From: Stutzerimonas stutzeri
GTDB lineage: Bacteria > Pseudomonadota > Gammaproteobacteria > Pseudomonadales > Pseudomonadaceae
Assembly: GCF_024448695.1 (NCBI RefSeq)
Contig: NZ_JAMOHY010000001.1
Location: 248,001-312,000 of the forward strand
DNA: 64,000 nt
Reading direction: 5' to 3'
In this document: piece by piece, positions 1 through 64,000 of the stretch
Numbering within the stretch: the stretch's first letter is position 1
Layout of the letters: the number at the start of each line of letters is the position of its first letter
Notes under the pieces: generated by a model
What the model was told of the DNA's origin: nothing
What the model saw: the letters and a program-made list of their open reading frames with translations, nothing else
Databases searched by the model: none
Position numbers and translations under genes: made by a program

Positions 1-513
1 AGCGGCAAGCGCCGCATGCGTGAATTATCCAAGGGCAACGCGCAACGGGTTGCGTTAGCCCACGCAATGGCTGTTGAACCGAAACTGCTGATCCTCGACG
101 AGCCGCTATCCGGCCTCGACCCGGTCGGTCGCAAGGACGTGGTGGATATCCTCAACGACTACAAGAAACAGGGCGGCGCGATCTTCTTCACCTCCCACGT
201 ATTGCACGACGTGGAACGCATCGCCGACCGCTTCGGCTTTATCAACAAGGGCCAGCTGGTAACGGTGCGCTCCCCTCGCGAACTGGCCGCCGAACGCGCC
301 GACTGTTTCATTCTGCGCTACCAGGCGGAACAGGCCCTCGGGCAATCCTGCGTCACCCTTCGCCCCGGCGAATACGAATGCGAACTGCCCCAGGCCGACC
401 TTCCCGCCGCCATCGCCCAGCTTGGCAATACGGGCGGCCACCTGCTGACCATCAAGCCTGCCGTATCACTGGAAACCGTATTCTTCCGCATCCTCGCCGA
501 AGCCCCGGAATAA
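1..513 (+). CDS. ABC transporter ATP-binding protein (C-terminal part)
   Basis: The gene begins before the window; about 170 C-terminal residues are visible. It shows an ABC signature variant (LSKGNAQR), Walker B (LLILDEP), D-loop (SGLD) and H-loop His (FFTSH), followed by a roughly 90-residue tail. This is the layout of ABC-2 type export ATPases of the NatA/CcmA kind, which couple ATP hydrolysis to a separate membrane permease. The permease is not in the window, since the next gene is an unrelated RAYT after a REP. Substrate cannot be inferred. Confidence 0.9.
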   Translation, partial: SGKRRMRELSKGNAQRVALAHAMAVEPKLLILDEPLSGLDPVGRKDVVDILNDYKKQGGAIFFTSHVLHDVERIADRFGFINKGQLVTVRSPRELAAERADCFILRYQAEQALGQSCVTLRPGEYECELPQADLPAAIAQLGNTGGHLLTIKPAVSLETVFFRILAEAPE

Positions 514-518
514 GCTCC

Positions 519-549
519 GTAGGATGGAACCGCCGAAGGCGTTTCCGTC
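519..549 (+). repeat. REP element, RAYT-associated family (left copy)
   Basis: Begins GTAGGATGGAACCGCC and has an imperfect hairpin around GAA. It lies between the ABC ATPase stop and the RAYT ribosome binding site. Near-identical copies lie at 1231-1262 and, inverted, at 22675-22706. Confidence 0.8.
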
Positions 550-621
550 AATTTCGCGGTGTTTCGATTTGCTGCTGCGTCGGGTTAATGTGCGGACTCA
601 TGGATACGTTGGAGGCATGGA

Positions 622-1149
622 ATGCCGAACTATCGTCGGGCCCGGATCGAAGGGGCTACTTGGTTTTTTACCGTCAATTTGCTGCAACGCCGGAACAATG
701 ATTTGCTCGTCCGGCATATCGACCTATTGCGCGAATCGACTCGCCGGGTGCGGCGCCTGCATCCTTTTGGGATCGATGCGTGGGTCGTCTTGCCCGAACA
801 CATGCATTGCGTGTGGACGTTGCCGCCCGGCGATACGGACTTCTCACTGCGCTGGCGCTTGCTGAAAACCTTCTTTAGCCGCGCCTTGCCGGCGGAGGAA
901 TACCGCTCACCTGTCCGTGCGTTGCGCGGTGAACGGGGCATCTGGCAACGGCGCTACTGGGAACATCTGATCCGCGATGAAGGCGACTACCGTCGCCATG
1001 TGGATTACGTCCATATCAACCCGGTAAAGCATGGCTTGGCCATGAACGTGGCCGACTGGCCTTATTCGACGTTTCATCGTGATGTTCGAAGCGGTTTGTA
1101 TCCTTCGGATTGGGCCGGTGACGCAACGCTTGAGGTGCCTGGCGATTAG
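622..1149 (+). CDS. REP-associated tyrosine transposase (RAYT)
   Basis: A 175-residue IS200/IS605-like Y1 transposase of the RAYT class, thought to mobilise REP/BIME elements. Visible features are the metal-binding H-x-H motif (EHMHCVW, near residue 60) and the C-terminal helix with the likely catalytic Tyr in YRRHVDYVHINP, followed by VKHGL. The start is set by GGAGG at 611-615 ahead of ATG 622. The gene is isolated, flanked on both sides by the same REP family in the same orientation, and has no terminal inverted repeats. RAYTs are usually single-copy, domesticated genes. The family call is firm; activity is not established by sequence. Confidence 0.93.
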   Translation: MPNYRRARIEGATWFFTVNLLQRRNNDLLVRHIDLLRESTRRVRRLHPFGIDAWVVLPEHMHCVWTLPPGDTDFSLRWRLLKTFFSRALPAEEYRSPVRALRGERGIWQRRYWEHLIRDEGDYRRHVDYVHINPVKHGLAMNVADWPYSTFHRDVRSGLYPSDWAGDATLEVPGD

Positions 1150-1151
1150 CA

Positions 1152-1206
1152 ACCCGTATTACGCCTTCGGAGACCCGTATTACGCCTTCGGCTAATACAG
1201 GCTACG
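1152..1206 (+). repeat. Tandem duplicated 19-bp unit of a REP-like element
   Basis: ACCCGTATTACGCCTTCGG occurs at 1152-1170 and again at 1173-1191, then runs into GCTAATACAGGCTAC. A related inverted element (GTAGCCTGGATTAGCC..) lies at 22566-22598. It sits just downstream of the RAYT. Confidence 0.7.
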
Positions 1207-1230
1207 GTGGCTGGGGCATGACAGATTTTT

Positions 1231-1262
1231 GTAGGATGGAACCGCCGCAGGCGGTTCCGTCG
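1231..1262 (+). repeat. REP element, RAYT-associated family (right copy)
   Basis: Contains a perfect 9-bp stem, GGAACCGCC / GGCGGTTCC with loop GCA, after GTAGGAT. It has the same orientation as the left copy, so the two copies bracket the RAYT. Confidence 0.8.
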
Positions 1263-1306
1263 TTGGCGCCACGCAGGGCCGGTGAAACCCACGCAATTAC
1301 AGGCTT

Positions 1307-1951
1307 TCAAATCTTCGATTCAAGCCTCAGCACACCCTGGTCTTCGCGCCAACTGACCCGACCCAGGAAGCTCATGCCCAGCAGCGCTTCGGTGGGCGCC
1401 GAGCCTTCGACCACCACCGCTTCCACGCCCATGACATCGATGGCACCGACCTTGACGCTATTGAGGTGTACCTGCCAGGCCTTTGCGGTGCCGCTGGCGG
1501 TGCCGACCACGATCTGCTTGCCGACGACGCGATAGTCGATGCCCAGCCGGCGTGCCTGGTTTTCGTTGATGGCCACCGAAGTCGCGCCGGTATCGACGAG
1601 AAACTGCACCGGCTGCCCGTTGATCGAGCCGGCGATCCAGTAGTGGCCGCCCTGCCCCTTGGCGATGCTCAGTTGCTTGCGCTCCGGCTCGGCATACCCC
1701 GCGCTCAATTCGCGACTGAGGTCGTAGTGGCGCTCGACACCTTCGACGCGCAGTACCGCACCCTTGCCATCGGCGCTGATCACCTGAACGCCTCCCGGCC
1801 CGATCTGCCCCACCCTTACCAGCTTGCGCTGGCCATCAACATTCAGTACGGCGGCGCCGGGAAAAAGGCCCACCACCTGCAGCCGTGGGGCAGCGGTAGC
1901 ATGAGCGGCAACCAGCAATAGCATGACGAGCAACAGGGCAATGGAGCGCAT
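1307..1951 (-). CDS. Retropepsin-like aspartic protease, periplasmic
   Basis: 214 residues. A hydrophobic N-terminus with an Ala-rich cleavage region (..AHATAA) predicts Sec export. The C-terminal half carries the retropepsin active-site motif FLVDTGATSV, followed by AINENQARRLG and, later, LLGMSFLG. This is the one-domain clan AA architecture (TIGR02281-like), which would dimerise to build the active site. The middle region before it looks like a small beta domain. Substrate is unknown. It is a lone gene, separated from pgpA by about 320 bp of REP sequence; the riboflavin operon may read through, but nothing shows it. Confidence 0.85.
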   Translation of the reverse strand: MRSIALLLVMLLLVAAHATAAPRLQVVGLFPGAAVLNVDGQRKLVRVGQIGPGGVQVISADGKGAVLRVEGVERHYDLSRELSAGYAEPERKQLSIAKGQGGHYWIAGSINGQPVQFLVDTGATSVAINENQARRLGIDYRVVGKQIVVGTASGTAKAWQVHLNSVKVGAIDVMGVEAVVVEGSAPTEALLGMSFLGRVSWREDQGVLRLESKI

Positions 1952-2006
1952 CAGAGCAACTTCCTTGAAGACAGGCGGAACGACTAATTGCCAACACCCT
2001 CAGCTG

Positions 2007-2084
2007 GTGGGAGCGGACTTGTCCGCGAGCTTTGCTTACTGCCTAGAACCCCGGCCAAAAGCTCGTGGACAAGTCCACTCCCAC
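2007..2084. repeat. Inverted pair of REP elements (GTGGGAGCGG family)
   Basis: GTGGGAGCGGACTTGTCCGCGAGC is answered by its inverted partner ending GGACAAGTCCACTCCCAC. It lies within the 320-bp gap between the protease and pgpA, which holds no gene. Confidence 0.8.
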
Positions 2085-2189
2085 AAAAGGTGCAAGCCAG
2101 CAGCTTGGCTGACCGGCATTCTTCCATGAGCCATGCGCAGGTTACGGCGACCCATCGCACAGTCCGAAACTCAGCCGAACATCAGAGCC

Positions 2190-2275
2190 GGGTGGATCAC
2201 GCTTCACCGATCCACCGGGTAGCGATACACCGGGTGGCGACCACAGGTGGATATAAAAAGCGATATCCACCCTAC
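2190..2275. repeat. GTAGGGTGGAT-type palindromic repeats
   Basis: Two short inverted repeats, GGTGGATCA..TGATCCACC-like at 2190-2216 and GGTGGATAT..ATATCCACC at 2246-2273, ending CCTAC. The same family appears at 14030-14094 and 50032-50116. The last bases touch the pgpA stop region. Confidence 0.65.
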
Positions 2276-2775
2276 AAGCGAGTCAGCCAAACCACCAGAT
2301 GCACCAGACCGCAGGCGGCAAAGCCGGCAAGGATGTCGTCGAGCATGATCCCCAGTCCACCGGTCACATTGCGGTCGACCCAGCTGAGCGGCCACGGCTT
2401 GACGATATCCAGCACGCGGAATGCGATAAAGCCGAGCAGCAGCCATTGCCAGCCGGCGGGTACCAGCCAGAAGGTGATCCAGATCCCGGCGAACTCATCC
2501 CAGACGATGCCTTCGTGGTCATGCACGCCCAGATCCTGCGCCACCTTGCCGCACAGCCAGATGCCGAACAGCATGCTGGCGACGATGACCAGCCCATAGC
2601 CCCATCCCGGCAGACTCTGCCACAGCGGTACAAACATCAGCGCCAGCAGCGAACCCCAGGTGCCTGGCGCTTTCGGCAAGGTACCGGAGCCGAAACCGAA
2701 CGCCAGGTTGTGCCAGGGATTGCTCCACACCGAAAGCGGCATCGGTGCGGTGGAAGGCTGCAGGGATTCAGTCAA
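2272..2775 (-). CDS. pgpA: Phosphatidylglycerophosphatase A
   Basis: Inner-membrane enzyme that dephosphorylates phosphatidylglycerophosphate to phosphatidylglycerol. The family signature is clear: FGFGSGTLPKAPGTWGSLL near the N-terminus, HDHEGIVWDEFAG with acidic residues, then DILAG near the end, and about four hydrophobic segments. I place the start at TTG 2775 (MTESLQ..), because AGAGGA sits eight bases upstream and the resulting 167 residues fit the family. A TTG at 2808 in the same frame has no good ribosome binding site. It is the last gene of the rib/nusB/thiL cluster, 41 bp after thiL. Confidence 0.92.
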   Translation of the reverse strand: MTESLQPSTAPMPLSVWSNPWHNLAFGFGSGTLPKAPGTWGSLLALMFVPLWQSLPGWGYGLVIVASMLFGIWLCGKVAQDLGVHDHEGIVWDEFAGIWITFWLVPAGWQWLLLGFIAFRVLDIVKPWPLSWVDRNVTGGLGIMLDDILAGFAACGLVHLVVWLTRL

Positions 2776-2816
2776 AACGGCTGTCCTCTCTGATGTGCCG
2801 AGCGGCAAATCGCCGC

Positions 2817-3776
2817 TCAGGCACTGAAATGGTTGTAACCCTGGCTGGCGATGGGCAGGGACTGGCCTTCAGCGTCCACTAGCCGCACGCCCTCACCGGC
2901 CTCGACGTGACCGATCACCCGAACCGGCCAGCCGTCTGCGAGCAAACCGGATAGCTCGCCCGCGGGCAAGGTGAACGCAAGTACGTAGTCGTCGCCCCCG
3001 GTCAGGCCGCATTGCAGCGCCCGCGCCTGACCGACCCACTGCACCAGCGCATCCGACAGCGGCACCCGATCCTGCTCGATGCAGAGCCGCACCCCGGAAG
3101 CGGCGGCTATGTGCCCGCTGTCGGCCAGCAGACCATCGGAAATATCCAGTGCCGCCGTGGCCTTGCCACGCAGGGCCTGCCCCAGCGCCAGCTGCGGCTG
3201 CGGCGTCCAGTAGTGGTCGAGCAGTTGCGAAGCCTCGGCGGTGTCGCCCTCTCGCTCACCCAGCACCAGCGGCAGCGCGCCGGCCGCAGCGCCAAGCTCA
3301 CCGCCGACGCAGAGCAGATCACCCGCACATGCCCCGTGGCGCAGCAACGCCTGGCCGGTCGGCACCCGGCCGAACACTGTCACGGTGATGCTCAGCGGAC
3401 CACGAGTGGTGTCGCCGCCGATCAGACGCATGTTGCAGCGCGCTGCCATGGCTTCGAGCCCGCCGGCAAAGGCGGCAAGCCAGGTGGAAGTCGCGGAAGG
3501 CAGGGTCAGTGCGAGGGTGAAGCCGATGGGCGTCGCGCCCATCGCGGCGAGATCACTGGTCGACACCGCGAGGGCGCGTTGCGCCAGCAGAGCGGCGTCG
3601 CAGGGATCGGGGAAATGCACCCCGGCGACCAGGCTGTCCGTGGAAATGGCCAGCTGCTCGCCTTCGGGGATCGCCAGCAGCGCACAGTCATCACCGATGC
3701 CCAACACGACATCGCCGCCAACCCTGGCACAAGCGGCGGCGGCGAAGTAGTGACGGATCAGCTCGAACTCACCCAT
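2817..3776 (-). CDS. thiL: Thiamine-monophosphate kinase
   Basis: 319 residues. Phosphorylates thiamine monophosphate to thiamine diphosphate with ATP. The AIR-synthase/PurM-like fold shows GIGDDCALL (N-terminal nucleotide/Mg site), STDSLVAGVHF, STSDLAAMGA, the IGGDTTRG motif and a C-terminal LTGGDDYVLAF. The ATG start at 3776 gives the usual MGEFELI N-terminus. It lies 10 bp downstream of nusB, as in other pseudomonads. The other thiamine genes of this window, thiD and thiE, lie at 55 kb. Confidence 0.96.
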   Translation of the reverse strand: MGEFELIRHYFAAAACARVGGDVVLGIGDDCALLAIPEGEQLAISTDSLVAGVHFPDPCDAALLAQRALAVSTSDLAAMGATPIGFTLALTLPSATSTWLAAFAGGLEAMAARCNMRLIGGDTTRGPLSITVTVFGRVPTGQALLRHGACAGDLLCVGGELGAAAGALPLVLGEREGDTAEASQLLDHYWTPQPQLALGQALRGKATAALDISDGLLADSGHIAAASGVRLCIEQDRVPLSDALVQWVGQARALQCGLTGGDDYVLAFTLPAGELSGLLADGWPVRVIGHVEAGEGVRLVDAEGQSLPIASQGYNHFSA

Positions 3777-3786
3777 CAGGGTCGAA

Positions 3787-4269
3787 TCAGCGCTTGTGGG
3801 CGCTGACTTCGGCGCTGCGCAGGCTGGGTGCCAGCTTGTCCAGCACGCCGTTGACGAACTTGTGTCCGTCGGTGGCACCGAACACCTTGGCCAGCTCGAT
3901 GCCTTCGTTGATGACCACACGATAGGGCACGTCGATACGCTGCATCAGCTCGTAGGTGGACAGGCGCAGAATGGCCAGTTCAACCGGGTCGAGCTCGTCC
4001 AGCGGTCGGTCAAGATGCGGCACGATGGCGCCGTCGACTTCAGGCTTGGCGCGGGCCACACCCGTCAGCAGCTCGTGGAAATAGTTGCCGTCGACCCCGG
4101 AGAAATCGTTGTCGACGCGAAACTGCGCCTCGATTTCGTTCAGGTTCTGGCCCGCCATGTGCCACTGATACAAAGCCTGCATCGCCAGGCTGCGCGCCAC
4201 ACGGCGCGTAGCGATCTTGCCCTTGGCCTTCGGCTGGGGTTCCTGGCTGTCGTCGCGATTAAGGCTCAC
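3787..4269 (-). CDS. nusB: Transcription antitermination factor NusB
   Basis: 160 residues, all-helical RNA-binding protein that pairs with NusE (S10) on boxA RNA during rRNA antitermination. The family is recognised from the N-terminal [14 protein letters not shown], the Arg-rich segment before it ([10 protein letters not shown]), the central [16 protein letters not shown] and the C-terminal [27 protein letters not shown]-type helix pair. The start is GTG at 4269, whose GTGA overlaps the ribH stop, so translation is probably coupled to ribH. Confidence 0.96.
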
Positions 4270-4742
4270 TTGGCCTCCAGCTGCGCCAGCAGGCTCACCA
4301 TTTCAAGTGCGGACAGTGCGGCTTCGGCACCCTTGTTGCCGGCCTTGGTACCGGAACGCTCGATGGCCTGCTCGATGGAATCGACCGTCAGTACGCCGAA
4401 GGCAACCGGTACGCCGAATTCCATGGAAACCTGGGCCAGGCCCTTGGTGCATTCACCGGCAACGTACTCGAAGTGCGGCGTGCCGCCACGAATGACCGCA
4501 CCCAAGGCGATGATGGCGTCGTATTCGCCCTGCTGGGCGACTTTCTGTGCAACCAGCGGAATCTCGAAGGCACCCGGTGCACGGATGATGGTGATGTCGC
4601 CTTCCTTCACACCGTGGCGCACCAGCGCATCGACGGCGCCGCTTACCAGGCTCTCGACGACGAAGCTGTTGAAGCGGCCGACAACCAGGGCGAATTTCCC
4701 TTGCGGGGCGATGAAGGTACCTTCGATGGTCTTCAGGGTCAT
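4266..4742 (-). CDS. ribH: 6,7-dimethyl-8-ribityllumazine synthase
   Basis: 158 residues. Condenses 5-amino-6-ribitylaminouracil with 3,4-dihydroxy-2-butanone 4-phosphate to the lumazine, the penultimate step of riboflavin synthesis. Seen: [45 protein letters not shown] with the catalytic His region, and FGVLTVDS. The ATG start at 4742 gives the usual length. It overlaps nusB by four bases. It is separated from ribBX by 158 bp that hold an inverted REP pair, unusual inside this operon. Confidence 0.96.
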
Positions 4743-4791
4743 GGAACAGGTCTCGTATGCGTTAAAGAGCTTGGATATAGCCAACTGCGGT

Positions 4792-4863
4792 TGTAGGAGC
4801 GAATTTATTCGCGAATGGCTTGGCACCGTGCCGGCCCTTTTCGCGAATAAATTCGCTCCTACA
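4792..4863. repeat. Inverted pair of REP elements (TGTAGGAGCG family) inside the rib operon
   Basis: TGTAGGAGCGAATTTATTCG is matched by CGAATAAATTCGCTCCTACA at the far end; the arms are close to perfect and about 20 bp of unrelated sequence separates them. It lies between ribBX and ribH and could form a strong stem-loop in the transcript. Confidence 0.85.
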
Positions 4864-4900
4864 GGGAATCTTTGAGAGACCGCGCAGTAGCGCGGTCGTC

Positions 4901-5980
4901 TTACTCAGCGGGCAGGTATTCTACAACTTCCAGATCAAACCCGGATATCGCATTGAACTTCATCGGCGAACTCATCAGGCGCATCTTGCGCACGCCGAGG
5001 TCGCGCAGGATCTGCGAACCGGCACCCACAGTGCTGTAAATCGCCGGGGTCGGCGGAACCTGACGATTGAGCTGTGCCAGCAGCTGCGGCCCGGTAAGCG
5101 GGTTGCCCAGCAGCAGCACCACACCGCTGCCAGCCTTGGCCACTTCGCTCATCGCCGCGCGCAGGCTCCAGCGGCCCGGCACGTTGACCAGCAGCAGATC
5201 GCGCAGCGGCTCCATGTTGTGCACGCGCACCAGCGTCGGCTGTTCGGGACCGATCTCGCCCATGGTCAGTGCCATGTGCACGGTGTCCTCGACGCTGTCG
5301 CGGTAGGTCACCAGGTTGAACTGGCCGAGCTCGGTATCCAGCGGCTGCTCGGAGGCGCGCTCGATGGTGCGCTCGTGGATCATCCGGTAGTGGATCAGGT
5401 CGGCGATGGTGCCGATCTTGATGCCATGCTGCTCGGCGAAGGCTTCCAGTTCCGGGCGACGGGCCATGGTGCCGTCGTCATTCATGATTTCGCAGATCAC
5501 GCCGCTGGCATCGAAACCGCCCATGCGCGCCAGGTCGCAGGCCGCCTCGGTGTGGCCGGCACGGGCCAGTACGCCGCCGGGCTGGGCCATCAGCGGAAAG
5601 ATGTGGCCGGGACTGACGATGTCTTCGGCCTTCGCGTTCTTCGCCGCAGCAGCCTGCACGGTGCGCGCGCGATCAGCCGCGGAAATACCGGTGGTCACGC
5701 CTTCGGCAGCCTCGATGGAAACGGTGAACTTGGTGCCGAAGCCGGAGCCATTGCGCGGCGCCATCAGCGGCAACTGCAGGCGCTCGCAGCGCTCCTTGCT
5801 CATCGGCATGCAGATCAGGCCACGGGCGAAACGCGCCATGAAGTTGATGTGCTCGGGCTGGCAGCTCTCGGCGGCCATGATCAGGTCACCTTCGTTCTCG
5901 CGGTCCTCGTCATCCATGAGGATGACCATCTTGCCGGCGCGGATGTCTTCGAGCAGTTCGTCTACAGTATTCAGTGCCAT
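4901..5980 (-). CDS. ribBX: 3,4-dihydroxy-2-butanone 4-phosphate synthase with degenerate GTP cyclohydrolase II-like domain (RibBX type)
   Basis: 359 residues. The N-terminal half is a complete RibB domain: [56 protein letters not shown], making DHBP from ribulose 5-phosphate. The C-terminal half aligns in position with GTP cyclohydrolase II but lacks the zinc-binding cysteine cluster and the catalytic segment, so it should not hydrolyse GTP. Such fusions have been described as RibBX in Proteobacteria; a functional ribA should lie elsewhere. The start is ATG 5980, because AAGGA is nine bases upstream; the ATG at 5989 is directly abutted by it. It lies 12 bp after ribC. Confidence 0.93.
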
Positions 5981-5992
5981 CGTCGCCATTCC

Positions 5993-6655
5993 TTAATTCT
6001 TCAGGTAGCCGTGCTCGGCCAGAAAACCTTCGCTAATACCGCCGGAAGCAGGCTCAGCTGCCTTGTCACCCTGCAGCAGGCGCTCCAGGTAACGGGCCAA
6101 CAGGTCCACTTCGAGGTTCACCTGCCGCCCGGGGCGGTAGTCCGCCATGATGGTTTCGGCCAGGGTGTGCGGCACGATGGTCAGCTCGAATTCGGCGCCA
6201 TTGACCGCGTTCACCGTGAGGCTGGTGCCGTCGACGGTGATTGAGCCCTTGAAGGCGATGTACTTGGCCAGCTCGCGTGGCGCACGGATGCGAAACTGCA
6301 CGGCGCGGGCGTTTTCCTCGCGCGAAACGATCTCGCCGACGCCATCCACGTGACCGCTAACCAGATGCCCGCCAAGGCGGCTGGTCGGGGTCAGGGCCTT
6401 TTCAAGATTGACCTTGCTGCCGGCCTTGAGGTCGATGAAGGCGGTGCGCGCCAGGGTTTCGCGGCTGACATCGGCCCAAAAGCCGTTGCCGGGCAGCTCC
6501 ACCGCCGTCAGGCACACGCCATTAACGGCAATGCTGTCGCCGAGTTTGACGTCACCGATATCCAGCTTGCCGGTCTCGACCAGTACCCGGACGTCACCGC
6601 CTTTGGGCGTGAGCGCGCGAATGGTGCCGATGGCTTCGATTATTCCAGTGAACAT
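5993..6655 (-). CDS. ribC: Riboflavin synthase, alpha subunit
   Basis: 220 residues (called ribE in some species). Dismutates two lumazines to riboflavin. Two tandem lumazine-binding barrels are visible. The first starts MFTGIIEAIG and includes AVNGVCLT; the second includes GHVDGVGEI, VDGTSLTVN and LTIVPHTLAETI. GGGAGG just upstream is its own ribosome binding site at ATG 6655. It is the first structural gene after the FMN riboswitch, and its start codon lies inside a small upstream reading frame. Confidence 0.96.
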   Translation of the reverse strand: MFTGIIEAIGTIRALTPKGGDVRVLVETGKLDIGDVKLGDSIAVNGVCLTAVELPGNGFWADVSRETLARTAFIDLKAGSKVNLEKALTPTSRLGGHLVSGHVDGVGEIVSREENARAVQFRIRAPRELAKYIAFKGSITVDGTSLTVNAVNGAEFELTIVPHTLAETIMADYRPGRQVNLEVDLLARYLERLLQGDKAAEPASGGISEGFLAEHGYLKN

Positions 6656-6690
6656 GCGGCCTCCCGTGGAAGGCTGAAAATACGATGCAT
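6640..6690 (-). CDS. Candidate 16-codon upstream ORF overlapping the ribC start
   Basis: ATG at 6690 follows CAGGAG with eight bases between, and encodes MHRIFSLPREAACSLE before TAA at 6642-6640. It overlaps the first 16 bases of ribC in another frame. It lies between the FMN riboswitch and ribC. The ribosome binding site is good, but coding status is unproven and no homology can be claimed. Confidence 0.4.
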   Translation of the reverse strand: MHRIFSLPREAACSLE

Positions 6691-6700
6691 ATGACGAACT

Positions 6701-6721
6701 CCTGTTTTGAGTAAAAACAGG
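6701..6721 (-). promoter_or_regulatory. Hairpin over the upstream ORF ribosome binding site
   Basis: On the minus strand CCTGTTTT and AAAACAGG form a perfect 8-bp stem with a 5-base loop. The right arm contains the CAGG of the Shine-Dalgarno sequence for the small ORF. No U-tract follows, so it is not a typical intrinsic terminator. It may be the expression platform of the riboswitch acting on translation. Confidence 0.45.
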
Positions 6722-6780
6722 GCGTTGCAGATCGAAAGGGATGGAGGCGCACGCATGGACGGCGCGCGCCGAAGTCCCGC

Positions 6781-6938
6781 TCTCTCTCATCCGGACTTGC
6801 CAAGCCGAAATACGGCCTGCTTACCGTCGGCCCCGGAATCACACCGGGTCTGCTGACCTTGTCTTTTAGGACAAGCGCTCGCGGGCTAGGCCGAGGCCAT
6901 TACCGCCGGTGGGGAATCGCACCCCGCCCTGAGAACGT
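6781..6938 (-). promoter_or_regulatory. FMN riboswitch (RFN element)
   Basis: On the minus strand the conserved blocks appear in order: AGGGCGGGGTGCGATTCCCC, then ACCGGCGGTA, a variable arm ending in AGCCCGCGAGCG, later GACCCGGTGTGATTCCGGGG, CCGACGGTAAGCAGGCCG, and finally GTCCGGATGAGAGAGA. These match the RFN consensus closely. About 125 bases separate it from ribC, holding a hairpin and a mini-ORF. FMN binding is expected to reduce expression of ribC-ribBX-ribH and perhaps the genes behind them. Confidence 0.96.
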
Positions 6939-7145
6939 TGAGCCTGTCGCGGCCCGGCGCAGTTTTTACCACAAACGCGCGCGATTTGCAGCGAGCGCGC
7001 AGGCTTGCTGTGGCTATGGCGATCAAAGGCAGCGTCTATGGAACGCTCACCGCAGACGAAAACCCCGGCCAAAATACTTCATCGCCGGGGCGAAACTCCC
7101 GTTTCGCTTGCCTGTCCATAGCCAGCGCACCTGCTACCTGCTTTC

Positions 7146-7172
7146 GTGGGAGCGGATTTATCCGCGAGCTTT
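7146..7172 (+). repeat. Single REP element (GTGGGAGCGG family)
   Basis: GTGGGAGCGGATTTATCCGC lies in the divergent spacer between the FMN riboswitch and the 2OG-oxygenase-like gene. No inverted partner follows. Confidence 0.75.
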
Positions 7173-7252
7173 TCATGGCCGAAGCTACTCCCGCAGATGT
7201 AACCGCCAACGGCAAAACGCCTTTCAATGAGCCGCTTCAAGAGGGAACTTGT

Positions 7253-8020
7253 ATGTCGGGAGTTACGCCCGTGGACGAAACGGTGGCACGCCTTGCCGCC
7301 GAGATTGACAGACATGGTTTCGCGGTTCTGGAAAACTACCTCTCCCCGGACGCGCTCGAACAGGGTCGCGCCTTCGTCAGCCAGCAGGCGCAACAGCATC
7401 AGGGTGAATACTTTGCGATTCACGGCATCGAGGCACTGAGCGGAAACCTTCCGGCAAATCTGGCACTCAGTGCTCCGCTGCGAGAGATGCTGAGTGACCT
7501 CTATAAAGTACAGACTGGTCGCGAACCCTCGGCAGAGGAACAGGTGTTCCCGGTCATTCGCTGCCTTCAGGGCAAGAGCGGCCTCAGGCAATCGCATTTC
7601 TATCACTTCGATGCCACCGCAGTGACTGCCCTGCTGCCACTGTTCATCCCCACCGAAGGCGATCACTGCGGCGATCTGATCATCTTTCCCAACCTGCGGC
7701 CGGTGCGCTTCAACGCCCTGCGCAACGTCATTGAGAAGGCCGTGATGCACAACGGCGTCAGCCAGAAACTGGTCGCGCTGGCGGTCCGCCGCGGATGGCT
7801 GCAACCGATCCGGCTCAAGCTGGAGCCCGGCAACCTCTACTTGTTCTGGGGTTACCGCAGCCTGCATGCCAACGACCAGTGCGACCCGGCACTGCTGCGC
7901 GCCACTGCTCTGCTCCACTTCGGCAACCCACACCACGACAGCTGGCTCGCACGCCTCGTACTGGGCACCAACAAGCGCCGGGCCAAGCTGGATCACAACG
8001 GTCTGCGACCCGCCAACTGA
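7253..8020 (+). CDS. Phytanoyl-CoA dioxygenase-like Fe(II)/2-oxoglutarate oxygenase
   Basis: 255 residues. A double-stranded beta-helix oxygenase is suggested by the facial triad H118-x-D120 (SHFYHFDAT), distal H205 (YRSLHAND) and R217 as a possible 2-oxoglutarate ligand. The N-terminal IDRHGFAVLENYLSP is the usual opening of phytanoyl-CoA dioxygenase-type proteins. GAGGGA ahead of ATG 7253 sets the start. It lies on the plus strand between ribD and ribC, genes that are adjacent in related species as I recall, and REPs flank it (7146-7172, 8043-8133). Substrate unknown; it could act on a small hydroxylatable metabolite. Confidence 0.75.
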   Translation: MSGVTPVDETVARLAAEIDRHGFAVLENYLSPDALEQGRAFVSQQAQQHQGEYFAIHGIEALSGNLPANLALSAPLREMLSDLYKVQTGREPSAEEQVFPVIRCLQGKSGLRQSHFYHFDATAVTALLPLFIPTEGDHCGDLIIFPNLRPVRFNALRNVIEKAVMHNGVSQKLVALAVRRGWLQPIRLKLEPGNLYLFWGYRSLHANDQCDPALLRATALLHFGNPHHDSWLARLVLGTNKRRAKLDHNGLRPAN

Positions 8021-8042
8021 GTCGTAATTCGAGACCTGCTTT

Positions 8043-8133
8043 TGTAGGAGCGAACTCGTTCGCGAGCTTTGCTTTGCTTTGCTTTGCAGTGCGAGTGGCT
8101 CGTTAAAAGCTCGCGAACAAGTTCGCTCCTACA
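8043..8133. repeat. Inverted pair of REP elements with a GCTTT microrepeat
   Basis: TGTAGGAGCGAACTCGTTCG pairs with CGAACAAGTTCGCTCCTACA. The spacer holds four tandem GCTTT units at 8066-8085. It separates the convergent oxygenase gene and ribD and could act as a bidirectional terminator-like stem. Confidence 0.85.
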
Positions 8134-8162
8134 GATTATCTTCACCTGCAGCGTGGCGGCTT

Positions 8163-9272
8163 TTAGCCAGCCGGGCGCGCCAAAACCCGCCAGTCATCAC
8201 CGAAGGCGCGGATATCGACGATCTTCAATTCCCGCGCCTCGCTCATGCGCTCCAGCGGCAAATCGAGCAGTGGCCGCGCCGACGAGCCGAGAAATTTCGC
8301 TGCGACGAATATCTGGTATTCGTCGATCAGCCCAAGCTCAGCGAAGGCACCCACCAGACGCGGACCGGCTTCAAGCAGCACTTCGTTGGCGCCGCGTTCG
8401 GCCAACGTAGTCAGCAACGCCGGCAGATCGACATGCCCCTGATCGCCCGCCAACGTCAGCAACTCATGCCCCGCCGCACGATACGCCTCGGCGCGCTCGC
8501 CCGAGGCGGACGCCACCAGCGCCGGCCCGGCCTGAAAGAAGGGCGCATCCAGCGGCACCCGCTGGCGACCATCGACCAGCACCCGCAGCGGCGGGCATTG
8601 CAGTATCAGGCCAGTCTGTTCAGGGTCCAGCCCCAGCTCGGCAGCACGCACGGTAAGCCGCGCATCATCCATCAGCACCGTATCGGCGCCGGTCAGCACC
8701 ACGCTGGAACGCGCACGCAAGCGCTGCACTTCGCTGCGCGCCGCAGGCCCGGTAATCCACTGGCTCTCGCCGCTGGCCATGGCCGTGCGGCCATCGAGGC
8801 TCATCGCCAGTTTGGCGCGCAGGTACGGCAGGCCGCTTTCCATGCGTTTGACGAATCCCGCATTCAGTTCACGCGCTTCAGCCTCCAGCACTCCGCTGGC
8901 CACCTCGATGCCAGCAGCCCGCAGCCGCTCCAGACCGTTGCCGGCCACCAGCGGATTGGGATCGCGCATGGCCGCCACTACCCGCGCCACGCCCGCTTGC
9001 ACCAGCGCCTCCGCGCAGGGCGGCGTGCGGCCATGATGGCTGCAAGGTTCGAGGGTGACATAGGCGGTAGCGCCACGTGCCCGTTCGCCGGCCTGACGCA
9101 GTGCGTGGACCTCGGCATGGGGCTCGCCGGCACGCAGATGCCAGCCCTCACCGATCCGCTCACCGTCACGCACGATGACGCAGCCGACACGCGGGTTGGG
9201 ATGAGTGGAATACAGCCCCTGGCGCGCCAGCCGCAGCGCGTGGGCCATCCAGGCGTGATCGGCAGTGCTCAT
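8163..9272 (-). CDS. ribD: Bifunctional riboflavin deaminase/reductase
   Basis: 369 residues. The N-terminal deaminase domain shows the zinc site HAEVHAL and later [17 protein letters not shown] (Cys, His and Cys ligands). The C-terminal domain is a DHFR-like 5-amino-6-(5-phosphoribosylamino)uracil reductase ([36 protein letters not shown]). It catalyses the second and third steps of riboflavin synthesis. Its ATG overlaps the nrdR stop by four bases, so the two are one transcript. That transcript is cut off from ribC by an opposite-strand gene. Confidence 0.96.
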
Positions 9273-9736
9273 TCTTGCTTCGCGGGTTCGCGGGACAGGC
9301 GTTCGATTTCCTCGCGGAATTCGTTCAGATCCTGGAAGCGGCGATAGACCGAGGCAAAGCGGATATAGGCAATCTCGTCGAGCTTCTGCAGCTCGCCCAT
9401 CACCAGCTCGCCCACCACCAGGGATTTGACCTCACGCTCGCCGGTGGCACGCAGCCGATGCTTGATATGGGCGATGGCCGCTTCCAGCCGCTCGACGCTG
9501 ACCGGGCGCTTTTCCAGCGCGCGCTGCATGCCGGCACGCAGCTTGTCCTCGTCGAAGGGCTGGCGACTGCCGTCCTGCTTGATCAGCCTCGGCATCACCA
9601 GTTCGGCGGTTTCAAAGGTGGTAAAGCGCTCGCCACAGGCAAGGCATTCACGGCGACGACGAACCTGATCGCCCTCGGCAACCAGACGCGAATCGATGAC
9701 CTTGGTGTCATGGGCAACACAGAAGGGACAATGCAT
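9269..9736 (-). CDS. nrdR: Transcriptional repressor NrdR
   Basis: 155 residues. The N-terminal zinc ribbon has the Cys pairs CPFC and CLAC, with the Arg-rich VRRRRECL, and is followed by an ATP-cone ([20 protein letters not shown]...). NrdR binds ATP/dATP and represses ribonucleotide reductase genes at NrdR boxes. It is the first gene of the nrdR-ribD unit; a divergent lipoprotein gene begins 114 bp away. Confidence 0.97.
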
Positions 9737-9850
9737 GAGTTGGGCTGGTCAGACATGAAAGAGGGCCATGGTAGCGCATCCGACCGTCAAGACAAGTTGG
9801 CGGATTTGCTGCTATACAGACGCCCGTTCACCTGCCTTGAGGAGCCGTCC

Positions 9851-10282
9851 GTGCCGTCACGTCACCTTGTTTCGCTTGCGCTCATGGCACTTCTGGCGGG
9901 CTGTTCAAGCCAGCCCGCCGATGAGCCGAAAGCCACTCAACCCATCGAACTGAGTAAAGCACCGCATTCAAAACTGCTTAATGAGCTGAGCGGAACACTG
10001 ATCGGTGCTCCCGAAGGCAGCGAAGTGGAACTGGCGCTGCTGGAAGTCGACCGCCGCGACCAGCCCGACAAGCTGCTCAGCAACGTCAAGCTGACCGGCC
10101 GCGGCAGCGAGCTGCCCTTTATCCTGCAGTTCAACCCCGAGGCTTTTCCCGCCAACCAGCGCGTCGAGTTGCGCGGGCGTGTGACCCAGTCGGGCCAGTT
10201 GATCATGCGCCTGCCCACGCAACAGGTTCGCAACGCTTCAAGCCAGGCGCTCGGACCTCTGCGACTGGAGCCAATACCGTGA
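9851..10282 (+). CDS. YbaY-family lipoprotein
   Basis: 143 residues from GTG 9851, which has GGAG six bases upstream. The N-terminus is a lipoprotein signal with lipobox LLAGC, so Cys18 is probably acylated. The rest (LNELSGTLIGAPEGSEVELALLEVDR..., FNPEAFPANQRVELRGRV) matches the beta-sandwich YbaY/YscW-type domain, which resembles type III secretion pilotins but occurs widely without a secretion system. Its TGA overlaps the start of the methyltransferase gene (GTGA), so the three genes to 11480 form an operon. Confidence 0.8.
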   Translation: MPSRHLVSLALMALLAGCSSQPADEPKATQPIELSKAPHSKLLNELSGTLIGAPEGSEVELALLEVDRRDQPDKLLSNVKLTGRGSELPFILQFNPEAFPANQRVELRGRVTQSGQLIMRLPTQQVRNASSQALGPLRLEPIP

Positions 10283-10956
10283 CACCACCCGCCACCTTGC
10301 AGGCTGCACTTGGCGAGCTGCTGGGTGACGCCCGCCTGTGCATCGCAACCCTGCCAGACACCGATATCCGCCTCTGGCTGATCGATTCGGCGAACATGGA
10401 CCGCGCCTTCAACCCCGAGGAAACCCGACGGATTCTCGAAGAGCCGCCCTACTGGTGCTTCTGCTGGGCCAGTGGCCTGGTCCTGGCGCGCTGGCTGGCC
10501 GAGCACCCCGAATGGGTCCGCGGCAGGCGCGTGCTGGATTTCGGCGCCGGTTCCGGCGTAGCTGCGATCGCAGCGGCCAGGGCCGGTGCGGCGGAAGTGG
10601 TGGCCTGTGACCTCGACCCGCTGGCGCTACAGGCGTGCCGGAGCAATGCGGCGCTCAATGATGTGACACTGGGTTATTCCGACGATTTCTTCGCCGAGGC
10701 GGACCGCTTCGACCTGATCATCGTCGCCGACGTGCTGTATGACCGCACCAACCTGCCGCTGCTGGACCAGTTTCCCAGCCGTGGCCGCGAAGTGCTGGTG
10801 GCCGACTCGCGGGTGCGCGACTTTCAGCATCCGCTGTACCAGCGCCTCGACATCCTGGACGCCTGCACCTGGCCGGATCTGGCCGAGCCCGCTGAATTTC
10901 GCCGGGTCAGCCTGTATCACGCGACCAGGACGGAAAGCCGACAGGTAAACCCATGA
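10279..10956 (+). CDS. Class I SAM-dependent methyltransferase, METTL20-like protein-lysine type
   Basis: 225 residues from GTG 10279. The SAM-binding motif I is VLDFGAGSGVAAIAAA, with VVACDLDPLAL as motif II and IIVADVLYDRTNL as the catalytic/post motif. PPYWCFCWASG before motif I matches the W-rich segment of the ETFB lysine methyltransferase (METTL20) and nicotinamide N-methyltransferase-like group. The target in bacteria is probably a protein lysine, but this is inference. It overlaps the lipoprotein gene before it and thpR after it by four bases each. Confidence 0.8.
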   Translation: MTPPATLQAALGELLGDARLCIATLPDTDIRLWLIDSANMDRAFNPEETRRILEEPPYWCFCWASGLVLARWLAEHPEWVRGRRVLDFGAGSGVAAIAAARAGAAEVVACDLDPLALQACRSNAALNDVTLGYSDDFFAEADRFDLIIVADVLYDRTNLPLLDQFPSRGREVLVADSRVRDFQHPLYQRLDILDACTWPDLAEPAEFRRVSLYHATRTESRQVNP

Positions 10957-11480
10957 GTACCGAGCCAACCCTGCGCCTGTTCTTCGCCGTGCCCTGCCCG
11001 CCGGATCAAGCTACGGCGATTGCAGCGTGGCGCGACCGACAAAGACTGGATGGACGTGCGGTTGCGCCAGAAAACCTGCACCTGACTCTGGCCTTTCTCG
11101 GCGCGCAGCCAGCGGAGCGTCTACAGGCACTTCGACAAATGGCGGACGGAATCGAATGCGAAGCTTTCGAGCTGACCCTGGACCACCTGATTACCCTCGG
11201 CCAGGGCTTCGTCTGCCTGGCGCCGACCGCAGCACCGCCCGCCCTGCTGCAGCTTGCGGCACAACTAGCTGAGCGGTTGAGCGCCCTGGGTATCGTGCTC
11301 GACAACCGCCCTTATCTGCCGCATCTGACGCTGATGCGCCAGAGCCCCACGCAGGCGCAAGCCGCCGCAACCTTCAGCTGGAGGGTGGAGCGCTTCGTGC
11401 TGTACCAGTCGCAGAACACCGTGGACGGCGTGCGCTATCAGGAGTTGGGCAGCTGGCCGCTCGCTGTGGGCGAGAACTAG
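10953..11480 (+). CDS. thpR: RNA 2',3'-cyclic phosphodiesterase
   Basis: 175 residues, 2H phosphoesterase superfamily. The two catalytic H-x-T motifs are HLTL in PENLHLTLAFLG and HLTL in PYLPHLTLMRQ. The family (formerly 2'-5' RNA ligase, LigT) hydrolyses 2',3'-cyclic phosphates on RNA. ATGA overlap with the methyltransferase gene indicates coupled translation. It is the last gene of the plus-strand operon; the next gene is convergent. Confidence 0.92.
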   Translation: MSTEPTLRLFFAVPCPPDQATAIAAWRDRQRLDGRAVAPENLHLTLAFLGAQPAERLQALRQMADGIECEAFELTLDHLITLGQGFVCLAPTAAPPALLQLAAQLAERLSALGIVLDNRPYLPHLTLMRQSPTQAQAAATFSWRVERFVLYQSQNTVDGVRYQELGSWPLAVGEN

Positions 11481-11530
11481 AGCTGTTCCCGCTCGCCGCT
11501 AACCGCGACGAACAGAAACAGCCACTGGCG

Positions 11531-11770
11531 TCAGGCCGGCACTTCGATCAGAAAGCGAAACAGCGGACCGTGCTGCTCCACGGCCAGGCAGTTGTAGCCC
11601 TTGAGCTTGGCGTCCTCGGGAATGCCCTGCACCGACTGCGAACAGTCGGTCACTACTTCCAGCAGTTGCCCCGGCAGCATGGTTTCCAAGGTTTCCAGCG
11701 TGGCGATGGCGTTGTAGGGGCAGTGTTCACCGCGCAGATCAAGCGACAGATTGGGTTGGGGCTGGCTCAC
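11531..11770 (-). CDS. yedF: TusA/YedF-family sulfurtransferase-like protein
   Basis: 79 residues from GTG 11770, preceded by GAGGAG eight bases upstream. It has the TusA-like Cys-Pro motif in LDLRGEHCPYNAIATLE and a second conserved segment VVTDCSQSVQGIP, which is closer to YedF than TusA. The gene overlaps the 3' end of the YedE-like transporter by 32 bp, the usual YedE-YedF pairing associated with selenium or thiol-sulfur handling. The exact chemistry is unproven. Confidence 0.83.
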   Translation of the reverse strand: MSQPQPNLSLDLRGEHCPYNAIATLETLETMLPGQLLEVVTDCSQSVQGIPEDAKLKGYNCLAVEQHGPLFRFLIEVPA

Positions 11771-12965
11771 GGGCAGCACTCCTCTTGGGTTGGAAACGAC
11801 GGGCATTGAGGTGGACCAGCAGCATGGCCAAAGCCAGGCCGGCGAAGCTGAACAGCAGACCGGTGCCCGGCCCCATGCTTTCCAGTAGATCAATCTTCGG
11901 ATAGGGCAGCGCCAGCGAGGTGCCCAGCTCGTCCCAGTACACCGCCACCAGCGTGCCACCGATCACGTTGCCGATGCCAACCACCCAGAAATGCACCTGC
12001 CCTTCCATCGCGCGGTACATCCAGCCGGTTTCGCAGCCGCCGGCCAAGACGATACCGATCCCGAACAGCAGGCCGCCGAGCACGGCATTCGGGCCCATCC
12101 AGAAAATCTTCGCGTCTGCGCCCAGCATGATCGCGCCGAAGGTGCCAACGCAGGCCACGGCCATGCCCAACAGAATGCCGTAGGCGACCTGGGTACGGCC
12201 GGTGGTCCAGAGATCACGTGCGGCGCTGGTAAAACAGATCTGCGCGCGCTCGATCAGGCCACCGAAGACCACGCCGAACAGCACCGCCATGCCCAGGGCT
12301 ATCGACACACCGAAACGCCAGCCGGCGAATGCCACGGCAACCAGCGCCACCGCCACACCCAGGCGCACTTGCAAGCGGTTGCGCTGTTCCCGCGCCTGCG
12401 GATCGGCGAACAGCGAACTGGCCTGGCTGCCCACCTTGAGCGGCACGCGCAGCATCGGCAGCAGGCAGATCTTCACCCCGACCCAGGCCCCGCCGACCGT
12501 GGCCAGCATGAACGCCCAGGCGTGCAGCGAGAACATCGGAATGCCAGTGAAGAACGCCGCCAGGTTGCAGCCCATGGCCAGGCGAGCGCCGAAACCGGCG
12601 ATGATCCCGCCGATCAGCCCCTGCGCCAGGCGGCGCTTGCTGGTGGGCCAGCGCAGGCTGACATTGTTGGCCCAGAGCGCCGTGCACAGCGCGCCAAGCA
12701 GCATACCGATGATCATCACCCCATCGATGCGATCCAGCGGCGTGCCCTGCAGGCCGATCAGTTTGAAGTAGCTCCACTCCTGCGGCTGAAACCCGAACCA
12801 GGCCAGCACGTGCCCACCCCAGCGGGTGAACTCGCCGGTCACGGCCCAGAAGGTCCCGGTGATTGCGAAGTAGTAGGCTGAAGCGACGCCCAGCGCGACG
12901 AGCGCGGGCAAAGGTGACCAGAAGCGCACGAGATAGCGCGCCCGGAAATCGGACAGAACGGACAT
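11739..12965 (-). CDS. yedE: YedE/YeeE-family selenium or sulfur transporter
   Basis: 408 residues, polytopic with about ten hydrophobic segments arranged as two YeeE/YedE repeats. Conserved cysteines lie in membrane motifs: GARLAMGCNLAAFFTG, IERAQICFTSAARD and LAGGCETGWMYRAMEG. Related YeeE proteins pass thiosulfate through cysteine relays; the YedE group paired with YedF is annotated for selenium. The start is ATG 12965. Only yedF follows, so selenium specificity rests on the pairing alone. Confidence 0.86.
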   Translation of the reverse strand: MSVLSDFRARYLVRFWSPLPALVALGVASAYYFAITGTFWAVTGEFTRWGGHVLAWFGFQPQEWSYFKLIGLQGTPLDRIDGVMIIGMLLGALCTALWANNVSLRWPTSKRRLAQGLIGGIIAGFGARLAMGCNLAAFFTGIPMFSLHAWAFMLATVGGAWVGVKICLLPMLRVPLKVGSQASSLFADPQAREQRNRLQVRLGVAVALVAVAFAGWRFGVSIALGMAVLFGVVFGGLIERAQICFTSAARDLWTTGRTQVAYGILLGMAVACVGTFGAIMLGADAKIFWMGPNAVLGGLLFGIGIVLAGGCETGWMYRAMEGQVHFWVVGIGNVIGGTLVAVYWDELGTSLALPYPKIDLLESMGPGTGLLFSFAGLALAMLLVHLNARRFQPKRSAAREPAPTQSVA

Positions 12966-13146
12966 CAATGACTCCTTTTGCGCGACTGCAAACGCCGCAC
13001 CGAGAAAAGGTGACGCGCATTCTAGCCCTCTAGGTCGCGCCTTGCGCGGACATTCCTTCGAAGCGTCGGTCGTTGACGCTTGCTTCCCGTAAGCGCTGCC
13101 CCCACATAACATGCACGCCCTTACAAGTGCCCATTCGAGAACCCTG

Positions 13147-14016
13147 ATGAGCCAGACTCCCTTCATCTTCGACGTCACCAGCGCCAACTTCGAGCAGCTG
13201 GTGCTGGAAAACTCCTTTCACAAGCCGGTGCTGGTGGATTTCTGGGCCGATTGGTGCGCGCCGTGCAAGGCGCTGATGCCACTGCTGGCTAAGATCACCG
13301 AGGAGTACCAGGGCGAACTGCTGCTGGCCAAGGTCAACTGCGACATCGAGCAGGACGTGGTCGCCCGCTTCGGCGTGCGCAGCCTGCCCACCGTGGTGCT
13401 GTTCAAGGACGGTCAGCCGGTGGACGGCTTTGCCGGCGCGCAGCCCGAATCGGCCATTCGCACGATGCTCGAGCCGCACGTTCAGCTGCCCCCCGCGCCC
13501 GAGGCGGACCAGCTGGAAGCCGCCCAGGCGCTGTTCGCAGAAGGCCGCATCGGCGAGGCGGAGAACCTGCTCAAGCAGTTGCTGGCCGAAGACAACGAGA
13601 ACGCCGCCGCGCTGATCCTCTACGCCCGCTGCCTGGCCGAACGTGCCGAGCTGGGCGAAGCCGAGACGGTGTTAAACGCGGTCAAGGGTGACGAGCACAA
13701 GCAGGCGCTGGCCGCGGCCCGCGCACAGCTGACCTTCCTGCGCCAGGCCAACGACCTGCCGGAAGTCGCCGACCTCAAAAGCCGCCTGGCACAGAACGCC
13801 GAGGACGATGAAGCGACTTATCAGCTGGCGATCCAGCAGCTCGCACGCCAGCAATACGAAACCGCACTGGACGGCCTGCTCAAGCTCTTCGTGCGCAACC
13901 GCAACTACGCCGACGGCCTGCCACACAAGACCCTGCTGCAGGTGTTCGACCTGCTGGGCAACGACCACCCGCTGGTTACCACCTACCGCCGCAAGTTGTA
14001 TCAGGCGATCTACTGA
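13147..14016 (+). CDS. Thioredoxin-TPR protein, CnoX/YbbN-like chaperedoxin
   Basis: 289 residues. The N-terminal thioredoxin domain (residues about 5-110) has the active site FWADWCAPCKALMP and a cis-Pro in RSLPTVVLF. The C-terminal 170 residues are TPR-like helices (AQALFAEGRIGEAENLL.., NYADGLPHKTLLQVFDLLG). The architecture is that of CnoX/YbbN, a co-chaperone protecting proteins under hypochlorite stress. Unlike E. coli CnoX it keeps a full Cys-x-x-Cys, so it may be redox-active. Start ATG 13147 after AGAACCC, with a weak ribosome binding site. Confidence 0.88.
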   Translation: MSQTPFIFDVTSANFEQLVLENSFHKPVLVDFWADWCAPCKALMPLLAKITEEYQGELLLAKVNCDIEQDVVARFGVRSLPTVVLFKDGQPVDGFAGAQPESAIRTMLEPHVQLPPAPEADQLEAAQALFAEGRIGEAENLLKQLLAEDNENAAALILYARCLAERAELGEAETVLNAVKGDEHKQALAAARAQLTFLRQANDLPEVADLKSRLAQNAEDDEATYQLAIQQLARQQYETALDGLLKLFVRNRNYADGLPHKTLLQVFDLLGNDHPLVTTYRRKLYQAIY

Positions 14017-14029
14017 TCGCCTGCAGATC

Positions 14030-14214
14030 GTAGGGTGGATGTCGCCTTTTACATCCACCACAACGCCACCCGGTGGATCGCCACCCGGTGGATCGCCACT
14101 GAGGAGACAGCCGCTTGCATCCCAGCCAGCAGGGTCACGTGGGAGTGGGCCATGCCCACGAACGGGACCTGCACTGTTAGCGAGGTTGCGTTCACGGGCA
14201 TGGCCCGTTCCCAC
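14030..14214. repeat. Cluster of REP-type repeats (two families)
   Basis: 14030-14059 is a GTAGGGTGGATGT..ACATCCACC inverted repeat. It is followed by two exact copies of GCCACCCGGTGGATC (14065-14079, 14080-14094). 14139-14214 is an inverted pair of GTGGGAGTGGGCCATGCCCA-type REPs. No gene lies in this convergent spacer. Confidence 0.8.
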
Positions 14215-14245
14215 AAAGCCGCGATGGCGGGAAGCGGTGCCCCTC

Positions 14246-14836
14246 CTAGACGAGCATCTGTCGCAGCTCGCGACAGTCACGAGCATGCAATTCGGTCAAC
14301 TCCGGCCAGAGATTGTCCGGCAGGTTGACCAGCACCCCGCGAGCGCCTGCGGCCTTCGCGCATTCCAGATCGAAACGGTAGTCACCGACCATCACCAGCG
14401 TCTGCGGCGCAACCTGCCATTTGTTGGCCAGGTGCAGCAGACCGCCGGGGTCGGGTTTTGGCGGTGCTTCGTCGCGACCGAGGATGTCTTCGCTGGCGAA
14501 GCAGTCGCCCATACCCACTGCCTGCAGCGTCACCAGCGCCAGCTCATGGGCGTTGCGCGTCAGCACGCCAAGCTGGCAGCCGCGATCCTGCAATTCGTGC
14601 AGCAGGTCGAGCGCACCCGGTGCGGGTTGCGCCGCGTAGGCCAGTTCGCGCTCGTGCTCCAGCAACCAGGCACGCTTGCTCGCGGCCTCGTCAGCCGGCA
14701 AGGCGGCGAGGTGATGGAGGATGTCGTCTTCCTGGGGAATCTCCAGTGCACGCTTGATCGCCAGGAAGTCATGCACGGCGATGGTCAGGGTCCCGTCCAT
14801 GTCGAACACCCAGTGGCGTGCAGCGGAGAGCGTCAT
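14246..14836 (-). CDS. HAD-family hydrolase, phosphoglycolate phosphatase-like
   Basis: 196 residues. HAD motif I is VFDMDGTLT with both Asp residues, motif II is the LTRN segment, motif III is KPDPGGLLHL and motif IV is VMVGDYRFDLECAKAAG. The helical cap between motifs I and II places it with Gph/YjjG-like subfamily I phosphatases. The substrate cannot be told from sequence. Its ATG overlaps the tesB stop by four bases, so the two are cotranscribed. Confidence 0.88.
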   Translation of the reverse strand: MTLSAARHWVFDMDGTLTIAVHDFLAIKRALEIPQEDDILHHLAALPADEAASKRAWLLEHERELAYAAQPAPGALDLLHELQDRGCQLGVLTRNAHELALVTLQAVGMGDCFASEDILGRDEAPPKPDPGGLLHLANKWQVAPQTLVMVGDYRFDLECAKAAGARGVLVNLPDNLWPELTELHARDCRELRQMLV

Positions 14837-15702
14837 CTCAAGTCCTCTCGCACCCGGATCAGCCCTTCCTGGGCCACCGACGCCACCAGCTCGCCTGCGC
14901 GGTTAAAAATACTGCCACGGGCGAAGCCGCGGGCATTGCCCGTCCAGGGGCTATCCATGGAATACAGCAGCCAGTCATCGGCACGCACTTCGCGGTGGAA
15001 CCAGATGGCATGGTCGAGGCTCGCCAGCTGGATGAATTTGCTCCAGAAGGAAACGCCGTGGGGCTGCAGCGCCGTGCTGACGAAGTTGAAATCCGAAGCG
15101 TAGGCCATCAGGTATTTATGCACTGCAGGGTTGTCCGGCAGCGTGCCGGCAGCCCGGAACCACACGTGGCGGATCGGCTCGATGGGCTGTGGGTTGAGCG
15201 GGTCCAGCAGCGTCACCGGGCGAATCTCGATGGGCTTGGGCCGGCGCAACTTCTCCACCACACTTGGAGGGACCAAGCTTTCGAGCCTGTGCAGCAGCTC
15301 CCTTTCGCTGGGCAGGTTCTCCGGTCCTTCCACATCAGGCATTGGCAACTGGTGCTCGTAGCCGGTTTCATCAACCTGGAACGAAGCGCTGCAGGTGAAG
15401 ATGGTCTTGCCCTTCTGGATGGCGCTGACGCGGCGCGTAGAGAAGCTGCCGCCATCACGCACTCGGTCGACGTCATACACCACCGGCAGATGGGCGTCAC
15501 CGGGGCGCAGGAAGTAGCCGTGAATCGAGTGCACATGCCGCTCAGGCACCACCGTCTGGCTCGCCGCCGACAGCGCCTGGCCGATCACCTGACCACCGAA
15601 CAGCTGCGGGAAACCCAGATCCTGACTGTTGCCGCGGAACAGGTTTTCCTCGATGCGTTCCAGCGACAGCAGGCTCACCAGGGTATCGAGTGTCTCGGTC
15701 AT
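14833..15702 (-). CDS. tesB: Acyl-CoA thioesterase II
   Basis: 289 residues, double hot-dog fold. Hydrolyses medium and long-chain acyl-CoA. Seen: FRGNSQDLGFPQLFGGQVIGQAL, HSIHGYFLRPGD, the GGSFSTRRV motif, ASLDHAIWFHRE carrying the catalytic Asp region, and WLLYSMDSPW. The ATG at 15702 has AAGGA seven bases upstream; another ATG two codons earlier abuts it. It is the first gene of the tesB-HAD pair. Confidence 0.95.
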   Translation of the reverse strand: MTETLDTLVSLLSLERIEENLFRGNSQDLGFPQLFGGQVIGQALSAASQTVVPERHVHSIHGYFLRPGDAHLPVVYDVDRVRDGGSFSTRRVSAIQKGKTIFTCSASFQVDETGYEHQLPMPDVEGPENLPSERELLHRLESLVPPSVVEKLRRPKPIEIRPVTLLDPLNPQPIEPIRHVWFRAAGTLPDNPAVHKYLMAYASDFNFVSTALQPHGVSFWSKFIQLASLDHAIWFHREVRADDWLLYSMDSPWTGNARGFARGSIFNRAGELVASVAQEGLIRVREDLR

Positions 15703-15896
15703 GCACATTTCCTTTCCGGCGAAGGCCCATTCAGGCAAAGGCGGAGATTTTACGGTTTAAACCGAACAGGCTCCAGCTAACCGGCCAGACGGCGTCTGCG
15801 CTGCCTTGAGCGTGCCGTGACCAAGCCGGCATACTGTTGCCGATTGCGAGCGACCGAGACGGACGCAGTGCAATGAATGTATTCAGGCGCCAATCG

Positions 15897-16817
15897 ATGC
15901 CCTTGCCGCTGGTATTCCACGACGACTACAGCCCGCCGCTGCCACCGGGACACCGCTTCCCGATGGAGAAATTTCGTCTGCTGCGCGATCACTTGGTCGA
16001 TAGCGGCCTGACCACCAACGCGGCGATTCTGCGCCCCGAGCTGTGCGCAACCGACGTGCTTGCTCTGGCCCATGACCGCGCCTATATCGAGCGCTATTGC
16101 AGCGGCGACATGGGCCGCGACGAACTGCGCCGCCTGGGCCTGCCCTGGAGCCCGCAACTGGCGCAGCGCACCGTGCGCGCCGTGGGTGGCTCACTGCTGG
16201 CCGCCGACCTGGCCCTTGAGCATGGTCTGGCCTGCCATCTGGCCGGCGGCACACACCACGCCCACTACGACCATGCCTCCGGCTTCTGCATCTTCAATGA
16301 CCTGGCGATCATCGCCCTGTCGCTACTGGAAAGCGGCCGCGCTGGCCGTGTGCTGATCTTCGATTGCGACGTGCATCAGGGCGATGGCACCGCGCGCATC
16401 CTCGAACACGTGCCAGACGCGGTGACCGTGTCGCTGCACTGCGAGAAGAACTTTCCTCTGCGCAAAGCCCGCAGCGACTGGGATATCGAGCTGGCGCCAG
16501 GCATGGGCGATCTGGAGTACCTCAAGGTGGTGAACGACACACTGAGCTACCTGCTGCCGCTGTACCAGCCGGATCTGGTGCTCTACGACGCCGGGGTCGA
16601 CGTTCACCGCGACGACACGCTGGGCCTGCTCAACCTCAGCGACGAAGGCTTGGCAATGCGCGACAGCACCGTCATCGATCACTGCCTGGGCCGTGACATT
16701 CCGCTGATCGGTGTAATCGGCGGCGGCTACGACAAGGACCGCGCCCTGCTCGCCCGCCGCCATGCGCAGCTGCATTTCAGCGCTGCCAGGGCCTGGAATC
16801 GTCACGGCCTGCGTTGA
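15897..16817 (+). CDS. Histone deacetylase-family hydrolase
   Basis: 306 residues, arginase/deacetylase fold. Catalytic and zinc-binding residues are visible: the tandem His in GGTHHAHYDHASGFCIFND, the zinc ligands in LIFDCDVHQGDGTA, and LVLYDAGVDVHRDD near the C-terminal third. It resembles the compact class IV (HDAC11-like) bacterial proteins rather than acetylpolyamine amidases. The substrate is unknown. I chose ATG 15897 (MPLPLVFHDDY), which matches the usual start of the family; ATG 15873 is an alternative and neither has a strong ribosome binding site. Confidence 0.88.
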   Translation: MPLPLVFHDDYSPPLPPGHRFPMEKFRLLRDHLVDSGLTTNAAILRPELCATDVLALAHDRAYIERYCSGDMGRDELRRLGLPWSPQLAQRTVRAVGGSLLAADLALEHGLACHLAGGTHHAHYDHASGFCIFNDLAIIALSLLESGRAGRVLIFDCDVHQGDGTARILEHVPDAVTVSLHCEKNFPLRKARSDWDIELAPGMGDLEYLKVVNDTLSYLLPLYQPDLVLYDAGVDVHRDDTLGLLNLSDEGLAMRDSTVIDHCLGRDIPLIGVIGGGYDKDRALLARRHAQLHFSAARAWNRHGLR

Positions 16818-16897
16818 TTGCCCAACCAGTTCAGCGCCCATGACCCGCTCCGGCGCAGCCGTTACAATGCCCGCTCCGCAACTGCCCGGCCATCGCC

Positions 16898-18124
16898 ATG
16901 ACCTCTGCTGATCCTCGCATCGCCATCATCGGTGGCGGCCCTGCCGGGCTGATGGCTGCCGAGGTGCTCAGCCAGGCCGGCGTCGCGGTTGATCTCTATG
17001 ACGCCATGCCCTCAGTCGGGCGCAAGTTCCTGCTGGCCGGCGTCGGCGGCATGAACATCACCCATGCCGAGGACTTCGCTGCCTTCGTCGATCGTTATCG
17101 CCAGCGCGCCGATGACCTGCGCCCGCTGCTGGAGGCCTTCTCGCCGAACACGCTGCGCGAGTGGATTCACGGCCTGGGCATCGACACCTTCGTCGGCAGC
17201 TCCGGTCGCGTGTTTCCCACCGACATGAAAGCTGCGCCATTATTGCGCGCCTGGCTCAAGCGGCTACGTGAGCACGGCGTGCAGCTCCACACGCGCCAGC
17301 GCTGGCTGGGGTGGAACAAGAAAGGTCAGCTGCGTATCGCCGGCCCACATGGCGAAACGCAGCTGGAGCCCGCCGCCACCCTGCTCGCCCTGGGCGGCGG
17401 CAGCTGGTCGCGGCTGGGCTCCGATGGCGCCTGGGTGCCGCTGCTGCAGACGCGTGGCGTGAGCGTCGCACCGCTGCAACCGGCCAACTGTGGGTTCGAG
17501 GTTGCAGGCTGGAGTGCGCACCTTGTGGAGAAATTCGCCGGCGCACCTTTGAAGACAGTCAGCCTCGCCTTGCCCAACGAAACCCCACGCAAGGGCGAGT
17601 TCGTCCTCACCGCGACCGGCATCGAAGGCAGTCTGGTTTACGCGTTGTCAGCCGACATCCGGGAAACGATCAACGCGTCTGGCTCGGCCACCGTACTGCT
17701 CGACCTGCTGCCGAATCGCACCCAGGCGAACATCGCCGCGGCCCTGGCCAAACCACGAGGCTCGCAGTCCATGGCCAAGCACCTGCATCGTCAGTTAAAG
17801 CTGGATGGCGCCAAGGCCGCGTTGCTGCGCGAACTGACCGCTGCCGAAACCTTTCAGGACCCTCAAGCGCTTGCGACCAGTATCAAGGCTCTGCCGATTA
17901 CACTCGTTCGTCCGCGTCCGCTGGACGAAGCCATCAGCAGCGCCGGCGGCGTGCCTTTCGAAGCACTGGATGAAAACCTGATGCTGCGCCAGCTGCCCGG
18001 CGTGTTCTGCGCCGGCGAAATGCTCGACTGGGAAGCGCCCACCGGCGGTTATCTGCTTACCGCCTGCTTCGCCAGCGGTCGCGCTGCCGCTGAAGGAATA
18101 CTGCGCTGGCGGAAGCAGCCATAA
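16898..18124 (+). CDS. HI0933-like FAD-dependent oxidoreductase (TIGR03862 type)
   Basis: 408 residues. An N-terminal Rossmann FAD site IAIIGGGPAGLMAAEVLSQ is followed by VGRKFLLAGVGGMNITHAED, a signature of HI0933/YhiN flavoproteins. Near the C-terminus lie ISSAGGVPFEALDENLMLR and GVFCAGEMLDWEAPTGGYLL, which bind the flavin ribityl chain. The reaction is not established for this group. It stands alone; TACAAT at 16863 may be its -10 element. Confidence 0.87.
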   Translation: MTSADPRIAIIGGGPAGLMAAEVLSQAGVAVDLYDAMPSVGRKFLLAGVGGMNITHAEDFAAFVDRYRQRADDLRPLLEAFSPNTLREWIHGLGIDTFVGSSGRVFPTDMKAAPLLRAWLKRLREHGVQLHTRQRWLGWNKKGQLRIAGPHGETQLEPAATLLALGGGSWSRLGSDGAWVPLLQTRGVSVAPLQPANCGFEVAGWSAHLVEKFAGAPLKTVSLALPNETPRKGEFVLTATGIEGSLVYALSADIRETINASGSATVLLDLLPNRTQANIAAALAKPRGSQSMAKHLHRQLKLDGAKAALLRELTAAETFQDPQALATSIKALPITLVRPRPLDEAISSAGGVPFEALDENLMLRQLPGVFCAGEMLDWEAPTGGYLLTACFASGRAAAEGILRWRKQP

Positions 18125-18143
18125 CGCGACGCCAGCCTTTCCT

Positions 18144-18533
18144 TCACTCCGAACGCCCTGAGGCATCACGATTCCGCTCGTACCGCTTCGCAACCGGAAA
18201 CGCCGGCAACCAGGCCTCGCGTCGTACGGCCCAGCTTTCATAGGTCGGCATCAGCAGATCGGGCGCATCCAGTGCGCCCAGGTGCACTTCGATTTCATCC
18301 ACAGTGCGGGCGAAAACCGACGAGCCACAGCGCGGGCAGAAGTGCCGCCCGGCGTAGTCTCGTGTTTCTCCCTCGATAGTCACCGCCTCCTGCGAAAATA
18401 CCGCCGCCGCGTAGAAGAGCGCCCCGTGATGTTTGCGACAGTCGAGGCAATGACAGAGCCCTACCCGGTACGGCCGTCCGAAGGCCAGAATCCGCACCTC
18501 GCCGCACAGACAGCCGCCAGTGAAACGGTCCAT
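18144..18533 (-). CDS. GFA/CENP-V-type zinc-binding protein
   Basis: 129 residues. The cysteine pattern GGCLCGEVR, CHCLDCRKHHGA and FCPRCGSSVF is the glutathione-dependent formaldehyde-activating (GFA) family zinc signature. Members include true S-hydroxymethylglutathione synthases, but most homologues have unknown function, so no enzymatic activity is assigned. It is convergent with the flavoprotein gene. The 295 bp upstream, to 18828, hold no gene that I can see. Confidence 0.85.
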   Translation of the reverse strand: MDRFTGGCLCGEVRILAFGRPYRVGLCHCLDCRKHHGALFYAAAVFSQEAVTIEGETRDYAGRHFCPRCGSSVFARTVDEIEVHLGALDAPDLLMPTYESWAVRREAWLPAFPVAKRYERNRDASGRSE

Positions 18534-18828
18534 GCTGCACCTCCTCGAAAGACGCTGGAATGCAAATGACGATAGCAGGCGCTACCGACGCTCCAGCCGC
18601 TCTGGAGGCACACTGGACCGACTTTGCCATCGCCGTGTCGCAGATACATCGACCAGCAGCGCCTTGCCGATATGCATCGCCACCATGTCCACAGTACCAG
18701 TCAGCTCGGCACCGGTGTTTTGTCCACGAGAATCTGGCCACCTCCGGGTTGGGCAGGTCAATCCATGAGGTCTATGTTGTATGCGCCGCATGGAACGCTG
18801 ATGCGACCGGCAGCAGACACTGAGACCA

Positions 18829-19053
18829 TCAGGGGATCGGATTGCCCAGCCCCGGCTCGTTCGGATCATCAAGATCCGGCCTGCCGGGGTCCTGTATATC
18901 TGGACCGATACCGGGTCGGTCGACGGGCTCGCCGGGATCCCGGACGTCTGGGTTATCGGTGTTGAAGTCCGGGTCAGGCGCCTTGACAGGAGGCTGGTCC
19001 TGGTCAGGCACGGGCTGCTGGCTATGAAGCCTGTCGATCGGATCGATACTCAT
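18829..19053 (-). CDS. Small acidic proline-rich protein, unknown function
   Basis: 74 residues, very rich in Asp and Pro with irregular DP/PD repeats (for example KAPDPDFNTDNPDVRDPGEP) and few hydrophobics, so it is probably disordered. No signal peptide or membrane segment. The start has an excellent Shine-Dalgarno GGAGGTG a few bases before ATG 19053, which makes me believe it is translated. I recall similar short D/P-rich proteins in other pseudomonads but know no function. Confidence 0.65.
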   Translation of the reverse strand: MSIDPIDRLHSQQPVPDQDQPPVKAPDPDFNTDNPDVRDPGEPVDRPGIGPDIQDPGRPDLDDPNEPGLGNPIP

Positions 19054-19306
19054 GGTTCACCTCCGGTCGAGCCGGGAATGGCTCATTGTGTTTGAGCCAA
19101 TTCGACATGGATGGTGCGCGCCGCAGGTCGCATTCCAGTTCGCCATTCGCAATTTGAAAGCATGGGACTGCCCATGCTCATCGGATAACATGCGGACCGA
19201 TCACGGGTTCAGCCTGGCAACGCCCAGCGTGTAGTCCTTCCAAACACACCGCGACACACCTTCAACCAGCCTCCATTCATATGCATTACAGACCAGAGCC
19301 CGCGGC

Positions 19307-20023
19307 ATGACCGACGCCGAAACGACGTTGCATCTTTTCAACCGTCACTCCGTGTGGGCCGGCTTCAAGAAGCTTGCCCCGGTCTCCCTGTTCGTCGTGA
19401 TATTCGGCGCGGCCTTCGGCCTCGCGGCCGTACAAACGGAGTTGGATGAGTCGGTGATCCTCGCGATGAGCACGCTGGTCTTCGCCGGCGCCTCGCAATT
19501 TGCGGCGCTGGAACTGTGGGGACCACAGGTGCCGTTGCTCACACTCGTGATTACCGTGTTTGCCATCAATGCCCGCCATCTGCTGATGGGGGCAACGCTC
19601 TATCCGTGGCTACGCCATCTGCCACCGTCGCAGCGCTACGGCGTCATGCTCATGGCTTCCGATGCCAACTGGGCGATGGCCATGCAGGCATTCAATAGCA
19701 GGCAACCGGGCATTGGGCTTCTGCTGGGCGGCGGCCTCGCCCTTTGGGCATCCTGGGTATTGGGCACCTGGCTGGGTGTCCACTTCGGCGGCGCCATTGA
19801 AAACCCCCGGAGTCTGGGCCTGGATATGGTGATGGGCTGCTTTCTGCTGGCCATGGTGGTGGGTGGGGAAAAGAACCTGCGCATGCTGATGATCTGGATC
19901 GTCGCCGCCTGCGCTTCCCTGCTGGCCTACTGGTACTTGCCGGACAACAGCCATGTCGTGGTGGGCGCACTGGCAGGCGGCGTGACGGGGATATTCTGGC
20001 CGGAGAAGAAACGTGAACATTGA
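19307..20023 (+). CDS. azlC: AzlC-family branched-chain amino acid exporter, large subunit
   Basis: 238 residues with about seven hydrophobic segments. The family signature FGAAFGLAAVQTELDE, FAGASQFAALELWG and NARHLLMGATL is clear. AzlC works with the small AzlD subunit to export branched-chain amino acids or analogues. Its last 11 bases overlap azlD. No regulator gene is adjacent. Confidence 0.93.
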   Translation: MTDAETTLHLFNRHSVWAGFKKLAPVSLFVVIFGAAFGLAAVQTELDESVILAMSTLVFAGASQFAALELWGPQVPLLTLVITVFAINARHLLMGATLYPWLRHLPPSQRYGVMLMASDANWAMAMQAFNSRQPGIGLLLGGGLALWASWVLGTWLGVHFGGAIENPRSLGLDMVMGCFLLAMVVGGEKNLRMLMIWIVAACASLLAYWYLPDNSHVVVGALAGGVTGIFWPEKKREH

Positions 20024-20321
20024 AACCACCGGGGCCGGCGCACTGATTCTGGTGCTGGTCATGGCAGTCGTGACGCTAGCGACCCGCTGGGGCGGCGTTT
20101 ATGTGATGTCGTTCGTGCCCATTGGCCAGCGGGTGAAGCAATTCATTGGCGCCATGTCCGGCTCGGTGCTGGTGGCGCTGCTGGCTCCCATGGCGCTGGA
20201 GGGCGACAGCGGCGCCAGGCTGGCGTTGTTGGCCACGGCTGCCACCATGCTGCTACTAAAAAAGCCGCTACCGGCAATCGCCGCCGGCATCCTGACCGCG
20301 GCGCTGGTGAGGCAGTTTTGA
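20013..20321 (+). CDS. azlD: AzlD-family transporter, small subunit
   Basis: 102 residues from GTG 20013, overlapping azlC. Four hydrophobic segments; the AzlD signature is TLATRWGGVYVM with VKQFIGAMSGSVLVALLAP. It is required with AzlC for amino-acid export. Confidence 0.92.
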   Translation: MNIETTGAGALILVLVMAVVTLATRWGGVYVMSFVPIGQRVKQFIGAMSGSVLVALLAPMALEGDSGARLALLATAATMLLLKKPLPAIAAGILTAALVRQF

Positions 20322-20375
20322 CGTGGCAATGAGGCACGGACTCTCGACTGAATAACCTGACGCCGGCCTGATCGC

Positions 20376-21122
20376 TTAGACGCGGCCAACCCGCATATTG
20401 ATGGGCCAGGAAATCGACCGCCTGCTCTCAGCATCGCCCCAGGTCTGCGCCAGATCGCTTGCGAAGCGATGCAGGATGTCGGCTCGCCCGGCCTCTTGCG
20501 CCTGACGCACGGCTGACCAGGTCGCGATGTAGCCGAGGAACTCGTTCAGGTTCCAATCAAGACGGATCAGCATGGCGGGCGAGGCAATCGACTCGAAGGG
20601 GAAATCGAGCGTGGCGTAGCCGCTATCGACTAGCCGGCGCTCAGCCGGCCAATAGGGGCCGATCTCCTGCCAGTAGAACTGCTGGAAGCGGGCATCCAGC
20701 TCTGCGTCCAGCTGTAGAACGCCGTAGCTGATCAGCGCCAGCACGGCGCTGGGCATCGCGACTCGGCGCACTTCGGCGTAGAAGGCAGGCAGATCGAACC
20801 AATGCGCGGCCTGTGCGGCAGTGACAAGGCTCGCGCTGCGATCCGGTAACGGCATTCCTTCCGCCGGGGCGCACAGATAAGTGACGTTTGCCTGTGGCGC
20901 GGCATGCGTCAGCTGATCGGCACTCGGATCAAGTCCCGTGACAGATGAGAAATATTTGGCGAGCTGCCCGGCGAGTTGGCCATTTCCGCAACCGGCATCT
21001 ACCGCGAGCTGAGTATCTGGCGCAATCGAGGCAAGGAATTCGGCAAGTTCGGGAGGGTATTCCGGCCTGAAACGCGCGTAGGCCTGCCCGCCTTGATCGA
21101 ACCAGTTTTTCGGACTGCTCAT
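20376..21122 (-). CDS. SAM-dependent methyltransferase (UbiE/Trm9-like class I)
   Basis: 248 residues. It starts MSSPKNWFDQGGQAYARFRPEYP, typical of the Methyltransf_11 family, then motif I VDAGCGNGQLAGQLA, VTGLDPSADQL, and the post-I segment VTAAQAAHWFDLPAFYAEVRRV. The AQAAHWFD block is shared with yeast Crg1/Tmt1-type small-molecule carboxyl methyltransferases, so a small-molecule substrate is plausible but unproven. It is a monocistronic gene downstream of rhlE on the same strand. Confidence 0.85.
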   Translation of the reverse strand: MSSPKNWFDQGGQAYARFRPEYPPELAEFLASIAPDTQLAVDAGCGNGQLAGQLAKYFSSVTGLDPSADQLTHAAPQANVTYLCAPAEGMPLPDRSASLVTAAQAAHWFDLPAFYAEVRRVAMPSAVLALISYGVLQLDAELDARFQQFYWQEIGPYWPAERRLVDSGYATLDFPFESIASPAMLIRLDWNLNEFLGYIATWSAVRQAQEAGRADILHRFASDLAQTWGDAESRRSISWPINMRVGRV

Positions 21123-21183
21123 CGACTGACCTCTATTCACACGCGCTTCATCATTGCACCCGCCGCCACCTAACGGCGGCGCT

Positions 21184-22509
21184 TTAACGCTTCTTCGCCG
21201 GCTTCGCTCCGCCGAGACTAGGCACCTTGCGAATCGGCTTGGCATTGGGTTTTTCGCTTTCATCGAACCAGTTGCCCAGGTGGATCTTGCCCTTGGCAGC
21301 ACCCTCCTTCGGCTTCTTGGGTTTTTTCGGCTTCTTGATGATCTGACCGCCGAGGGTGGTGGTCGGCACCCGGTGATCGGGCACGAAACCCAGCTCGTCA
21401 TGACGCGGCAGAACCTGCTGGATCAGGGTTTCGATGGCGGCCAACTGATCGACTTCATCGGCGCTGACCAGGGAAATCGCTTCACCCGTGGCCCCAGCGC
21501 GGCCAGTACGACCGATGCGGTGTACGTAGTCTTCGGCGACGATGGGCAGATCGAAGTTGACCACCTGCGGCAGGTCGTGGATATCCAGTCCGCGGGCGGC
21601 CACATCGGTGGCGACCAGGATCTGTACCTCACCGGCCTTGAAGCGTTCCAGCGCACGCATACGGCTGGCTTGCGGCCTGTCGCCGTGAATCGCCTCGCTG
21701 GCAATGCCCTGGGCCTGAAGTTCCTCGGCAAGCTGATCGACGCCCTTGCGCGTCTTGACGAACACCAGCACCTGGCCCCAGCGCTTTTCCGTCAGCAAGT
21801 GCAGGAAAAGTTCGCTCTTGCGCTTCTTGTCCACCGTCACCAGCCACTGCTTGACGGTCTTCGCCGCAGCGTTGCGCGGACTGACCTCGATGGTCAGCGG
21901 GTCGCGCAGCAGCTCTCGGGCCATCTGCCGGATGGGATCGGAGAAGGTCGCGGAGAACAGCAGCGTCTGCCGTTTGCGTGGCAGTGCGCTGAACAGGTCA
22001 TCCAGTTCTTCGGAGAACCCCAGGTCAAGCATGCGGTCGGCCTCATCCAGCACCAGCGCCTGGACCTGATCGAATTTCACCGCATTCTGCCGGTACAGAT
22101 CGAGCAGCCGACCGGGCGTCGCCACCAGCACATCGATGCCTTTACGCAGCGCCATCATCTGCGGGTTGATGCTGACGCCGCCGTATACCGCATAGGTACG
22201 CAACGGCAGATGCTGCCCGTAGACACGAAAGCTTTCATGTACCTGTTCGGCCAGTTCGCGGGTTGGCACCAGTACCAGTGCACGCACCGAATTGCTCGCC
22301 ACCTTGGCACCTTCCATGGTCAGGCGTTGCAACAGCGGCAGGGCGAAACCGGCGGTCTTGCCGGTGCCGGTCTGCGCGGCGGCCATCAGGTCGCGGCCCT
22401 TGAGCACGGCGGGAATGGCCTTGGCCTGGACCGGCGTTGGCGTGGTGTAGTCGAGGGATTCGAGCGTGCGCAGCAGCGGATCGATCAGGCCCAGGGTGGC
22501 GAAGGTCAT
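21184..22509 (-). CDS. rhlE: DEAD-box ATP-dependent RNA helicase RhlE
   Basis: 441 residues. In order: Q motif region (MTFATLGLIDPLL..TPVQAKAIP), Walker A AQTGTGKT, PTRELAEQ, VATPGRLLDL, VLDEADRML, SAT, then the second RecA domain with RGLDIHDLPQV and HRIGRTGR. The C-terminal tail is basic with KKPKKPKKPKEG, as in RhlE proteins that use it for RNA binding. Predicted role: ribosome assembly and mRNA turnover, with growth in the cold. ATG 22509 is chosen as the conserved start. Confidence 0.94.
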   Translation of the reverse strand: MTFATLGLIDPLLRTLESLDYTTPTPVQAKAIPAVLKGRDLMAAAQTGTGKTAGFALPLLQRLTMEGAKVASNSVRALVLVPTRELAEQVHESFRVYGQHLPLRTYAVYGGVSINPQMMALRKGIDVLVATPGRLLDLYRQNAVKFDQVQALVLDEADRMLDLGFSEELDDLFSALPRKRQTLLFSATFSDPIRQMARELLRDPLTIEVSPRNAAAKTVKQWLVTVDKKRKSELFLHLLTEKRWGQVLVFVKTRKGVDQLAEELQAQGIASEAIHGDRPQASRMRALERFKAGEVQILVATDVAARGLDIHDLPQVVNFDLPIVAEDYVHRIGRTGRAGATGEAISLVSADEVDQLAAIETLIQQVLPRHDELGFVPDHRVPTTTLGGQIIKKPKKPKKPKEGAAKGKIHLGNWFDESEKPNAKPIRKVPSLGGAKPAKKR

Positions 22510-22565
22510 GGTGCAAACCGGCAAGGGGAACGAGGGCGCAAGTTTACGCGTAAACCCCGCAGTAC

Positions 22566-22706
22566 GTAGCCTGGATTAGCCGTAGGCGTAATCCGGGGAG
22601 CCAAAGGCGATACAGCTTTTGCACGGATGCGTCCCGTGCTGTTAGGCCGCGGAACACCGCAGGCGCGCGGTATGCGACGGAAACGCCTACGGCGGTTCCA
22701 TCCTAC
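22566..22706. repeat. REP-like elements upstream of rhlE, including an inverted RAYT-family copy
   Basis: 22566-22598 is GTAGCCTGGATTAGCC.., related to 1173-1206. 22675-22706 is the reverse complement of the RAYT-associated REP (ends GGCGGTTCCATCCTAC). The 240-bp spacer has no gene. Confidence 0.75.
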
Positions 22707-22752
22707 AAAAACCATACCGGTGATGAGTCGAGCAGGTGCGGCACCACGGCAG

Positions 22753-23226
22753 CTAGCGCAGCAGCAGCCTGCCTTCGATGGGCACATAGCGTGTGGCGGC
22801 GCGGATCAGCGATTGTGCCGTCAGCCCCGGCACGCCATAGGCCGTGGCCTCGCCGCCGCCGGCGCGTACACGGTCGAGCAGCAGGTCGAAATCGCCGTCG
22901 CCGGAGGCCAGCACGATTTCATCCACACGCGCCGCGGCATCCAGCACGTCGATGGTGATGCCCACGTCCCAGTCGCCCTTGGCGGAGCCGTCGCTGCGCT
23001 GGATATAGGGCTTGAGCCTCACCGTAAAACCAAGGTTGCGCAGGATCTGCTGGAATTGCTGCTGCTTGGCGTCGCCACGTTCGATGGCATAGGCATACGC
23101 CTCGACGATTTCGCCGCGCGCGCTGACTTCATTCCACAGAGCTGCATAGTTGAAGTGGCAACCGTGTGCCTGGCGCACCGTGTAATAGAGATTCTGCACA
23201 TCGGCAAACAGGGCAATCTTCTTCAC
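22753..23226 (-). CDS. NYN-domain protein (LabA/DUF88-like)
   Basis: 157 residues from GTG 23226. The PIN-like NYN fold is shown by IALFADVQNLYYTVRQ at the N-terminus and by GDWDVGITIDVLDAA and LASGDGDFDLLLDRVR, which supply the acidic metal-binding residues. Such domains are putative RNA nucleases. The start is uncertain because ribosome-binding sequence is weak, but GTG gives the standard N-terminus; longer in-frame extensions would run into the opposite-strand gene. Confidence 0.85.
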   Translation of the reverse strand: MKKIALFADVQNLYYTVRQAHGCHFNYAALWNEVSARGEIVEAYAYAIERGDAKQQQFQQILRNLGFTVRLKPYIQRSDGSAKGDWDVGITIDVLDAAARVDEIVLASGDGDFDLLLDRVRAGGGEATAYGVPGLTAQSLIRAATRYVPIEGRLLLR

Positions 23227-23335
23227 GCAGTGGCCTGGGTCAGGAAAGGGCTGGCCAGTATGGACGGCAAAATCGCGCCTGTCCTGCGTTGCGGTCTTGT
23301 TAAAGTACGCGCCTTTTTTTCGAGACCCTATCGAC

Positions 23336-23998
23336 GTGAACGTATTTTCCATCCTCCGTGACGCCTGGTACTTCTACTCCCGCAACCTGCCCGGCATCGC
23401 GCGGCTCTGCCTGCCGCTGATTCTGCTGGAAAGCTGCGTCAGACTGATGATCGAGCACTGGCTGGGCCAGAACGCGCTGCCCGCGCAGGAATTGCTGACC
23501 GAGATACTCTTCTATCCCCTGTATGTCGGCGCGCTGATCCTGTTTCTCGACGCCCGCAGCCGCGGCCATGATCCCGCTGCACGCGAGGTATGGGCGCGGG
23601 TGCTGCCCCTGTGGCCCTCACTGGCGGTGCTCGCCGCGCTGGGGACGCTGCTGATCGTGCTTGGCGCCTCGCTGTTCGTGCTGCCGGGGCTCTGGGTGAT
23701 GGTGAAAATCGCCTTTGCCGAATACCTGCTGATGCTGCGCGGGTTGACTCCACTGGCGGCGTTGAAGGAAAGCTTCGCTCAGACGCGCGGGCATTTCCTG
23801 CTGATACTCGGCTGCATGCTCGTAGTGTTGCTGCCGGTGTGGCTGCTCGAAGCCTGGCTCGCCACACAGTTCTGGGGCGATGCCACGCCGCCTGCAGCGC
23901 TGGCGATTCTGGTCGATGGCGGTGTCGGGATGGTTCAGCTGCTGGCCACAGTGGTGGTGTTCCGCTGCTTCATGCTCTGCGGCGATTCAGACCGATGA
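23336..23998 (+). CDS. YciC/UPF0259-like inner-membrane protein
   Basis: 220 residues from GTG 23336 with about six hydrophobic segments. The opening VFSILRDAWYFYSRNLPGIARLCLPLILLE and the later LTPLAALKESFAQTRGHF match the UPF0259/YciC family of unknown function. It is divergent from the NYN gene with about 110 bp between. Confidence 0.75.
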   Translation: MNVFSILRDAWYFYSRNLPGIARLCLPLILLESCVRLMIEHWLGQNALPAQELLTEILFYPLYVGALILFLDARSRGHDPAAREVWARVLPLWPSLAVLAALGTLLIVLGASLFVLPGLWVMVKIAFAEYLLMLRGLTPLAALKESFAQTRGHFLLILGCMLVVLLPVWLLEAWLATQFWGDATPPAALAILVDGGVGMVQLLATVVVFRCFMLCGDSDR

Positions 23999-24028
23999 AT
24001 TCGCACCCACAGGATGAGTGCGTAAAAA

Positions 24029-24146
24029 GTAGGAGCGGACTTGTCCGCGAGCTTTATGCAGCCCCGTGAAAAGCTCGCGGGCAAGCCCCCTCCTACAGGT
24101 ACGGCGTGTACCGGGGCACTGTGGGAGCGGCTTCAGCCGCGAATGC
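24029..24146. repeat. REP cluster: inverted pair plus a single copy
   Basis: 24029-24096 is GTAGGAGCGGACTTGTCCGC facing a degenerate partner (..GGGCAAGCCCCCTCCTAC). 24121-24146 is GTGGGAGCGGCTTCAGCCGC, which overlaps the 3' end of the SDR gene and supplies its stop codon. Confidence 0.8.
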
Positions 24147-24966
24147 TGCTGCCTGCCAATCGCGGCAACAGCAGATGCTCGAACAGACGCGGAAAGCAGC
24201 GCGCCACCAACCGGGCGCGCCAGTCCAGGTTGGACAACACCAGCAGCCGACGCCGCTTCAGCGCGCCCTGAAAGATGGATTCGGCCACATCCTGCGGCGA
24301 CGCCACGCGGCCCACGGCCAGCACTGGCTGCGGCGCGGTTGAGCCATCACCGACCAGCACGTTCTTGCGCAGGTCAGTGGCGGTATAACCGGGGCACACC
24401 AGCATCACGTTGACGCCAGTGCCGTCGAGCTCACCGCGCAGGGTTTCGAACAGGCCGTGCAGGGCATGCTTGCTGGCATTGTAGGCGGCACGATCAGGCA
24501 CCGGCGCATATTGCGAAAGCGAACTGAGCACGATGATCTGCCCGCTGCGCGCCGTCAGGCTCGGCAGAGCCGCCTGGGTGCAATGCAGCGCGCCATAAAA
24601 ATTCACCGCCATGATCCGCTCGAACACCTTCAGGCTGGTGTCGGCGACGCGGCTGCGATGGGTAATGCCGGCGTTATTGACCAGCACATCGATCCCGCCG
24701 AAACGCTCCACCACCAGCGTAACGGCCTGCTGCACCGCCACCGCATCCGACACATCGCAGCACAGCCCCAGCGCCTCGGCGTTGTGCCGGTCAGCCAGAT
24801 GCTGCACCAGACCGTCGAGGGCGTTCTGCTCCAGATCGAAGATCACCAGCCGCGCACCGGCCTGGGCCATGCGCTCTGCCAGCGCGCGGCCAATGCCCGC
24901 ACAGCCCCCCGTGATCAGCACCACCTTGCGGTCGAACACCTTGCTGGCAAATACCTTGCGCCGCAT
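24133..24966 (-). CDS. Short-chain dehydrogenase/reductase
   Basis: 277 residues. NAD(P) site VVLITGGCAGIGRALAERM, LVNNAGI, catalytic Ser in IIVLSSLSQYAP and the YNASKHA Tyr-x-x-x-Lys are all present, followed by VCPGYTATDLRKN. Substrate unknown. The ATG at 24966 has GGAG six bases upstream; ATG 24978 is also possible (AGGA four to five bases before). The stop codon and last codons lie in a REP, so the C-terminus may have been altered by REP insertion. Confidence 0.9.
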   Translation of the reverse strand: MRRKVFASKVFDRKVVLITGGCAGIGRALAERMAQAGARLVIFDLEQNALDGLVQHLADRHNAEALGLCCDVSDAVAVQQAVTLVVERFGGIDVLVNNAGITHRSRVADTSLKVFERIMAVNFYGALHCTQAALPSLTARSGQIIVLSSLSQYAPVPDRAAYNASKHALHGLFETLRGELDGTGVNVMLVCPGYTATDLRKNVLVGDGSTAPQPVLAVGRVASPQDVAESIFQGALKRRRLLVLSNLDWRARLVARCFPRLFEHLLLPRLAGSSIRG

Positions 24967-25075
24967 AAACCACTCCATCCGGTCCTGAATTCGGCCACCC
25001 GGCCAACCCCTGCCAAGCCGGACGCACTCAGCGCAAGCATAGCCAGCCCGCGGCCTCTTCGCGACTGCCCTGACG

Positions 25076-27589
25076 TTACTGTCCGCGTGGCTTGGCCCTG
25101 GCGGTGGGTTCGGCGATCAGCGGGTCATCCGGCCAGTAGTGCTTCGGGTAACGACCCTTCAAATCCTTCTTCACCTCGGCGTAGGTATTGGCCCAGAAGC
25201 TCGCCAGATCCTGTGTCACCTGCACCGGCCTGCGCGCCGGTGACAGCAGGTGCAGCTTGACGGTCAACCGTCCGCCGGCAATGCGTGGCGTATCAGCCAG
25301 ACCGAACAGCTCCTGCAGCCGTACCGCCAGTACCGGCGGCTGCTCGCTGTAATCCAGACGAATGCGCGAGCCGGACGGCACGCCAATGGCGCTTGGCGCC
25401 TGCTCCTCCAGGCGCTGCGGCAGTGGCCAGGGCAGCAGTGTGGCGAGCATGGCCTTCATGTCCAGCTGGGCAAAATGCGCCAGCCGCGAGACCTTGCCCA
25501 GATACGGCAACAGCCAGTCTTCCAGCCGCGCCAGCAAGGCTGAATCACTGACATCTGGCCAGTCACTGTCGCTGCTCTGGTCATGGCTCAGTTGCCGCAG
25601 CAGGGCGATGCGCGCCTGCCACTGACGCAGTTCGGGCGTCCAGGTCAGCAGTTCCAGCCCCTTGCGCCGCACCAGACCGAGCAATGCCTGACTGCGCGCC
25701 GCTTCATCGAGCCCCGGCAGCGCTTCACGGCTCAGGGTCAGCTCGCCAACCCGACCCTGGCGCTCGGCACGCAGCACGCCCTCGCGTTCGTCCCAATCCA
25801 GCTCGTCGTGCTGGCTGACCAGCTCTGCCAGCACGCCATCGAACAGCGCCGGGTCCAACGCCACCGCACGGTAGATGCGTTCCTCGCGCCGCCCCTGCTG
25901 GCTGCCGAGTTCGGCGATCACCAGCCAGGGCTCCTTCATCAGCCCATCCGGCTCGCCAAATTGCGCTGCTCGTCCATTGGCCAGGCGGTATTCACCACCG
26001 CCTTCGCGCCGCTGGCGGGCTACGCGGTCGGGATAAGCAAAGGCCAGCAGCGCTGCCAGGGCGTGCGCCTCGCCCAGCGCCGCTCCGGACGTATTCGCCC
26101 GCTCGCGCAGCAGGCTGCGAAATTGCCGGGCCAGTTGGCGTACCCGCTGCACAGCACCGCCACGACCGCTCGCCAACTGCTGCAGACGCAGGCTCAGATC
26201 AGCCCCGGCATCGCGCAGGATGTCGCGCTCGGCCAGCAGTGCAGCGACATCCGCGGCCAGCGCAGCAACGCCCAAATCCTGACCGCGCAGCAGCATATGC
26301 GCCAGACGCGGGTGGGTGGGCAGTCCGGCCATGGCCTGGCCTTGAGTGGTCAGTTGCCAACTGCCATGTGCGTTGCGCTGCAGCGCACCCAGCCGTTCCA
26401 GCAACGCCTGCGCCTGGGCATAGGCGGCAGCCGGGGGACGATCGAGCCAGCTCAGCTCGTCCGGCTCGACACCCCAGCGCGCCAGTTGCAGGGCAACACC
26501 CGCCAGGTCCGCCTGGAGAATTTCCGCCTCACCGTAGGCACTCAGTTGTGCATGCTGGTCTTCGGACCACAGCCGATAGCAGGCGCCCGGCTCCAGACGC
26601 CCGGCCCGCCCTGCACGCTGGGTGGCCGAGGCTCGGGAGATGCGCCGGGTGTCCAGCCGCGTCATGCCGCTGCCGGGGTCGAACCGCGGCACCCGCGCCA
26701 GGCCGGCGTCCACCACCACCCGCACGCCTTCGATGGTCAGGCTGGTCTCGGCGATATTGGTGGCCAGCACCACCTTGCGCTGGCCGGCCGGCGGCGGATC
26801 GATGGCGGCGCGCTGAGCGGCCAGTTCCAGTTCGCCATGCAGAGGACAGAGCAGGATATCCGTGCGAGCGGCCAGCTGTTCGGCCAATGCCTCGTTGACC
26901 CTGCGGATTTCCGCCTGCCCCGGCAGAAACACCAGCAGGCTGCCGCCCTCTTCTTCCAGTGCCTGCAACACCGTCTGCACCACGCGCGGCTCGATGCGCT
27001 CCCCAGCCTGGTATGGCCTGCTCCAGCGCAGCACCACCGGGTACATGCGCCCGTCACTGCGCACCACCGGCGCATCGTCGAGCAGCGTCGACAAACGCTC
27101 GCCCTCCAGCGTGGCCGACATCAGCAGCACCTTGAGCGGCTCGTCGCGCAGCAGCATGCGGGCATTGAGGGTCAGCGCCAGGGCCAGGTCGGCATCCAGA
27201 CCGCGCTCGTGAAATTCGTCGAATATCACCAGCCCGACACCCTCCAGCGCCGGATCGTCCTGCAAACGGCGGGCGAGAATGCCTTCGGTGACCACCTCGA
27301 TGCGCGTCTTCGGCCCGATCTTGCTGTCGAGCCGAATGCGATAGCCAACCGTTTCCCCCACCTGCTCGCCCAGCTCGCTAGCCAGCCGTTCGGCGGCGGC
27401 CCGTGCAGCCAGCCGACGCGGTTCGAGCATGATCATCGACTGCCCGGCCAGCCAGGGCTCGTCCAGCAAGGCCAGCGGCACGCGGGTGGTCTTGCCGGCG
27501 CCGGGCGGTGCTTCCAGCACGACTTCGTCTCGACATTGCAGGGCCTGACGCAGCGCCGGCAGGACCTGTTCGATGGGCAAGGGGCTCAT
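25076..27589 (-). CDS. hrpB: ATP-dependent helicase HrpB
   Basis: 837 residues, DEAH/DExH superfamily 2. Walker A is EAPPGAGKTTRVPLALL, then MLEPRRLAARAAAERLA, VTEGILARRLQDDP, the DEFH box (VIFDEFHERGLDADL), LMSATLEGERL, ATNIAETSLTIEGV and QRAGRAGRLEPG. The long C-terminal domain with ARLEDWLLPYL and a final RYPKHYWPDDP is specific to HrpB. Role in RNA metabolism is presumed. GGAG six bases before ATG 27589 sets the start. A 720-codon antisense frame across it is a composition artefact. Confidence 0.95.
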   Translation of the reverse strand: MSPLPIEQVLPALRQALQCRDEVVLEAPPGAGKTTRVPLALLDEPWLAGQSMIMLEPRRLAARAAAERLASELGEQVGETVGYRIRLDSKIGPKTRIEVVTEGILARRLQDDPALEGVGLVIFDEFHERGLDADLALALTLNARMLLRDEPLKVLLMSATLEGERLSTLLDDAPVVRSDGRMYPVVLRWSRPYQAGERIEPRVVQTVLQALEEEGGSLLVFLPGQAEIRRVNEALAEQLAARTDILLCPLHGELELAAQRAAIDPPPAGQRKVVLATNIAETSLTIEGVRVVVDAGLARVPRFDPGSGMTRLDTRRISRASATQRAGRAGRLEPGACYRLWSEDQHAQLSAYGEAEILQADLAGVALQLARWGVEPDELSWLDRPPAAAYAQAQALLERLGALQRNAHGSWQLTTQGQAMAGLPTHPRLAHMLLRGQDLGVAALAADVAALLAERDILRDAGADLSLRLQQLASGRGGAVQRVRQLARQFRSLLRERANTSGAALGEAHALAALLAFAYPDRVARQRREGGGEYRLANGRAAQFGEPDGLMKEPWLVIAELGSQQGRREERIYRAVALDPALFDGVLAELVSQHDELDWDEREGVLRAERQGRVGELTLSREALPGLDEAARSQALLGLVRRKGLELLTWTPELRQWQARIALLRQLSHDQSSDSDWPDVSDSALLARLEDWLLPYLGKVSRLAHFAQLDMKAMLATLLPWPLPQRLEEQAPSAIGVPSGSRIRLDYSEQPPVLAVRLQELFGLADTPRIAGGRLTVKLHLLSPARRPVQVTQDLASFWANTYAEVKKDLKGRYPKHYWPDDPLIAEPTARAKPRGQ

Positions 27590-27777
27590 ATGCACTCCGC
27601 GATCGGGGCGCGCATTATAAGGGAAGACGATAAAAGCGCCGGGGGCAGATACCCGCTGCTTCAGCCGGCCTTCAGCCGCCAGCTCACGCTCCGAACAAGG
27701 CGCCATTCGACCTGTCTGATAGCACGCAAATATCAACGTCTGTAGGTATAGTTGCGACACTTTTCCAGGAGGTCTTT

Positions 27778-28194
27778 ATGCGTACTCGTTCCCGTGTCAT
27801 CGGCGGCGTGCTGGCCGTTTCCCTGTTCACCCAACTGACCGCCTGCGGCACGCTGTTCTACCCGGATCGGCGCGGACAGATAGACGGCAAGATCGACCCG
27901 GCGATTGCCGCGCTCAACGCCGTCGGCCTGCTGTTCTACGTGATCCCCGGCTTGATCGCCTTTGGTATCGACTTCGCCACCGGCGCGATCTATTTCCCTG
28001 ACGATCAATTCTCGATGGCGCCGGAAAAACTGCAGGAGGCCATTGGTGCCGACGGCCAGATCGACAGGCTGCGCCTGAAAGCCATTATCGAGGAGCAGAC
28101 CGGTCGCAGCCTGCCGCTGGACGATCCGCGCCTGATCCGGCATGACGGCAGCCTTGAGCAGCTTGCAGCCTTCGGCCTGCAGCCGGCTGCCTGA
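27778..28194 (+). CDS. Putative lipoprotein, unknown function
   Basis: 138 residues with a signal sequence and lipobox LTACG, so Cys23 is the likely acylation site. After it comes TLFYPDRRGQIDGKIDPAIAAL, a hydrophobic segment (GLLFYVIPGLIAFGIDFATGAIYF) and a polar C-terminus. Similar proteins are common in pseudomonads and are uncharacterised. A strong AGGAGG lies seven bases before ATG 27778. It is followed 11 bp later by fieF, so the two are probably cotranscribed. Confidence 0.8.
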   Translation: MRTRSRVIGGVLAVSLFTQLTACGTLFYPDRRGQIDGKIDPAIAALNAVGLLFYVIPGLIAFGIDFATGAIYFPDDQFSMAPEKLQEAIGADGQIDRLRLKAIIEEQTGRSLPLDDPRLIRHDGSLEQLAAFGLQPAA

Positions 28195-28205
28195 CCCCGC
28201 ACCCG

Positions 28206-29096
28206 ATGAGCATCAACGCCGACCACGCCCGCCTGTTGCGCCGCGCCAGCAGCGCGGCACTGGCGACTGCCATAGTGCTGGCCCTGAGCAAGGCGGTGGC
28301 GTGGTGGCTGAGTGGTTCGGTGAGCCTGCTGGCCGGCCTGACAGACTCGTTGCTCGATGGTGCCGCCTCACTGCTCAACCTGCTGGCAGTGCACTACTCG
28401 CTGCGCCCCGCCGACGAGGATCACCGCTACGGCCACGGCAAGGCCGAGGCATTGGCAGGGCTCGGCCAGGCTGCATTCATCTGCGTCAGCGCGATTCTGG
28501 TCGGGGTGCAAGGCGTCGACCGTATGCTGCATCCTCAGCCGTTGGGCGCGCAGGGCGTGGGCATCGCGGTGATGCTGCTCTCGCTGGTGATGACGGCACT
28601 GCTGCTGGGCTATCAGCGGCACGTGGTGAAAGTGACCCACTCCACGGCCATCCGCGCCGATTCGCTGCATTACCGCTCCGACCTGCTGCTCAACGCCAGC
28701 ATCCTGCTTGCACTGATCCTCGCCGGCTTCGGCTGGGAACGGCTCGACGCGCTGTTCGGCATCGCCATCGCGTTCTACATCTTCTGGAGTGCAGTGAGCA
28801 TCGTCCGCGAAGCCGGCGCGGTGCTGATGGATACCGAGCTGTCACCCGAGATCAGCGCACACATGCAGCAACTGGTATGTGAAGTACCCGGCGTACACGG
28901 CTGCCACGATTTTCGCACGCGCATTTCCGGTACGCGCTGGTTCGTCCAGATGCACCTGGAACTGCCGGGCGAACTGCCACTGTCGCAGGCGCACGACCTG
29001 TGCGTGGCGGTCGAGCATGCCATTCATGACCGATACCCCAATGCCGAGGTACTGGTGCATGCCGATCCGCTGGAGGTGGCTCCACCACGCCGCTGA
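28206..29096 (+). CDS. fieF: Cation diffusion facilitator, FieF/YiiP type
   Basis: 296 residues, six membrane segments plus a C-terminal cytoplasmic metal-binding domain. Site A residues appear in LTDSLLDGAAS (two Asp) and SLHYRSDLLLN (His and Asp, H-x-x-x-D), the pattern of YiiP/FieF. HRYGHGKAEALAGL is the inter-helix signature. It exports Zn(II) or Fe(II) by proton antiport at the inner membrane. After the stop comes about 230 bp without a gene, then the secretion-like cluster. Confidence 0.93.
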   Translation: MSINADHARLLRRASSAALATAIVLALSKAVAWWLSGSVSLLAGLTDSLLDGAASLLNLLAVHYSLRPADEDHRYGHGKAEALAGLGQAAFICVSAILVGVQGVDRMLHPQPLGAQGVGIAVMLLSLVMTALLLGYQRHVVKVTHSTAIRADSLHYRSDLLLNASILLALILAGFGWERLDALFGIAIAFYIFWSAVSIVREAGAVLMDTELSPEISAHMQQLVCEVPGVHGCHDFRTRISGTRWFVQMHLELPGELPLSQAHDLCVAVEHAIHDRYPNAEVLVHADPLEVAPPRR

Positions 29097-29330
29097 TCCA
29101 CTCTGACTCCCGCAGCAGTAGCATGATTTCGATGCACTAGACCGCGGGGAAAGATCGAGAGGAGGCAGCCTGCCCAGGGTTGCAGGGAGCACAGGTACCA
29201 ATGCCCTCTATAGCAAGCTCACCGCGCATCAGCACCGACCACATGCTGCGGATTGATACACCGCTATGGCCAATTTTCCGCGATCGACTTCTGCCGTAGA
29301 CTACGTAGCCTACATGCAAGGATGTATGCC

Positions 29331-30113
29331 ATGCCCAGCCTCCCCGCCCGCCTGTTCGCTCTCGGCCTGCTGGCTCTGCCGCTGAACCCACCGCTCTGGG
29401 CTGAAGAGCTGCTACTCGAACCACTTGCAAATACCGCAACGGCGAGCGGAGAACGACAGGTTCGCGGCATACTGCGGGCTCGCGACCACGCCGTGCTCTC
29501 CAGCGAGCTGCCTGGCCGTATCGTTGAAATGCCATTCACCGACGGCCAGGATTTCGCCAAAGGCGACGTTCTGGTGCGCTTCGACTGCAGCGCCTATCAG
29601 GCCCAACTGAACGCCGCGCAAGCCGCGGTGCGCGCCACCCGCGAGGAACTGAACCACAAGAAGCAACTGGCCGCGCTCAACTCCGTCGGTCGCTTTGAAG
29701 TGGCGTTGGCCGAAGCCCGCCAGGCCCAGACCCTGGCAGAGACGCAGGTGTACCAGGTACAGGTAAAACGCTGCAGCGTCGTCGCACCGTTCAGCGGCCG
29801 CGTGGTGCAGCGTCGCGCCCAGCCACACGAAAGCGTCGCCAACGGCGCCCCGCTGCTGGATGTGGTCGACAACGGCACCCTGGAAATCTACCTGCTGGTA
29901 CCGTCCAGCTGGCTGAACCGAATCGAACCGGAACAACCCTTTGAATTCACCCCCGACGAAACCGGCAAGCCCCTTCGGGCCACAGTCAAACGTCTTGGCG
30001 CTCGCATCGACGAAGGTAGCCAGACCCTACTGCTGATCGGCAGCCTACCTGCGGACACCCGCGGCTTGCTGGCCGGCATGAGCGGTACCGCCCAGTTTCA
30101 GGTACCGGAATGA
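29331..30113 (+). CDS. Soluble periplasmic adaptor protein (HlyD/MFP family)
   Basis: 260 residues with a Sec signal peptide (hydrophobic core ALGLLALPL, cleavage after LWA) and no lipobox or membrane anchor. Two lipoyl-like halves (ILRARDHAVLSSELPGRIVE and RCSVVAPFSGRVVQ) flank a short helical hairpin, followed by a beta-barrel. This is a membrane-fusion protein of the kind found in tripartite exporters. AAGG nine bases before ATG 29331 sets the start. It overlaps the next adaptor gene by four bases (ATGA), so it is first in the export operon. Confidence 0.85.
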   Translation: MPSLPARLFALGLLALPLNPPLWAEELLLEPLANTATASGERQVRGILRARDHAVLSSELPGRIVEMPFTDGQDFAKGDVLVRFDCSAYQAQLNAAQAAVRATREELNHKKQLAALNSVGRFEVALAEARQAQTLAETQVYQVQVKRCSVVAPFSGRVVQRRAQPHESVANGAPLLDVVDNGTLEIYLLVPSSWLNRIEPEQPFEFTPDETGKPLRATVKRLGARIDEGSQTLLLIGSLPADTRGLLAGMSGTAQFQVPE

Positions 30114-31429
30114 ACGCACCGCTGCCCGGCACGGCCGAACGCGTCTTCGCCGCTTTTCTCGGGCTGGAGCGACAGGCCCGGAGGGCCGGCAACGTCGAGC
30201 AACTGGCGTTTGCCATGGTCAACGATGGCCAGGCGCTGTTCGGCTTCCGTCATGCCGCGCTACTGATCGCCGGCAAGGTCCAGGCACTGACCGGCATCAG
30301 CGTGGTAGAGCCGAACGCGCCCTTCGTGGCCTTCGTTGAACGTGCGGTCTCGCAGCTGCTCGATCAGGCCCGGTTGAACGACGCTCACAGCGTTGACCCA
30401 GAGCGACTGGATAAGCAGGTTCGCGTCGATTGGCAAAGCCTGTCCGCCAACCAGGCGTACTGGCTACCGCTGAAGAACCGTCAGAACGAGACGTTCGGCG
30501 GACTCTGGCTGGCCCGGGAACAGGCGTTCAGCGAAGCCGAACAATCCTTGCTGAGCCAATTGGCCGACACCTACGCCCATGCTTGGCTGGCGCTGCAGCC
30601 GCGCAAACCCTGGCGTCTGCGCTGGCCGCGGAAAAAGCTGCTGGCGGTTGGCGCAGCGCTATCGCTAATCCTGCTGGTACCGGTACGCCAATCGGTATTG
30701 GCGCCGGCCGAAGTGGTGCCCCAGGGAGGCCGGGTGGTCGCCGCACCGCTGGATGGGGTGATTGCCGAGTTCCTGGTCAAACCCAACCAGCGTGTCGTTG
30801 AGGGAGAGTTGCTGGTGCGCTTCGACGCCACCAGCCTCAAGGCACAGGCGGATGTTGCCGAGCGCGTTCTAGGGGTAGCCGAAGCCGAGCTCAAGGCCAA
30901 CGCCCAGCGGGCCTTTGCGGATGCGGAGTCCAGTTCTCGCATCGATTTGCTCGCGGCACGGGTAGAACAGAAACGCGCCGAGCGCGACTACGCCCGCCAG
31001 TTACTGGCCCGCAGTGAGGTACGCGCCGAGCGCTCCGGCATCACCGTGTTCGCCGATGCCCAGCACCTTACCGGCAAACCGGTACAGACCGGCGAACGGC
31101 TGATGCAGATCGCCGATCCGACCCAGGCGGAACTGCGTATCGAGCTGCCAGTGGGCGATGCCATTGCTCTTCAGCCTGGCGCCGAGGTGGCACTGTTTCT
31201 CGACAGCGATCCGCTCAACCGTCATGACGCGCAACTGGAACGCTCGGCCTACGAGGCCCAGACCACCGCCGCCGGGCAACTGGCCTATCGCCTGGATGCA
31301 AGCTTCGTCGGTGCTCCGCCACGTATCGGCTTGCGCGGCACGGCCAAGTTGTTCGGTGATCGCGCGCCCCTGGCCTATTACCTCATGCGCCGCCCGCTGG
31401 CCGCCGCGCGCCAGAGCTTGGGCTTCTGA
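30110..31429 (+). CDS. Membrane-anchored HlyD-type adaptor with N-terminal GAF-like domain
   Basis: 439 residues. Residues 1-165 look like a cytoplasmic GAF-type domain (LFGFRHAALLIAG.., YWLPLKNRQNETFGGLWLAR, ending FSEAEQSLLSQLADTYAHAW). One membrane helix spans about 176-192. The periplasmic part has split lipoyl halves (VVAAPLDGVIAEFLVKPNQRVVEGELLVRFD and a later SEVRAERSGITVFA) around a coiled hairpin, then a beta-barrel. It is translationally coupled to both neighbours (ATGA and TGATG). The GAF-like part may sense a ligand or contact another component; this is inference. Confidence 0.82.
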   Translation: MNAPLPGTAERVFAAFLGLERQARRAGNVEQLAFAMVNDGQALFGFRHAALLIAGKVQALTGISVVEPNAPFVAFVERAVSQLLDQARLNDAHSVDPERLDKQVRVDWQSLSANQAYWLPLKNRQNETFGGLWLAREQAFSEAEQSLLSQLADTYAHAWLALQPRKPWRLRWPRKKLLAVGAALSLILLVPVRQSVLAPAEVVPQGGRVVAAPLDGVIAEFLVKPNQRVVEGELLVRFDATSLKAQADVAERVLGVAEAELKANAQRAFADAESSSRIDLLAARVEQKRAERDYARQLLARSEVRAERSGITVFADAQHLTGKPVQTGERLMQIADPTQAELRIELPVGDAIALQPGAEVALFLDSDPLNRHDAQLERSAYEAQTTAAGQLAYRLDASFVGAPPRIGLRGTAKLFGDRAPLAYYLMRRPLAAARQSLGF

Positions 31430-33522
31430 TGCTGCCCGCCCTGCGCCCCGATCTGCAGTTATCGCCGGCAGCCCCCGGCCTCGACGGCGCCCCGCAATGG
31501 ACGCTGGCCGATCCCCTGCGTGGCCGCTACTTCAAACTCGGCGCCGCCGCGGTTCGGCTGTTGCGCCATTGGACACTGGGCGAGCCGCAGCGTGTACTAG
31601 CGGCCGCCAATGCCGAACCCGGCCTGCCATTGGGCCAGGCCGAACTCGAAGACATGCTGCGCTTTCTCAGCAGCCATGACCTGATCGCCGCTCTGGACGA
31701 AAACCAGCGCGCCAGCTACGCGATGAAAGCCGCCGCCCATCGCCAAAGCCCATGGAAGCGGGTACTGCATCAATACCTGTTCTTCCGCATTCCGCTGTTG
31801 CGGCCCGATCCCTTCCTCAATCGCGCCTGGCCCGTGCTCGAACGCCACGGTCCCTGGCTGCTGCGCTGGGGCCTGCCGCTGGTCTTTGTACTGGGATTGT
31901 TCCTGGTGATGCGCGATTGGCAGCGCTTTCTGGCCACCTTCCCCCATCTGTTCAGCCTCGGTGGCGCATTGGCCTTCGGCATCGCGCTGACCTTCGCAAA
32001 GCTTTGCCATGAGTTTGGCCACGCCTTCATGGCCAAGCGCGCTGGCTGTCGGGTGCAGAGCATGGGCCTGGCGTTCATGGTGTTGCTGCCGATGTTCTAC
32101 ACCGATGTCAGCGATGCCTGGCGCGTGCGCGACCGCCGCTCACGCCTGCTGATCGGAGCCGGCGGCATACTCGCCGAACTGCTCCTGGCTGTCCTCGCGC
32201 TGCTCGCCTGGTCACTGTTGCCCGACGGCCCGGCGCGTACCGCAGCCTTCATGCTCGCCAGCGCAACCTGGATCACAACCCTGATCATCAATCTCAATCC
32301 CTTCATGCGTTTCGATGGTTACTTTCTGATCAGTGATCTTTGGGGCGTGGACAACCTGCAGAATCGCGCCTTTGCGCTGTGCCGCTGGCGCCTGCGTGAA
32401 GCCCTGTTCGGTTATGGCGAGCCCGCCCCGGAGCCCTGGTCGCCAACCATGCGCAGGCGCCTGCTGGTATGGGGCTACGGCTCCTGGTTATGGCGCGCAA
32501 TCCTGTTCCTCGGCATCGCGCTGGCGGTCTATCACCTGTTCTTCAAAGTACTCGGCATCTTCCTGATGGTGGTTGAGCTGCTGTGGTTCATTGGCCTGCC
32601 CATCTGGCGCGAGCTGGGCGAATGGTGGCAACGCCGTGAACAGGCCGACTCACGCAAGGTGCTGATCACCGGCCTGAGCCTTGGCGCGGTACTGCTTGTG
32701 CTGATCGTGCCCTGGCGCAGCTCGGTGGAAATACCGGCCTTGCTCGAAGCCTCGCGCACCAGCGCCCTGCATGCACCGGTGGCCGCGCGCTTGAAAGCTG
32801 TACACGTGCACGACGGGCAGAACGTGGCAGCCGGCGACCTGCTGCTGGAACTGGACTCGCCCGACCTGGACTCACGCCAGGCCATCGTCCGGCGCGAGAC
32901 CGAAATTCTCCAGCTGCAACTGCGCCGCCAGTCCGCACGCAGCGAAACGGCGGCCGATGCGGGCATCCTCGAACAACGCCTGGCCGAAGCCGTGGCCGAG
33001 TACCGCGGCCTGGCCGCCCAGCGTGAGCGCCTGCAGCTACGCGCACCGCAGGCTGGCGTGGTACGCGACCTGCAACGCGACCTGAGCGCGAATCGCTGGT
33101 TGCATCCTGCCGAATCACTTGCGCGCATCGTAGAGCCCGGGCTGCGCCTGCGCGGCTACCTGGCCGAAGAAAACCTCTGGCGGATCGAAACGGGCAGCGA
33201 AGGACGCTTCATCACTGACGACCCGGCACGCCCGGCGGTGAAAGTGCGCCTGGACGAAGTGGACGCCACCGGCGTCGCCTACTTGGAGTTAGAAGCGCTC
33301 AGCTCCGACCACGGCGGCCCAATCGCCGTACGCCGTGACGCACAGCGCCGCGCGGAACCTGTACAGGCGCAGTACGGGGTACGCCTGGTGCTGCTGAACG
33401 AACTGCCCGCTCCCGCCCAGCCCCTGCGCGGTGTGGTAGTACTGGATGGCGCAGGAGAATCCGTATTGGGCGAAGCCTGGCGCCGGCTGGCGGCACTGGG
33501 CGTGAGGGAAAGCGGCTTTTAA
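31429..33522 (+). CDS. PqqD-like / M50 zinc metalloprotease / HlyD adaptor fusion protein
   Basis: 697 residues. Residues about 22-90 (PQWTLADPLRGRYFKLGAA.., ending LRFLSSHDLI) resemble a PqqD-like winged-helix domain, which in RiPP systems binds leader peptides. Residues 141-430 hold about seven membrane segments with the site-2-protease zinc motif H194-E-F-G-H198 and a second motif N290-P..D296. From 433 on there is a HlyD lipoyl domain (LHAPVAARLKAVHVHDGQNVAAGDLLLELD), a coiled hairpin to about 545 and the second lipoyl half with a beta-barrel. It starts on the stop codon of the previous gene (TGATG). Predicted role: recognition, cleavage or passage of the exported protein encoded next. 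Confidence 0.88.
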   Translation: MLPALRPDLQLSPAAPGLDGAPQWTLADPLRGRYFKLGAAAVRLLRHWTLGEPQRVLAAANAEPGLPLGQAELEDMLRFLSSHDLIAALDENQRASYAMKAAAHRQSPWKRVLHQYLFFRIPLLRPDPFLNRAWPVLERHGPWLLRWGLPLVFVLGLFLVMRDWQRFLATFPHLFSLGGALAFGIALTFAKLCHEFGHAFMAKRAGCRVQSMGLAFMVLLPMFYTDVSDAWRVRDRRSRLLIGAGGILAELLLAVLALLAWSLLPDGPARTAAFMLASATWITTLIINLNPFMRFDGYFLISDLWGVDNLQNRAFALCRWRLREALFGYGEPAPEPWSPTMRRRLLVWGYGSWLWRAILFLGIALAVYHLFFKVLGIFLMVVELLWFIGLPIWRELGEWWQRREQADSRKVLITGLSLGAVLLVLIVPWRSSVEIPALLEASRTSALHAPVAARLKAVHVHDGQNVAAGDLLLELDSPDLDSRQAIVRRETEILQLQLRRQSARSETAADAGILEQRLAEAVAEYRGLAAQRERLQLRAPQAGVVRDLQRDLSANRWLHPAESLARIVEPGLRLRGYLAEENLWRIETGSEGRFITDDPARPAVKVRLDEVDATGVAYLELEALSSDHGGPIAVRRDAQRRAEPVQAQYGVRLVLLNELPAPAQPLRGVVVLDGAGESVLGEAWRRLAALGVRESGF

Positions 33523-33617
33523 CAGGACACCAGCATCGAACAAACCTTGCTTTCCGGCCTAAAGCAGAACGCTGCTAGATAACCCGTTTAAAAATTGGCT
33601 GGACGCGGTGAAATAAA

Positions 33618-33646
33618 TTGACAAGAACTGCAACGGCCATACAGAT
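33618..33646 (+). promoter_or_regulatory. Candidate promoter for the giant repeat protein gene
   Basis: TTGACA at 33618-33623 is a consensus -35; the -10 region (ATACAGAT, 33640-33647) is weak. The 167-bp spacer is AT-rich compared with its neighbours, fitting a separate promoter. Confidence 0.35.
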
Positions 33647-33689
33647 TTCCATCCTTAGATAGCCAGATGCAATCAGAGGGACCTGCGCC

Positions 33690-36600
33690 ATGTTCTGGAA
33701 CAAGAAGAAGACCGTTGCCGCCGGCTCTGCCTCACTGCCTGCACGCTCCCCGCTGGCCTCGGCCCTTGAGCCACGCATGATGTTCGACGGCGCCGTGGCT
33801 GCCACGGTTGCCGACACGGCAATCAGCAGCGATATTGCAAAGACGCAAGCCGCCACCGATACCTCCCTGCACGCCAGCAATCCGGCAACCCCTCCCGTCG
33901 CCACCAGTGCTCAGCGCCAGGAGGTGGTTTTCATCGACAACAAGGTCAATAACCATCAACAGCTGCTGAGCAGCCTGAAGTCCGGCACCGAGGTGGTGCT
34001 TGTTGATGGCAGTCAGAACGGTCTGCAACAGATCGCCGATTACCTTCAGGGCCGCACCGGCATTGACGCCATCCACATACTTTCCCATGGCAGCGCCGGC
34101 ACCCTGCATCTGGGCGACCTTGTCCTGACCGGCGAAAACCTCGACCAACATAGCAAGTTGCTGACAGAAGTGGGCAACGCGCTCAGCAGCGAGGGCGATA
34201 TCCTGCTCTACGGCTGCGACATTGCAGCGGATCGCGCGGGAATGGCCCTGATTAACGGGTTGGCCGCCGCCACCGAGGCGGACGTCATGGCCTCCAGCAA
34301 CGCTACCGGCAGCGGCAGCCATGGCGGCGACTGGATTCTCGAACAAAGCACCGGAGCCATCGAAGCAGCTACCCTGAGCTTCAGTGTAGATACATTGCTG
34401 GCCCTGCCCAATGGCCTGCAGGACGTTACCCCCTCGACTACGCCGGGCAACTTCCTGCCGGGTTTCAACCTGACGGCCAACTATCATATTTTGGGGACCG
34501 ATAACCCGGAAGGCATATACCTGAATATCAACGAAGGTGGGTACGCTGCCCACACAGGTCGTTTTACCGTTAGCGCAGACGAGAGCAACGTTGGCACCTT
34601 CGATCTGACAGCCTTAAGCCTAAGCAGATCCGGATACGGTACCCACGTGTTCATCATCACCGGTTACAAGGCCGACGGCAGCACTATCACCACGACCTTC
34701 GAGCAGTCTGCGAGCGGGAATGTTTCGGGCGGTAACTACACCAGCTTTACCAATATCACTAGGTTCGAAATCGCCTTCAAGGAGAAAGGCGAGCTATTCG
34801 GTGTAAGAAATGTCTTGTTCGACAGCTTCTCAGTTGCCAATGCAACTGCACCGCTGCATCCAAACATCACCAGCGCAACCTATGACGCCAGCACGGGCGT
34901 CCTGTCGGTCGCGGGTACGGACATGCGGGCTGGAGACAATATCAGCACCAGCAAGCTCAGGTTGTTGGGCGAAGGCGGCGCGAGCTATACCCTGACCAGC
35001 GGCACCGTCCAGGCCAGCAGCGCCACAGGCTTCTCGGTCGTCTTGAACACCGCTGACCGGGCGGCCATCGGTCTGATCTTCAACAGAAACGGCAGCAGCT
35101 CCACAGGTGGCAGTACTTTCGGCCTGGCTGCTGCCTCCGGTTGGGATGCCAGCCGGGCCTCGGCGCCCGACGAGACCGGCAACGTCGTTACGGTAAGCAA
35201 CGTCCCGGTACCCACCATCTCCAGCTCAACCTACGACGCAGCCACCGGCACGCTGACGGTGAGCGGATCCGGCTTCACCCAGTTAAGTGGCGCCAGTAAC
35301 GACATCATCGCCAGCAAGTTCACTGTCACGGGTCAGGCTGGCGCCACCTATACCCTGACCGATACGGCAAATGTCGAGATCACCAGCGGCACCAGCTTCA
35401 CCCTCACGCTCAGCGCCACAGACCGCAATGCATTGCAGGGGCTGCTAAACCGCAACGGCACCAGTTCAACCGGTGGCACCACCTACAACCTGGCCGCTGC
35501 AGAGGATTGGTTGGCAGGTGCGGATGCTGCCGCCGTGGTGATTACTGATATGACGGGCAACGGTATCACCGTCAGCAACGCGAACAGTGCGCCTGTGGCG
35601 AACAATGACAGTTATTCACTCAACGAAGACAGTCCGTTGACAGTGAGCTCGGTGCTCACCAACGATACGGATGCTGACGGCAATGCGCTCAGTGCCTCGC
35701 TCGTCGCAGGTCCGGCCCACGGCACCCTGACGTTCAGCGACAACGGGACATTTACCTACACACCGAGCGCCAACTACTACGGCACAGACTCCTTCACCTA
35801 TCGTGCTCACGATGGGCTGGCCAGCTCAAACGTTGCCACCGTTACGCTCACGATCACTGCCGTGAACGATGCACCAGTACTCACGACATCCGGCGGCGGC
35901 AGCACTTTTACCGAAAACGGCAGCGCGGCGGTGATCGACAGTGGCCTGACGCTCATCGACGTGGACAACGCCACCCTAGCGTCTGCCACCGCCGCCATCA
36001 CCGGCAACTTCGCCAGCGGCCAGGATCTACTCCTCTTCGTCAATGACGGCAGCAGCATGGGCAACATCAGCGCCAGCTATGACGCCGGCACCGGAGTCCT
36101 CACGCTCACCTCGGCGGGCGCCAGCGCCACCCTGGCGCAATGGCAGGCCGCGCTGCGCAGCATCACCTACAGCAATGGCTCGGACGCCCCCAGCACAGCC
36201 ACGCGCACCATCAGTTTCCGCGTCAACGATGGCACTGCCGACAGCAACGTCGCGACCACAGTGCTCAACGTCACTGCCGTGAACGACGCACCGCAGATCA
36301 CTGCACCGCCCATCCTGAGCGTGACCGAAGACCAGGCCAGCGCTCTGACCGGCATCAGTTTCACCGACCCCGACGCAGCCGCCAGCACCGTCGTCGCCAC
36401 CTTCTCGGTGTCCAGCGGTAGCCTTGCCGCCACCAGTGGCGGCGCAGTGACCGTGGGCGGCACCAGCAGCGCGCTGACCCTCACCGGCAGCCTGGCCAAC
36501 ATCAATGCCTACATCGCCGCCAGCAACCTGTCCTTCACCACTGCAGCCAATGCCACCAGTGCCGTGACTCTGACCGTAACAATCAACGATGGTGGCAACA

Positions 36601-39600
36601 CCGGCAACGGTGGCACCCTGACCGACAGCAAGACCGCCACCCTGCAGGTCACCGCGATCAACGATGCGCCCACGGTAGCCAACCCGATAGCAGACCAGAG
36701 CGCCACCGAAGATCAGCCCTTGAACTTCCAGTTCGCCGCCAACACCTTTGCCGACGTCGAGGGCGACACACTCACCTACAGCGCCCAACTGGCCGGCGGC
36801 AGCCCACTGCCCGCCTGGCTCAGCTTCGACCCCGTTACCCGCACCTTCTCCGGTAACCCGACCAATGGCGATGTCGGCCCGCTGAGCATCCAAGTCACAG
36901 CGGACGACGGCCAAGGCGGCACGGTGACCGACACCTTCGATATCCTGGTGACCAATACCAACGACGCACCCAGCGTCGCCAACCCGATATCTGACCAGAA
37001 TGCCACCGAAGATGCGGCCTTCAGCTTCCAGTTCGCCTCCAACACTTTTAGCGATATGGATGCCGGCGATACTCTGAGCTACAGCGCACAATTAGTCGGC
37101 GGCGCATTGCCGGCCTGGCTCAGCTTCGATCCCACCACCCGCACCTTCTCCGGCACCCCGACCACTGGCGATGCCGGCACGCTCAGCATTAACGTCATCG
37201 CCGATGACGGCAACGGTGGTAGCGTCAGTGACACGTTCAGCCTGACCGTCAACAGCCCGCCGCGCGTGACCGCAGTAACGTCCAGCGCCTCCGATGGCAG
37301 CTACAGGACCGGTGAAACCCTCACCATCAGCATCACCTTCAATCAGGCTGTGACAGTCAATACCGCTGGCGGCTCGCCCACACTACTGCTGGAAACCGGC
37401 GCACTTGATCGCAATGCTTCCTATGTCAGCGGTTCCGGAACTGACACGCTGACTTTCAGCTATACCGTGCAGGCCGGTGACATCAGCGCCGATCTGAATT
37501 ACCAATCTACGACGGCACTTGCTCTAAATGGTGCCAGCCTTACAAATGCCGCCGGCAATGCAGCTGCCGCCCTCACTCTACCCAGCCTCGGCAGCCTGAA
37601 CTCGCTTGCTGGTCAGCACGCCCTGACGATTGACGGCGTACGCCCGACGGCCGCAATCACGCTAGCCGACACGACCCTGTCCATTGGCGAAACTACCACC
37701 GTCACCATCACCTTCAGCGAAGCGGTCAGCGGGCTGACCATCGCAGACTTCACCGTGGCCAACGGTGCTTTGAGCAACCTGATCACTTCAGACAACATCA
37801 TCTGGACCGCCACCTTCACGCCGGATGCCAATGTCGAAAGCACCGACAACCTGATCACCCTGGACAACACCGGCTACAGCGATGCCGCAGGCAACGCCGG
37901 CACCGGCACCACCGACTCGAACAACTACGCCATCGACACTCAACGCCCGACCGCGACCATAGTGGTAAGCGACACTGCGCTGGCCATCGGTGAAGCCAGC
38001 GCCGTGACCATCACCTTCAATGAAGCCGTGACGGGTCTGAGCCTGGCAGACTTCAGCGTGGCCAGCGGCACCCTGAGCAACCTGAGCACCGCGGACAACA
38101 TCACCTGGACGGCAACCCTGACGCCAAACGGCAACATTACCGACAGCAGCAACGTCATCACCCTGAACAATACCAGCGTACAGGATGCCGCCGGTAACGC
38201 CGGCAGCGGAACCACTGCCTCGAACAACTACGCCATCGACGCCCAGCGCCCGACCGCGACCATCCAGCTGAGCGACACTGCGCTGGCTGCCGGCGAGACG
38301 GCGACGGTGACCATCACCTTTAACGAAGCGGTGACGGGTCTAATGCTGGCCGACCTCAGCGCAACCAATGGCTCCCTCAGCGGGCTCGGCAGTAATGATG
38401 GCGGCATCACCTGGACAGCCACCCTGACGCCAGCCGCCAACGCCACCGCGAGCAGCAACCTGATCACCCTGAACAACGCCGCGGTGCAGGACGCAGCAGG
38501 CAATGCCGGTATTGGCGTCACGCAATCGAGCAACTACGTCGTCGACACCGTGGTTCCGCTCGTCAGCAGTGTCAGCGTACCCGCCGGGGTGCAGTACAAC
38601 GCCGGCGACACCCTGACCTTCGTGGTCAACGCCAGCGAAGCCGTTCTGGTCAACGGCACGCCAAGGCTGGCACTGGACATCGGCGGCAGCACGGTCTACG
38701 CCGACTACGTAGCAGGCTCTGGCACCACTACCCTGGTCTTCCAGTACAGCCTGCAGCCCGGCCTGAACGATACCGATGGCATCACCGTGGCCGGCCTGCA
38801 GGACAATGGTGGCAGCCTGCGCGATGCGACCGGCAATGCCATGAACCTGACCCTGAACAACGTCGGAGACACCTCCGGCGTGCGGGTCGACACCATCGTG
38901 CCCAGTGCGACCATTGCGCTGGACCCGTCCAGCAGTGCCACCAACGTGCGCTACACCGTGACCTTCAGCGAAGACGTCAGCGGCGTCGACCTGTCCGACT
39001 TCAGCCTGGTCACCAGCCGCAATGCCAGTGGCATTCTGGGCAACCTGGTGCAGATCGATGCACGCACTTACCAGATCACCATTACCAACATAATCGGAAG
39101 CGGCAGCCTGGCCCTGGCACTCAACAGCAGCGGCACCGGCATCAGCGACTCGGCTGGCAACATGCTGGCTGACAGCCTGGTCGGCCAGCCCTATACCCTC
39201 TCCCAGGGGGACGGCGATCCGGAGTTCCGTGCCAACCCGACGCCCATCGTCCCCACGACGCCTAGTGCACCCCCTCAACCCACCGTGCCCAGTGCGCCAC
39301 CCTCCAGCACCACCTCGCCACTGTTGCCGCCGCCATTGTTCGAGCAACCGACTCTCGGTAGCGGCGTACCCACGGTGGGCAACATCTTCATCAATAACGG
39401 TGCGCTGGCGCCCAGCTTCATCGCCCAGGTCTTTGCCAGCAGCGACAGCGGTGCCGGCAATGGCAGCGGTATCGGTTTCCTCGGCTTTGGTGGGAATGAC
39501 GGCGGCGTGTTCGGTACCAGCAGTTTCTCCAGCGTGTTCAGCAAGGACGTACCGCTGGAGTCAGGCGATATCCAGCTTCGCTGGGGTAATTCCATCAGCA

Positions 39601-39740
39601 ATGGCTTGAGCGGGGGAGAGATTCTAGGAGCACCGACGCTGAGCCAGCAGTTGCAGGAGATAGGTGAAAGCGAACAACGCCAGATAAAAGATCTGGCCTG
39701 GGCATTGGGCAAAATGCCACTGCAAATGCCACAAGCGTAA
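33690..39740 (+). CDS. Giant LEPR-motif/DUF4347 repeat protein, putative exported adhesin
   Basis: 2016 residues. Residues 26-35 are LEPRMMFDGA (LEPR-XLL type motif) after a basic N-terminus with no Sec signal. About 78-235 is a DUF4347 domain with HILSHG (His133) and LLYGCD (Cys176). About 240-385 is a beta domain, then two 118-residue repeats to 630, a tandem-95 cadherin-like domain (632-728), further Ig-like domains, two dystroglycan/cadherin-like repeats of 100 residues (996, 1096), three Ig-like repeats of 101 (1318, 1419, 1520), two more beta domains, a Pro-rich linker (about 1849-1890) and a Gly/Ser-rich tail. No RTX nonapeptides or beta-barrel anchor. AGAGGG before ATG 33690. Likely the substrate of the neighbouring exporter, for surface adhesion or biofilm. 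Confidence 0.85.
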   Translation: MFWNKKKTVAAGSASLPARSPLASALEPRMMFDGAVAATVADTAISSDIAKTQAATDTSLHASNPATPPVATSAQRQEVVFIDNKVNNHQQLLSSLKSGTEVVLVDGSQNGLQQIADYLQGRTGIDAIHILSHGSAGTLHLGDLVLTGENLDQHSKLLTEVGNALSSEGDILLYGCDIAADRAGMALINGLAAATEADVMASSNATGSGSHGGDWILEQSTGAIEAATLSFSVDTLLALPNGLQDVTPSTTPGNFLPGFNLTANYHILGTDNPEGIYLNINEGGYAAHTGRFTVSADESNVGTFDLTALSLSRSGYGTHVFIITGYKADGSTITTTFEQSASGNVSGGNYTSFTNITRFEIAFKEKGELFGVRNVLFDSFSVANATAPLHPNITSATYDASTGVLSVAGTDMRAGDNISTSKLRLLGEGGASYTLTSGTVQASSATGFSVVLNTADRAAIGLIFNRNGSSSTGGSTFGLAAASGWDASRASAPDETGNVVTVSNVPVPTISSSTYDAATGTLTVSGSGFTQLSGASNDIIASKFTVTGQAGATYTLTDTANVEITSGTSFTLTLSATDRNALQGLLNRNGTSSTGGTTYNLAAAEDWLAGADAAAVVITDMTGNGITVSNANSAPVANNDSYSLNEDSPLTVSSVLTNDTDADGNALSASLVAGPAHGTLTFSDNGTFTYTPSANYYGTDSFTYRAHDGLASSNVATVTLTITAVNDAPVLTTSGGGSTFTENGSAAVIDSGLTLIDVDNATLASATAAITGNFASGQDLLLFVNDGSSMGNISASYDAGTGVLTLTSAGASATLAQWQAALRSITYSNGSDAPSTATRTISFRVNDGTADSNVATTVLNVTAVNDAPQITAPPILSVTEDQASALTGISFTDPDAAASTVVATFSVSSGSLAATSGGAVTVGGTSSALTLTGSLANINAYIAASNLSFTTAANATSAVTLTVTINDGGNTGNGGTLTDSKTATLQVTAINDAPTVANPIADQSATEDQPLNFQFAANTFADVEGDTLTYSAQLAGGSPLPAWLSFDPVTRTFSGNPTNGDVGPLSIQVTADDGQGGTVTDTFDILVTNTNDAPSVANPISDQNATEDAAFSFQFASNTFSDMDAGDTLSYSAQLVGGALPAWLSFDPTTRTFSGTPTTGDAGTLSINVIADDGNGGSVSDTFSLTVNSPPRVTAVTSSASDGSYRTGETLTISITFNQAVTVNTAGGSPTLLLETGALDRNASYVSGSGTDTLTFSYTVQAGDISADLNYQSTTALALNGASLTNAAGNAAAALTLPSLGSLNSLAGQHALTIDGVRPTAAITLADTTLSIGETTTVTITFSEAVSGLTIADFTVANGALSNLITSDNIIWTATFTPDANVESTDNLITLDNTGYSDAAGNAGTGTTDSNNYAIDTQRPTATIVVSDTALAIGEASAVTITFNEAVTGLSLADFSVASGTLSNLSTADNITWTATLTPNGNITDSSNVITLNNTSVQDAAGNAGSGTTASNNYAIDAQRPTATIQLSDTALAAGETATVTITFNEAVTGLMLADLSATNGSLSGLGSNDGGITWTATLTPAANATASSNLITLNNAAVQDAAGNAGIGVTQSSNYVVDTVVPLVSSVSVPAGVQYNAGDTLTFVVNASEAVLVNGTPRLALDIGGSTVYADYVAGSGTTTLVFQYSLQPGLNDTDGITVAGLQDNGGSLRDATGNAMNLTLNNVGDTSGVRVDTIVPSATIALDPSSSATNVRYTVTFSEDVSGVDLSDFSLVTSRNASGILGNLVQIDARTYQITITNIIGSGSLALALNSSGTGISDSAGNMLADSLVGQPYTLSQGDGDPEFRANPTPIVPTTPSAPPQPTVPSAPPSSTTSPLLPPPLFEQPTLGSGVPTVGNIFINNGALAPSFIAQVFASSDSGAGNGSGIGFLGFGGNDGGVFGTSSFSSVFSKDVPLESGDIQLRWGNSISNGLSGGEILGAPTLSQQLQEIGESEQRQIKDLAWALGKMPLQMPQA
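36675..37254 (+). repeat. Two 300-bp coding repeats (dystroglycan-type cadherin-like)
   Basis: Units begin at 36675 and 36975 (VANPIADQ / VANPISDQ) with an exact 300-bp period and high nucleotide similarity. Confidence 0.9.
37641..38552 (+). repeat. Three 303-306-bp coding repeats (Ig-like)
   Basis: Units begin at 37641, 37944 and 38247 (each RPTA.I..); the third has three extra bases. Conserved blocks are VTITF.EAV.GL and LITLNN. Confidence 0.9.
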
Positions 39741-39793
39741 TCGACATAACAGATAAGAATCGAATGAGTGCCGTACCAGGGGGCGGCCCAAGG

Positions 39794-41278
39794 ATGAGCA
39801 AAGCAGCGAAGTTTTTCAGCATCAGTGTACTGGCGTTAGCCGTTGGCGGTTGCGCAGTCACCAGCCAACCCATCGACCGCAGCGCCAGCGAACAACGCGC
39901 CCAGACCGATTTGCAGAACATGTTCAAGGATCAGGAACCGCTCAGCGGCTCGCTGACTCTGCATGAGGCCATGGCCCGCGCGGTGAAGTACAACCTCGAA
40001 GCGCGCCTGAAGGTCATGGAGGAAGCCATGGCCCAGCGTCAGGTCGACCTGGCAACCTTCGATATGCTGCCACGTATGGCCCTCTCCGCCGGGTATGCCG
40101 GGCGCAACAACATCAGTGCCTCCAGCAGCCAGAGCATCGAAACCGGCACCCAGTCGCTCGAACCCTCCACCTCACAGGATCGTGACCGCGGCGTTGCCGA
40201 CCTGACCATGGTCTGGAACGTATTGGACTTCGGCGTCAGCTACGTCAGCGCCAAACAGCAGGGCGACCAGCGCCTGATTGTGCAGGAACGTCGGCGCAAG
40301 GTGGTTCACACCATCACCCAGGACGTGCGTTCCGCCTACTGGCGCGCAGTGGCCGCCGATCGCCTGCTGTCTCAGATCGACAGCCTCATGGCGCGCGTTG
40401 CCCAGGCCCGCGACAATAGCCAGCGCCTCAGTGAGCAGCGTATTGGCGATCCTATTCAGGCCTTGAGCTACCAGCGTGCCCTCATCGAAGCCACTCGCCA
40501 GCTGGAAGAACAGCGGCGGGCCCTGTCGCTGGCCAAGACCGAACTGGCGACGCTGATCAACCTGCCCTTAGGCACCAACGTTGAACTGGCTCCCGAGGAG
40601 GGCTATCAGGTACCGGAACTCAGTGTCGAGCTAGGCAAACTCGAGGACGAAGCCTTGGCCAGCCGCCCCGAGCTGCGCGAGCAGGACTACCAGGCACGTA
40701 TCAGCGCCGCTGAAACGCGCAAGGCCATGCTGCGCCTGCTGCCTGGTCTGGAGTTTTCCGCCGGCGGTCATTACGACAGCAACTCTTTCCTGGTCAACCA
40801 AAGCTGGGCCGACTACGGCGTGAAGGTCACCTGGAACCTCTTCAACGTGCTTTCAGCCCCAGCCGCCATCGATGTGGCCAAGGCTGGCCAAGAGGTCGCC
40901 GATGCGCGTCGCCAAGCCATGTCGATGGCAATCCTCGCCCAATTGCATGTAGCCAACGCCAACTTCCGCGAGGCCCAGCGCCAATTCCAGACCAGCCAGC
41001 AACTGGCCGGGCTGGATGAGCAGATCGTCGAACAGTTGCGCAACCGCTATCAGGCCCAAGGTATTGGAGAGCTGGAATTGATTCAGGGGGAACTGAATAC
41101 CCTGCATGCCGACCTACGCCGCGATCTGGCCTATGCAGAGCTGCGCAACAGTTATGGGCAGCTTTTTGCCAGCGCTGGCCTCGATCCTCTGCCGCAAAAC
41201 CTGGCCTCCGATCGCCTGCAGGATATCGCCGCAGCCTTGGCTGAACGCGAAGCACAATGGCAAGCGGGACAACTGTAA
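39794..41278 (+). CDS. TolC-family outer-membrane channel lipoprotein
   Basis: 494 residues. A lipoprotein signal with lipobox VGGC, then two outer-membrane efflux-protein repeats with long coiled-coil helices (LHEAMARAVKYNLEARLKVMEE, VHTITQDVRSAYWRAVAADRL, RLSEQRIGDPIQALSYQRAL, TELATLINLPLG). This forms the outer-membrane exit duct of tripartite exporters. ATG 39794 is chosen because it begins the signal peptide and GGGGG lies about ten bases upstream; ATG 39764 is an alternative. It closes the plus-strand cluster, 53 bp after the giant gene, and may also serve the convergent MacAB-like system. Confidence 0.9.
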   Translation: MSKAAKFFSISVLALAVGGCAVTSQPIDRSASEQRAQTDLQNMFKDQEPLSGSLTLHEAMARAVKYNLEARLKVMEEAMAQRQVDLATFDMLPRMALSAGYAGRNNISASSSQSIETGTQSLEPSTSQDRDRGVADLTMVWNVLDFGVSYVSAKQQGDQRLIVQERRRKVVHTITQDVRSAYWRAVAADRLLSQIDSLMARVAQARDNSQRLSEQRIGDPIQALSYQRALIEATRQLEEQRRALSLAKTELATLINLPLGTNVELAPEEGYQVPELSVELGKLEDEALASRPELREQDYQARISAAETRKAMLRLLPGLEFSAGGHYDSNSFLVNQSWADYGVKVTWNLFNVLSAPAAIDVAKAGQEVADARRQAMSMAILAQLHVANANFREAQRQFQTSQQLAGLDEQIVEQLRNRYQAQGIGELELIQGELNTLHADLRRDLAYAELRNSYGQLFASAGLDPLPQNLASDRLQDIAAALAEREAQWQAGQL

Positions 41279-41418
41279 CGGGGTAGTACTCAGTTTCCAG
41301 GCTCGCAGTGCGGTAAGTATCGTCCGCGAGCCCGCCGCGCCGCTGACTCGCTCCGGCACTCTCGGCGCGGCACTTGTCCCGCACGTTTGCCGGCTGCTGC
41401 CGCAGCTTATGCCGCCGT

Positions 41419-42123
41419 TCAAGCCGTCTGCGTATCCCTCACAATGCTTCCGTCCACCAGCTCGATACTGCGTCGGCAACTGCCCGACAGCCGTGGATCA
41501 TGGGTCACCACCAGCACGGCGCAGCCGAATTCCCGGTTGATCTCGCGGAACAGCTCGAACACCTGCTCAGCCGTGCGGGTATCCAGGTTGCCGGTCGGCT
41601 CGTCGGCCAGCAGCAGGGCTGGCCGCGTAACCAGTGCGCGGGCAATCGCAACCCGCTGTTGCTGACCGCCGGACAACTGGCCGGCGCGCTTGCAGCCAAA
41701 GCCCTCCAGCCCGACCTGGGCCAGCAGTCGCTCGGCCAGCTGCACATCCTCGGCGCCTGGTTTGCCGCGGCGGATCATCAGTGGCATCAGTACGTTGTCG
41801 AGGACGCTGAACGCCGAGATCAGGTGATGGAACTGAAACACGAAACCGATGGTTTCGTTGCGCAGCCGGGTCCGGGTTTCGTCATCCAGCGTGCGCGTCG
41901 CCCGGCCCATCAGGTACAGCTCGCCAGCGCTGGGCGAGTCGAGCAGGCCGATGATATTCAGCAGCGTGCTCTTGCCCGAGCCGCTGGGGCCGATCAATGC
42001 GGTCAGCTCGCCACTCGACACGCACATGTCGATGCCCCGCAGGACTTCCTGCTCCTGAGGCGTGCCAGGGTTGTAGACCTTGCGCAGCCCTTTCAGGCGC
42101 AGCACTTCATGAACGTCAGACAT
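41419..42123 (-). CDS. MacB/LolD-type ABC ATPase
   Basis: 234 residues. Walker [14 protein letters not shown]-loop FVFQFHHLI, signature [15 protein letters not shown], Walker [13 protein letters not shown] and H-loop VTHDPRL. The ILG-like segment ([16 protein letters not shown]) and overall match belong to the LolD/MacB/FtsE branch, which drives mechanotransmission-type permeases without moving substrate through the membrane domain itself. It overlaps the permease gene by eight bases; the order adaptor-permease-ATPase is one operon. Confidence 0.93.
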
Positions 42124-43336
42124 AACGGATCGCCACTGCCGGATCGTAACGGGCCGCGCGACGGGCGGGCGCGACGGCGGCCAGCACGCCGGTCAGCGTG
42201 GCCACCAGCATGGCCGACAGCAGCAGGCCCGACGAGACCTCGATCACGAACAGCCTCGGCCCGAACAGATTGAACACCTGGATCAACCCCCAACCCACCA
42301 GTCCGCCAAGGGCCGAACCGGCCAGCCCGAGCAGCCCGCCTTGCAGCAGAAACACGCGCATCACCTGGCTGCGCGGGCTGCCCATGGCGCGAAGGATGCC
42401 GATCTCCCGGGTGCGTTGCACGACGCTGACCGCCAGCACGCTGGCGATGCCGAACGCCACGGAAAGCCCGACGAATATGCGGATCATCTCGGTGGTCATG
42501 CTCTGGGAACGCAAGGCATTGAGCAGTTGGCCATTGGTGGCCATCCAGCTTTCCGCCTGCATGCCGGTGAGACGGGCCATGCGCTCGGCAACCTTCTCGG
42601 CGGCAAAAATGTCCTCGACGGTCAGGTCGATCTGCGTCACCCCGCCGGGCAGATCGAGCAGAATCTGCGCCTGACGCAGGTCCAGATAGACATAGCGGGC
42701 ATCCAGCTCGCGCACGCCCAGCTCGAAGATGCCGGCCACCCGCACCACCCGCTCACGCCCCTCTCCACCATCCAGTCGCAGCTTGTCCCCGACGCTCAGC
42801 CCCAGTTCACGGGCCAGCTCGGCGCCGAGGGCCACCTGGTCGCCTTCGACAACGAAACGGCCTGCCACCAGATCACGGGCTACGGGCACAATGCGTTGAT
42901 AACGCTCCGGATCGATACCCATCAGCGCGATAGAAGCGCGCGCCTGGCCGCGCCGGGCAATCGCCGGTCCCGTGGCCAGCGGCGACACTGCCCGCACGCC
43001 GGGCTGTCCATCAAGCAAGTCGCGCAGCGCCTGCCAGTTGCTCAGCGAACGCAGCCGCTGGGCGCGCGGGCTGTGCAGCACCAGTGCGACGGCGTTGTCC
43101 GACGCCGGGAGTACGCGGTTGACCTCGTCGGGCATTTCGATCTTCAAATGTGCCTGGGTGCCAAGGGTGCGCTCAATGACATTGCTCTGCAGGCCGCTGA
43201 TCAGGGCCGTGATGAACACGATCACCGCCGAACCCACGGCGATGCCTACCATGATCAGCAGCGTTTGCAGCCGGTTGTCGAGCAGAAAGGCCAGAGCGAC
43301 CTTCCACTCGAGCCAGAGGGCGTTCAGCCAGCGCAT
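42116..43336 (-). CDS. FtsX/MacB-type ABC permease
   Basis: 406 residues, four membrane helices: one N-terminal (LQTLLIMVGIAVGSAVIVFITAL), a large periplasmic MacB-PCD domain, then three helices near the C-terminus (IFVGLSVAFGIASVLAVSVVQRTREIGILRAMG.., LLQGGLLGLAGSALGGLVGWGL, LLLSAMLVATLTGVLAAVAPARRAARYDP). This topology is that of MacB/LolC. The periplasmic domain should contact the adaptor encoded just upstream. Substrate unknown. Confidence 0.92.
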   Translation of the reverse strand: MRWLNALWLEWKVALAFLLDNRLQTLLIMVGIAVGSAVIVFITALISGLQSNVIERTLGTQAHLKIEMPDEVNRVLPASDNAVALVLHSPRAQRLRSLSNWQALRDLLDGQPGVRAVSPLATGPAIARRGQARASIALMGIDPERYQRIVPVARDLVAGRFVVEGDQVALGAELARELGLSVGDKLRLDGGEGRERVVRVAGIFELGVRELDARYVYLDLRQAQILLDLPGGVTQIDLTVEDIFAAEKVAERMARLTGMQAESWMATNGQLLNALRSQSMTTEMIRIFVGLSVAFGIASVLAVSVVQRTREIGILRAMGSPRSQVMRVFLLQGGLLGLAGSALGGLVGWGLIQVFNLFGPRLFVIEVSSGLLLSAMLVATLTGVLAAVAPARRAARYDPAVAIRYV

Positions 43337-43339
43337 GGC

Positions 43340-44518
43340 TTACTCCGCACCCGGCAACGGCAGTCGTTGAAAGCGGATGCTCTGGTCGGGCTCAGCGACG
43401 ACGTTCAATACCCGGTCGCCCGGCGCCAGGCCCTCGCGCACTTCGCTCAGCGCGTCGCTGCGCAGGCCCAGACGCACCCGCGTGCGGCTGACGGTGCCGT
43501 CATCGGCGACACGCAGGACCTGGGCCTGATCGCCATCGCGGGCCAGCAGGGCATCGTTGCCAATTACCAGTGCGCGCTCCAAGCGTGCGGTTTCGATATT
43601 CACCGACACACTCATGCCCTGACGCAGGAAATCCGCCTCGTCGAGCAGCTCCAGGTGCACATCCAGCGTCCCCTGAGCCGGATTGACGGCGGGAGCCAGA
43701 TAGCTGACACGCGCTTTGAGCACACGCTCAGGCCAGGCATCGGGAATCACCCAGGCCGGCTGATCGAGGGCGACTGCACCCAGGTTCTTTTCATCCAGCG
43801 GCAGCAGAATCTCACGGCTGTCGTCGCGGGCAATCTCCAAGAGCACATCGCCTGGGCGCACCAGATCTCCCGGCTCCACATTGCGGGTCTGCACAGTGCC
43901 GGCGTGCGCGGCATGGATGCGCGTGCGTGACAGCGCAATGCGGGCCTGCTCGACCCGCTGGCGGGCCTGATGGGCTTCGGCGCCATCAGCTACCAGCGCG
44001 TCGCGCTGCAGCCGGGCGCGGTCGCGGCCCACGCGGGCAGTGGTTTCCACCTGGCGCGCCTGTTCCAGCGCCTCGGCAGAGAGCAACCCGCGCGCATGCA
44101 CGGTCTCGCGGCGCTCCCGCTCGCGCACGGCCTGTTCCAGCCGGCTTTGCGCATCGCGCAGCTGCACCTCGGCCTGGGGCCGGCTGGAATCGGTCAACTG
44201 GCGCAGAGCGGCTTCGGCCTCACGCAGCCGCGCCTGCTGTTCGTCATCGCGCAGCTCGACCAGCAGGTCACCCATTTCGACACGATCGCCTTCACGCACG
44301 AGGCGGGCCTTGACCACCCCGGTGAGTTCGCTACCGACCCGCGCCAGGGACTTGCTGGACACCTCACCGCTGGCCACTACCCGCTGCACCAGAGAGCGTT
44401 CCTCAAGTTGATAGCCGCTCAGCAACGGCCCTTGCCAGGGTCGCCAGAACCACAGCAGCACAGCTAACACGACCAGGCCGAGCAGCAGCCGGAGCAGCGT
44501 CTTGGAGGCAATCCGCAC
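43340..44518 (-). CDS. MacA-like periplasmic adaptor
   Basis: 392 residues from GTG 44518 with one N-terminal membrane helix (LLRLLLGLVVLAVLLWFW), so it is anchored in the inner membrane. Lipoyl halves (SSKSLARVGSELTGVVKARLVREGDRVEMGDLLVEL and RTRIHAAHAGTVQTRNVEPGDLV) flank a long helical hairpin. It probably joins the permease to an outer-membrane TolC-like protein. No such gene is in this operon; the nearest is the convergent one at 39794-41278. Three bases separate it from the permease gene. Confidence 0.9.
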   Translation of the reverse strand: MRIASKTLLRLLLGLVVLAVLLWFWRPWQGPLLSGYQLEERSLVQRVVASGEVSSKSLARVGSELTGVVKARLVREGDRVEMGDLLVELRDDEQQARLREAEAALRQLTDSSRPQAEVQLRDAQSRLEQAVRERERRETVHARGLLSAEALEQARQVETTARVGRDRARLQRDALVADGAEAHQARQRVEQARIALSRTRIHAAHAGTVQTRNVEPGDLVRPGDVLLEIARDDSREILLPLDEKNLGAVALDQPAWVIPDAWPERVLKARVSYLAPAVNPAQGTLDVHLELLDEADFLRQGMSVSVNIETARLERALVIGNDALLARDGDQAQVLRVADDGTVSRTRVRLGLRSDALSEVREGLAPGDRVLNVVAEPDQSIRFQRLPLPGAE

Positions 44519-44710
44519 GAGGAGAAACTCCCTGTTCCCGGCGCGACAGGTGCCGGTCAGCGGCTAGCCTACACAGCCGTCCCGGGGATTGCACGACTGC
44601 TCTGGCGCTGCTTTCGGGGAACAACGGGGATGCCAGAGCGCGCTGGCCTGGCCACCCGAGCCGACCTTCCAGGTGGATTGCGAGAATTGAAGCAGACACT
44701 GAAAGGCACC

Positions 44711-44750
44711 AACGAAAAAGGCCATGCGCGTGCATGGCCTTTTCTCGTTT
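44711..44750. terminator. Orphan bidirectional intrinsic terminator
   Basis: GGCCATGC / GCATGGCC with loop GCGT, flanked by A-runs and T-runs on both sides (AAAAA before, TTTTC after), with the stem continuing into AACGA/TCGTT. It has the form of a terminator on either strand, yet no gene ends here. Confidence 0.75.
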
Positions 44751-44944
44751 GGCTGGCTGCGGGTAGCGGCTTCTTCGAACACACGCCTTATGGGCGCTGC
44801 GGCCCCGGATCGCTGAACTGGGTAAGGTCAGCGAGGAGGTAGAGGCTGGTTGGCCTCATCTCTTACAGCCGGGAGCGGAAGTTGAGACAAAGCTTACGCC
44901 CGCGACCAAGGTGAATGCTTGCGAACATTGCTTAATAAGCTCAA

Positions 44945-44956
44945 TGTTGCGCAACA
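44945..44956. promoter_or_regulatory. Palindrome TGTTGCGCAACA, possible operator
   Basis: A perfect 12-bp palindrome 53 bp before the start of the Lrp/AsnC-type regulator, in AT-rich sequence. It could be an autoregulatory site. Confidence 0.35.
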
Positions 44957-45008
44957 AAACAAATCCAATCAGCAAATCCTGGCAATCAACAATCGAGACA
45001 GGGCAATC

Positions 45009-45509
45009 ATGAGCAAACTCGACCGCTACGACCTTCGTATTCTTTCCGAACTCCAGCACGACTCACGGATTTCCAACCAGGAGCTGGCCGAGCGCATCGG
45101 CCTCTCGCCCTCCCCCTGCTCGCGACGGGTCAAGCAGCTGGAAGACGACGGCTACATCGCCCGCCAGGTAGCCCTGCTCGACCGCAAGAAGCTCGGCCTG
45201 ACCCTGACCGCCTATGTGCTGATCGGCATGGACCGGCATACCCCCGAGCGCTTCGAGCATTTCGAAGGCGTGATCGGAAAATGCCCCGAAGTGCTCGAAT
45301 GCAGCCTGGTCACCGGTATGGACGCCGACTACCAGCTCAAAGTGGTGGTGCCGGACATGGATCACTACCAGGCCTTTCTGCTGGGCACCCTGACGCGCAT
45401 CGAAGGCGTCTCCAGCGTGCGCTCCAGCTTCGTGCTGCGCCAGGTTTCATCCAGTACCGAGCTGCCGCTGGAGCACCTGAAAACGGCCAGTCAATCTTCG
45501 CCAGGTTGA
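45009..45509 (+). CDS. Lrp/AsnC-family transcriptional regulator
   Basis: 166 residues. The N-terminal winged helix-turn-helix (LDRYDLRILSELQHDSRISNQELAERIGLSPSPCSRRVKQLE) is followed by a RAM/ligand-binding domain with VTGMDADYQLKVVVPDMDHYQAFL. Such proteins sense amino acids as octamers. The Ser-Pro-Cys-Ser-Arg helix is typical of the group closest to leucine-responsive proteins. The target genes are not evident; the nearby DMT transporter or oxaloacetate decarboxylase are not adjacent. Confidence 0.93.
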   Translation: MSKLDRYDLRILSELQHDSRISNQELAERIGLSPSPCSRRVKQLEDDGYIARQVALLDRKKLGLTLTAYVLIGMDRHTPERFEHFEGVIGKCPEVLECSLVTGMDADYQLKVVVPDMDHYQAFLLGTLTRIEGVSSVRSSFVLRQVSSSTELPLEHLKTASQSSPG

Positions 45510-45559
45510 GTGCTGACACCACCTTTGAGCCATCTGCACAGCCGAGCCCATCGCTGGCG

Positions 45560-45565
45560 TATAAT
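45560..45565 (+). promoter_or_regulatory. Candidate -10 element before the DUF2788 gene
   Basis: TATAAT in the context GGCGTATAATCGC. No good -35 is seen at the standard distance. Confidence 0.4.
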
Positions 45566-45666
45566 CGCTGCCGCCTTGCTATGCCCCATGTAAAACCGAG
45601 CCTCGCTCGCACCTGAGCGCATAGCTGCTGTCTTATTCGATCAGACCCAGCCATACGGAGCATTCG

Positions 45667-45885
45667 ATGGATCCTGCTGTATTCGAGAAGTGGATGATGA
45701 TCATCCTGGTCGGCGGACTGATGGCCTTTATGGCCTTCATCATCTGGGATCTGGCGAAAAAATCGAAGGCAGGCCGGCTCGGCACGGCAATTCTGTTCCT
45801 GGGACTGGGACTATGCCTGTTCGCCTTCCTGGCCAAGCCGATCATTGGTTACGTCATCGAGGTCTCTCAGGGCATTCCGCACTGA
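45667..45885 (+). CDS. DUF2788 small membrane protein
   Basis: 72 residues with two hydrophobic segments (MMIILVGGLMAFMAFIIWDLA and LGTAILFLGLGLCLFAFLAKPIIGYVI) separated by the basic loop KKSKAGR. It matches the DUF2788 family, which is conserved in gammaproteobacteria and uncharacterised. It is convergent with rluE, 17 bp away. Confidence 0.88.
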   Translation: MDPAVFEKWMMIILVGGLMAFMAFIIWDLAKKSKAGRLGTAILFLGLGLCLFAFLAKPIIGYVIEVSQGIPH

Positions 45886-45902
45886 TTCATCCGGCGCTGG
45901 CG

Positions 45903-46520
45903 CTACAACCGCGCCGGTACCTCACGCCACTCTCCCGGTTGCAGGCCGTCCAGCGACCAGGGCCCGATGCGCACGCGCACCAGACGCAGGGTCGGCAGGC
46001 CTACCGCCGCCGTCATCCTTCTGACCTGTCTATTGCGCCCCTCACGAATTACCAGCTCCAGCCAGCTGGTCGGTACGCTCTTGCGAAAGCGGACTGGAGG
46101 GTTGCGCGGCCACAGTGCCGGCTCGTCCAATAAGCGCGCCTCTGCGGGCAAGGTCGGCCCGTCGTTCAGCTCGACGCCCTCACGCAGACGCTGCAACTGC
46201 TCCTCGCTCGCCTCACCTTCCACCTGCACCCAGTAGGTCTTGGGCAGCTTGTGCTTCGGGTCGGCGATACGCGCCTGCAAACGGCCATCGTTGGTCAGCA
46301 ACAGCAGCCCCTCGCTGTCGCGATCCAGCCGCCCTGCGGGATAGACGCCCGGCACCGCGACAAAGGCTTTCAGCGTCGTGCGGCCATCGGCATCATTGAA
46401 CTGGGTCAGTACGTCGAAGGGCTTATTCAGCAGTAACAGACGCGGCTCGGCAGGCACGGCACTGGCCTGCCGTCGCTGCGCGACCGGGCGTGATGGGCGA
46501 GGACGAGGTGAACGGGCCAT
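45903..46520 (-). CDS. rluE: 23S rRNA pseudouridine synthase, RluE-like
   Basis: 205 residues, RsuA/RluE family without an S4 domain. The catalytic Asp lies in [19 protein letters not shown], with [10 protein letters not shown] upstream and the C-terminal [28 protein letters not shown] signature. RluE modifies U2457 of 23S rRNA in E. coli. The N-terminus is basic and proline/arginine-rich ([14 protein letters not shown]), as in many RluE proteins. Confidence 0.9.
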
Positions 46521-46680
46521 GACGAGGCGCTCCAGAGAAGGCCGGCCATGCTAGAAGCTGCCAAAGGACACCGCAAGAAGCGATCCCATGCCTGCCTGGA
46601 ACCCATACGTTTTGCCTAACCGACACCCGGAACCGTGGCGAATGAATTCGGCAATACAGTGGCAAGGTAAAAGCCGCTGA

Positions 46681-47544
46681 CTATTCCTTGACCTGCATAT
46701 AGTCTTCGGCCCAGACCATGTATTCCTCGGCGGTCGAATATTTGACCGACAGTTGCGAGGCGTTGAGGTCCGAGGCATCGATCTGGCGCTGCTCGCGCAG
46801 GCAGTCGTAGGTCGCCTTGATCGCGGCGAAGTAGGCCGCGTGGCCATTGACCACGATCCGTACGCCCAATGCGGCCAGGCGCTTGTTGTCGCGCAGGTTC
46901 GGATTGCCGTAGGTGACCAGCATCAGCGGCACGCTGAGCTTTGCCGAGACCTGTTCGAGCTGCCCGAAATCCTCGATACCGACCAGGCAGATCGCATCGG
47001 CGCCGGCCTTCTCATAGGCCTGCGCCCGGGCGATCACTTCTTCGAGGCCGATCACCCCGGCGTTGGTGCGGGCGATGATGCACATCTCGGGATCGACGCG
47101 CGCCTCCAGCGCTGCACGAATCTTGCCGACGGCCTCGAACATGCCGATCAGGTCGGTGGACTTGCGTCCGAACTTGGCCGGCAACAGGGTGTCCTCGATG
47201 GTCAGCGCGGCAATTCCCGCGCGCTCCAGCTCGGTCACGGTGCGCATCACATTGAGCGCGTTGCCGTAGCCATGATCGGCGTCGGCAATGATCGGCAGGC
47301 GCGAGACACGACCGATTCGAGTGGCCTGCTCGACGAATTCGCTGAGCGTGATCAGCGCAAAGTCCGGAGCGGCCAGTACCTGTAGCGAGGCGATCGAGCC
47401 GCCAAGAATGCCGACTTCAAACTCAAGATCGGCGGCGATACGCGCCGACATCGGATCGAATACCGAGGCCGTGTGGTAGCAGCTGTCCGAGGTCAGCAGC
47501 CGACGGAAATCGCTACGCAAGGTGTGATGAGAAATTCGCTGCAT
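46681..47544 (-). CDS. Oxaloacetate decarboxylase, PEP mutase/isocitrate lyase family
   Basis: 287 residues. The TIM-barrel active-site motifs are [19 protein letters not shown] (metal-binding Asp), [13 protein letters not shown] and IARTNAG. The [22 protein letters not shown] opening is that of the P. aeruginosa PA4872-type oxaloacetate decarboxylase, whose structure and activity have been described. Related methylisocitrate lyases carry a KKCGH motif in place of the FGRK segment here, so a lyase role is unlikely. Confidence 0.85.
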
Positions 47545-47651
47545 GTGTTTTTCTACCTGATAAAAGCGCACGCAAGGGTCGACTCGCCCTTGTTCGATAA
47601 GGGGTTGGAAGCTGCGCGGATGGCCTGACGACACATCCGCTCCGTTTCAAT

Positions 47652-48518
47652 TCATGGGCGCGCCTGCCGACCTTGCACCCAGGCCATGCCAAGACCGCTG
47701 GCGATGATGACCGCCATGCCCAGCATCGCGCCGAAGTCCGGCGCATGGCCGAACAGGAGCAAGCCCACCACCCCGGCGAAGATGATCTGCGCATAGGTGA
47801 AGGGCGCCAGCATTGCCGCACTGGCGAAGCGGAATGCATGGGTCAGCAGCAGGTGACCGGTCATCGCCATGGCGCCCAGCGCGGCCATCATCGCCGCATC
47901 CTGCAGGCTCGGTGTACGCCACTCCAGCAGCACCAGTGCGCTGGTCACCAGGGTGCCCACCAGGCTGCTGAGAAAGTTGCTGGTCACCGGATGATCCGTG
48001 CCACTGAGCCGCCGCGTCAGCAACTGATACAGGGTGAAGCAGACGGCAGCACCAAAGGGCAGCAGGATCGCCGGGGTAAACAAAGCCCCGCCGGGCCGAA
48101 CGATGATCATCACCCCCAGCAGGCCGCAACCAACCGCCAGCCACTGGCTGCGGCTGACAGCCTCGCCCAGCATGGCCGAGGCGATGGTCACCAGCAGCGG
48201 GGTCAGAAAGATCACCGCCGTGGCCTCGGCCAGCGGGATGAACTTCAGCCCGCTGATAAACAGGATGCTGATGCCTACCAGGCTCAGCCCACGCGCCAGT
48301 TGCAGCCAGGGCCGCAGCGTCTGGAAGACCCGACGCCCCATGCGCGGCGTAAACAGCCCGGCCATCAGCACCGTTTGCGCCAGGTAGCGCGCCCAGATGA
48401 TCACCAGCACCGGATAGAACTGCGTCAGATGCTTGGACAGACCATCATGAGTTGCCAGCAGCAGGCACGCACCCAGAATAAGCAGCACGCCAAGCAGAGG
48501 CTTGTGAGAGTTGTTCAA
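47652..48518 (-). CDS. EamA-family DMT transporter
   Basis: 288 residues, ten predicted membrane segments in two EamA halves. The second half shows the family motif IFAGVVGLLLFGHAPDFGAMLGMAVIIASG. It is an inner-membrane metabolite exporter or importer, substrate unknown. The frame opens with TTG at 48518 and no clear ribosome binding site, so the start is uncertain. It is 107 bp upstream of the oxaloacetate decarboxylase gene on the same strand and could share a transcript. Confidence 0.85.
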   Translation of the reverse strand: MNNSHKPLLGVLLILGACLLLATHDGLSKHLTQFYPVLVIIWARYLAQTVLMAGLFTPRMGRRVFQTLRPWLQLARGLSLVGISILFISGLKFIPLAEATAVIFLTPLLVTIASAMLGEAVSRSQWLAVGCGLLGVMIIVRPGGALFTPAILLPFGAAVCFTLYQLLTRRLSGTDHPVTSNFLSSLVGTLVTSALVLLEWRTPSLQDAAMMAALGAMAMTGHLLLTHAFRFASAAMLAPFTYAQIIFAGVVGLLLFGHAPDFGAMLGMAVIIASGLGMAWVQGRQARP

Positions 48519-48660
48519 GGCGAAATCACGAACTTAGATAGCATCCTAAGCATTATGCCTGTAAATGACCGTTCCGTCAGCGGCTCCCGGACGAGCCACC
48601 GCATGGGCAAAGCGGCAACGCTGATTTATAGTCGCCGCCCCGGTTCAGGAACGACCCGCC

Positions 48661-49395
48661 ATGCACACGCCCGCGCTGACCATCGAACGCATCTACCCGC
48701 CCCAGCTGGATGCTGACAACAAGGATGACCGCGAGACGCTGCGCATCCACATGGAGCGCTACGACTTTGCCGCGGCCCGGCTGACCGGCACGCGGGTACT
48801 GGACATGGCCTGTGGCTGCGGCTACGGCAGCGACCGTCTGGCCGAGCTGAACCCGGACAAGACAGTGGTCGGCGTGGACATCGACCCGGCCGCCATCGCC
48901 TTCGCCCGCGCGCATTACCAGCGCCCCAACCTCAGCTATGTCTGTGCCGATGCGGAAACCTTCAGCAGCGCAGAAAAATTCCACAGCATCGTCAGCCTGG
49001 AAACCATCGAACACCTGCCGCGCCCGCGTCAGTTGATCGAGCAATGTGCGGCGCTGCTCGCAGAAGACGGCCAGATCATCGCCTCGGTACCCATCACGCC
49101 AACGCTGGACGGCAACCCGCATCACCTGCACGACTTCAGCACACGCAGTTTCTTCGCCCTGCTACGCCCCCACGGGCTGCTGCCGCAGGAGCGCTTTGAA
49201 CAGATCCAGTGGTGGCAGTTCAAGGGCCTGTTCCAACGCCGCGCAACCAAACAACATCGCTCCGAGGGCGTTGGCAACGCGGTACTCATGTACTACCGCA
49301 GGCACCCGCTGTACCTGCTTCGCCGGCTGGCCTCGATGCTGCGTTACGGTTTCAGCAACCGCTATCTGACGTGCCTTTTCCGCACCTCAACCTGA
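48661..49395 (+). CDS. Class I SAM-dependent methyltransferase
   Basis: 244 residues. Motif I is VLDMACGCGYGSDRLAEL, with unusual cysteines in the glycine loop, followed by VVGVDIDPAAIAFARAHY and SLETIEHLPRPRQLIEQ (motif post-I, Methyltransf_11/23 type). The C-terminal part is basic and aromatic (QRRATKQHRSEG.., YYRRHPLYLLRRLASML). The target is unknown; small-molecule or glycan O-methylation are both possible. It is divergent from the DMT transporter. Confidence 0.85.
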   Translation: MHTPALTIERIYPPQLDADNKDDRETLRIHMERYDFAAARLTGTRVLDMACGCGYGSDRLAELNPDKTVVGVDIDPAAIAFARAHYQRPNLSYVCADAETFSSAEKFHSIVSLETIEHLPRPRQLIEQCAALLAEDGQIIASVPITPTLDGNPHHLHDFSTRSFFALLRPHGLLPQERFEQIQWWQFKGLFQRRATKQHRSEGVGNAVLMYYRRHPLYLLRRLASMLRYGFSNRYLTCLFRTST

Positions 49396-49484
49396 GCCGT
49401 TCGCCCCTGAAGCCCGCCAATCGCGTATGATCGCCGGCCTTTGCGGATCGTCCAGCCGATCCAGAGCCGTACGAGAGCAGTCCG

Positions 49485-50009
49485 ATGTTCAGGTTGAGAG
49501 CGATGCAGGCGCGCGATATTCCTGCGGTGATGTCGATTCAGGAAGAATCCTACGCACCCGAGGTGCATGAAGATGAGGCGGTGGTGCGCTCGCGCCTCGC
49601 TGCCTGCCCCCAACAGGCCTGGGTGGCCGAAGATGCACAGGGCGTCTGCGCCTACCTGTTCGCCTACCCTTCACGTCTGGGCCAGGTCACCCCGCTGGAT
49701 GGCGACTTCCAACCCCACGATGAAGCCGACTGTCTCTACCTGCACGACCTCGCCGTAGCCAGCCGGGCCGCCGGGCGCGGCATCGGCCCGGCCCTGGTAC
49801 AGCACAAACTGCAACGGGCCGGAGCGATGCAGCTGCGCTACTCGGCACTGGTATCGGTACAGGACTCCCAAGGTTTCTGGTCACGCATGGGTTTCAAGCC
49901 TGAGGAGAAGCTTTCCGCGTCGCAGGCCAACAACTTGGCTAGCTACCAAATCCCTGCCGTGTACATGGTGCGTCGCATCGAGACCGAAGCAACGAAACAG
50001 AGCCTGTAA
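49485..50009 (+). CDS. GNAT-family N-acetyltransferase
   Basis: 174 residues. GNAT motif A is present as LYLHDLAVASRAAGRGIGPALVQHKLQRAG, with the CoA-binding R-x-x-G-x-G (RAAGRGIG). The opening FRLRAMQARDIPAVMSIQEESY and the closing GFWSRMGFKPEEKLS are typical. The substrate is not evident. It lies 89 bp after the methyltransferase gene; a short shared transcript is possible. Confidence 0.88.
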   Translation: MFRLRAMQARDIPAVMSIQEESYAPEVHEDEAVVRSRLAACPQQAWVAEDAQGVCAYLFAYPSRLGQVTPLDGDFQPHDEADCLYLHDLAVASRAAGRGIGPALVQHKLQRAGAMQLRYSALVSVQDSQGFWSRMGFKPEEKLSASQANNLASYQIPAVYMVRRIETEATKQSL

Positions 50010-50031
50010 ACAGCGGGGCGAGATACCGGCG

Positions 50032-50116
50032 TAGGGTGGAAGACTGCGAAGCATCTTCCACGCGGCTGTGTCGGGCCCACCGAACGCGTGGATGTGCTTC
50101 GCGACATCCACCCTAC
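50032..50116. repeat. Inverted GTAGGGTGGA-type palindromic repeats
   Basis: GTAGGGTGGAAGA..TCTTCCAC and GTGGATGTGCTTCGCGACATCCACCCTAC enclose GGGCCC-containing sequence; the outer ends GTAGGGTGGA / TCCACCCTAC are inverted. It separates the convergent GNAT and amn genes. Confidence 0.75.
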
Positions 50117-50199
50117 GAACCCGCCATACCAATGCAGGGACAAACTTCTGCGCTCATGGTCGCCACATATAGACCTAACACGTTCGGCCCTGTGAGCGA

Positions 50200-51672
50200 T
50201 TAACGGAACGGCGGCTCGTCGAAGCTGCGCAGCTTGCGCGAATGCAGCGAGTTGAGCTGGTTGCGCAACAGATCCAGCGCGGCGATACCGATCTTCAGAT
50301 GCTGGGTCACGGCCCGCTCGTAGAAGGCATTGGCCGAGCCGGGCAGCTTGATTTCACTGTGCAGCGGCTTGTCCGAAACACACAGCAAAGTCCCGTAAGG
50401 CACCCGCAGCCGATAGCCCTGGGCGGCGATGGTGCCACTTTCCATATCCACCGCGACGGCCCGTGACAGGTTGATCAGCGGGCGCTCCTGCGCCCAGCGC
50501 AATTCCCAGTTGCGGTCGTCGTAGGTCAGCACGGTGCCGGTGCGCAAACGCTTCTTCAACGCCTCGCCCTTGTCGCCGGTGATCTGCGCGGCAGCTTCCT
50601 GCAACGCCTGCTGCACCTCGGCCAGTGCCGGCAGCGGGATATGCGGCGGCAGTACCCGATCAAGGATGCCGTCGCGGCGCATATAGGCATGGGCCAGCAC
50701 ATAGTCGCCAATAGACTGCGACTGCCGCAGCCCGCCACAGTGACCGATCATCAGCCAGCAGTGCGGGCGCAGCACGGCCAGGTGGTCGGTGATGTTCTTG
50801 GCGTTGGACGGGCCGACCCCGATATTCACCAGCGTGACGCCATCACCATCGGCAGCATGCAGGTGATAGGCCGGCATCTGGTAACGGTGCCAGAGCACGC
50901 CCGCGATGATCGCCTGCGCCTCACCCTCCTCCATGCCGCGCTCGATGATCACATTGCCCGGCAGCACCATGCGCACGAAACGGGTGTCGTCACGCAGCAT
51001 GTCCAGGCCATGACGAATGAACTGATCGACATAGCGGTGATAGTTGGTCAGCAGAATCCACGGCTGCACATGGCGCCAGTCACTGCCGGTGTAATGCACC
51101 AGCCGGCGCAGAGAAAAGTCCACACGGGCAGCGTGGAACAGCGCCAGCGGATAAGGGTCCGCGTGCTCCCAATCGTAAAGGCCATCGGCAATGTCATCGG
51201 TCGCCGCTGACAGGTCGGTGCTGGGGAAAACCCGCGCCAGCTCAGCCGCCGTCACGCCGCTGCCGGACAGCTCATCACCCTGCTCGATCACATAGGGATA
51301 GGGAATGTTGCGGTCACTTATGCCGACTTCGATCTTGACGTTGAAGTCCTGGATCAACGGCCCGAGCTGATCGAGCAGATATCCGCGAAACGCTGCCGGA
51401 TGCGTCACCGTCACGCTGTAAACACCCGGCGCCTGCACCTTGGCGTAGGCGCGCGTCGAGGCCGGTACCTCACCCTGGCAGCTATGGGTCAGGCGTAACT
51501 CGGGATAACGAAACTGCGCACGCTCCGCCGCACTCGGCTCAGTGCGCGTAGCCACATAACGCTTGAGCGCCTGATGCAGCGCCGAAGACGCCTGCTGATG
51601 CAACTCGGCAAGCCGATCAACCGCCGCCTCGGCAGTCGGAGCGGTGATGAAACGAGAAAAATCGGTATTCAC
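50200..51672 (-). CDS. amn: AMP nucleosidase
   Basis: 490 residues from GTG 51672, with AGGA nine bases upstream. Hydrolyses AMP to adenine and ribose 5-phosphate. The N-terminal domain is specific to Amn (YPELRLTHSCQGEVPASTRAYAKV); the C-terminal phosphorylase-like domain shows LVNIGVGPSNAKNITDHLAVLRPHCWLMIGHCGGLR and VAVDMESGTIAAQGYRLRVPYGTLLCVSDKPLHSE. Length fits the family (about 485). The 94 bp upstream separate it from the EF-hand-type gene. Confidence 0.95.
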   Translation of the reverse strand: MNTDFSRFITAPTAEAAVDRLAELHQQASSALHQALKRYVATRTEPSAAERAQFRYPELRLTHSCQGEVPASTRAYAKVQAPGVYSVTVTHPAAFRGYLLDQLGPLIQDFNVKIEVGISDRNIPYPYVIEQGDELSGSGVTAAELARVFPSTDLSAATDDIADGLYDWEHADPYPLALFHAARVDFSLRRLVHYTGSDWRHVQPWILLTNYHRYVDQFIRHGLDMLRDDTRFVRMVLPGNVIIERGMEEGEAQAIIAGVLWHRYQMPAYHLHAADGDGVTLVNIGVGPSNAKNITDHLAVLRPHCWLMIGHCGGLRQSQSIGDYVLAHAYMRRDGILDRVLPPHIPLPALAEVQQALQEAAAQITGDKGEALKKRLRTGTVLTYDDRNWELRWAQERPLINLSRAVAVDMESGTIAAQGYRLRVPYGTLLCVSDKPLHSEIKLPGSANAFYERAVTQHLKIGIAALDLLRNQLNSLHSRKLRSFDEPPFR

Positions 51673-51766
51673 AAGAAGGTTTCCTGGATTGCGTTGCCTT
51701 GGCTCATCTTGCCTCGTTTTGTTGGCAAAAACATGTCCAAGGCGCCCTATCACGGCGCTGCCACCC

Positions 51767-52873
51767 TCAAATCGCCAGATCAACCTGCTGCACGCTGCCC
51801 GTCTGACCACTCTCGAACAGGAAGAAGCCCGTACTTCTCACCCGCCCTTCCAACTGCTGCTGGGCGATCAGGTCGAAGTCGCCATAGGCGCGCGCCAGGC
51901 CGATGGCACCTATGCCTGCTGTGAGCAAATCCACCAATTCGCCCTTGCCTTGCGCGTCCGGGCGCCACAGGCGAAGTTGCTCGAAAATGCGATCACCCTC
52001 ATCGATAAAGCCGTTACGGTCGTCGTCATAAGCCGCAAGGTCAGCAAAGCCATCGCCGGAAAGCGCACCGAACAGTTCACGACCATCGTCGATGCGTCCA
52101 TTTTCATTGCGATCCAGAGCCAGGAAGGCACTGTCGGAGGCAAGACGGGCCATGCTGTCGCGGCGACCATCGGCATTCAGGTCGAAGTCGATCCGGGTGT
52201 TCCCATCCAGGCGTACCGGACCACCATCGAGGTTGAGCACCAGCGGGTCCTGCAACGCGGCGCCTGCGCGGACCGAGACGCTGGCACTGCTGTACTGCAG
52301 GTTGAGCATTTCCAGACTCAGACCATACTCGATCGTGCGCCCATCGGCGGTATTAACAGTGCCGCTGGCATTGACGCTCAGCGACTCGCCGCGCCATTCC
52401 TGCACGTTGTACTGGTAGCTCAGAAAGTCACCGGCGCCAGACTGAACTGCCCCGCCGCCATCCGCGGCAGGCTCCGACACCGTCGGCAGGGACAAACCCG
52501 CTGCGAGCTTGCCCAGAGTCGCGTCGATCTCTTCAGCCTCGCGACCCAGGACCACCAGCAGCATGCGCAACTTGTGCAGACTTTCTTCGTCGGGCGTGAA
52601 GTCGAAGGTTTGCGCATCCTCGCTGACAGGTGCAGGCGCAGTCTGCGGCATACCTTCACCGAGGCGCTCCAGTTGCCGCTCGGAAATCACCGGGTGCGCC
52701 TCAGTAAGCTGTATCTCGACCCGACTGAAACTGCGCACCTCGCTGCGCTCATGGCGGCTGATTTGCAGGCGCTCATTACCGCGCTGCAGATCCAGCGTCT
52801 CGCTGATCTCGCGCCCGGCAATGAACTGTCGCTCGGCGCTCAGGCCAAACTGCTGACTCGAAACAATGTGCAT
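51767..52873 (-). CDS. Protein with EF-hand-like calcium loops, unknown function
   Basis: 368 residues without a signal peptide. The N-terminal 130 residues are polar and helical (Glu/Arg-rich, then MLLVVLGREAEEIDATL). The C-terminal half has three Asp-rich loops: DFDLNADGRRD (229-239), DRNENGRIDDG (254-264) and DDDRNGFIDEGD (283-294), which look like EF-hand or dockerin-type calcium sites. Homologues I recall from pseudomonads are annotated only as hypothetical or VCBS-like. A direct partner is not evident. An alternative is a structural or secreted-effector role. Confidence 0.7.
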   Translation of the reverse strand: MHIVSSQQFGLSAERQFIAGREISETLDLQRGNERLQISRHERSEVRSFSRVEIQLTEAHPVISERQLERLGEGMPQTAPAPVSEDAQTFDFTPDEESLHKLRMLLVVLGREAEEIDATLGKLAAGLSLPTVSEPAADGGGAVQSGAGDFLSYQYNVQEWRGESLSVNASGTVNTADGRTIEYGLSLEMLNLQYSSASVSVRAGAALQDPLVLNLDGGPVRLDGNTRIDFDLNADGRRDSMARLASDSAFLALDRNENGRIDDGRELFGALSGDGFADLAAYDDDRNGFIDEGDRIFEQLRLWRPDAQGKGELVDLLTAGIGAIGLARAYGDFDLIAQQQLEGRVRSTGFFLFESGQTGSVQQVDLAI

Positions 52874-52895
52874 TGCTCACCTCCTGCCAATGCCA

Positions 52896-53198
52896 TCATT
52901 TCGGCATTACTGAGTAAAAGTTGAGCATTCGATTGAAGGTTCGCATTTGGCGGACGGCACTGGTCTGCCTGATCCATTGCTTGGCCGTCAGGGTGAAGCT
53001 GTTGAGGCCGGCCTGTTTTATAAACCCGTCGAATTCGACGGGTTTATAAAACAGGTTGTCGTTGTTGAGCTTCTCCCAGATACCGAGGAGTTCGCTGGTG
53101 TTGCGGTTGCGTAGCCAATTACGAATCAGGTCATCAGTCCGCTCGGAATTCCTGTAGCAGCAGATACCGGCTCCCCTAGCCAGAGCTGAGCAAAGCAC
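52896..53198 (-). pseudogene. KilA-N domain gene remnant
   Basis: An open frame of 100 codons whose middle part (about 52962-53156; YRNSERTDDLIRNWLRNRNT, then VEFDGFIKQAGLNSFTLTAKQW) matches KilA-N domain proteins, DNA-binding proteins common in phages and defence-associated loci. The N-terminus before YRNS and the C-terminus after TAKQW do not match the family, and the domain is usually part of a protein of 250 or more residues. I read it as a truncated remnant. A perfect 44-bp palindrome lies within it. Confidence 0.65.
53012..53055. repeat. Perfect 44-bp palindrome inside the KilA-N remnant
   Basis: The left arm begins CCTGTTTTATAAACCCGTCG, the centre is GAATTC, and the right arm is its exact reverse complement, ending at 53055. 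The symmetry stops at 53011/53056. There is no loop, so a cruciform of 22-bp arms is possible. Confidence 0.95.
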
Positions 53199-53228
53199 AG
53201 TAGCCGCCTTGGCTGGTCACTTGGCAGT

Positions 53229-54875
53229 TCACGAAACCGGCGTACTGCGCTCCAGCACCGCCTGAATATCCAGCCCCCTGGACAAGGTTCCATAAACCCG
53301 CCCCCGACCCTCCAGCCGGCTGGCAATAAAAGCATCACTGACCGCCGCATTCCCCGCCTCCAGCAGCAACCCGGCCTGGAGTGCCACGGCGATGTCTTCG
53401 GTGAGTTGGCGGGCGCGGTACTGGGTGTCGTCCGTGTCGCGCAACGCCATGCCAAGCCGTTCGATATGGGCCTTCAAGCGCGCGTCGCCGTGGCCATCTG
53501 CAAGTTCGTCGAACAGTGTGTCGAGCACACCGGCCTCCTTCGACAACGCACGCAGCACGTCCAGGCACTGCACGTTGCCGGAGCCTTCCCAGATGGAGTT
53601 GACCGGCGCCTCGCGGTACAGCCGCGGGAGGATGGTGTCCTCGACGTAACCGGCGCCGCCGAGGCATTCGCTGGCTTCGGCGATCATGTTCGGTGCGCGC
53701 TTGCAGATCCAGTATTTGCCGACTGCTGTGACCAGCCGAGCGAATCTGACTTCGCGCTCGTCGTGCGGGTTATCAAGGGCGCGACCCATGCGCAGGGTCA
53801 GCGCCAGCGCGGCTTCGCTTTCCAGGGCGAGATCGGCGAGCACATTGCGCATCAGCGGCTGTTCGATCAGCGCCCGGCCGCTGACGTGACGGTGCGTGCA
53901 GTGATGCAGGGCCTGGGTCAGCGCCTGACGCATCAGAGAGCTGGAGCCAATCATGCAGTCGAAGCGGGTCATGCCGACCATTTCGATGATGGTCGGTACG
54001 CCGCGGCCTTCCTCGCCGATCATCCAGGCCAGCGCGCCACGATATTCGACTTCGCTGGAGGCGTTGGACCAGTTGCCCAGCTTGTTTTTCAGACGCTGGA
54101 TATAGAAGGCGTTGCGCGTGCCGTCCGGACGATGGCGCGGCAGCAGAAAACAGGACAGCCCCTTGTCGGTCTGCGCCAGCGTAAGAAAGCCATCGCACAT
54201 GGGTGCAGAGCAGAACCACTTGTGCCCCACCAGCTCGTAGGGCTGCCCCGGCCCACCAGCACCTATCGGGTGGGCACGGGTGGTGTTGGCCCGCACATCG
54301 GTGCCGCCCTGCTTTTCGGTCATGGCCATGCCGAGGGTGGCGCCGGCCTTGCGCTCCACCGGCACGTTGCGTGGGTCATATTCGGTCACCAGCACCCTGG
54401 GCAGCCATTGCTCGGCAATCTCCGGCTGCAGCCGCAGGACCGGCACGCTGGCAAAGGTCATGGTCAGTGGGCAACTGCTGCCAGCCTCGGCCTGGTTATG
54501 CAGGTACATCAGGGCAGCACGCGCGACATGGGCGCCGGGTTGCGGGTCGGTCCAGGACAGCGACGGAATGCCGTGCTCGATGGCCGTGCGCATCAGCTCG
54601 TGATAGGCGGGATGAAACTCCACCAGGTCGATGCGATGACCGTAGCGATCGTGGCTTCTGAATACCGGCCTGTTCTCGTTGGCAAGAAAGCCAGCCGCCA
54701 TCAGCGGGCCACCCGCCAGGGCGCCGTAGGCATCCAGCCGCGCTTCGGCCCAGCCGCTCTGGTAGCGGCGCACCCACTCCTGCAACGGAAGATCGAGGCG
54801 ATAGAGGTTGGCGCCATCGAGCGGCGGCACCTGATTCAATACTTCGTGGGTTTCGGCGTATGAATACAGGCTCAT
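53229..54875 (-). CDS. AidB-like acyl-CoA dehydrogenase
   Basis: 548 residues, close to AidB (about 541). FAD-binding acyl-CoA dehydrogenase core with MAMTEKQGGTDVRANTT, GHKWFCSAPMCDGFLTLAQT, and the C-terminal AEASECLGGAGYVEDTILPRLYREAPVNSIWEGSGNV, a region AidB shares with isovaleryl-CoA dehydrogenase. The extra C-terminal helical domain is as in AidB, which binds DNA and protects against alkylation. ATG 54875 has AGGA eight bases upstream; ATG 54884 is abutted. It is monocistronic and divergent from thiD. Confidence 0.9.
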   Translation of the reverse strand: MSLYSYAETHEVLNQVPPLDGANLYRLDLPLQEWVRRYQSGWAEARLDAYGALAGGPLMAAGFLANENRPVFRSHDRYGHRIDLVEFHPAYHELMRTAIEHGIPSLSWTDPQPGAHVARAALMYLHNQAEAGSSCPLTMTFASVPVLRLQPEIAEQWLPRVLVTEYDPRNVPVERKAGATLGMAMTEKQGGTDVRANTTRAHPIGAGGPGQPYELVGHKWFCSAPMCDGFLTLAQTDKGLSCFLLPRHRPDGTRNAFYIQRLKNKLGNWSNASSEVEYRGALAWMIGEEGRGVPTIIEMVGMTRFDCMIGSSSLMRQALTQALHHCTHRHVSGRALIEQPLMRNVLADLALESEAALALTLRMGRALDNPHDEREVRFARLVTAVGKYWICKRAPNMIAEASECLGGAGYVEDTILPRLYREAPVNSIWEGSGNVQCLDVLRALSKEAGVLDTLFDELADGHGDARLKAHIERLGMALRDTDDTQYRARQLTEDIAVALQAGLLLEAGNAAVSDAFIASRLEGRGRVYGTLSRGLDIQAVLERSTPVS

Positions 54876-55074
54876 GGCAAACATCCTCGGCTGATGAACA
54901 GGGCTTCTGGAAAGTGAAGCACGCAGGCGGGCAATGAAAAGTGGGGTTTCGGCCAAAACCATGCGTCCCCACAACGGGAGCGCACGGGCCGCCCCGGATG
55001 AATGGTGATAAGCTCGCACGCCTGACAAAACCGGCCACACCGGCCCACTACACCCCTGTTCGGAGAACCTTTCG

Positions 55075-55869
55075 ATGACCGGCCCCTGCTCTCGCCCTGT
55101 CGTTCTCTGCCTCTCCGGCCACGACCCGAGTGGTGGCGCGGGACTGCAGGCCGACATTGAAGCCCTGATCGCCCAAGGCTGCCACGCCGCACCGACCGTT
55201 ACCGCGCTGACCGTGCAGGACACCGTGGATGTCACTGATTTCCGCGTACTGGATCGCGAATGGGTACTGGCACAGGCCCATGCGGTGATTGCCGATTTGC
55301 CGGTCGCCGCAGTCAAGCTGGGCATGCTCGGCTCGGTGGAAATGGTCGAAACGGTGCTGGAGATCATGCAAAAGCTACCCGGCGTGCCTCTGGTGTGCGA
55401 CCCGGTGCTGCGTGCAGGCGGCGGTGGCGCGCTGGGCAAGAATGAAGTGGGCTACGCCATGCGCGAGCGGCTGTTCCCGGCATCCACCATCGCCACACCG
55501 AATCTTCCCGAAGCACGCCTCCTTGCCGAGTTGCCTGAAGGCAGTGCCGATGAGTGTGCCGAGAAGCTGCTGCCCTTCATCAGGCACCTGCTGATTACCG
55601 GCGGTCATGGTGACGAGACCGCCGTACTCAACCGCTTTTACTCACGCGATGGCAGCTACCAGGAGTTCAGCTGCGAACGCCTGCCGGGCAGCTATCACGG
55701 CTCCGGCTGCACCCTGGCCAGCGCACTTGCCGGCCGCCTGGCACTGGGCGAAGGCCTCGCCAGCGCGGTGAAATCCGCCCTCGATTACACCTGGCGCACC
55801 CTGCGTGACGCCGAGGCTCCCGGTCGCGGGCAGTACATTCCGCGGCGATTGCCCCTGGACCTGGCCTGA
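55075..55869 (+). CDS. thiD: Hydroxymethylpyrimidine / phosphomethylpyrimidine kinase
   Basis: 264 residues, ribokinase-like fold. Phosphorylates HMP and HMP-P in thiamine synthesis. Seen: [51 protein letters not shown] and the anion hole/catalytic [15 protein letters not shown]. Strong GGAGAAC before ATG 55075. It starts the thiD-thiE-hemL run; thiE follows after 13 bp. Confidence 0.95.
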
Positions 55870-55882
55870 TGGGAGCGACTGC

Positions 55883-56524
55883 ATGAAAAGCATGAACAAC
55901 CTGCGTGGCCTCTACGCCATCACCGACAGCACGCTGCTGGCTGACGGTCGCCTGCTGCCCTATGCCGAAGCGGCACTGCGAGGTGGCGCCCGCCTGCTCC
56001 AATATCGCGACAAGTCCGACAACGCTGCCACTCGCCTGCGCGAAGCCGACGCGCTGCGCGAACTCTGCGAGCGGCATGGGGCGACACTGGTCATCAATGA
56101 CGATGCCGAACTCGCTGCGCGGCTGGGCGTTGGCCTGCACCTGGGCCAGGAAGACGGCTCGCTGGCGGCTGCCCGCGCCCTGCTCGGTCGTCGAACCATC
56201 ATCGGCGCCACCTGCCATGCCAGTATCGAACTGGCCGAGCAGGCGCGCCGCGAAGGTGCCAGCTATGTCGCCTTCGGGCGCTTCTTCAACTCCAGCACCA
56301 AGCCCGGCGCCCCCGCGGCCACGCTGGAAATGCTGCAGCAGGCACGCCAGCACATCGCGCTGCCAATCGTCGCCATTGGTGGCGTAACCCTGGATAACAC
56401 CCCACAGCTGATCGCCTGCGGCGCCAGCCTGGTAGCGGTGGTACACGCATTATTCGCAGCCGATTCGGCCAGTGAAGTCGAGCGCCGGGCACGTGCGTTC
56501 AGCGCGTTGTTCGCCGACGGCTGA
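55883..56524 (+). CDS. thiE: Thiamine-phosphate synthase
   Basis: 213 residues, TIM barrel. Couples HMP-PP with the thiazole phosphate to make thiamine phosphate. Motifs: [82 protein letters not shown] and [17 protein letters not shown] precedes ATG 55883. No TPP riboswitch is seen before thiD-thiE. Confidence 0.95.
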
Positions 56525-56590
56525 TCGACGTCATGGCAGTGTCGGTTGCATCAGCACATCCTTGATTCCTTTATTACCGCGAGGCCCAGC

Positions 56591-57874
56591 ATGTCCCGTT
56601 CCGAAATCCTCTTCGCCAGTGCCCAGAACCACATCCCCGGTGGCGTCAACTCGCCGGTGCGCGCCTTCCGCAGCGTGGGTGGCACGCCGCTGTTTCTCAA
56701 GCATGCCGAAGGCGCCTATGTGACGGACGAAGACGGCAAGCGCTATGTCGATTACGTTGGCTCCTGGGGCCCGATGATTCTCGGCCACAGCCATCCCGAG
56801 GTGCTCGACGCGGTACGCCGCCAGCTGCAGCATGGCCTGTCCTATGGCGCGCCGACAGCGATGGAAACCGAGATGGCCGAGCGGGTCTGCAGCATGGTGC
56901 CGTCGATGGAAATGGTGCGCATGGTCAGCTCCGGCACCGAGGCGACCATGAGCGCGATTCGCCTGGCTCGTGGCTACACCGGTCGCGACAGCATCATCAA
57001 GTTCGAGGGCTGCTACCACGGCCATTCTGACAGCCTGCTGGTCAAGGCCGGCTCCGGCGCTCTGACGCAGGGCGTGCCCAGCTCCGCGGGCGTACCGGCG
57101 GCATTCGCCAAGCACACCCTGACCCTGCCGTTCAACGATCTGGCGGCGGTCGAGCAAATGCTCTCCAACGTTGGCAGCGAAGTGGCGTGCATCATCGTCG
57201 AACCGGTGGCCGGCAACATGAACTGCGTACCGCCGGCGCCGGGCTTCCTCGAAGGCCTGCGTGAGCAGTGCGACAAGCACGGCGTCGTGCTGATTTTCGA
57301 TGAGGTGATGACCGGCTTCCGTGTTGCGCTCGGCGGCGCCCAGGCGCATTACGGCGTCACCCCGGACCTGACCACCTTCGGCAAGATCATTGGCGGCGGC
57401 ATGCCGGTCGGCTGCTTTGGTGGCAAGCGCGCCATCATGGAATGCATCGCTCCGCTCGGCCCGGTCTACCAGGCCGGCACGCTCTCGGGCAATCCACTGG
57501 CGATGGCCGCCGGCCTCACCACCCTCAAGCTGATCAGCCGCCCCGGCTTCCACGCTGAACTGACCGACTACACCACCCGCATGCTGCAGGGCCTGCAGGA
57601 TCGCGCCGATGCCGCCGGCATCCCCTTCGTCACCACCCAGGTCGGCGGCATGTTCGGCCTCTATTTCAGCGGAGCGGATGACATCGTCACCTTCGATGAC
57701 GTAATGCAGAGCGATGCCGAGCGCTTCAAGCAATTCTTCCACGCCATGCTGGACGGCGGTGTTTACCTGGCGCCCAGCGCATATGAAGCGGGCTTCACCT
57801 CCATCGCGCATGGCGACAAGGAACTGCAACTGACCCTGGATGCCGCTGAACGAGCCTTCGCCAAACTCAAATGA
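56591..57874 (+). CDS. hemL: Glutamate-1-semialdehyde 2,1-aminomutase
   Basis: 427 residues, fold-type I PLP enzyme. Converts glutamate 1-semialdehyde to 5-aminolevulinate, the C5 route to heme. Seen: [62 protein letters not shown]-type Asp motif ([19 protein letters not shown]) and the PLP-lysine in [17 protein letters not shown]. Start ATG 56591 behind CGAGG. It overlaps the next gene by four bases. Confidence 0.97.
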
Positions 57875-58509
57875 GCCTGCTACCCGAACTGCTGCAAGCC
57901 GTGCTGCTGACGCTCTTCGCGTCAGCCAGCGCCACCCACATCGGCCTGGCCCGCCGCGGTTACGGCGAACCCCAGCAACCGGCGCTGTTCTGCGCGCTGC
58001 TCGCCTTCGGCCTTGCCGCAGGTATCGGCGCCAGCGCCTTGGCACGCCTGGCGTTCGGCCTCGATACATTCGAGGCCGAACGCTGGCTGCTACGGGCAAC
58101 CCTGCTGCTGGGCTTGCCGCTGATCGGCCTGGTGGCGCTGACGTTTGCCCGCCAGTGGACCTGGAGCCGCCCCGCCTGGGGCCGTGCGGTGCTTGGCTTG
58201 TGTGCCTTTTTCGAGCTGGCGCGGCTACTGGACTGGAGCGACCCCTACGCACTGACGCTGGGCCTGCTCAGCGCCCTGATGGTGATTCATGCAGGCCTGC
58301 TGCAATGGCCCGCACACCCACAAACCGCTGCCGGGATCGCGGGCGGCGCGCTGCTACTGGCGGCGTTGCCATGGACCGGACTGACGATTGGCGAGAACCC
58401 ACTGGCTGCCTATCAACAGTTCTGTCTGGCTCTGGCCTGCCCCGTCATGGCCTGGTTTGTGCTCAAGCTGCCGACAAATACGGGCGGGGAAGGAATCGAA
58501 CAGACATAA
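57871..58509 (+). CDS. Hypothetical polytopic membrane protein
   Basis: 212 residues with about six to seven hydrophobic segments, few charged residues and no recognisable motif. Its ATG overlaps the hemL stop (ATGA), so it is translationally coupled to hemL. The gene is conserved downstream of hemL in pseudomonads as I recall, without assigned function. I do not recognise a family. Confidence 0.7.
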
Positions 58510-58628
58510 AAACCGTGGCCAACCATGAAAGCCTTTGTAAGCCGGCAACGGCTTATCCATAATGTGACGGTCGGCTCGTTTCTGCCGATATTTCAGTCAC
58601 CGCCCAGATCATCGAGGCGCTTTGATTC

Positions 58629-59153
58629 ATGACTCGCACCGGCCGCAGCCTCGCCCTTGGCTGCCTGCTGCTTCTCACGTCCCTGCCAGTCTTCGCGGGC
58701 GGCAATTCACTGCTGATCCCGGCAACTTCCCGTTGTGCCCTGAATACGGCCCCCGAAACCGTACGTGAAGCCTTGCGCGCCTGCGAACAGGCCGCCAGCG
58801 AAGGTGACGTGCAGGCCAGCTACGAGCTGGGCGAATACCACTATGACGGCCGGCAGGCGCCGCGCGACCTGGCCAAGGCGCTGTACTGGTTCGAGCAGGC
58901 CTCACTGCAGGGTCATGCACTGGCGCAGCATCGCCTCGGGGTGATGTTCTTCCGTGGCGAAGGCGTGCCGGCGAACAATGTACAGGCCTATGTGGTTCTG
59001 AAAATGTCGGCGGTCAATGGCGAGGAAGAGGCGCTGGACACCGCTGACCGCGTCTCCGCCCAGATGCGCCGCGATGAGATGGAAATCGCCACTCAAGTGC
59101 TGGGGCAGATTTTCCGCGACTACCTGATGAGCCTGCAGACTGCAGGGGAATAA
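58629..59153 (+). CDS. Secreted Sel1/TPR-repeat protein
   Basis: 174 residues. A Sec signal peptide (ALGCLLLLTSLPVFAGG) is followed by at least two Sel1-like repeats (ASYELGEYHYDGRQAPRDLAKALYWFEQAS and AQHRLGVMFFRGEGVPANNVQAYVVLKMSA). Such alpha-solenoids mediate protein contacts in the periplasm. Partners are unknown. It is a short monocistronic gene before miaB. Confidence 0.85.
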   Translation: MTRTGRSLALGCLLLLTSLPVFAGGNSLLIPATSRCALNTAPETVREALRACEQAASEGDVQASYELGEYHYDGRQAPRDLAKALYWFEQASLQGHALAQHRLGVMFFRGEGVPANNVQAYVVLKMSAVNGEEEALDTADRVSAQMRRDEMEIATQVLGQIFRDYLMSLQTAGE

Positions 59154-59250
59154 GCTGCGCTGGCCGGGTTGCTGATTCACGATCCCGGCCTCGTTCTTCA
59201 GCTTTTTTCGGCTTTCCCGCCTTGCGCTTTTCTCTCCCCCTTCCTGGGCC

Positions 59251-59256
59251 TATAAT
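59251..59256 (+). promoter_or_regulatory. Candidate -10 element before miaB
   Basis: TATAAT in GGCCTATAATCGCC, 36 bp before the start. The spacer upstream is pyrimidine-rich and no -35 is clear. Confidence 0.45.
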
Positions 59257-59291
59257 CGCCGGTCATTTTTTGCACAACGCCGGCCCGTCAC

Positions 59292-60620
59292 ATGACCCGC
59301 AAGCTCTACATCGAAACCCACGGCTGCCAGATGAACGAGTACGACAGCTCGCGCATGGTGGATCTGCTGAGTGAGCAGCAACCGCTCGAAATCACCACCA
59401 ATCCGGCCGAGGCCGACGTGATTCTGCTCAACACCTGTTCGATTCGCGAGAAAGCACAGGAGAAAGTCTTCTCCCAGCTGGGTCGCTGGCGTGAATTGAA
59501 ACAGGACAATCCCGATCTGGTCATCGGCGTCGGTGGTTGCGTGGCGAGCCAGGAAGGCGCGGCGATCCGTGACCGCGCGCCCTATGTAGACGTGGTATTC
59601 GGCCCGCAGACCCTGCATCGCCTGCCGGAGATGATCGACGCGGCACGCACCACCCAGCAGCCACAGGTGGATATTTCCTTCCCGGAAATCGAGAAATTCG
59701 ACCGCCTGCCGGAACCGCGCGTCGACGGCCCCACGGCCTACGTCTCGGTCATGGAAGGTTGCAGCAAATACTGCACGTTCTGTGTGGTGCCCTACACCCG
59801 TGGCGAAGAAGTCAGCCGTCCTTTCGATGACGTATTGGCCGAGGTCATCCACCTGGCCGAGCATGGTGTGCGCGAAGTCACGCTGCTGGGGCAGAACGTC
59901 AACGGCTATCGCGGCGCGACCCACGACGGGCGCACCGCTGACCTGGCTGAACTGATTCGCGTGGTGGCCGCCATCGACGGCATCGACCGCATCCGCTACA
60001 CCACCAGCCACCCGCTGGAGTTTTCCGACGCCCTGATCCAGGCCCACGCCGAAGTGCCGGAACTGGTGAAGTACCTGCACCTGCCCGTGCAATCCGGCTC
60101 GGACCGCGTACTGGCCGGCATGAAGCGCAACCACACGGCGCTGGAATACAAATCACGCATCCGCAAACTCAAGGCAGCGGTGCCGGAGATTCTGATCAGC
60201 TCGGACTTCATCGTCGGCTTCCCCGGCGAGACCGACAAGGACTTCGAGCAGACCATGAAGCTGATCGAAGATATTGGCTTCGATTTCTCCTACTCCTTCG
60301 TCTACAGCTCACGCCCCGGCACGCCGGCTGCAGATCTGGTCGACGACACCCCGGATGAGGTGAAGAAGCAGCGTCTGGCCGTCCTGCAACAACGCATCAA
60401 CCAGCAGGGTTTCGAGCACAGCCGGCGAATGGCGGGCACCACCCAGCGCATTCTCGTCACGGACTACTCGAAGAAGGATCCCGGCATGCTCCAGGGCCGT
60501 ACAGAGCACAACCGTATCGTCAACTTCCGCTGCGACAACCCACGCCTGATCGGCCAGTTCGTCGATGTCCACATCGACGACGCGCTGCCGCATTCGCTGC
60601 GCGGGACGCTGATCGGCTAA
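59292..60620 (+). CDS. miaB: tRNA-2-methylthio-N6-isopentenyladenosine synthase (MiaB)
   Basis: 442 residues, radical-SAM methylthiotransferase. The N-terminal UPF0004 domain has its iron-sulfur cysteines in [28 protein letters not shown] and [11 protein letters not shown]. The radical-SAM C-x-x-x-C-x-x-C is in [17 protein letters not shown], then [10 protein letters not shown] and a C-terminal TRAM domain. It methylthiolates i6A37 of tRNAs reading U-starting codons. Confidence 0.97.
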
Positions 60621-60676
60621 GCCAGTGGGGCCGAACGTGTTCGGCCACGCACTCGGCGAATAAATTCGGCTCTACC
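60621..60676 (+). repeat. Degenerate REP-like sequence after miaB
   Basis: GTGGGGCCGAACGTGTTCGGCC followed by a half-matching GAATAAATTCGGCTCTACC. It resembles the TGTAGGAGCG family but is diverged. Confidence 0.5.
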
Positions 60677-60776
60677 GGAATGCCCTTCAGCTGCTTTATT
60701 GCTTTGCGCTGCTTTTTTTCGTCTACAGCGCTATTCTTCAGTTCCTTATTTGCCGAGCACGGTCAATCAAAAGCCC

Positions 60777-61763
60777 TTGAACGCCCCAACCGAACCGCTA
60801 CGTTTTACCCTCGAACCCTTTGAAGCGAACCGCTTCGCCAATCTCTGCGGCCAATTCGACGAGCACCTGAGGCTGATCGAACAACGTCTGAACCTGGAAA
60901 TTCGCAACCGCGGCAACCAGTTCGAGCTGGTTGGCCCTGGCGATGTCGCCAAATCCGCCGAAAGCCTGCTGCGTCGCCTGTACCGCGAGACCAAAAGCAC
61001 AGAGCTGTCGCCGGACCTGATTCACCTGTTTCTGCAGGAGTCGGGCATGGAGGAGATGTTCAACCCCTCCACCACGCCGAACATTTCCCTGCGCACCCGC
61101 AAGGGCAACATTCGCCCGCGCGGCGCCAACCAGCAGCGCTACGTGCAGTCGATCCTCGATAACGACATCAATTTCGGCATCGGCCCGGCCGGCACCGGCA
61201 AGACGTATCTTGCCGTCGCCTGCGCCGTCGATGCGCTGGAACGCGAACAGATCCGCCGCATCCTGCTGGTGCGTCCTGCCGTGGAAGCTGGCGAGAAGCT
61301 TGGTTTCCTACCCGGCGACCTGGCGCAGAAGATCGACCCCTACCTGCGCCCGCTGTATGACGCACTCTATGAAATGCTCGGCTTCGAGCAGGTCGCCCGG
61401 CTGATCGAGAAGCAAGTGATCGAGATCGCCCCGCTGGCCTATATGCGCGGGCGCACCCTGAACAACAGCTTCATCATCCTTGATGAAAGCCAGAACACCA
61501 CGCTGGAACAGATGAAGATGTTCCTCACCCGGATCGGCTTCGGTTCCACCGCGGTTATCACTGGCGACATTACCCAGGTCGACCTGCCGCGCGGTACCAA
61601 GTCCGGCCTGGCGCATGTGATCGATGTGCTCAAGGACGTCAACGGCATCAGCTTCACCCACTTCGACTCGAAGGACGTGGTGCGCCATCCGCTGGTGCAG
61701 CGCATCGTCGAAGCCTACGAGGCCTTCGAAGACAAGCAGCCGAGCAGGCAACCCCGTGATTGA
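60777..61763 (+). CDS. phoH: PhoH-family ATPase
   Basis: 328 residues from TTG 60777, giving [16 protein letters not shown], the usual pseudomonad N-terminus; this start is inferred from family knowledge and has no strong ribosome binding site. A KH-like N-terminal domain is followed by the P-loop [59 protein letters not shown] and [14 protein letters not shown]. It probably acts in RNA metabolism with YbeY, whose gene overlaps it by eight bases. Confidence 0.93.
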
Positions 61764-62208
61764 ACTCGATCTGCAATGCGCCAGCGACGGTGCGATACCC
61801 ACCGAGGCGCAACTGCGCCGCTGGTGCGAACTGGCGCTACGCCAGCGCAGTGCCGATTCCGAGCTGACCATCCGTCTGGTCGACGAGGCCGAAGGCCGCG
61901 AGCTGAATCGCACCTGGCGGCAGAAGGATTACGCCACCAATGTGCTGTCGTTTCCTGCCGATGTACCCGAAGGCTTACTCGACATACCGCTGCTCGGCGA
62001 TCTGGTCATCTGCGTGCCGGTGGTCGAGCGTGAAGCCCTCGAACAGGCCAAGGCGCTGCAGGCACACTGGGCGCATCTGGTGATCCACGGCTGCCTGCAC
62101 CTGCTCGGCTACGACCACATCGATGACGATGAAGCCGAAGAAATGGAAAGCCTCGAACGTCAACTGTTGGCTGAATTGGGTCACCCCGACCCCTACGCCG
62201 ACGAATAG
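61756..62208 (+). CDS. ybeY: Endoribonuclease YbeY
   Basis: 150 residues from GTG 61756. The UPF0054 zinc motif is [11 protein letters not shown] (H-x3-H-x5-H), with [18 protein letters not shown] and [15 protein letters not shown] upstream. YbeY acts in 16S rRNA 3' maturation and ribosome quality control. It overlaps phoH, so translation is coupled, and corC follows 39 bp later. Confidence 0.95.
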
Positions 62209-62247
62209 CCCACTGGGGCATCTACAAGGGACCATTGAGTCAAAGAC

Positions 62248-63093
62248 ATGAGCGAAGATCGATCGAGCAGCGGGCAGAAGTCGTGGTTGGAAAAAATCAC
62301 CCAGGCTTTTGTCCATGAGCCGAAAACCCGTGACGAGTTGCTGGAAATTCTGCGCGGTGCGCATCACAACAAACTGCTCGACACCGAAGCCCTGGCCATC
62401 GTCGAGGGTGCCATCCAGGTCGCCGACCTGCAGGTACGCGACATCATGGTGCCGCGCTCGCAAGTGATGAGCATCAGGGCCGACCAGTCACCAAAGGAGT
62501 TTCTGCCGGCGATCATTTCCGCCGCGCATTCGCGCTACCCGGTCGTTGGCGACAGCCTGGACGAGGTGATCGGCGTGCTGCTGGCCAAGGATCTGCTGCC
62601 GCTGATCTTGCAGGGCGAACAGCCCAATTTCGACATCAAGGACCTGTTGCGTCCGGCAACCTTCGTACCCGAATCCAAACGCCTCAATGTGCTGCTGCGC
62701 GAGTTCCGCGCCAACCACAGCCACATGGCCATTGTCATCGATGAGTACGGCGGCGTCGCCGGTCTGGTGACCATTGAGGACGTGCTGGAGCAGATCGTCG
62801 GCGATATCGAGGACGAGCACGACATCGAGGAAGACAGCTACATTCGCCCGCTGCCCAGCGGTGATTTTCTGGTCAAGGCGCTGACGCCCATCGACAGCTT
62901 CAACGAGTTTTTCCAGAGCGAATTCCCCGATGAAGAATTCGACACGGTGGCCGGCCTGGTCATGAACAGCTTCGGCCATCTGCCCAAGCGCAACGAGGTG
63001 GTGGAAATAGACCGTTTCCGCTTCCGGGTTCTCAATGCCGACAGCCGTCGGGTGCATATGTTACGAATCACGCGCACGGCGGAAAGTCGCTAG
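62248..63093 (+). CDS. corC: CorC/YbeX CBS-domain protein
   Basis: 281 residues, cytoplasmic in this short form. Two CBS domains (VRDIMVPRSQVMSIRADQ.. and LRPATFVPESKRLNVLLREFRANHSHMAIVIDEYGGVAGLVTIEDVLEQIVGDI) are followed by a C-terminal CorC/HlyC transporter-associated domain (DFLVKALTPIDSFNEFF...FRFRVLNADSRRVHMLRI). It is linked to magnesium homeostasis and ribosome maturation. Start ATG 62248 has no strong ribosome binding site. Confidence 0.94.
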   Translation: MSEDRSSSGQKSWLEKITQAFVHEPKTRDELLEILRGAHHNKLLDTEALAIVEGAIQVADLQVRDIMVPRSQVMSIRADQSPKEFLPAIISAAHSRYPVVGDSLDEVIGVLLAKDLLPLILQGEQPNFDIKDLLRPATFVPESKRLNVLLREFRANHSHMAIVIDEYGGVAGLVTIEDVLEQIVGDIEDEHDIEEDSYIRPLPSGDFLVKALTPIDSFNEFFQSEFPDEEFDTVAGLVMNSFGHLPKRNEVVEIDRFRFRVLNADSRRVHMLRITRTAESR

Positions 63094-63108
63094 CAGCCTG
63101 GAGCCCCG

Positions 63109-64000
63109 ATGCACTGGATCACCCGCACCGGCTGGCCGGGCAATCTGCTGGCGTTGGTCGCCGGCGCCCTGACCACCCTTTCGCTGGCGCCCTTCGATCT
63201 CTGGCCGCTGGCCCTGATTTCGGTCGGGCTGCTCTATCTCGGCCTGCGCGAACCTGCTGCGAAGCAGGCCGCAGGCCGTGGCTGGTGCTATGGCTTCGGT
63301 CTGTTCAGCTCAGGCGTCAGCTGGGTGTATGTCAGCATCCATGACTTCGGCGCCGCACCGCCGTTGCTTGCAGGCGCGCTGACGCTGGGTTTCGTCGCCG
63401 GTCTTGCACTGTTCTTCGCCCTGCTGGGCTGGATCTGGGCACGCTGGCTGCGCCAGACGCACGCACCCCTGCTCGATGCGCTGGCCTTCGCCGCACTCTG
63501 GCTTGCCCTGGACGCACTGCGCGGCTGGGTGCTGACCGGTTTTCCCTGGCTGTACGTCGGTTACAGCCAGCTCGAAGGCCCGCTGGCAGCGCTCGCGCCG
63601 CTGGGTGGCGTCTGGCTGCTGAGTTTTGTGATCGTGCTGAGCGCAGCCCTGCTCATCCAGCTGCCACGCCTGCTGCCGCACAAACCCGCGCTGGGTACTG
63701 CCCTGGTGGTTCTGATTGCACTCTGGAGCGGCGCACTGGGTCTCGGCCAGCATGCCTGGACCACCCCCAAGGCCGAACCCATCAGTGTTGCGGCCATGCA
63801 AGGCAACGTCGCCCAGAGCCTCAAATGGGACCCGCAAAAGCTGGAAATGCAGCTGCTGCTTTACCGCGACATGACCTTTCGCAGCCGCCCTGCCGACCTC
63901 ATCATCTGGCCGGAAACGGCGGTACCGATCCTAAAGGACCACGCCGAAGGCTACCTGAACATGATGAGCCGCTTCGCCGAGGATCGGCAGTCGGCGCTGA
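63109..64000 (+). CDS. lnt: Apolipoprotein N-acyltransferase (N-terminal part)
   Basis: The gene runs off the window; 297 residues are visible. ATG 63109 has GGAG upstream and lies 15 bp after corC. Multiple N-terminal membrane helices (LLALVAGALTTLSLAPFDLWPLALISV.., WLALDALRGWVLTGFPWLYVGYSQL) lead to the nitrilase-like domain (SVAAMQGNVAQSLKWDP) with the catalytic Glu in LIIWPETAVPI. It transfers the third acyl chain to lipoproteins. The remaining Lys and Cys of the triad are beyond the end. Confidence 0.96.
   Translation, partial: MHWITRTGWPGNLLALVAGALTTLSLAPFDLWPLALISVGLLYLGLREPAAKQAAGRGWCYGFGLFSSGVSWVYVSIHDFGAAPPLLAGALTLGFVAGLALFFALLGWIWARWLRQTHAPLLDALAFAALWLALDALRGWVLTGFPWLYVGYSQLEGPLAALAPLGGVWLLSFVIVLSAALLIQLPRLLPHKPALGTALVVLIALWSGALGLGQHAWTTPKAEPISVAAMQGNVAQSLKWDPQKLEMQLLLYRDMTFRSRPADLIIWPETAVPILKDHAEGYLNMMSRFAEDRQSAL

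Follow-up and report, generated by a model that had tools for sequence, protein, structure and literature searches.

The window, a 64,000-nucleotide stretch of Stutzerimonas stutzeri DNA, contains five genes arranged as an operon on the plus strand, in the order HlyD, GAF-HlyD, fusion, DUF4347/Ig giant and TolC. The first gene (29253..30113) encodes an HlyD/RND-type periplasmic adaptor (Pfam HlyD_3, 1.2e-15; NCBIfam RND_mfp, 2.2e-35, above cut-off). Its true start is probably the ATG at 29331, a start inferred from hydropathy, which gives a signal-peptide-like N-terminus. The second protein, GAF-HlyD (30110..31429), combines a GAF-like domain, one membrane segment near residue 180, supported by hydropathy, and a periplasmic adaptor (HlyD_3, 2.5e-11). 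Its GAF_2 match in Pfam (9.4e-5) is under the cut-off, and a distant homologue passes GAF at 4.1e-10. The third gene (31429..33522), our main finding, encodes a 697-residue fusion of an RRE (PqqD-like) domain, an M50 site-2 protease and an HlyD adaptor; among the matches listed, databases name it only "HlyD adaptor" or "site-2 protease". It is followed by a 2016-residue protein (33690..39740) and by a TolC-family outer-membrane channel (39764..41278; Pfam OEP, 1.8e-41). No ABC, RND or MFS pump was found by Pfam among the five genes, the others being adaptors, cargo and TolC. The operon therefore meets neither the criterion for type I secretion, a dedicated ABC transporter with adaptor and TolC, nor that for tripartite efflux, an RND or MFS pump in the operon.

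Judged by its sequence, the fusion is an M50 site-2 protease with an intact active site; its proteolytic activity is inferred. Pfam places M50 at residues 183-267 (E 5.8e-8, score 32.8 against a gathering score of 27.2), and hydropathy is consistent with catalytic motifs that lie in membrane segments. We aligned 52 sequences, the window fusion and 51 relatives picked from 121 loci; relatives of the fusion reach down to about 21% identity. H194, E195 and H198 of the HEFGH zinc motif (residues 194-198; 32008..32022), N288, P291 and D296 of the second active-site motif (N288-L-N290-P291-F-M-R-F-D296; 32290..32316), and K191 are each present in 52/52. The initial annotation had described a complete site-2-protease active site, and HEFGH, P291 and D296 bear this out, but the N290 it named is Asn in only 35/52 (Ser in 15), so that the invariant Asn is N288.

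The PqqD-like character of the N-terminus (residues 1-88; 31429..31692) is less apparent from the sequence alone. Pfam PqqD (PF05402) does not match the window fusion at E<=1. It does match 9 of the 42 scanned sequences at this threshold (best 9.5e-9; the window sequence is not among the nine), one homologue, L230, exceeds the gathering score (24.1 against 23.4), and "PqqD family" is the NCBI name of some plasmid homologues. The AlphaFold model of residues 1-105 (pLDDT 83.8) contains strands at 10-14, 23-28 and 33-37 and helices at 39-46, 53-62 and 70-82, and structure comparison shows that this order, three strands and then three helices, matches solved RREs. The closest structures include the leader-bound lasso RREs 6jx3 (Z 9.9) and 5v1v (Z 9.7) and PqqD itself (5sxy, Z 7.9). 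The best Foldseek match is 5v1u (probability 1.00, E 1.3e-3), with none below 1e-3; the model also matches 8hkr (Z 8.7) and GdmN (Z 7.6), which are not known to be RREs. The initial annotation would have been refuted had residues 15-95 lacked a PqqD/RRE fold. Structure prediction and profile search found it present, and on the evidence of the model the N-terminus is an RRE/PqqD fold; that it binds a leader is inferred.

At the other end, the lipoyl/hairpin/barrel C-terminus claimed earlier was borne out, as a periplasmic adaptor at residues ~440-697 (32746..33519). Pfam finds HlyD/lipoyl parts at 441-614, and Foldseek matches the C-terminus to the adaptors MacA, EmrA and MexA, with the criterion of lipoyl, hairpin and barrel domains met. 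For the whole protein AlphaFold gives a poor model (pLDDT 64, pTM 0.34), which served for the adaptor match and the helix order only. Seven hydrophobic segments, read from a hydropathy scan without a topology predictor, would place the RRE inside and the adaptor outside.

The nearest characterised relative is MpaP (DapP), an RRE-site-2 protease credited with removing daptide leaders in the accessible part of PMC10036551, where the leaders are described as cut after Pro. The daptide peptidase model NF041824 matches all 42 fusion sequences, and the window fusion at E 5e-44, with 150.9 bits against a cut-off of 300 that is not met. Aligned by hhalign to a Streptomyces MpaP, the 42-sequence profile is covered over residues 2-478 of the window fusion (E 2.6e-31), while pairwise BLASTP aligns the protease core only (185-338, 37.6%, E 1e-22). 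These profiles indicate that the RRE and M50 part of the fusion is homologous to MpaP. Both proteins have the RRE N-terminal to M50, and both systems share an LE(P) core in the leader: Streptomyces daptide precursors read QELEPVQAP-GWA and QELEALEAP-GW, and the giant beside the fusion reads ALEPRMMF-DGA. Unlike MpaP, the fusion carries a full HlyD adaptor, and its operon lacks daptide genes and has a giant as the likely substrate.

This giant, presumed to be the substrate from adjacency and co-occurrence, carries an LExR leader, DUF4347 and Big_12, cadherin and He_PIG repeats (Pfam). The leader motif LEPRMMF, supported by motif counts and the daptide parallel, occupies residues 26-32 (33765..33785), and we predict a cut between F32 and D33 (LEPRMMF-DGA), a position that is inferred. 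DUF4347 follows at residues 79-233 (33924..34388; Pfam, 2.4e-51); its H133 and C176 are invariant, with H and C in 132/132 aligned domains. LEPR-XLL (NF012209) and DUF4347 (PF14252) are thus the named families of the presumed cargo, with LEPR-XLL under its cut-off in the window giant (residues 25-42, 11.5 bits against 17), where the LExR pattern is present. In 3 of the 95 leader regions, hydrophobicity (>1.8) would suffice for a Sec-like signal. LEPR matches occur in open frames of up to 19,427 residues in the genome set. Among open-licence PMC papers, DUF4347 is mentioned in four and LEPR-XLL in two. The accessible parts of two of these six give no export route: PMC12322963 has a protein list, and PMC10868602 compares a Vibrio giant of ~8000 residues with LEPR-XLL and RTX parts to secreted toxins.

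The association between the fusion and these proteins extends well beyond the window. The fusion occurs in 88 of 398 genomes overall, in 39/40 of those with LEPR-XLL proteins (Fisher p 3e-28) and in 74/94 of those with DUF4347 (Fisher p 7e-47), and 23/23 LEPR genera have it. Genomes were counted at E<1e-30, read from the table, excluding partial hits in G118, G334, G288 and G177; at E<=1e-3, 205/398 genomes give some match, most to the adaptor alone. The search scored two candidates per genome and did not catch sister-type fusions (see below). Within the 12 genera that have both states, LEPR or DUF4347 is found in 28/29 fusion genomes vs 7/44 fusion-free ones (permutation p 3e-6); this test includes the fusion-free DUF4347 genomes G071, G274, G189 and G161 and leaves out fusion-free genomes without a listing in the fusion search. 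Four fusion genomes have neither LEPR nor DUF4347. Two of them have an LExR giant upstream of the fusion, bringing the count to 86/88; none was seen beside the fusion in the other two (G057, G203). The sole LEPR genome without the fusion, G212, is 86% complete. DUF4347 is present without the fusion in 20/94 genomes, and the domain therefore has no strict need of the system.

The leader motif follows the fusion closely. It precedes DUF4347 in 92/96 unique frames from fusion genomes (75/75 of the Pseudomonas group, close relatives of the window, and 17/21 others), vs 2/30 frames from genomes without the fusion; these two belong to G189, which is 57% complete. The final pattern, [LMIV]ExRx, two hydrophobic positions and [DSN][GA], was chosen after the data had been seen (105/110 vs 2/30); the first, [LIVM][EDQ]PR, gave 92/110 vs 1/30. 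The 110 frames include repeats and frames fetched by the LEPR search itself, without which the count is 92/96. For the fusion-free count, 30 loci were fetched out of 38 places with hits, and all of them except L216 of G096 contributed to the 30 frames. The constancy of E and R is built into the pattern and is no evidence. Among the four unique frames without the motif, L134 is cut by the locus edge and L147 reads LEQRIAFDAA, outside the pattern; L188 and L190 seem truly to lack it.

The residue after the presumed cut distinguishes two types of fusion. All 75 frames of the Pseudomonas group have Asp there, as do the 13 distant neighbourhoods of the window type in which the motif was read. The 16 LEPR proteins that lie no more than 60 kb from a sister-type fusion all have Ser (15) or Asn (1); such neighbours share a contig or locus and are not proven to form one operon. 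Eleven Ser-type LEPR proteins were initially assigned to window-type fusions, and all their genomes hold a sister-type fusion (313-594 bits), which was not found (<=155 bits) in the genomes of four Asp-type LEPR proteins or in the window genome. The sole exception is a Ser-type LEPR protein 24 kb from a window-type fusion (L173, G101), in a genome that also has a sister-type fusion elsewhere. A SecA-like ATPase gene, fragmented in one case, is present in 9/12 sister-type loci. Its product (638-673 residues) has the SecA_DEAD, preprotein-binding and P-loop domains of SecA and is shorter than the one SecA of the window genome, a 963-residue frame. The window operon has no SecA-like gene. With no energy-coupled pump in the operon and one SecA in the genome, the energy source of window-type export is unexplained.

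The operon partners are widely retained, in counts that are affected by many loci stopping short of the other genes. The 80 Pseudomonas-group loci have GAF-HlyD in 79, HlyD in 79, the DUF4347 substrate in 73 and TolC in 17, and the 28 distant window-type loci have GAF-HlyD in 26, HlyD in 25, TolC in 22 and DUF4347 in 9. The five-gene set with LExR giants is also found on E. coli and Kosakonia plasmids, with no planctomycetes among the plasmid homologues in the matches listed.

Computation shows the three domains with an intact active site, the operon and the leader motif, as well as co-occurrence at genome level and covariation between motif and fusion type. We propose, as a probable but by no means secure reading, that the fusion is an inner-membrane processing and docking unit for exporting giant LExR proteins. 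The cytoplasmic RRE would bind the LExR leader at the N-terminus of the adjacent DUF4347/Ig giant, and the intramembrane site-2 protease would cut at the motif end (LEPRMMF|DGA). The fused periplasmic adaptor and the two other adaptors of the operon would then join the inner membrane to TolC, through which the giant could leave the cell. The sister type is likely to be powered by the SecA-like ATPase encoded next to its fusion; housekeeping SecA as the motor of the window type is a guess. Leader binding, cleavage, the cut site, export and the route across the inner membrane are all inferred, without any experiment. The initial annotation, which named no substrate, suggested a sequence of recognition, cleavage and hand-over to a duct; the topology and the operon agree with this, and so does the giant with its leader-like LExR motif. 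Its interpretation of the fusion is supported, with the 2016-residue protein, and no small peptide, as the probable substrate.

Classic site-2 protease substrates are membrane-embedded. The giants are not, and no cleavage data exist. It is thus conceivable, if unlikely, that the RRE recruits LExR proteins without cleavage and that the protease does something else, such as clearing stalled giants or acting as a membrane scaffold. This is difficult to reconcile with active-site residues invariant in 52 sequences, with a post-motif residue that varies with the fusion type, and with homology to MpaP, assigned to leader removal in what is accessible of PMC10036551.

Type I secretion systems consist of an ABC transporter, an HlyD adaptor and TolC, and some ABC exporters contain a leader-cleaving peptidase. 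The operon shares with them periplasmic adaptors and TolC, a large repeat protein as presumed cargo and a putative leader peptidase in the exporter; they have an ABC transporter and a C-terminal signal or GG leader, whereas the operon has no ABC gene and an N-terminal LExR leader. An ordinary system with its own ABC transporter was rejected for the lack of that gene in the five-gene operon. A BapP-type adhesin system was also rejected, since the accessible part of PMC12153261 describes ABC genes and a predicted Sec signal for it. An ABC transporter could instead act in trans, with the fusion only trimming the leader. Downstream of TolC the window does contain a MacAB-like set (Pfam ABC_tran, MacB_PCD/FtsX and HlyD), whose MacB-like ATPase/permease is encoded on the minus strand (41419-43336). 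However, a search with one MacB-like query found an ABC ATPase within 5 kb of the fusion in just 5/121 loci, never between the adaptor genes and the fusion, and in the incomplete PLSDB annotation the operons on the E. coli and Kosakonia plasmids have no ABC gene within ~14 kb. The Kosakonia plasmid has an MFS transporter 7.5 kb from the operon. The SecA-like ATPase of the sister type also speaks against the in-trans arrangement, which we consider somewhat less credible than recognition without cleavage but do not exclude.

Since the nearest characterised relative processes small peptides, a RiPP-like peptide encoded nearby might be the true substrate, as in daptides, with the giant a chance neighbour. 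We regard this as very improbable, given that the daptide modification models (MpaB/C/D/M) find no match among the five operon proteins, in a scan that excluded precursors and the rest of the window, and that the co-occurrence and motif results favour the giants. An RseP-like signalling protease cutting an anti-sigma factor, supported only by faint matches to RseP models (E 0.07 and 0.12), was rejected as scarcely tenable: Pfam finds no PDZ domain in the fusion, which has a fused RRE and adaptor and an operon with TolC.

If the export unit that we propose is real, it may represent a separate secretion class of Pseudomonadota and their plasmids, in which an RRE-protease-adaptor replaces the pump, LExR is a cleavable export signal for giant proteins and each of the two fusion types recognises its own leader (Asp or Ser after the cut). 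Export would be SecA-driven, by the dedicated SecA-like ATPase in the sister type and by housekeeping SecA in the window type. We advance this broader claim tentatively and would not put it at even odds. Planctomycete giants have a similar LExRxLL motif, which would then be the same export signal. No open-licence PMC paper pairs "peptidase M50" with "HlyD", or these with PqqD or SecA (subscription journals and most preprints are outside this scope).

The finding links a vaguely named protease fusion to DUF4347, whose function is unknown, and to LEPR-XLL, a named but unexplained motif. If true, some very large bacterial proteins would gain both a route out of the cell and a cleavable signal for it, and RiPP-style leader recognition would no longer be confined to small peptides but would include giant adhesin-like proteins. 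Tripartite systems are usually defined by their pump as well, and an exporter that has only adaptors and TolC would put that definition in question.

The open reading frame at 31429–33522 (+ strand) encodes a 697-aa fusion, which the initial annotation read as a PqqD-like N-terminus, a complete site-2-protease active site and a HlyD adaptor. Pfam matched the M50 and HlyD parts. The PqqD-like assignment found support in the fold but not in Pfam, which gave no PqqD match in the window's sequence. The AlphaFold model of residues 1–105 (41 aligned sequences, pLDDT 83.8) has three strands followed by three helices, and in the PDB it most closely resembles RiPP recognition elements (RREs). TbiB1 with its leader peptide matched at a Foldseek probability of 1.00 (E 1.3e-3), and the VIA Z values were 9.9 for leader-bound lasso B1, 7.9 for PqqD, 7.7 for MccB and 7.5 for CteB, with PhoB, the first clearly unrelated fold, at 3.6. 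However, since 8hkr (Z 8.7) and GdmN (Z 7.6), not known as RRE-bearing, also match, the fold alone is no proof of leader binding. Nine of 42 diverse sequences hit the Pfam PqqD profile with E ≤ 1 (best 9.5e-9), and all 42 matched the NCBIfam daptide intramembrane metalloprotease model; in the window's fusion that model covers residues 31–388 with E 5e-44 and a score half of the curated cut-off.

The protease and adaptor claims were borne out. Residues K191, H194, E195, H198, N288, P291 and D296 are invariant in 52 sequences (the window's and 51 relatives), which argues for catalysis, as far as sequence can indicate without activity data. Hydropathy reveals seven hydrophobic segments (approximately 143–161, 171–191, 240–258, 271–289, 354–372, 374–392 and 411–429); this arrangement puts the RRE in the cytoplasm and the adaptor in the periplasm. 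Structurally, the adaptor part resembles MacA, EmrA and MexA. The closest named relatives are from Pseudomonas (e.g., P. chengduensis, P. composti and P. mendocina; 90–96% identity). A single fusion copy was found in the source genome, where the sole other match is to the adaptor portion of the HlyD gene that lies two genes upstream.

The fusion gene shares its strand with a HlyD adaptor (start 29253), a GAF-HlyD protein (30110), a 2016-aa DUF4347/Big_12/cadherin giant, the presumed cargo (33690), and TolC (39764), and the first three genes, including the fusion, overlap. TolC is present in 22 of 28 distant loci with this window-type fusion, upstream of it in 19 of the 22. Of 121 loci, 5 have an ABC ATPase no more than 5 kb from the fusion, judged by one MacB-like query only. 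Beyond TolC, on the opposite strand, lies a MacAB-like set of ABC ATPase, MacB/FtsX permease and HlyD (41419–44518, −). In three related loci, extra genes follow the fusion or separate it from the giant (L003, 12861–16329; L016, 12109–16403; L227, 16128–18235); they are acetyltransferase-like, sulfotransferase-like and approximately 210-aa tail-collar-like, labeled by eye in L003 and L016 and annotated "tail fiber protein" in L227.

The N-terminus of the giant reads MFWNKKK...ALEPRMMFDGA, and its LEPR starts at residue 26. The motif is the LEPR-XLL of NCBIfam, but the window's copy falls below the model cut-off. Over 15 residues, hydropathy peaks at 1.19 in the giant's leader region, versus 1.78 at the signal-peptide-like N-terminus of the first adaptor; the median over 95 unique leader regions is 1.19, and three exceed 1.8. 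All 132 aligned DUF4347 domains keep the residues H133 (in SHG) and C176 (in YGC) of the giant's copy (33924–34388). We take this pattern to be that of clan CD; it suggests a caspase-like cysteine-protease dyad, and the domain may be an enzyme, perhaps self-processing. Elsewhere, a LEPR-XLL match lies inside a 19,427-aa open frame (G061:C115:112865).

Among 398 genomes sampled from the phylum, a strong fusion match occurs in 88, LEPR-XLL in 40 and DUF4347 in 94. The fusion is present in 39 of the 40 LEPR genomes (Fisher p 3e-28) and 74 of the 94 DUF4347 genomes (p 7e-47), although these p-values are overstated because the genomes are related. Conversely, 84 of the 88 fusion genomes carry LEPR or DUF4347, and a giant with the leader motif LExR upstream of the fusion in G219 and G296 raises this to 86; no such giant was seen in G057 and G203. 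At genus level, all 23 LEPR genera have the fusion, versus 45 of 212 overall. Within 12 genera showing both states, LEPR or DUF4347 occurs in 28/29 fusion versus 7/44 fusion-free genomes (permutation p 3e-6), and LEPR alone in 13/29 versus 1/44 (p 1.3e-5). DUF4347 occurs without the fusion in 20 genomes. LExR precedes DUF4347 in 92 of 96 unique frames from fusion genomes, excluding those fetched by LEPR search (Pseudomonas group 75/75, others 17/21), versus 2 of 30 in fusion-free genomes, both from G189 (57% complete). The motif tracks the fusion, not the DUF4347 domain.

A more distant, sister-type fusion occurs in loci L120–L131 and on two alphaproteobacterial plasmids (L230, L232). Nine of 12 loci have a SecA-like ATPase next to it, fragmented in one of them (Pfam on four cases); the SecA count in the window's genome is one. 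A Pontibrevibacter plasmid carries, in this order, a LEPR-XLL giant, DUF3467, GAF-HlyD, fusion, SecA-like, HlyD. Small DUF3467 proteins, at a guess chaperones, accompany some sister-type operons (L230, 11620–11898; L232, L122, L124, L128, L130), adjoining GAF-HlyD in L230 and L232. Seven residues past the L of LExR, all 75 Pseudomonas-group frames have Asp, as do the 13 distant window-type neighborhoods in which the motif was read; loci from the LEPR search on contigs with window-type fusions add two Asp and one Ser (L173). Of 16 LEPR proteins that share a contig or locus with a sister-type fusion and lie no more than 60 kb from it, 15 have Ser at this position and one has Asn. In ten genomes with Ser-type LEPR proteins, window-type fusions at first seemed to be the only kind. 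A sister-type query, however, recovered sister-type fusions in all ten and in L173's genome, G101 (313–594 bits). It found none in the four Asp-type genomes tried or the window's genome, where the 122–155-bit matches are window-type fusions. The covariation withstood this check, which might have gone against it.

The window's five-gene set also occurs on E. coli and Kosakonia plasmids, where the giants carry LESRQLFDGA and LEPRMLFDGA, respectively. Of 5426 complete E. coli genomes, 24 contain a near-identical match to the fusion gene of the E. coli plasmid, and 21 of the 25 places are plasmid-borne. An IncF plasmid of E. coli MS 115-1 (L228/L229) carries the set; its giant has 4459 aa, and LESRQLFDGA lies near its start. 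Six genomes (G101, G117, G133, G018, G030, G061) hold 5 to 9 fusion matches together with several LExR proteins, a pattern that looks as though exporters and their giants had been amplified together.

In daptides, leader removal is assigned to MpaP, which joins an RRE to a site-2 protease (PMC10036551; related PMC12338566). Precursors carry ELExMEAP, the product beginning past Pro, and a modification step via MpaB, another RRE protein, strictly requires L(−7) and M(−4) (PMC10036551). The window's fusion shares the RRE and protease with MpaP, and the giant's leader shares LE with daptide precursors. A 42-sequence fusion profile aligned to MpaP over window residues 2–478 (hhalign, E 2.6e-31); plain BLASTP aligned only 185–338. 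A Streptomyces plasmid annotated with mpaP encodes precursors QELEPVQAP-GWA and QELEALEAP-GW. Laying ELEPVQAP over ALEPRMMF, LE on LE (short, by eye), predicts but does not prove a cut at F32|D33.

We consider it most likely that the RRE captures the LExR leader of the giant in the cytoplasm, that the site-2 protease removes it at the membrane, and that the adaptors connect to TolC for export. Computation shows the architecture, conservation, operon, motif, co-occurrence and covariation; binding, cleavage, export and the motor are all inferred, and we hold the whole model to be somewhat more probable than not. That the system is a secretion class of its own is a tentative reading toward which we do not yet lean, its odds having risen slightly because the sister-type search removed a contrary result. 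The combination was not found in the open-licence papers searched, most subscription journals being outside this scope. The individual parts are known; together they would make a variant of adaptor–TolC exporters with RiPP-type leader processing.
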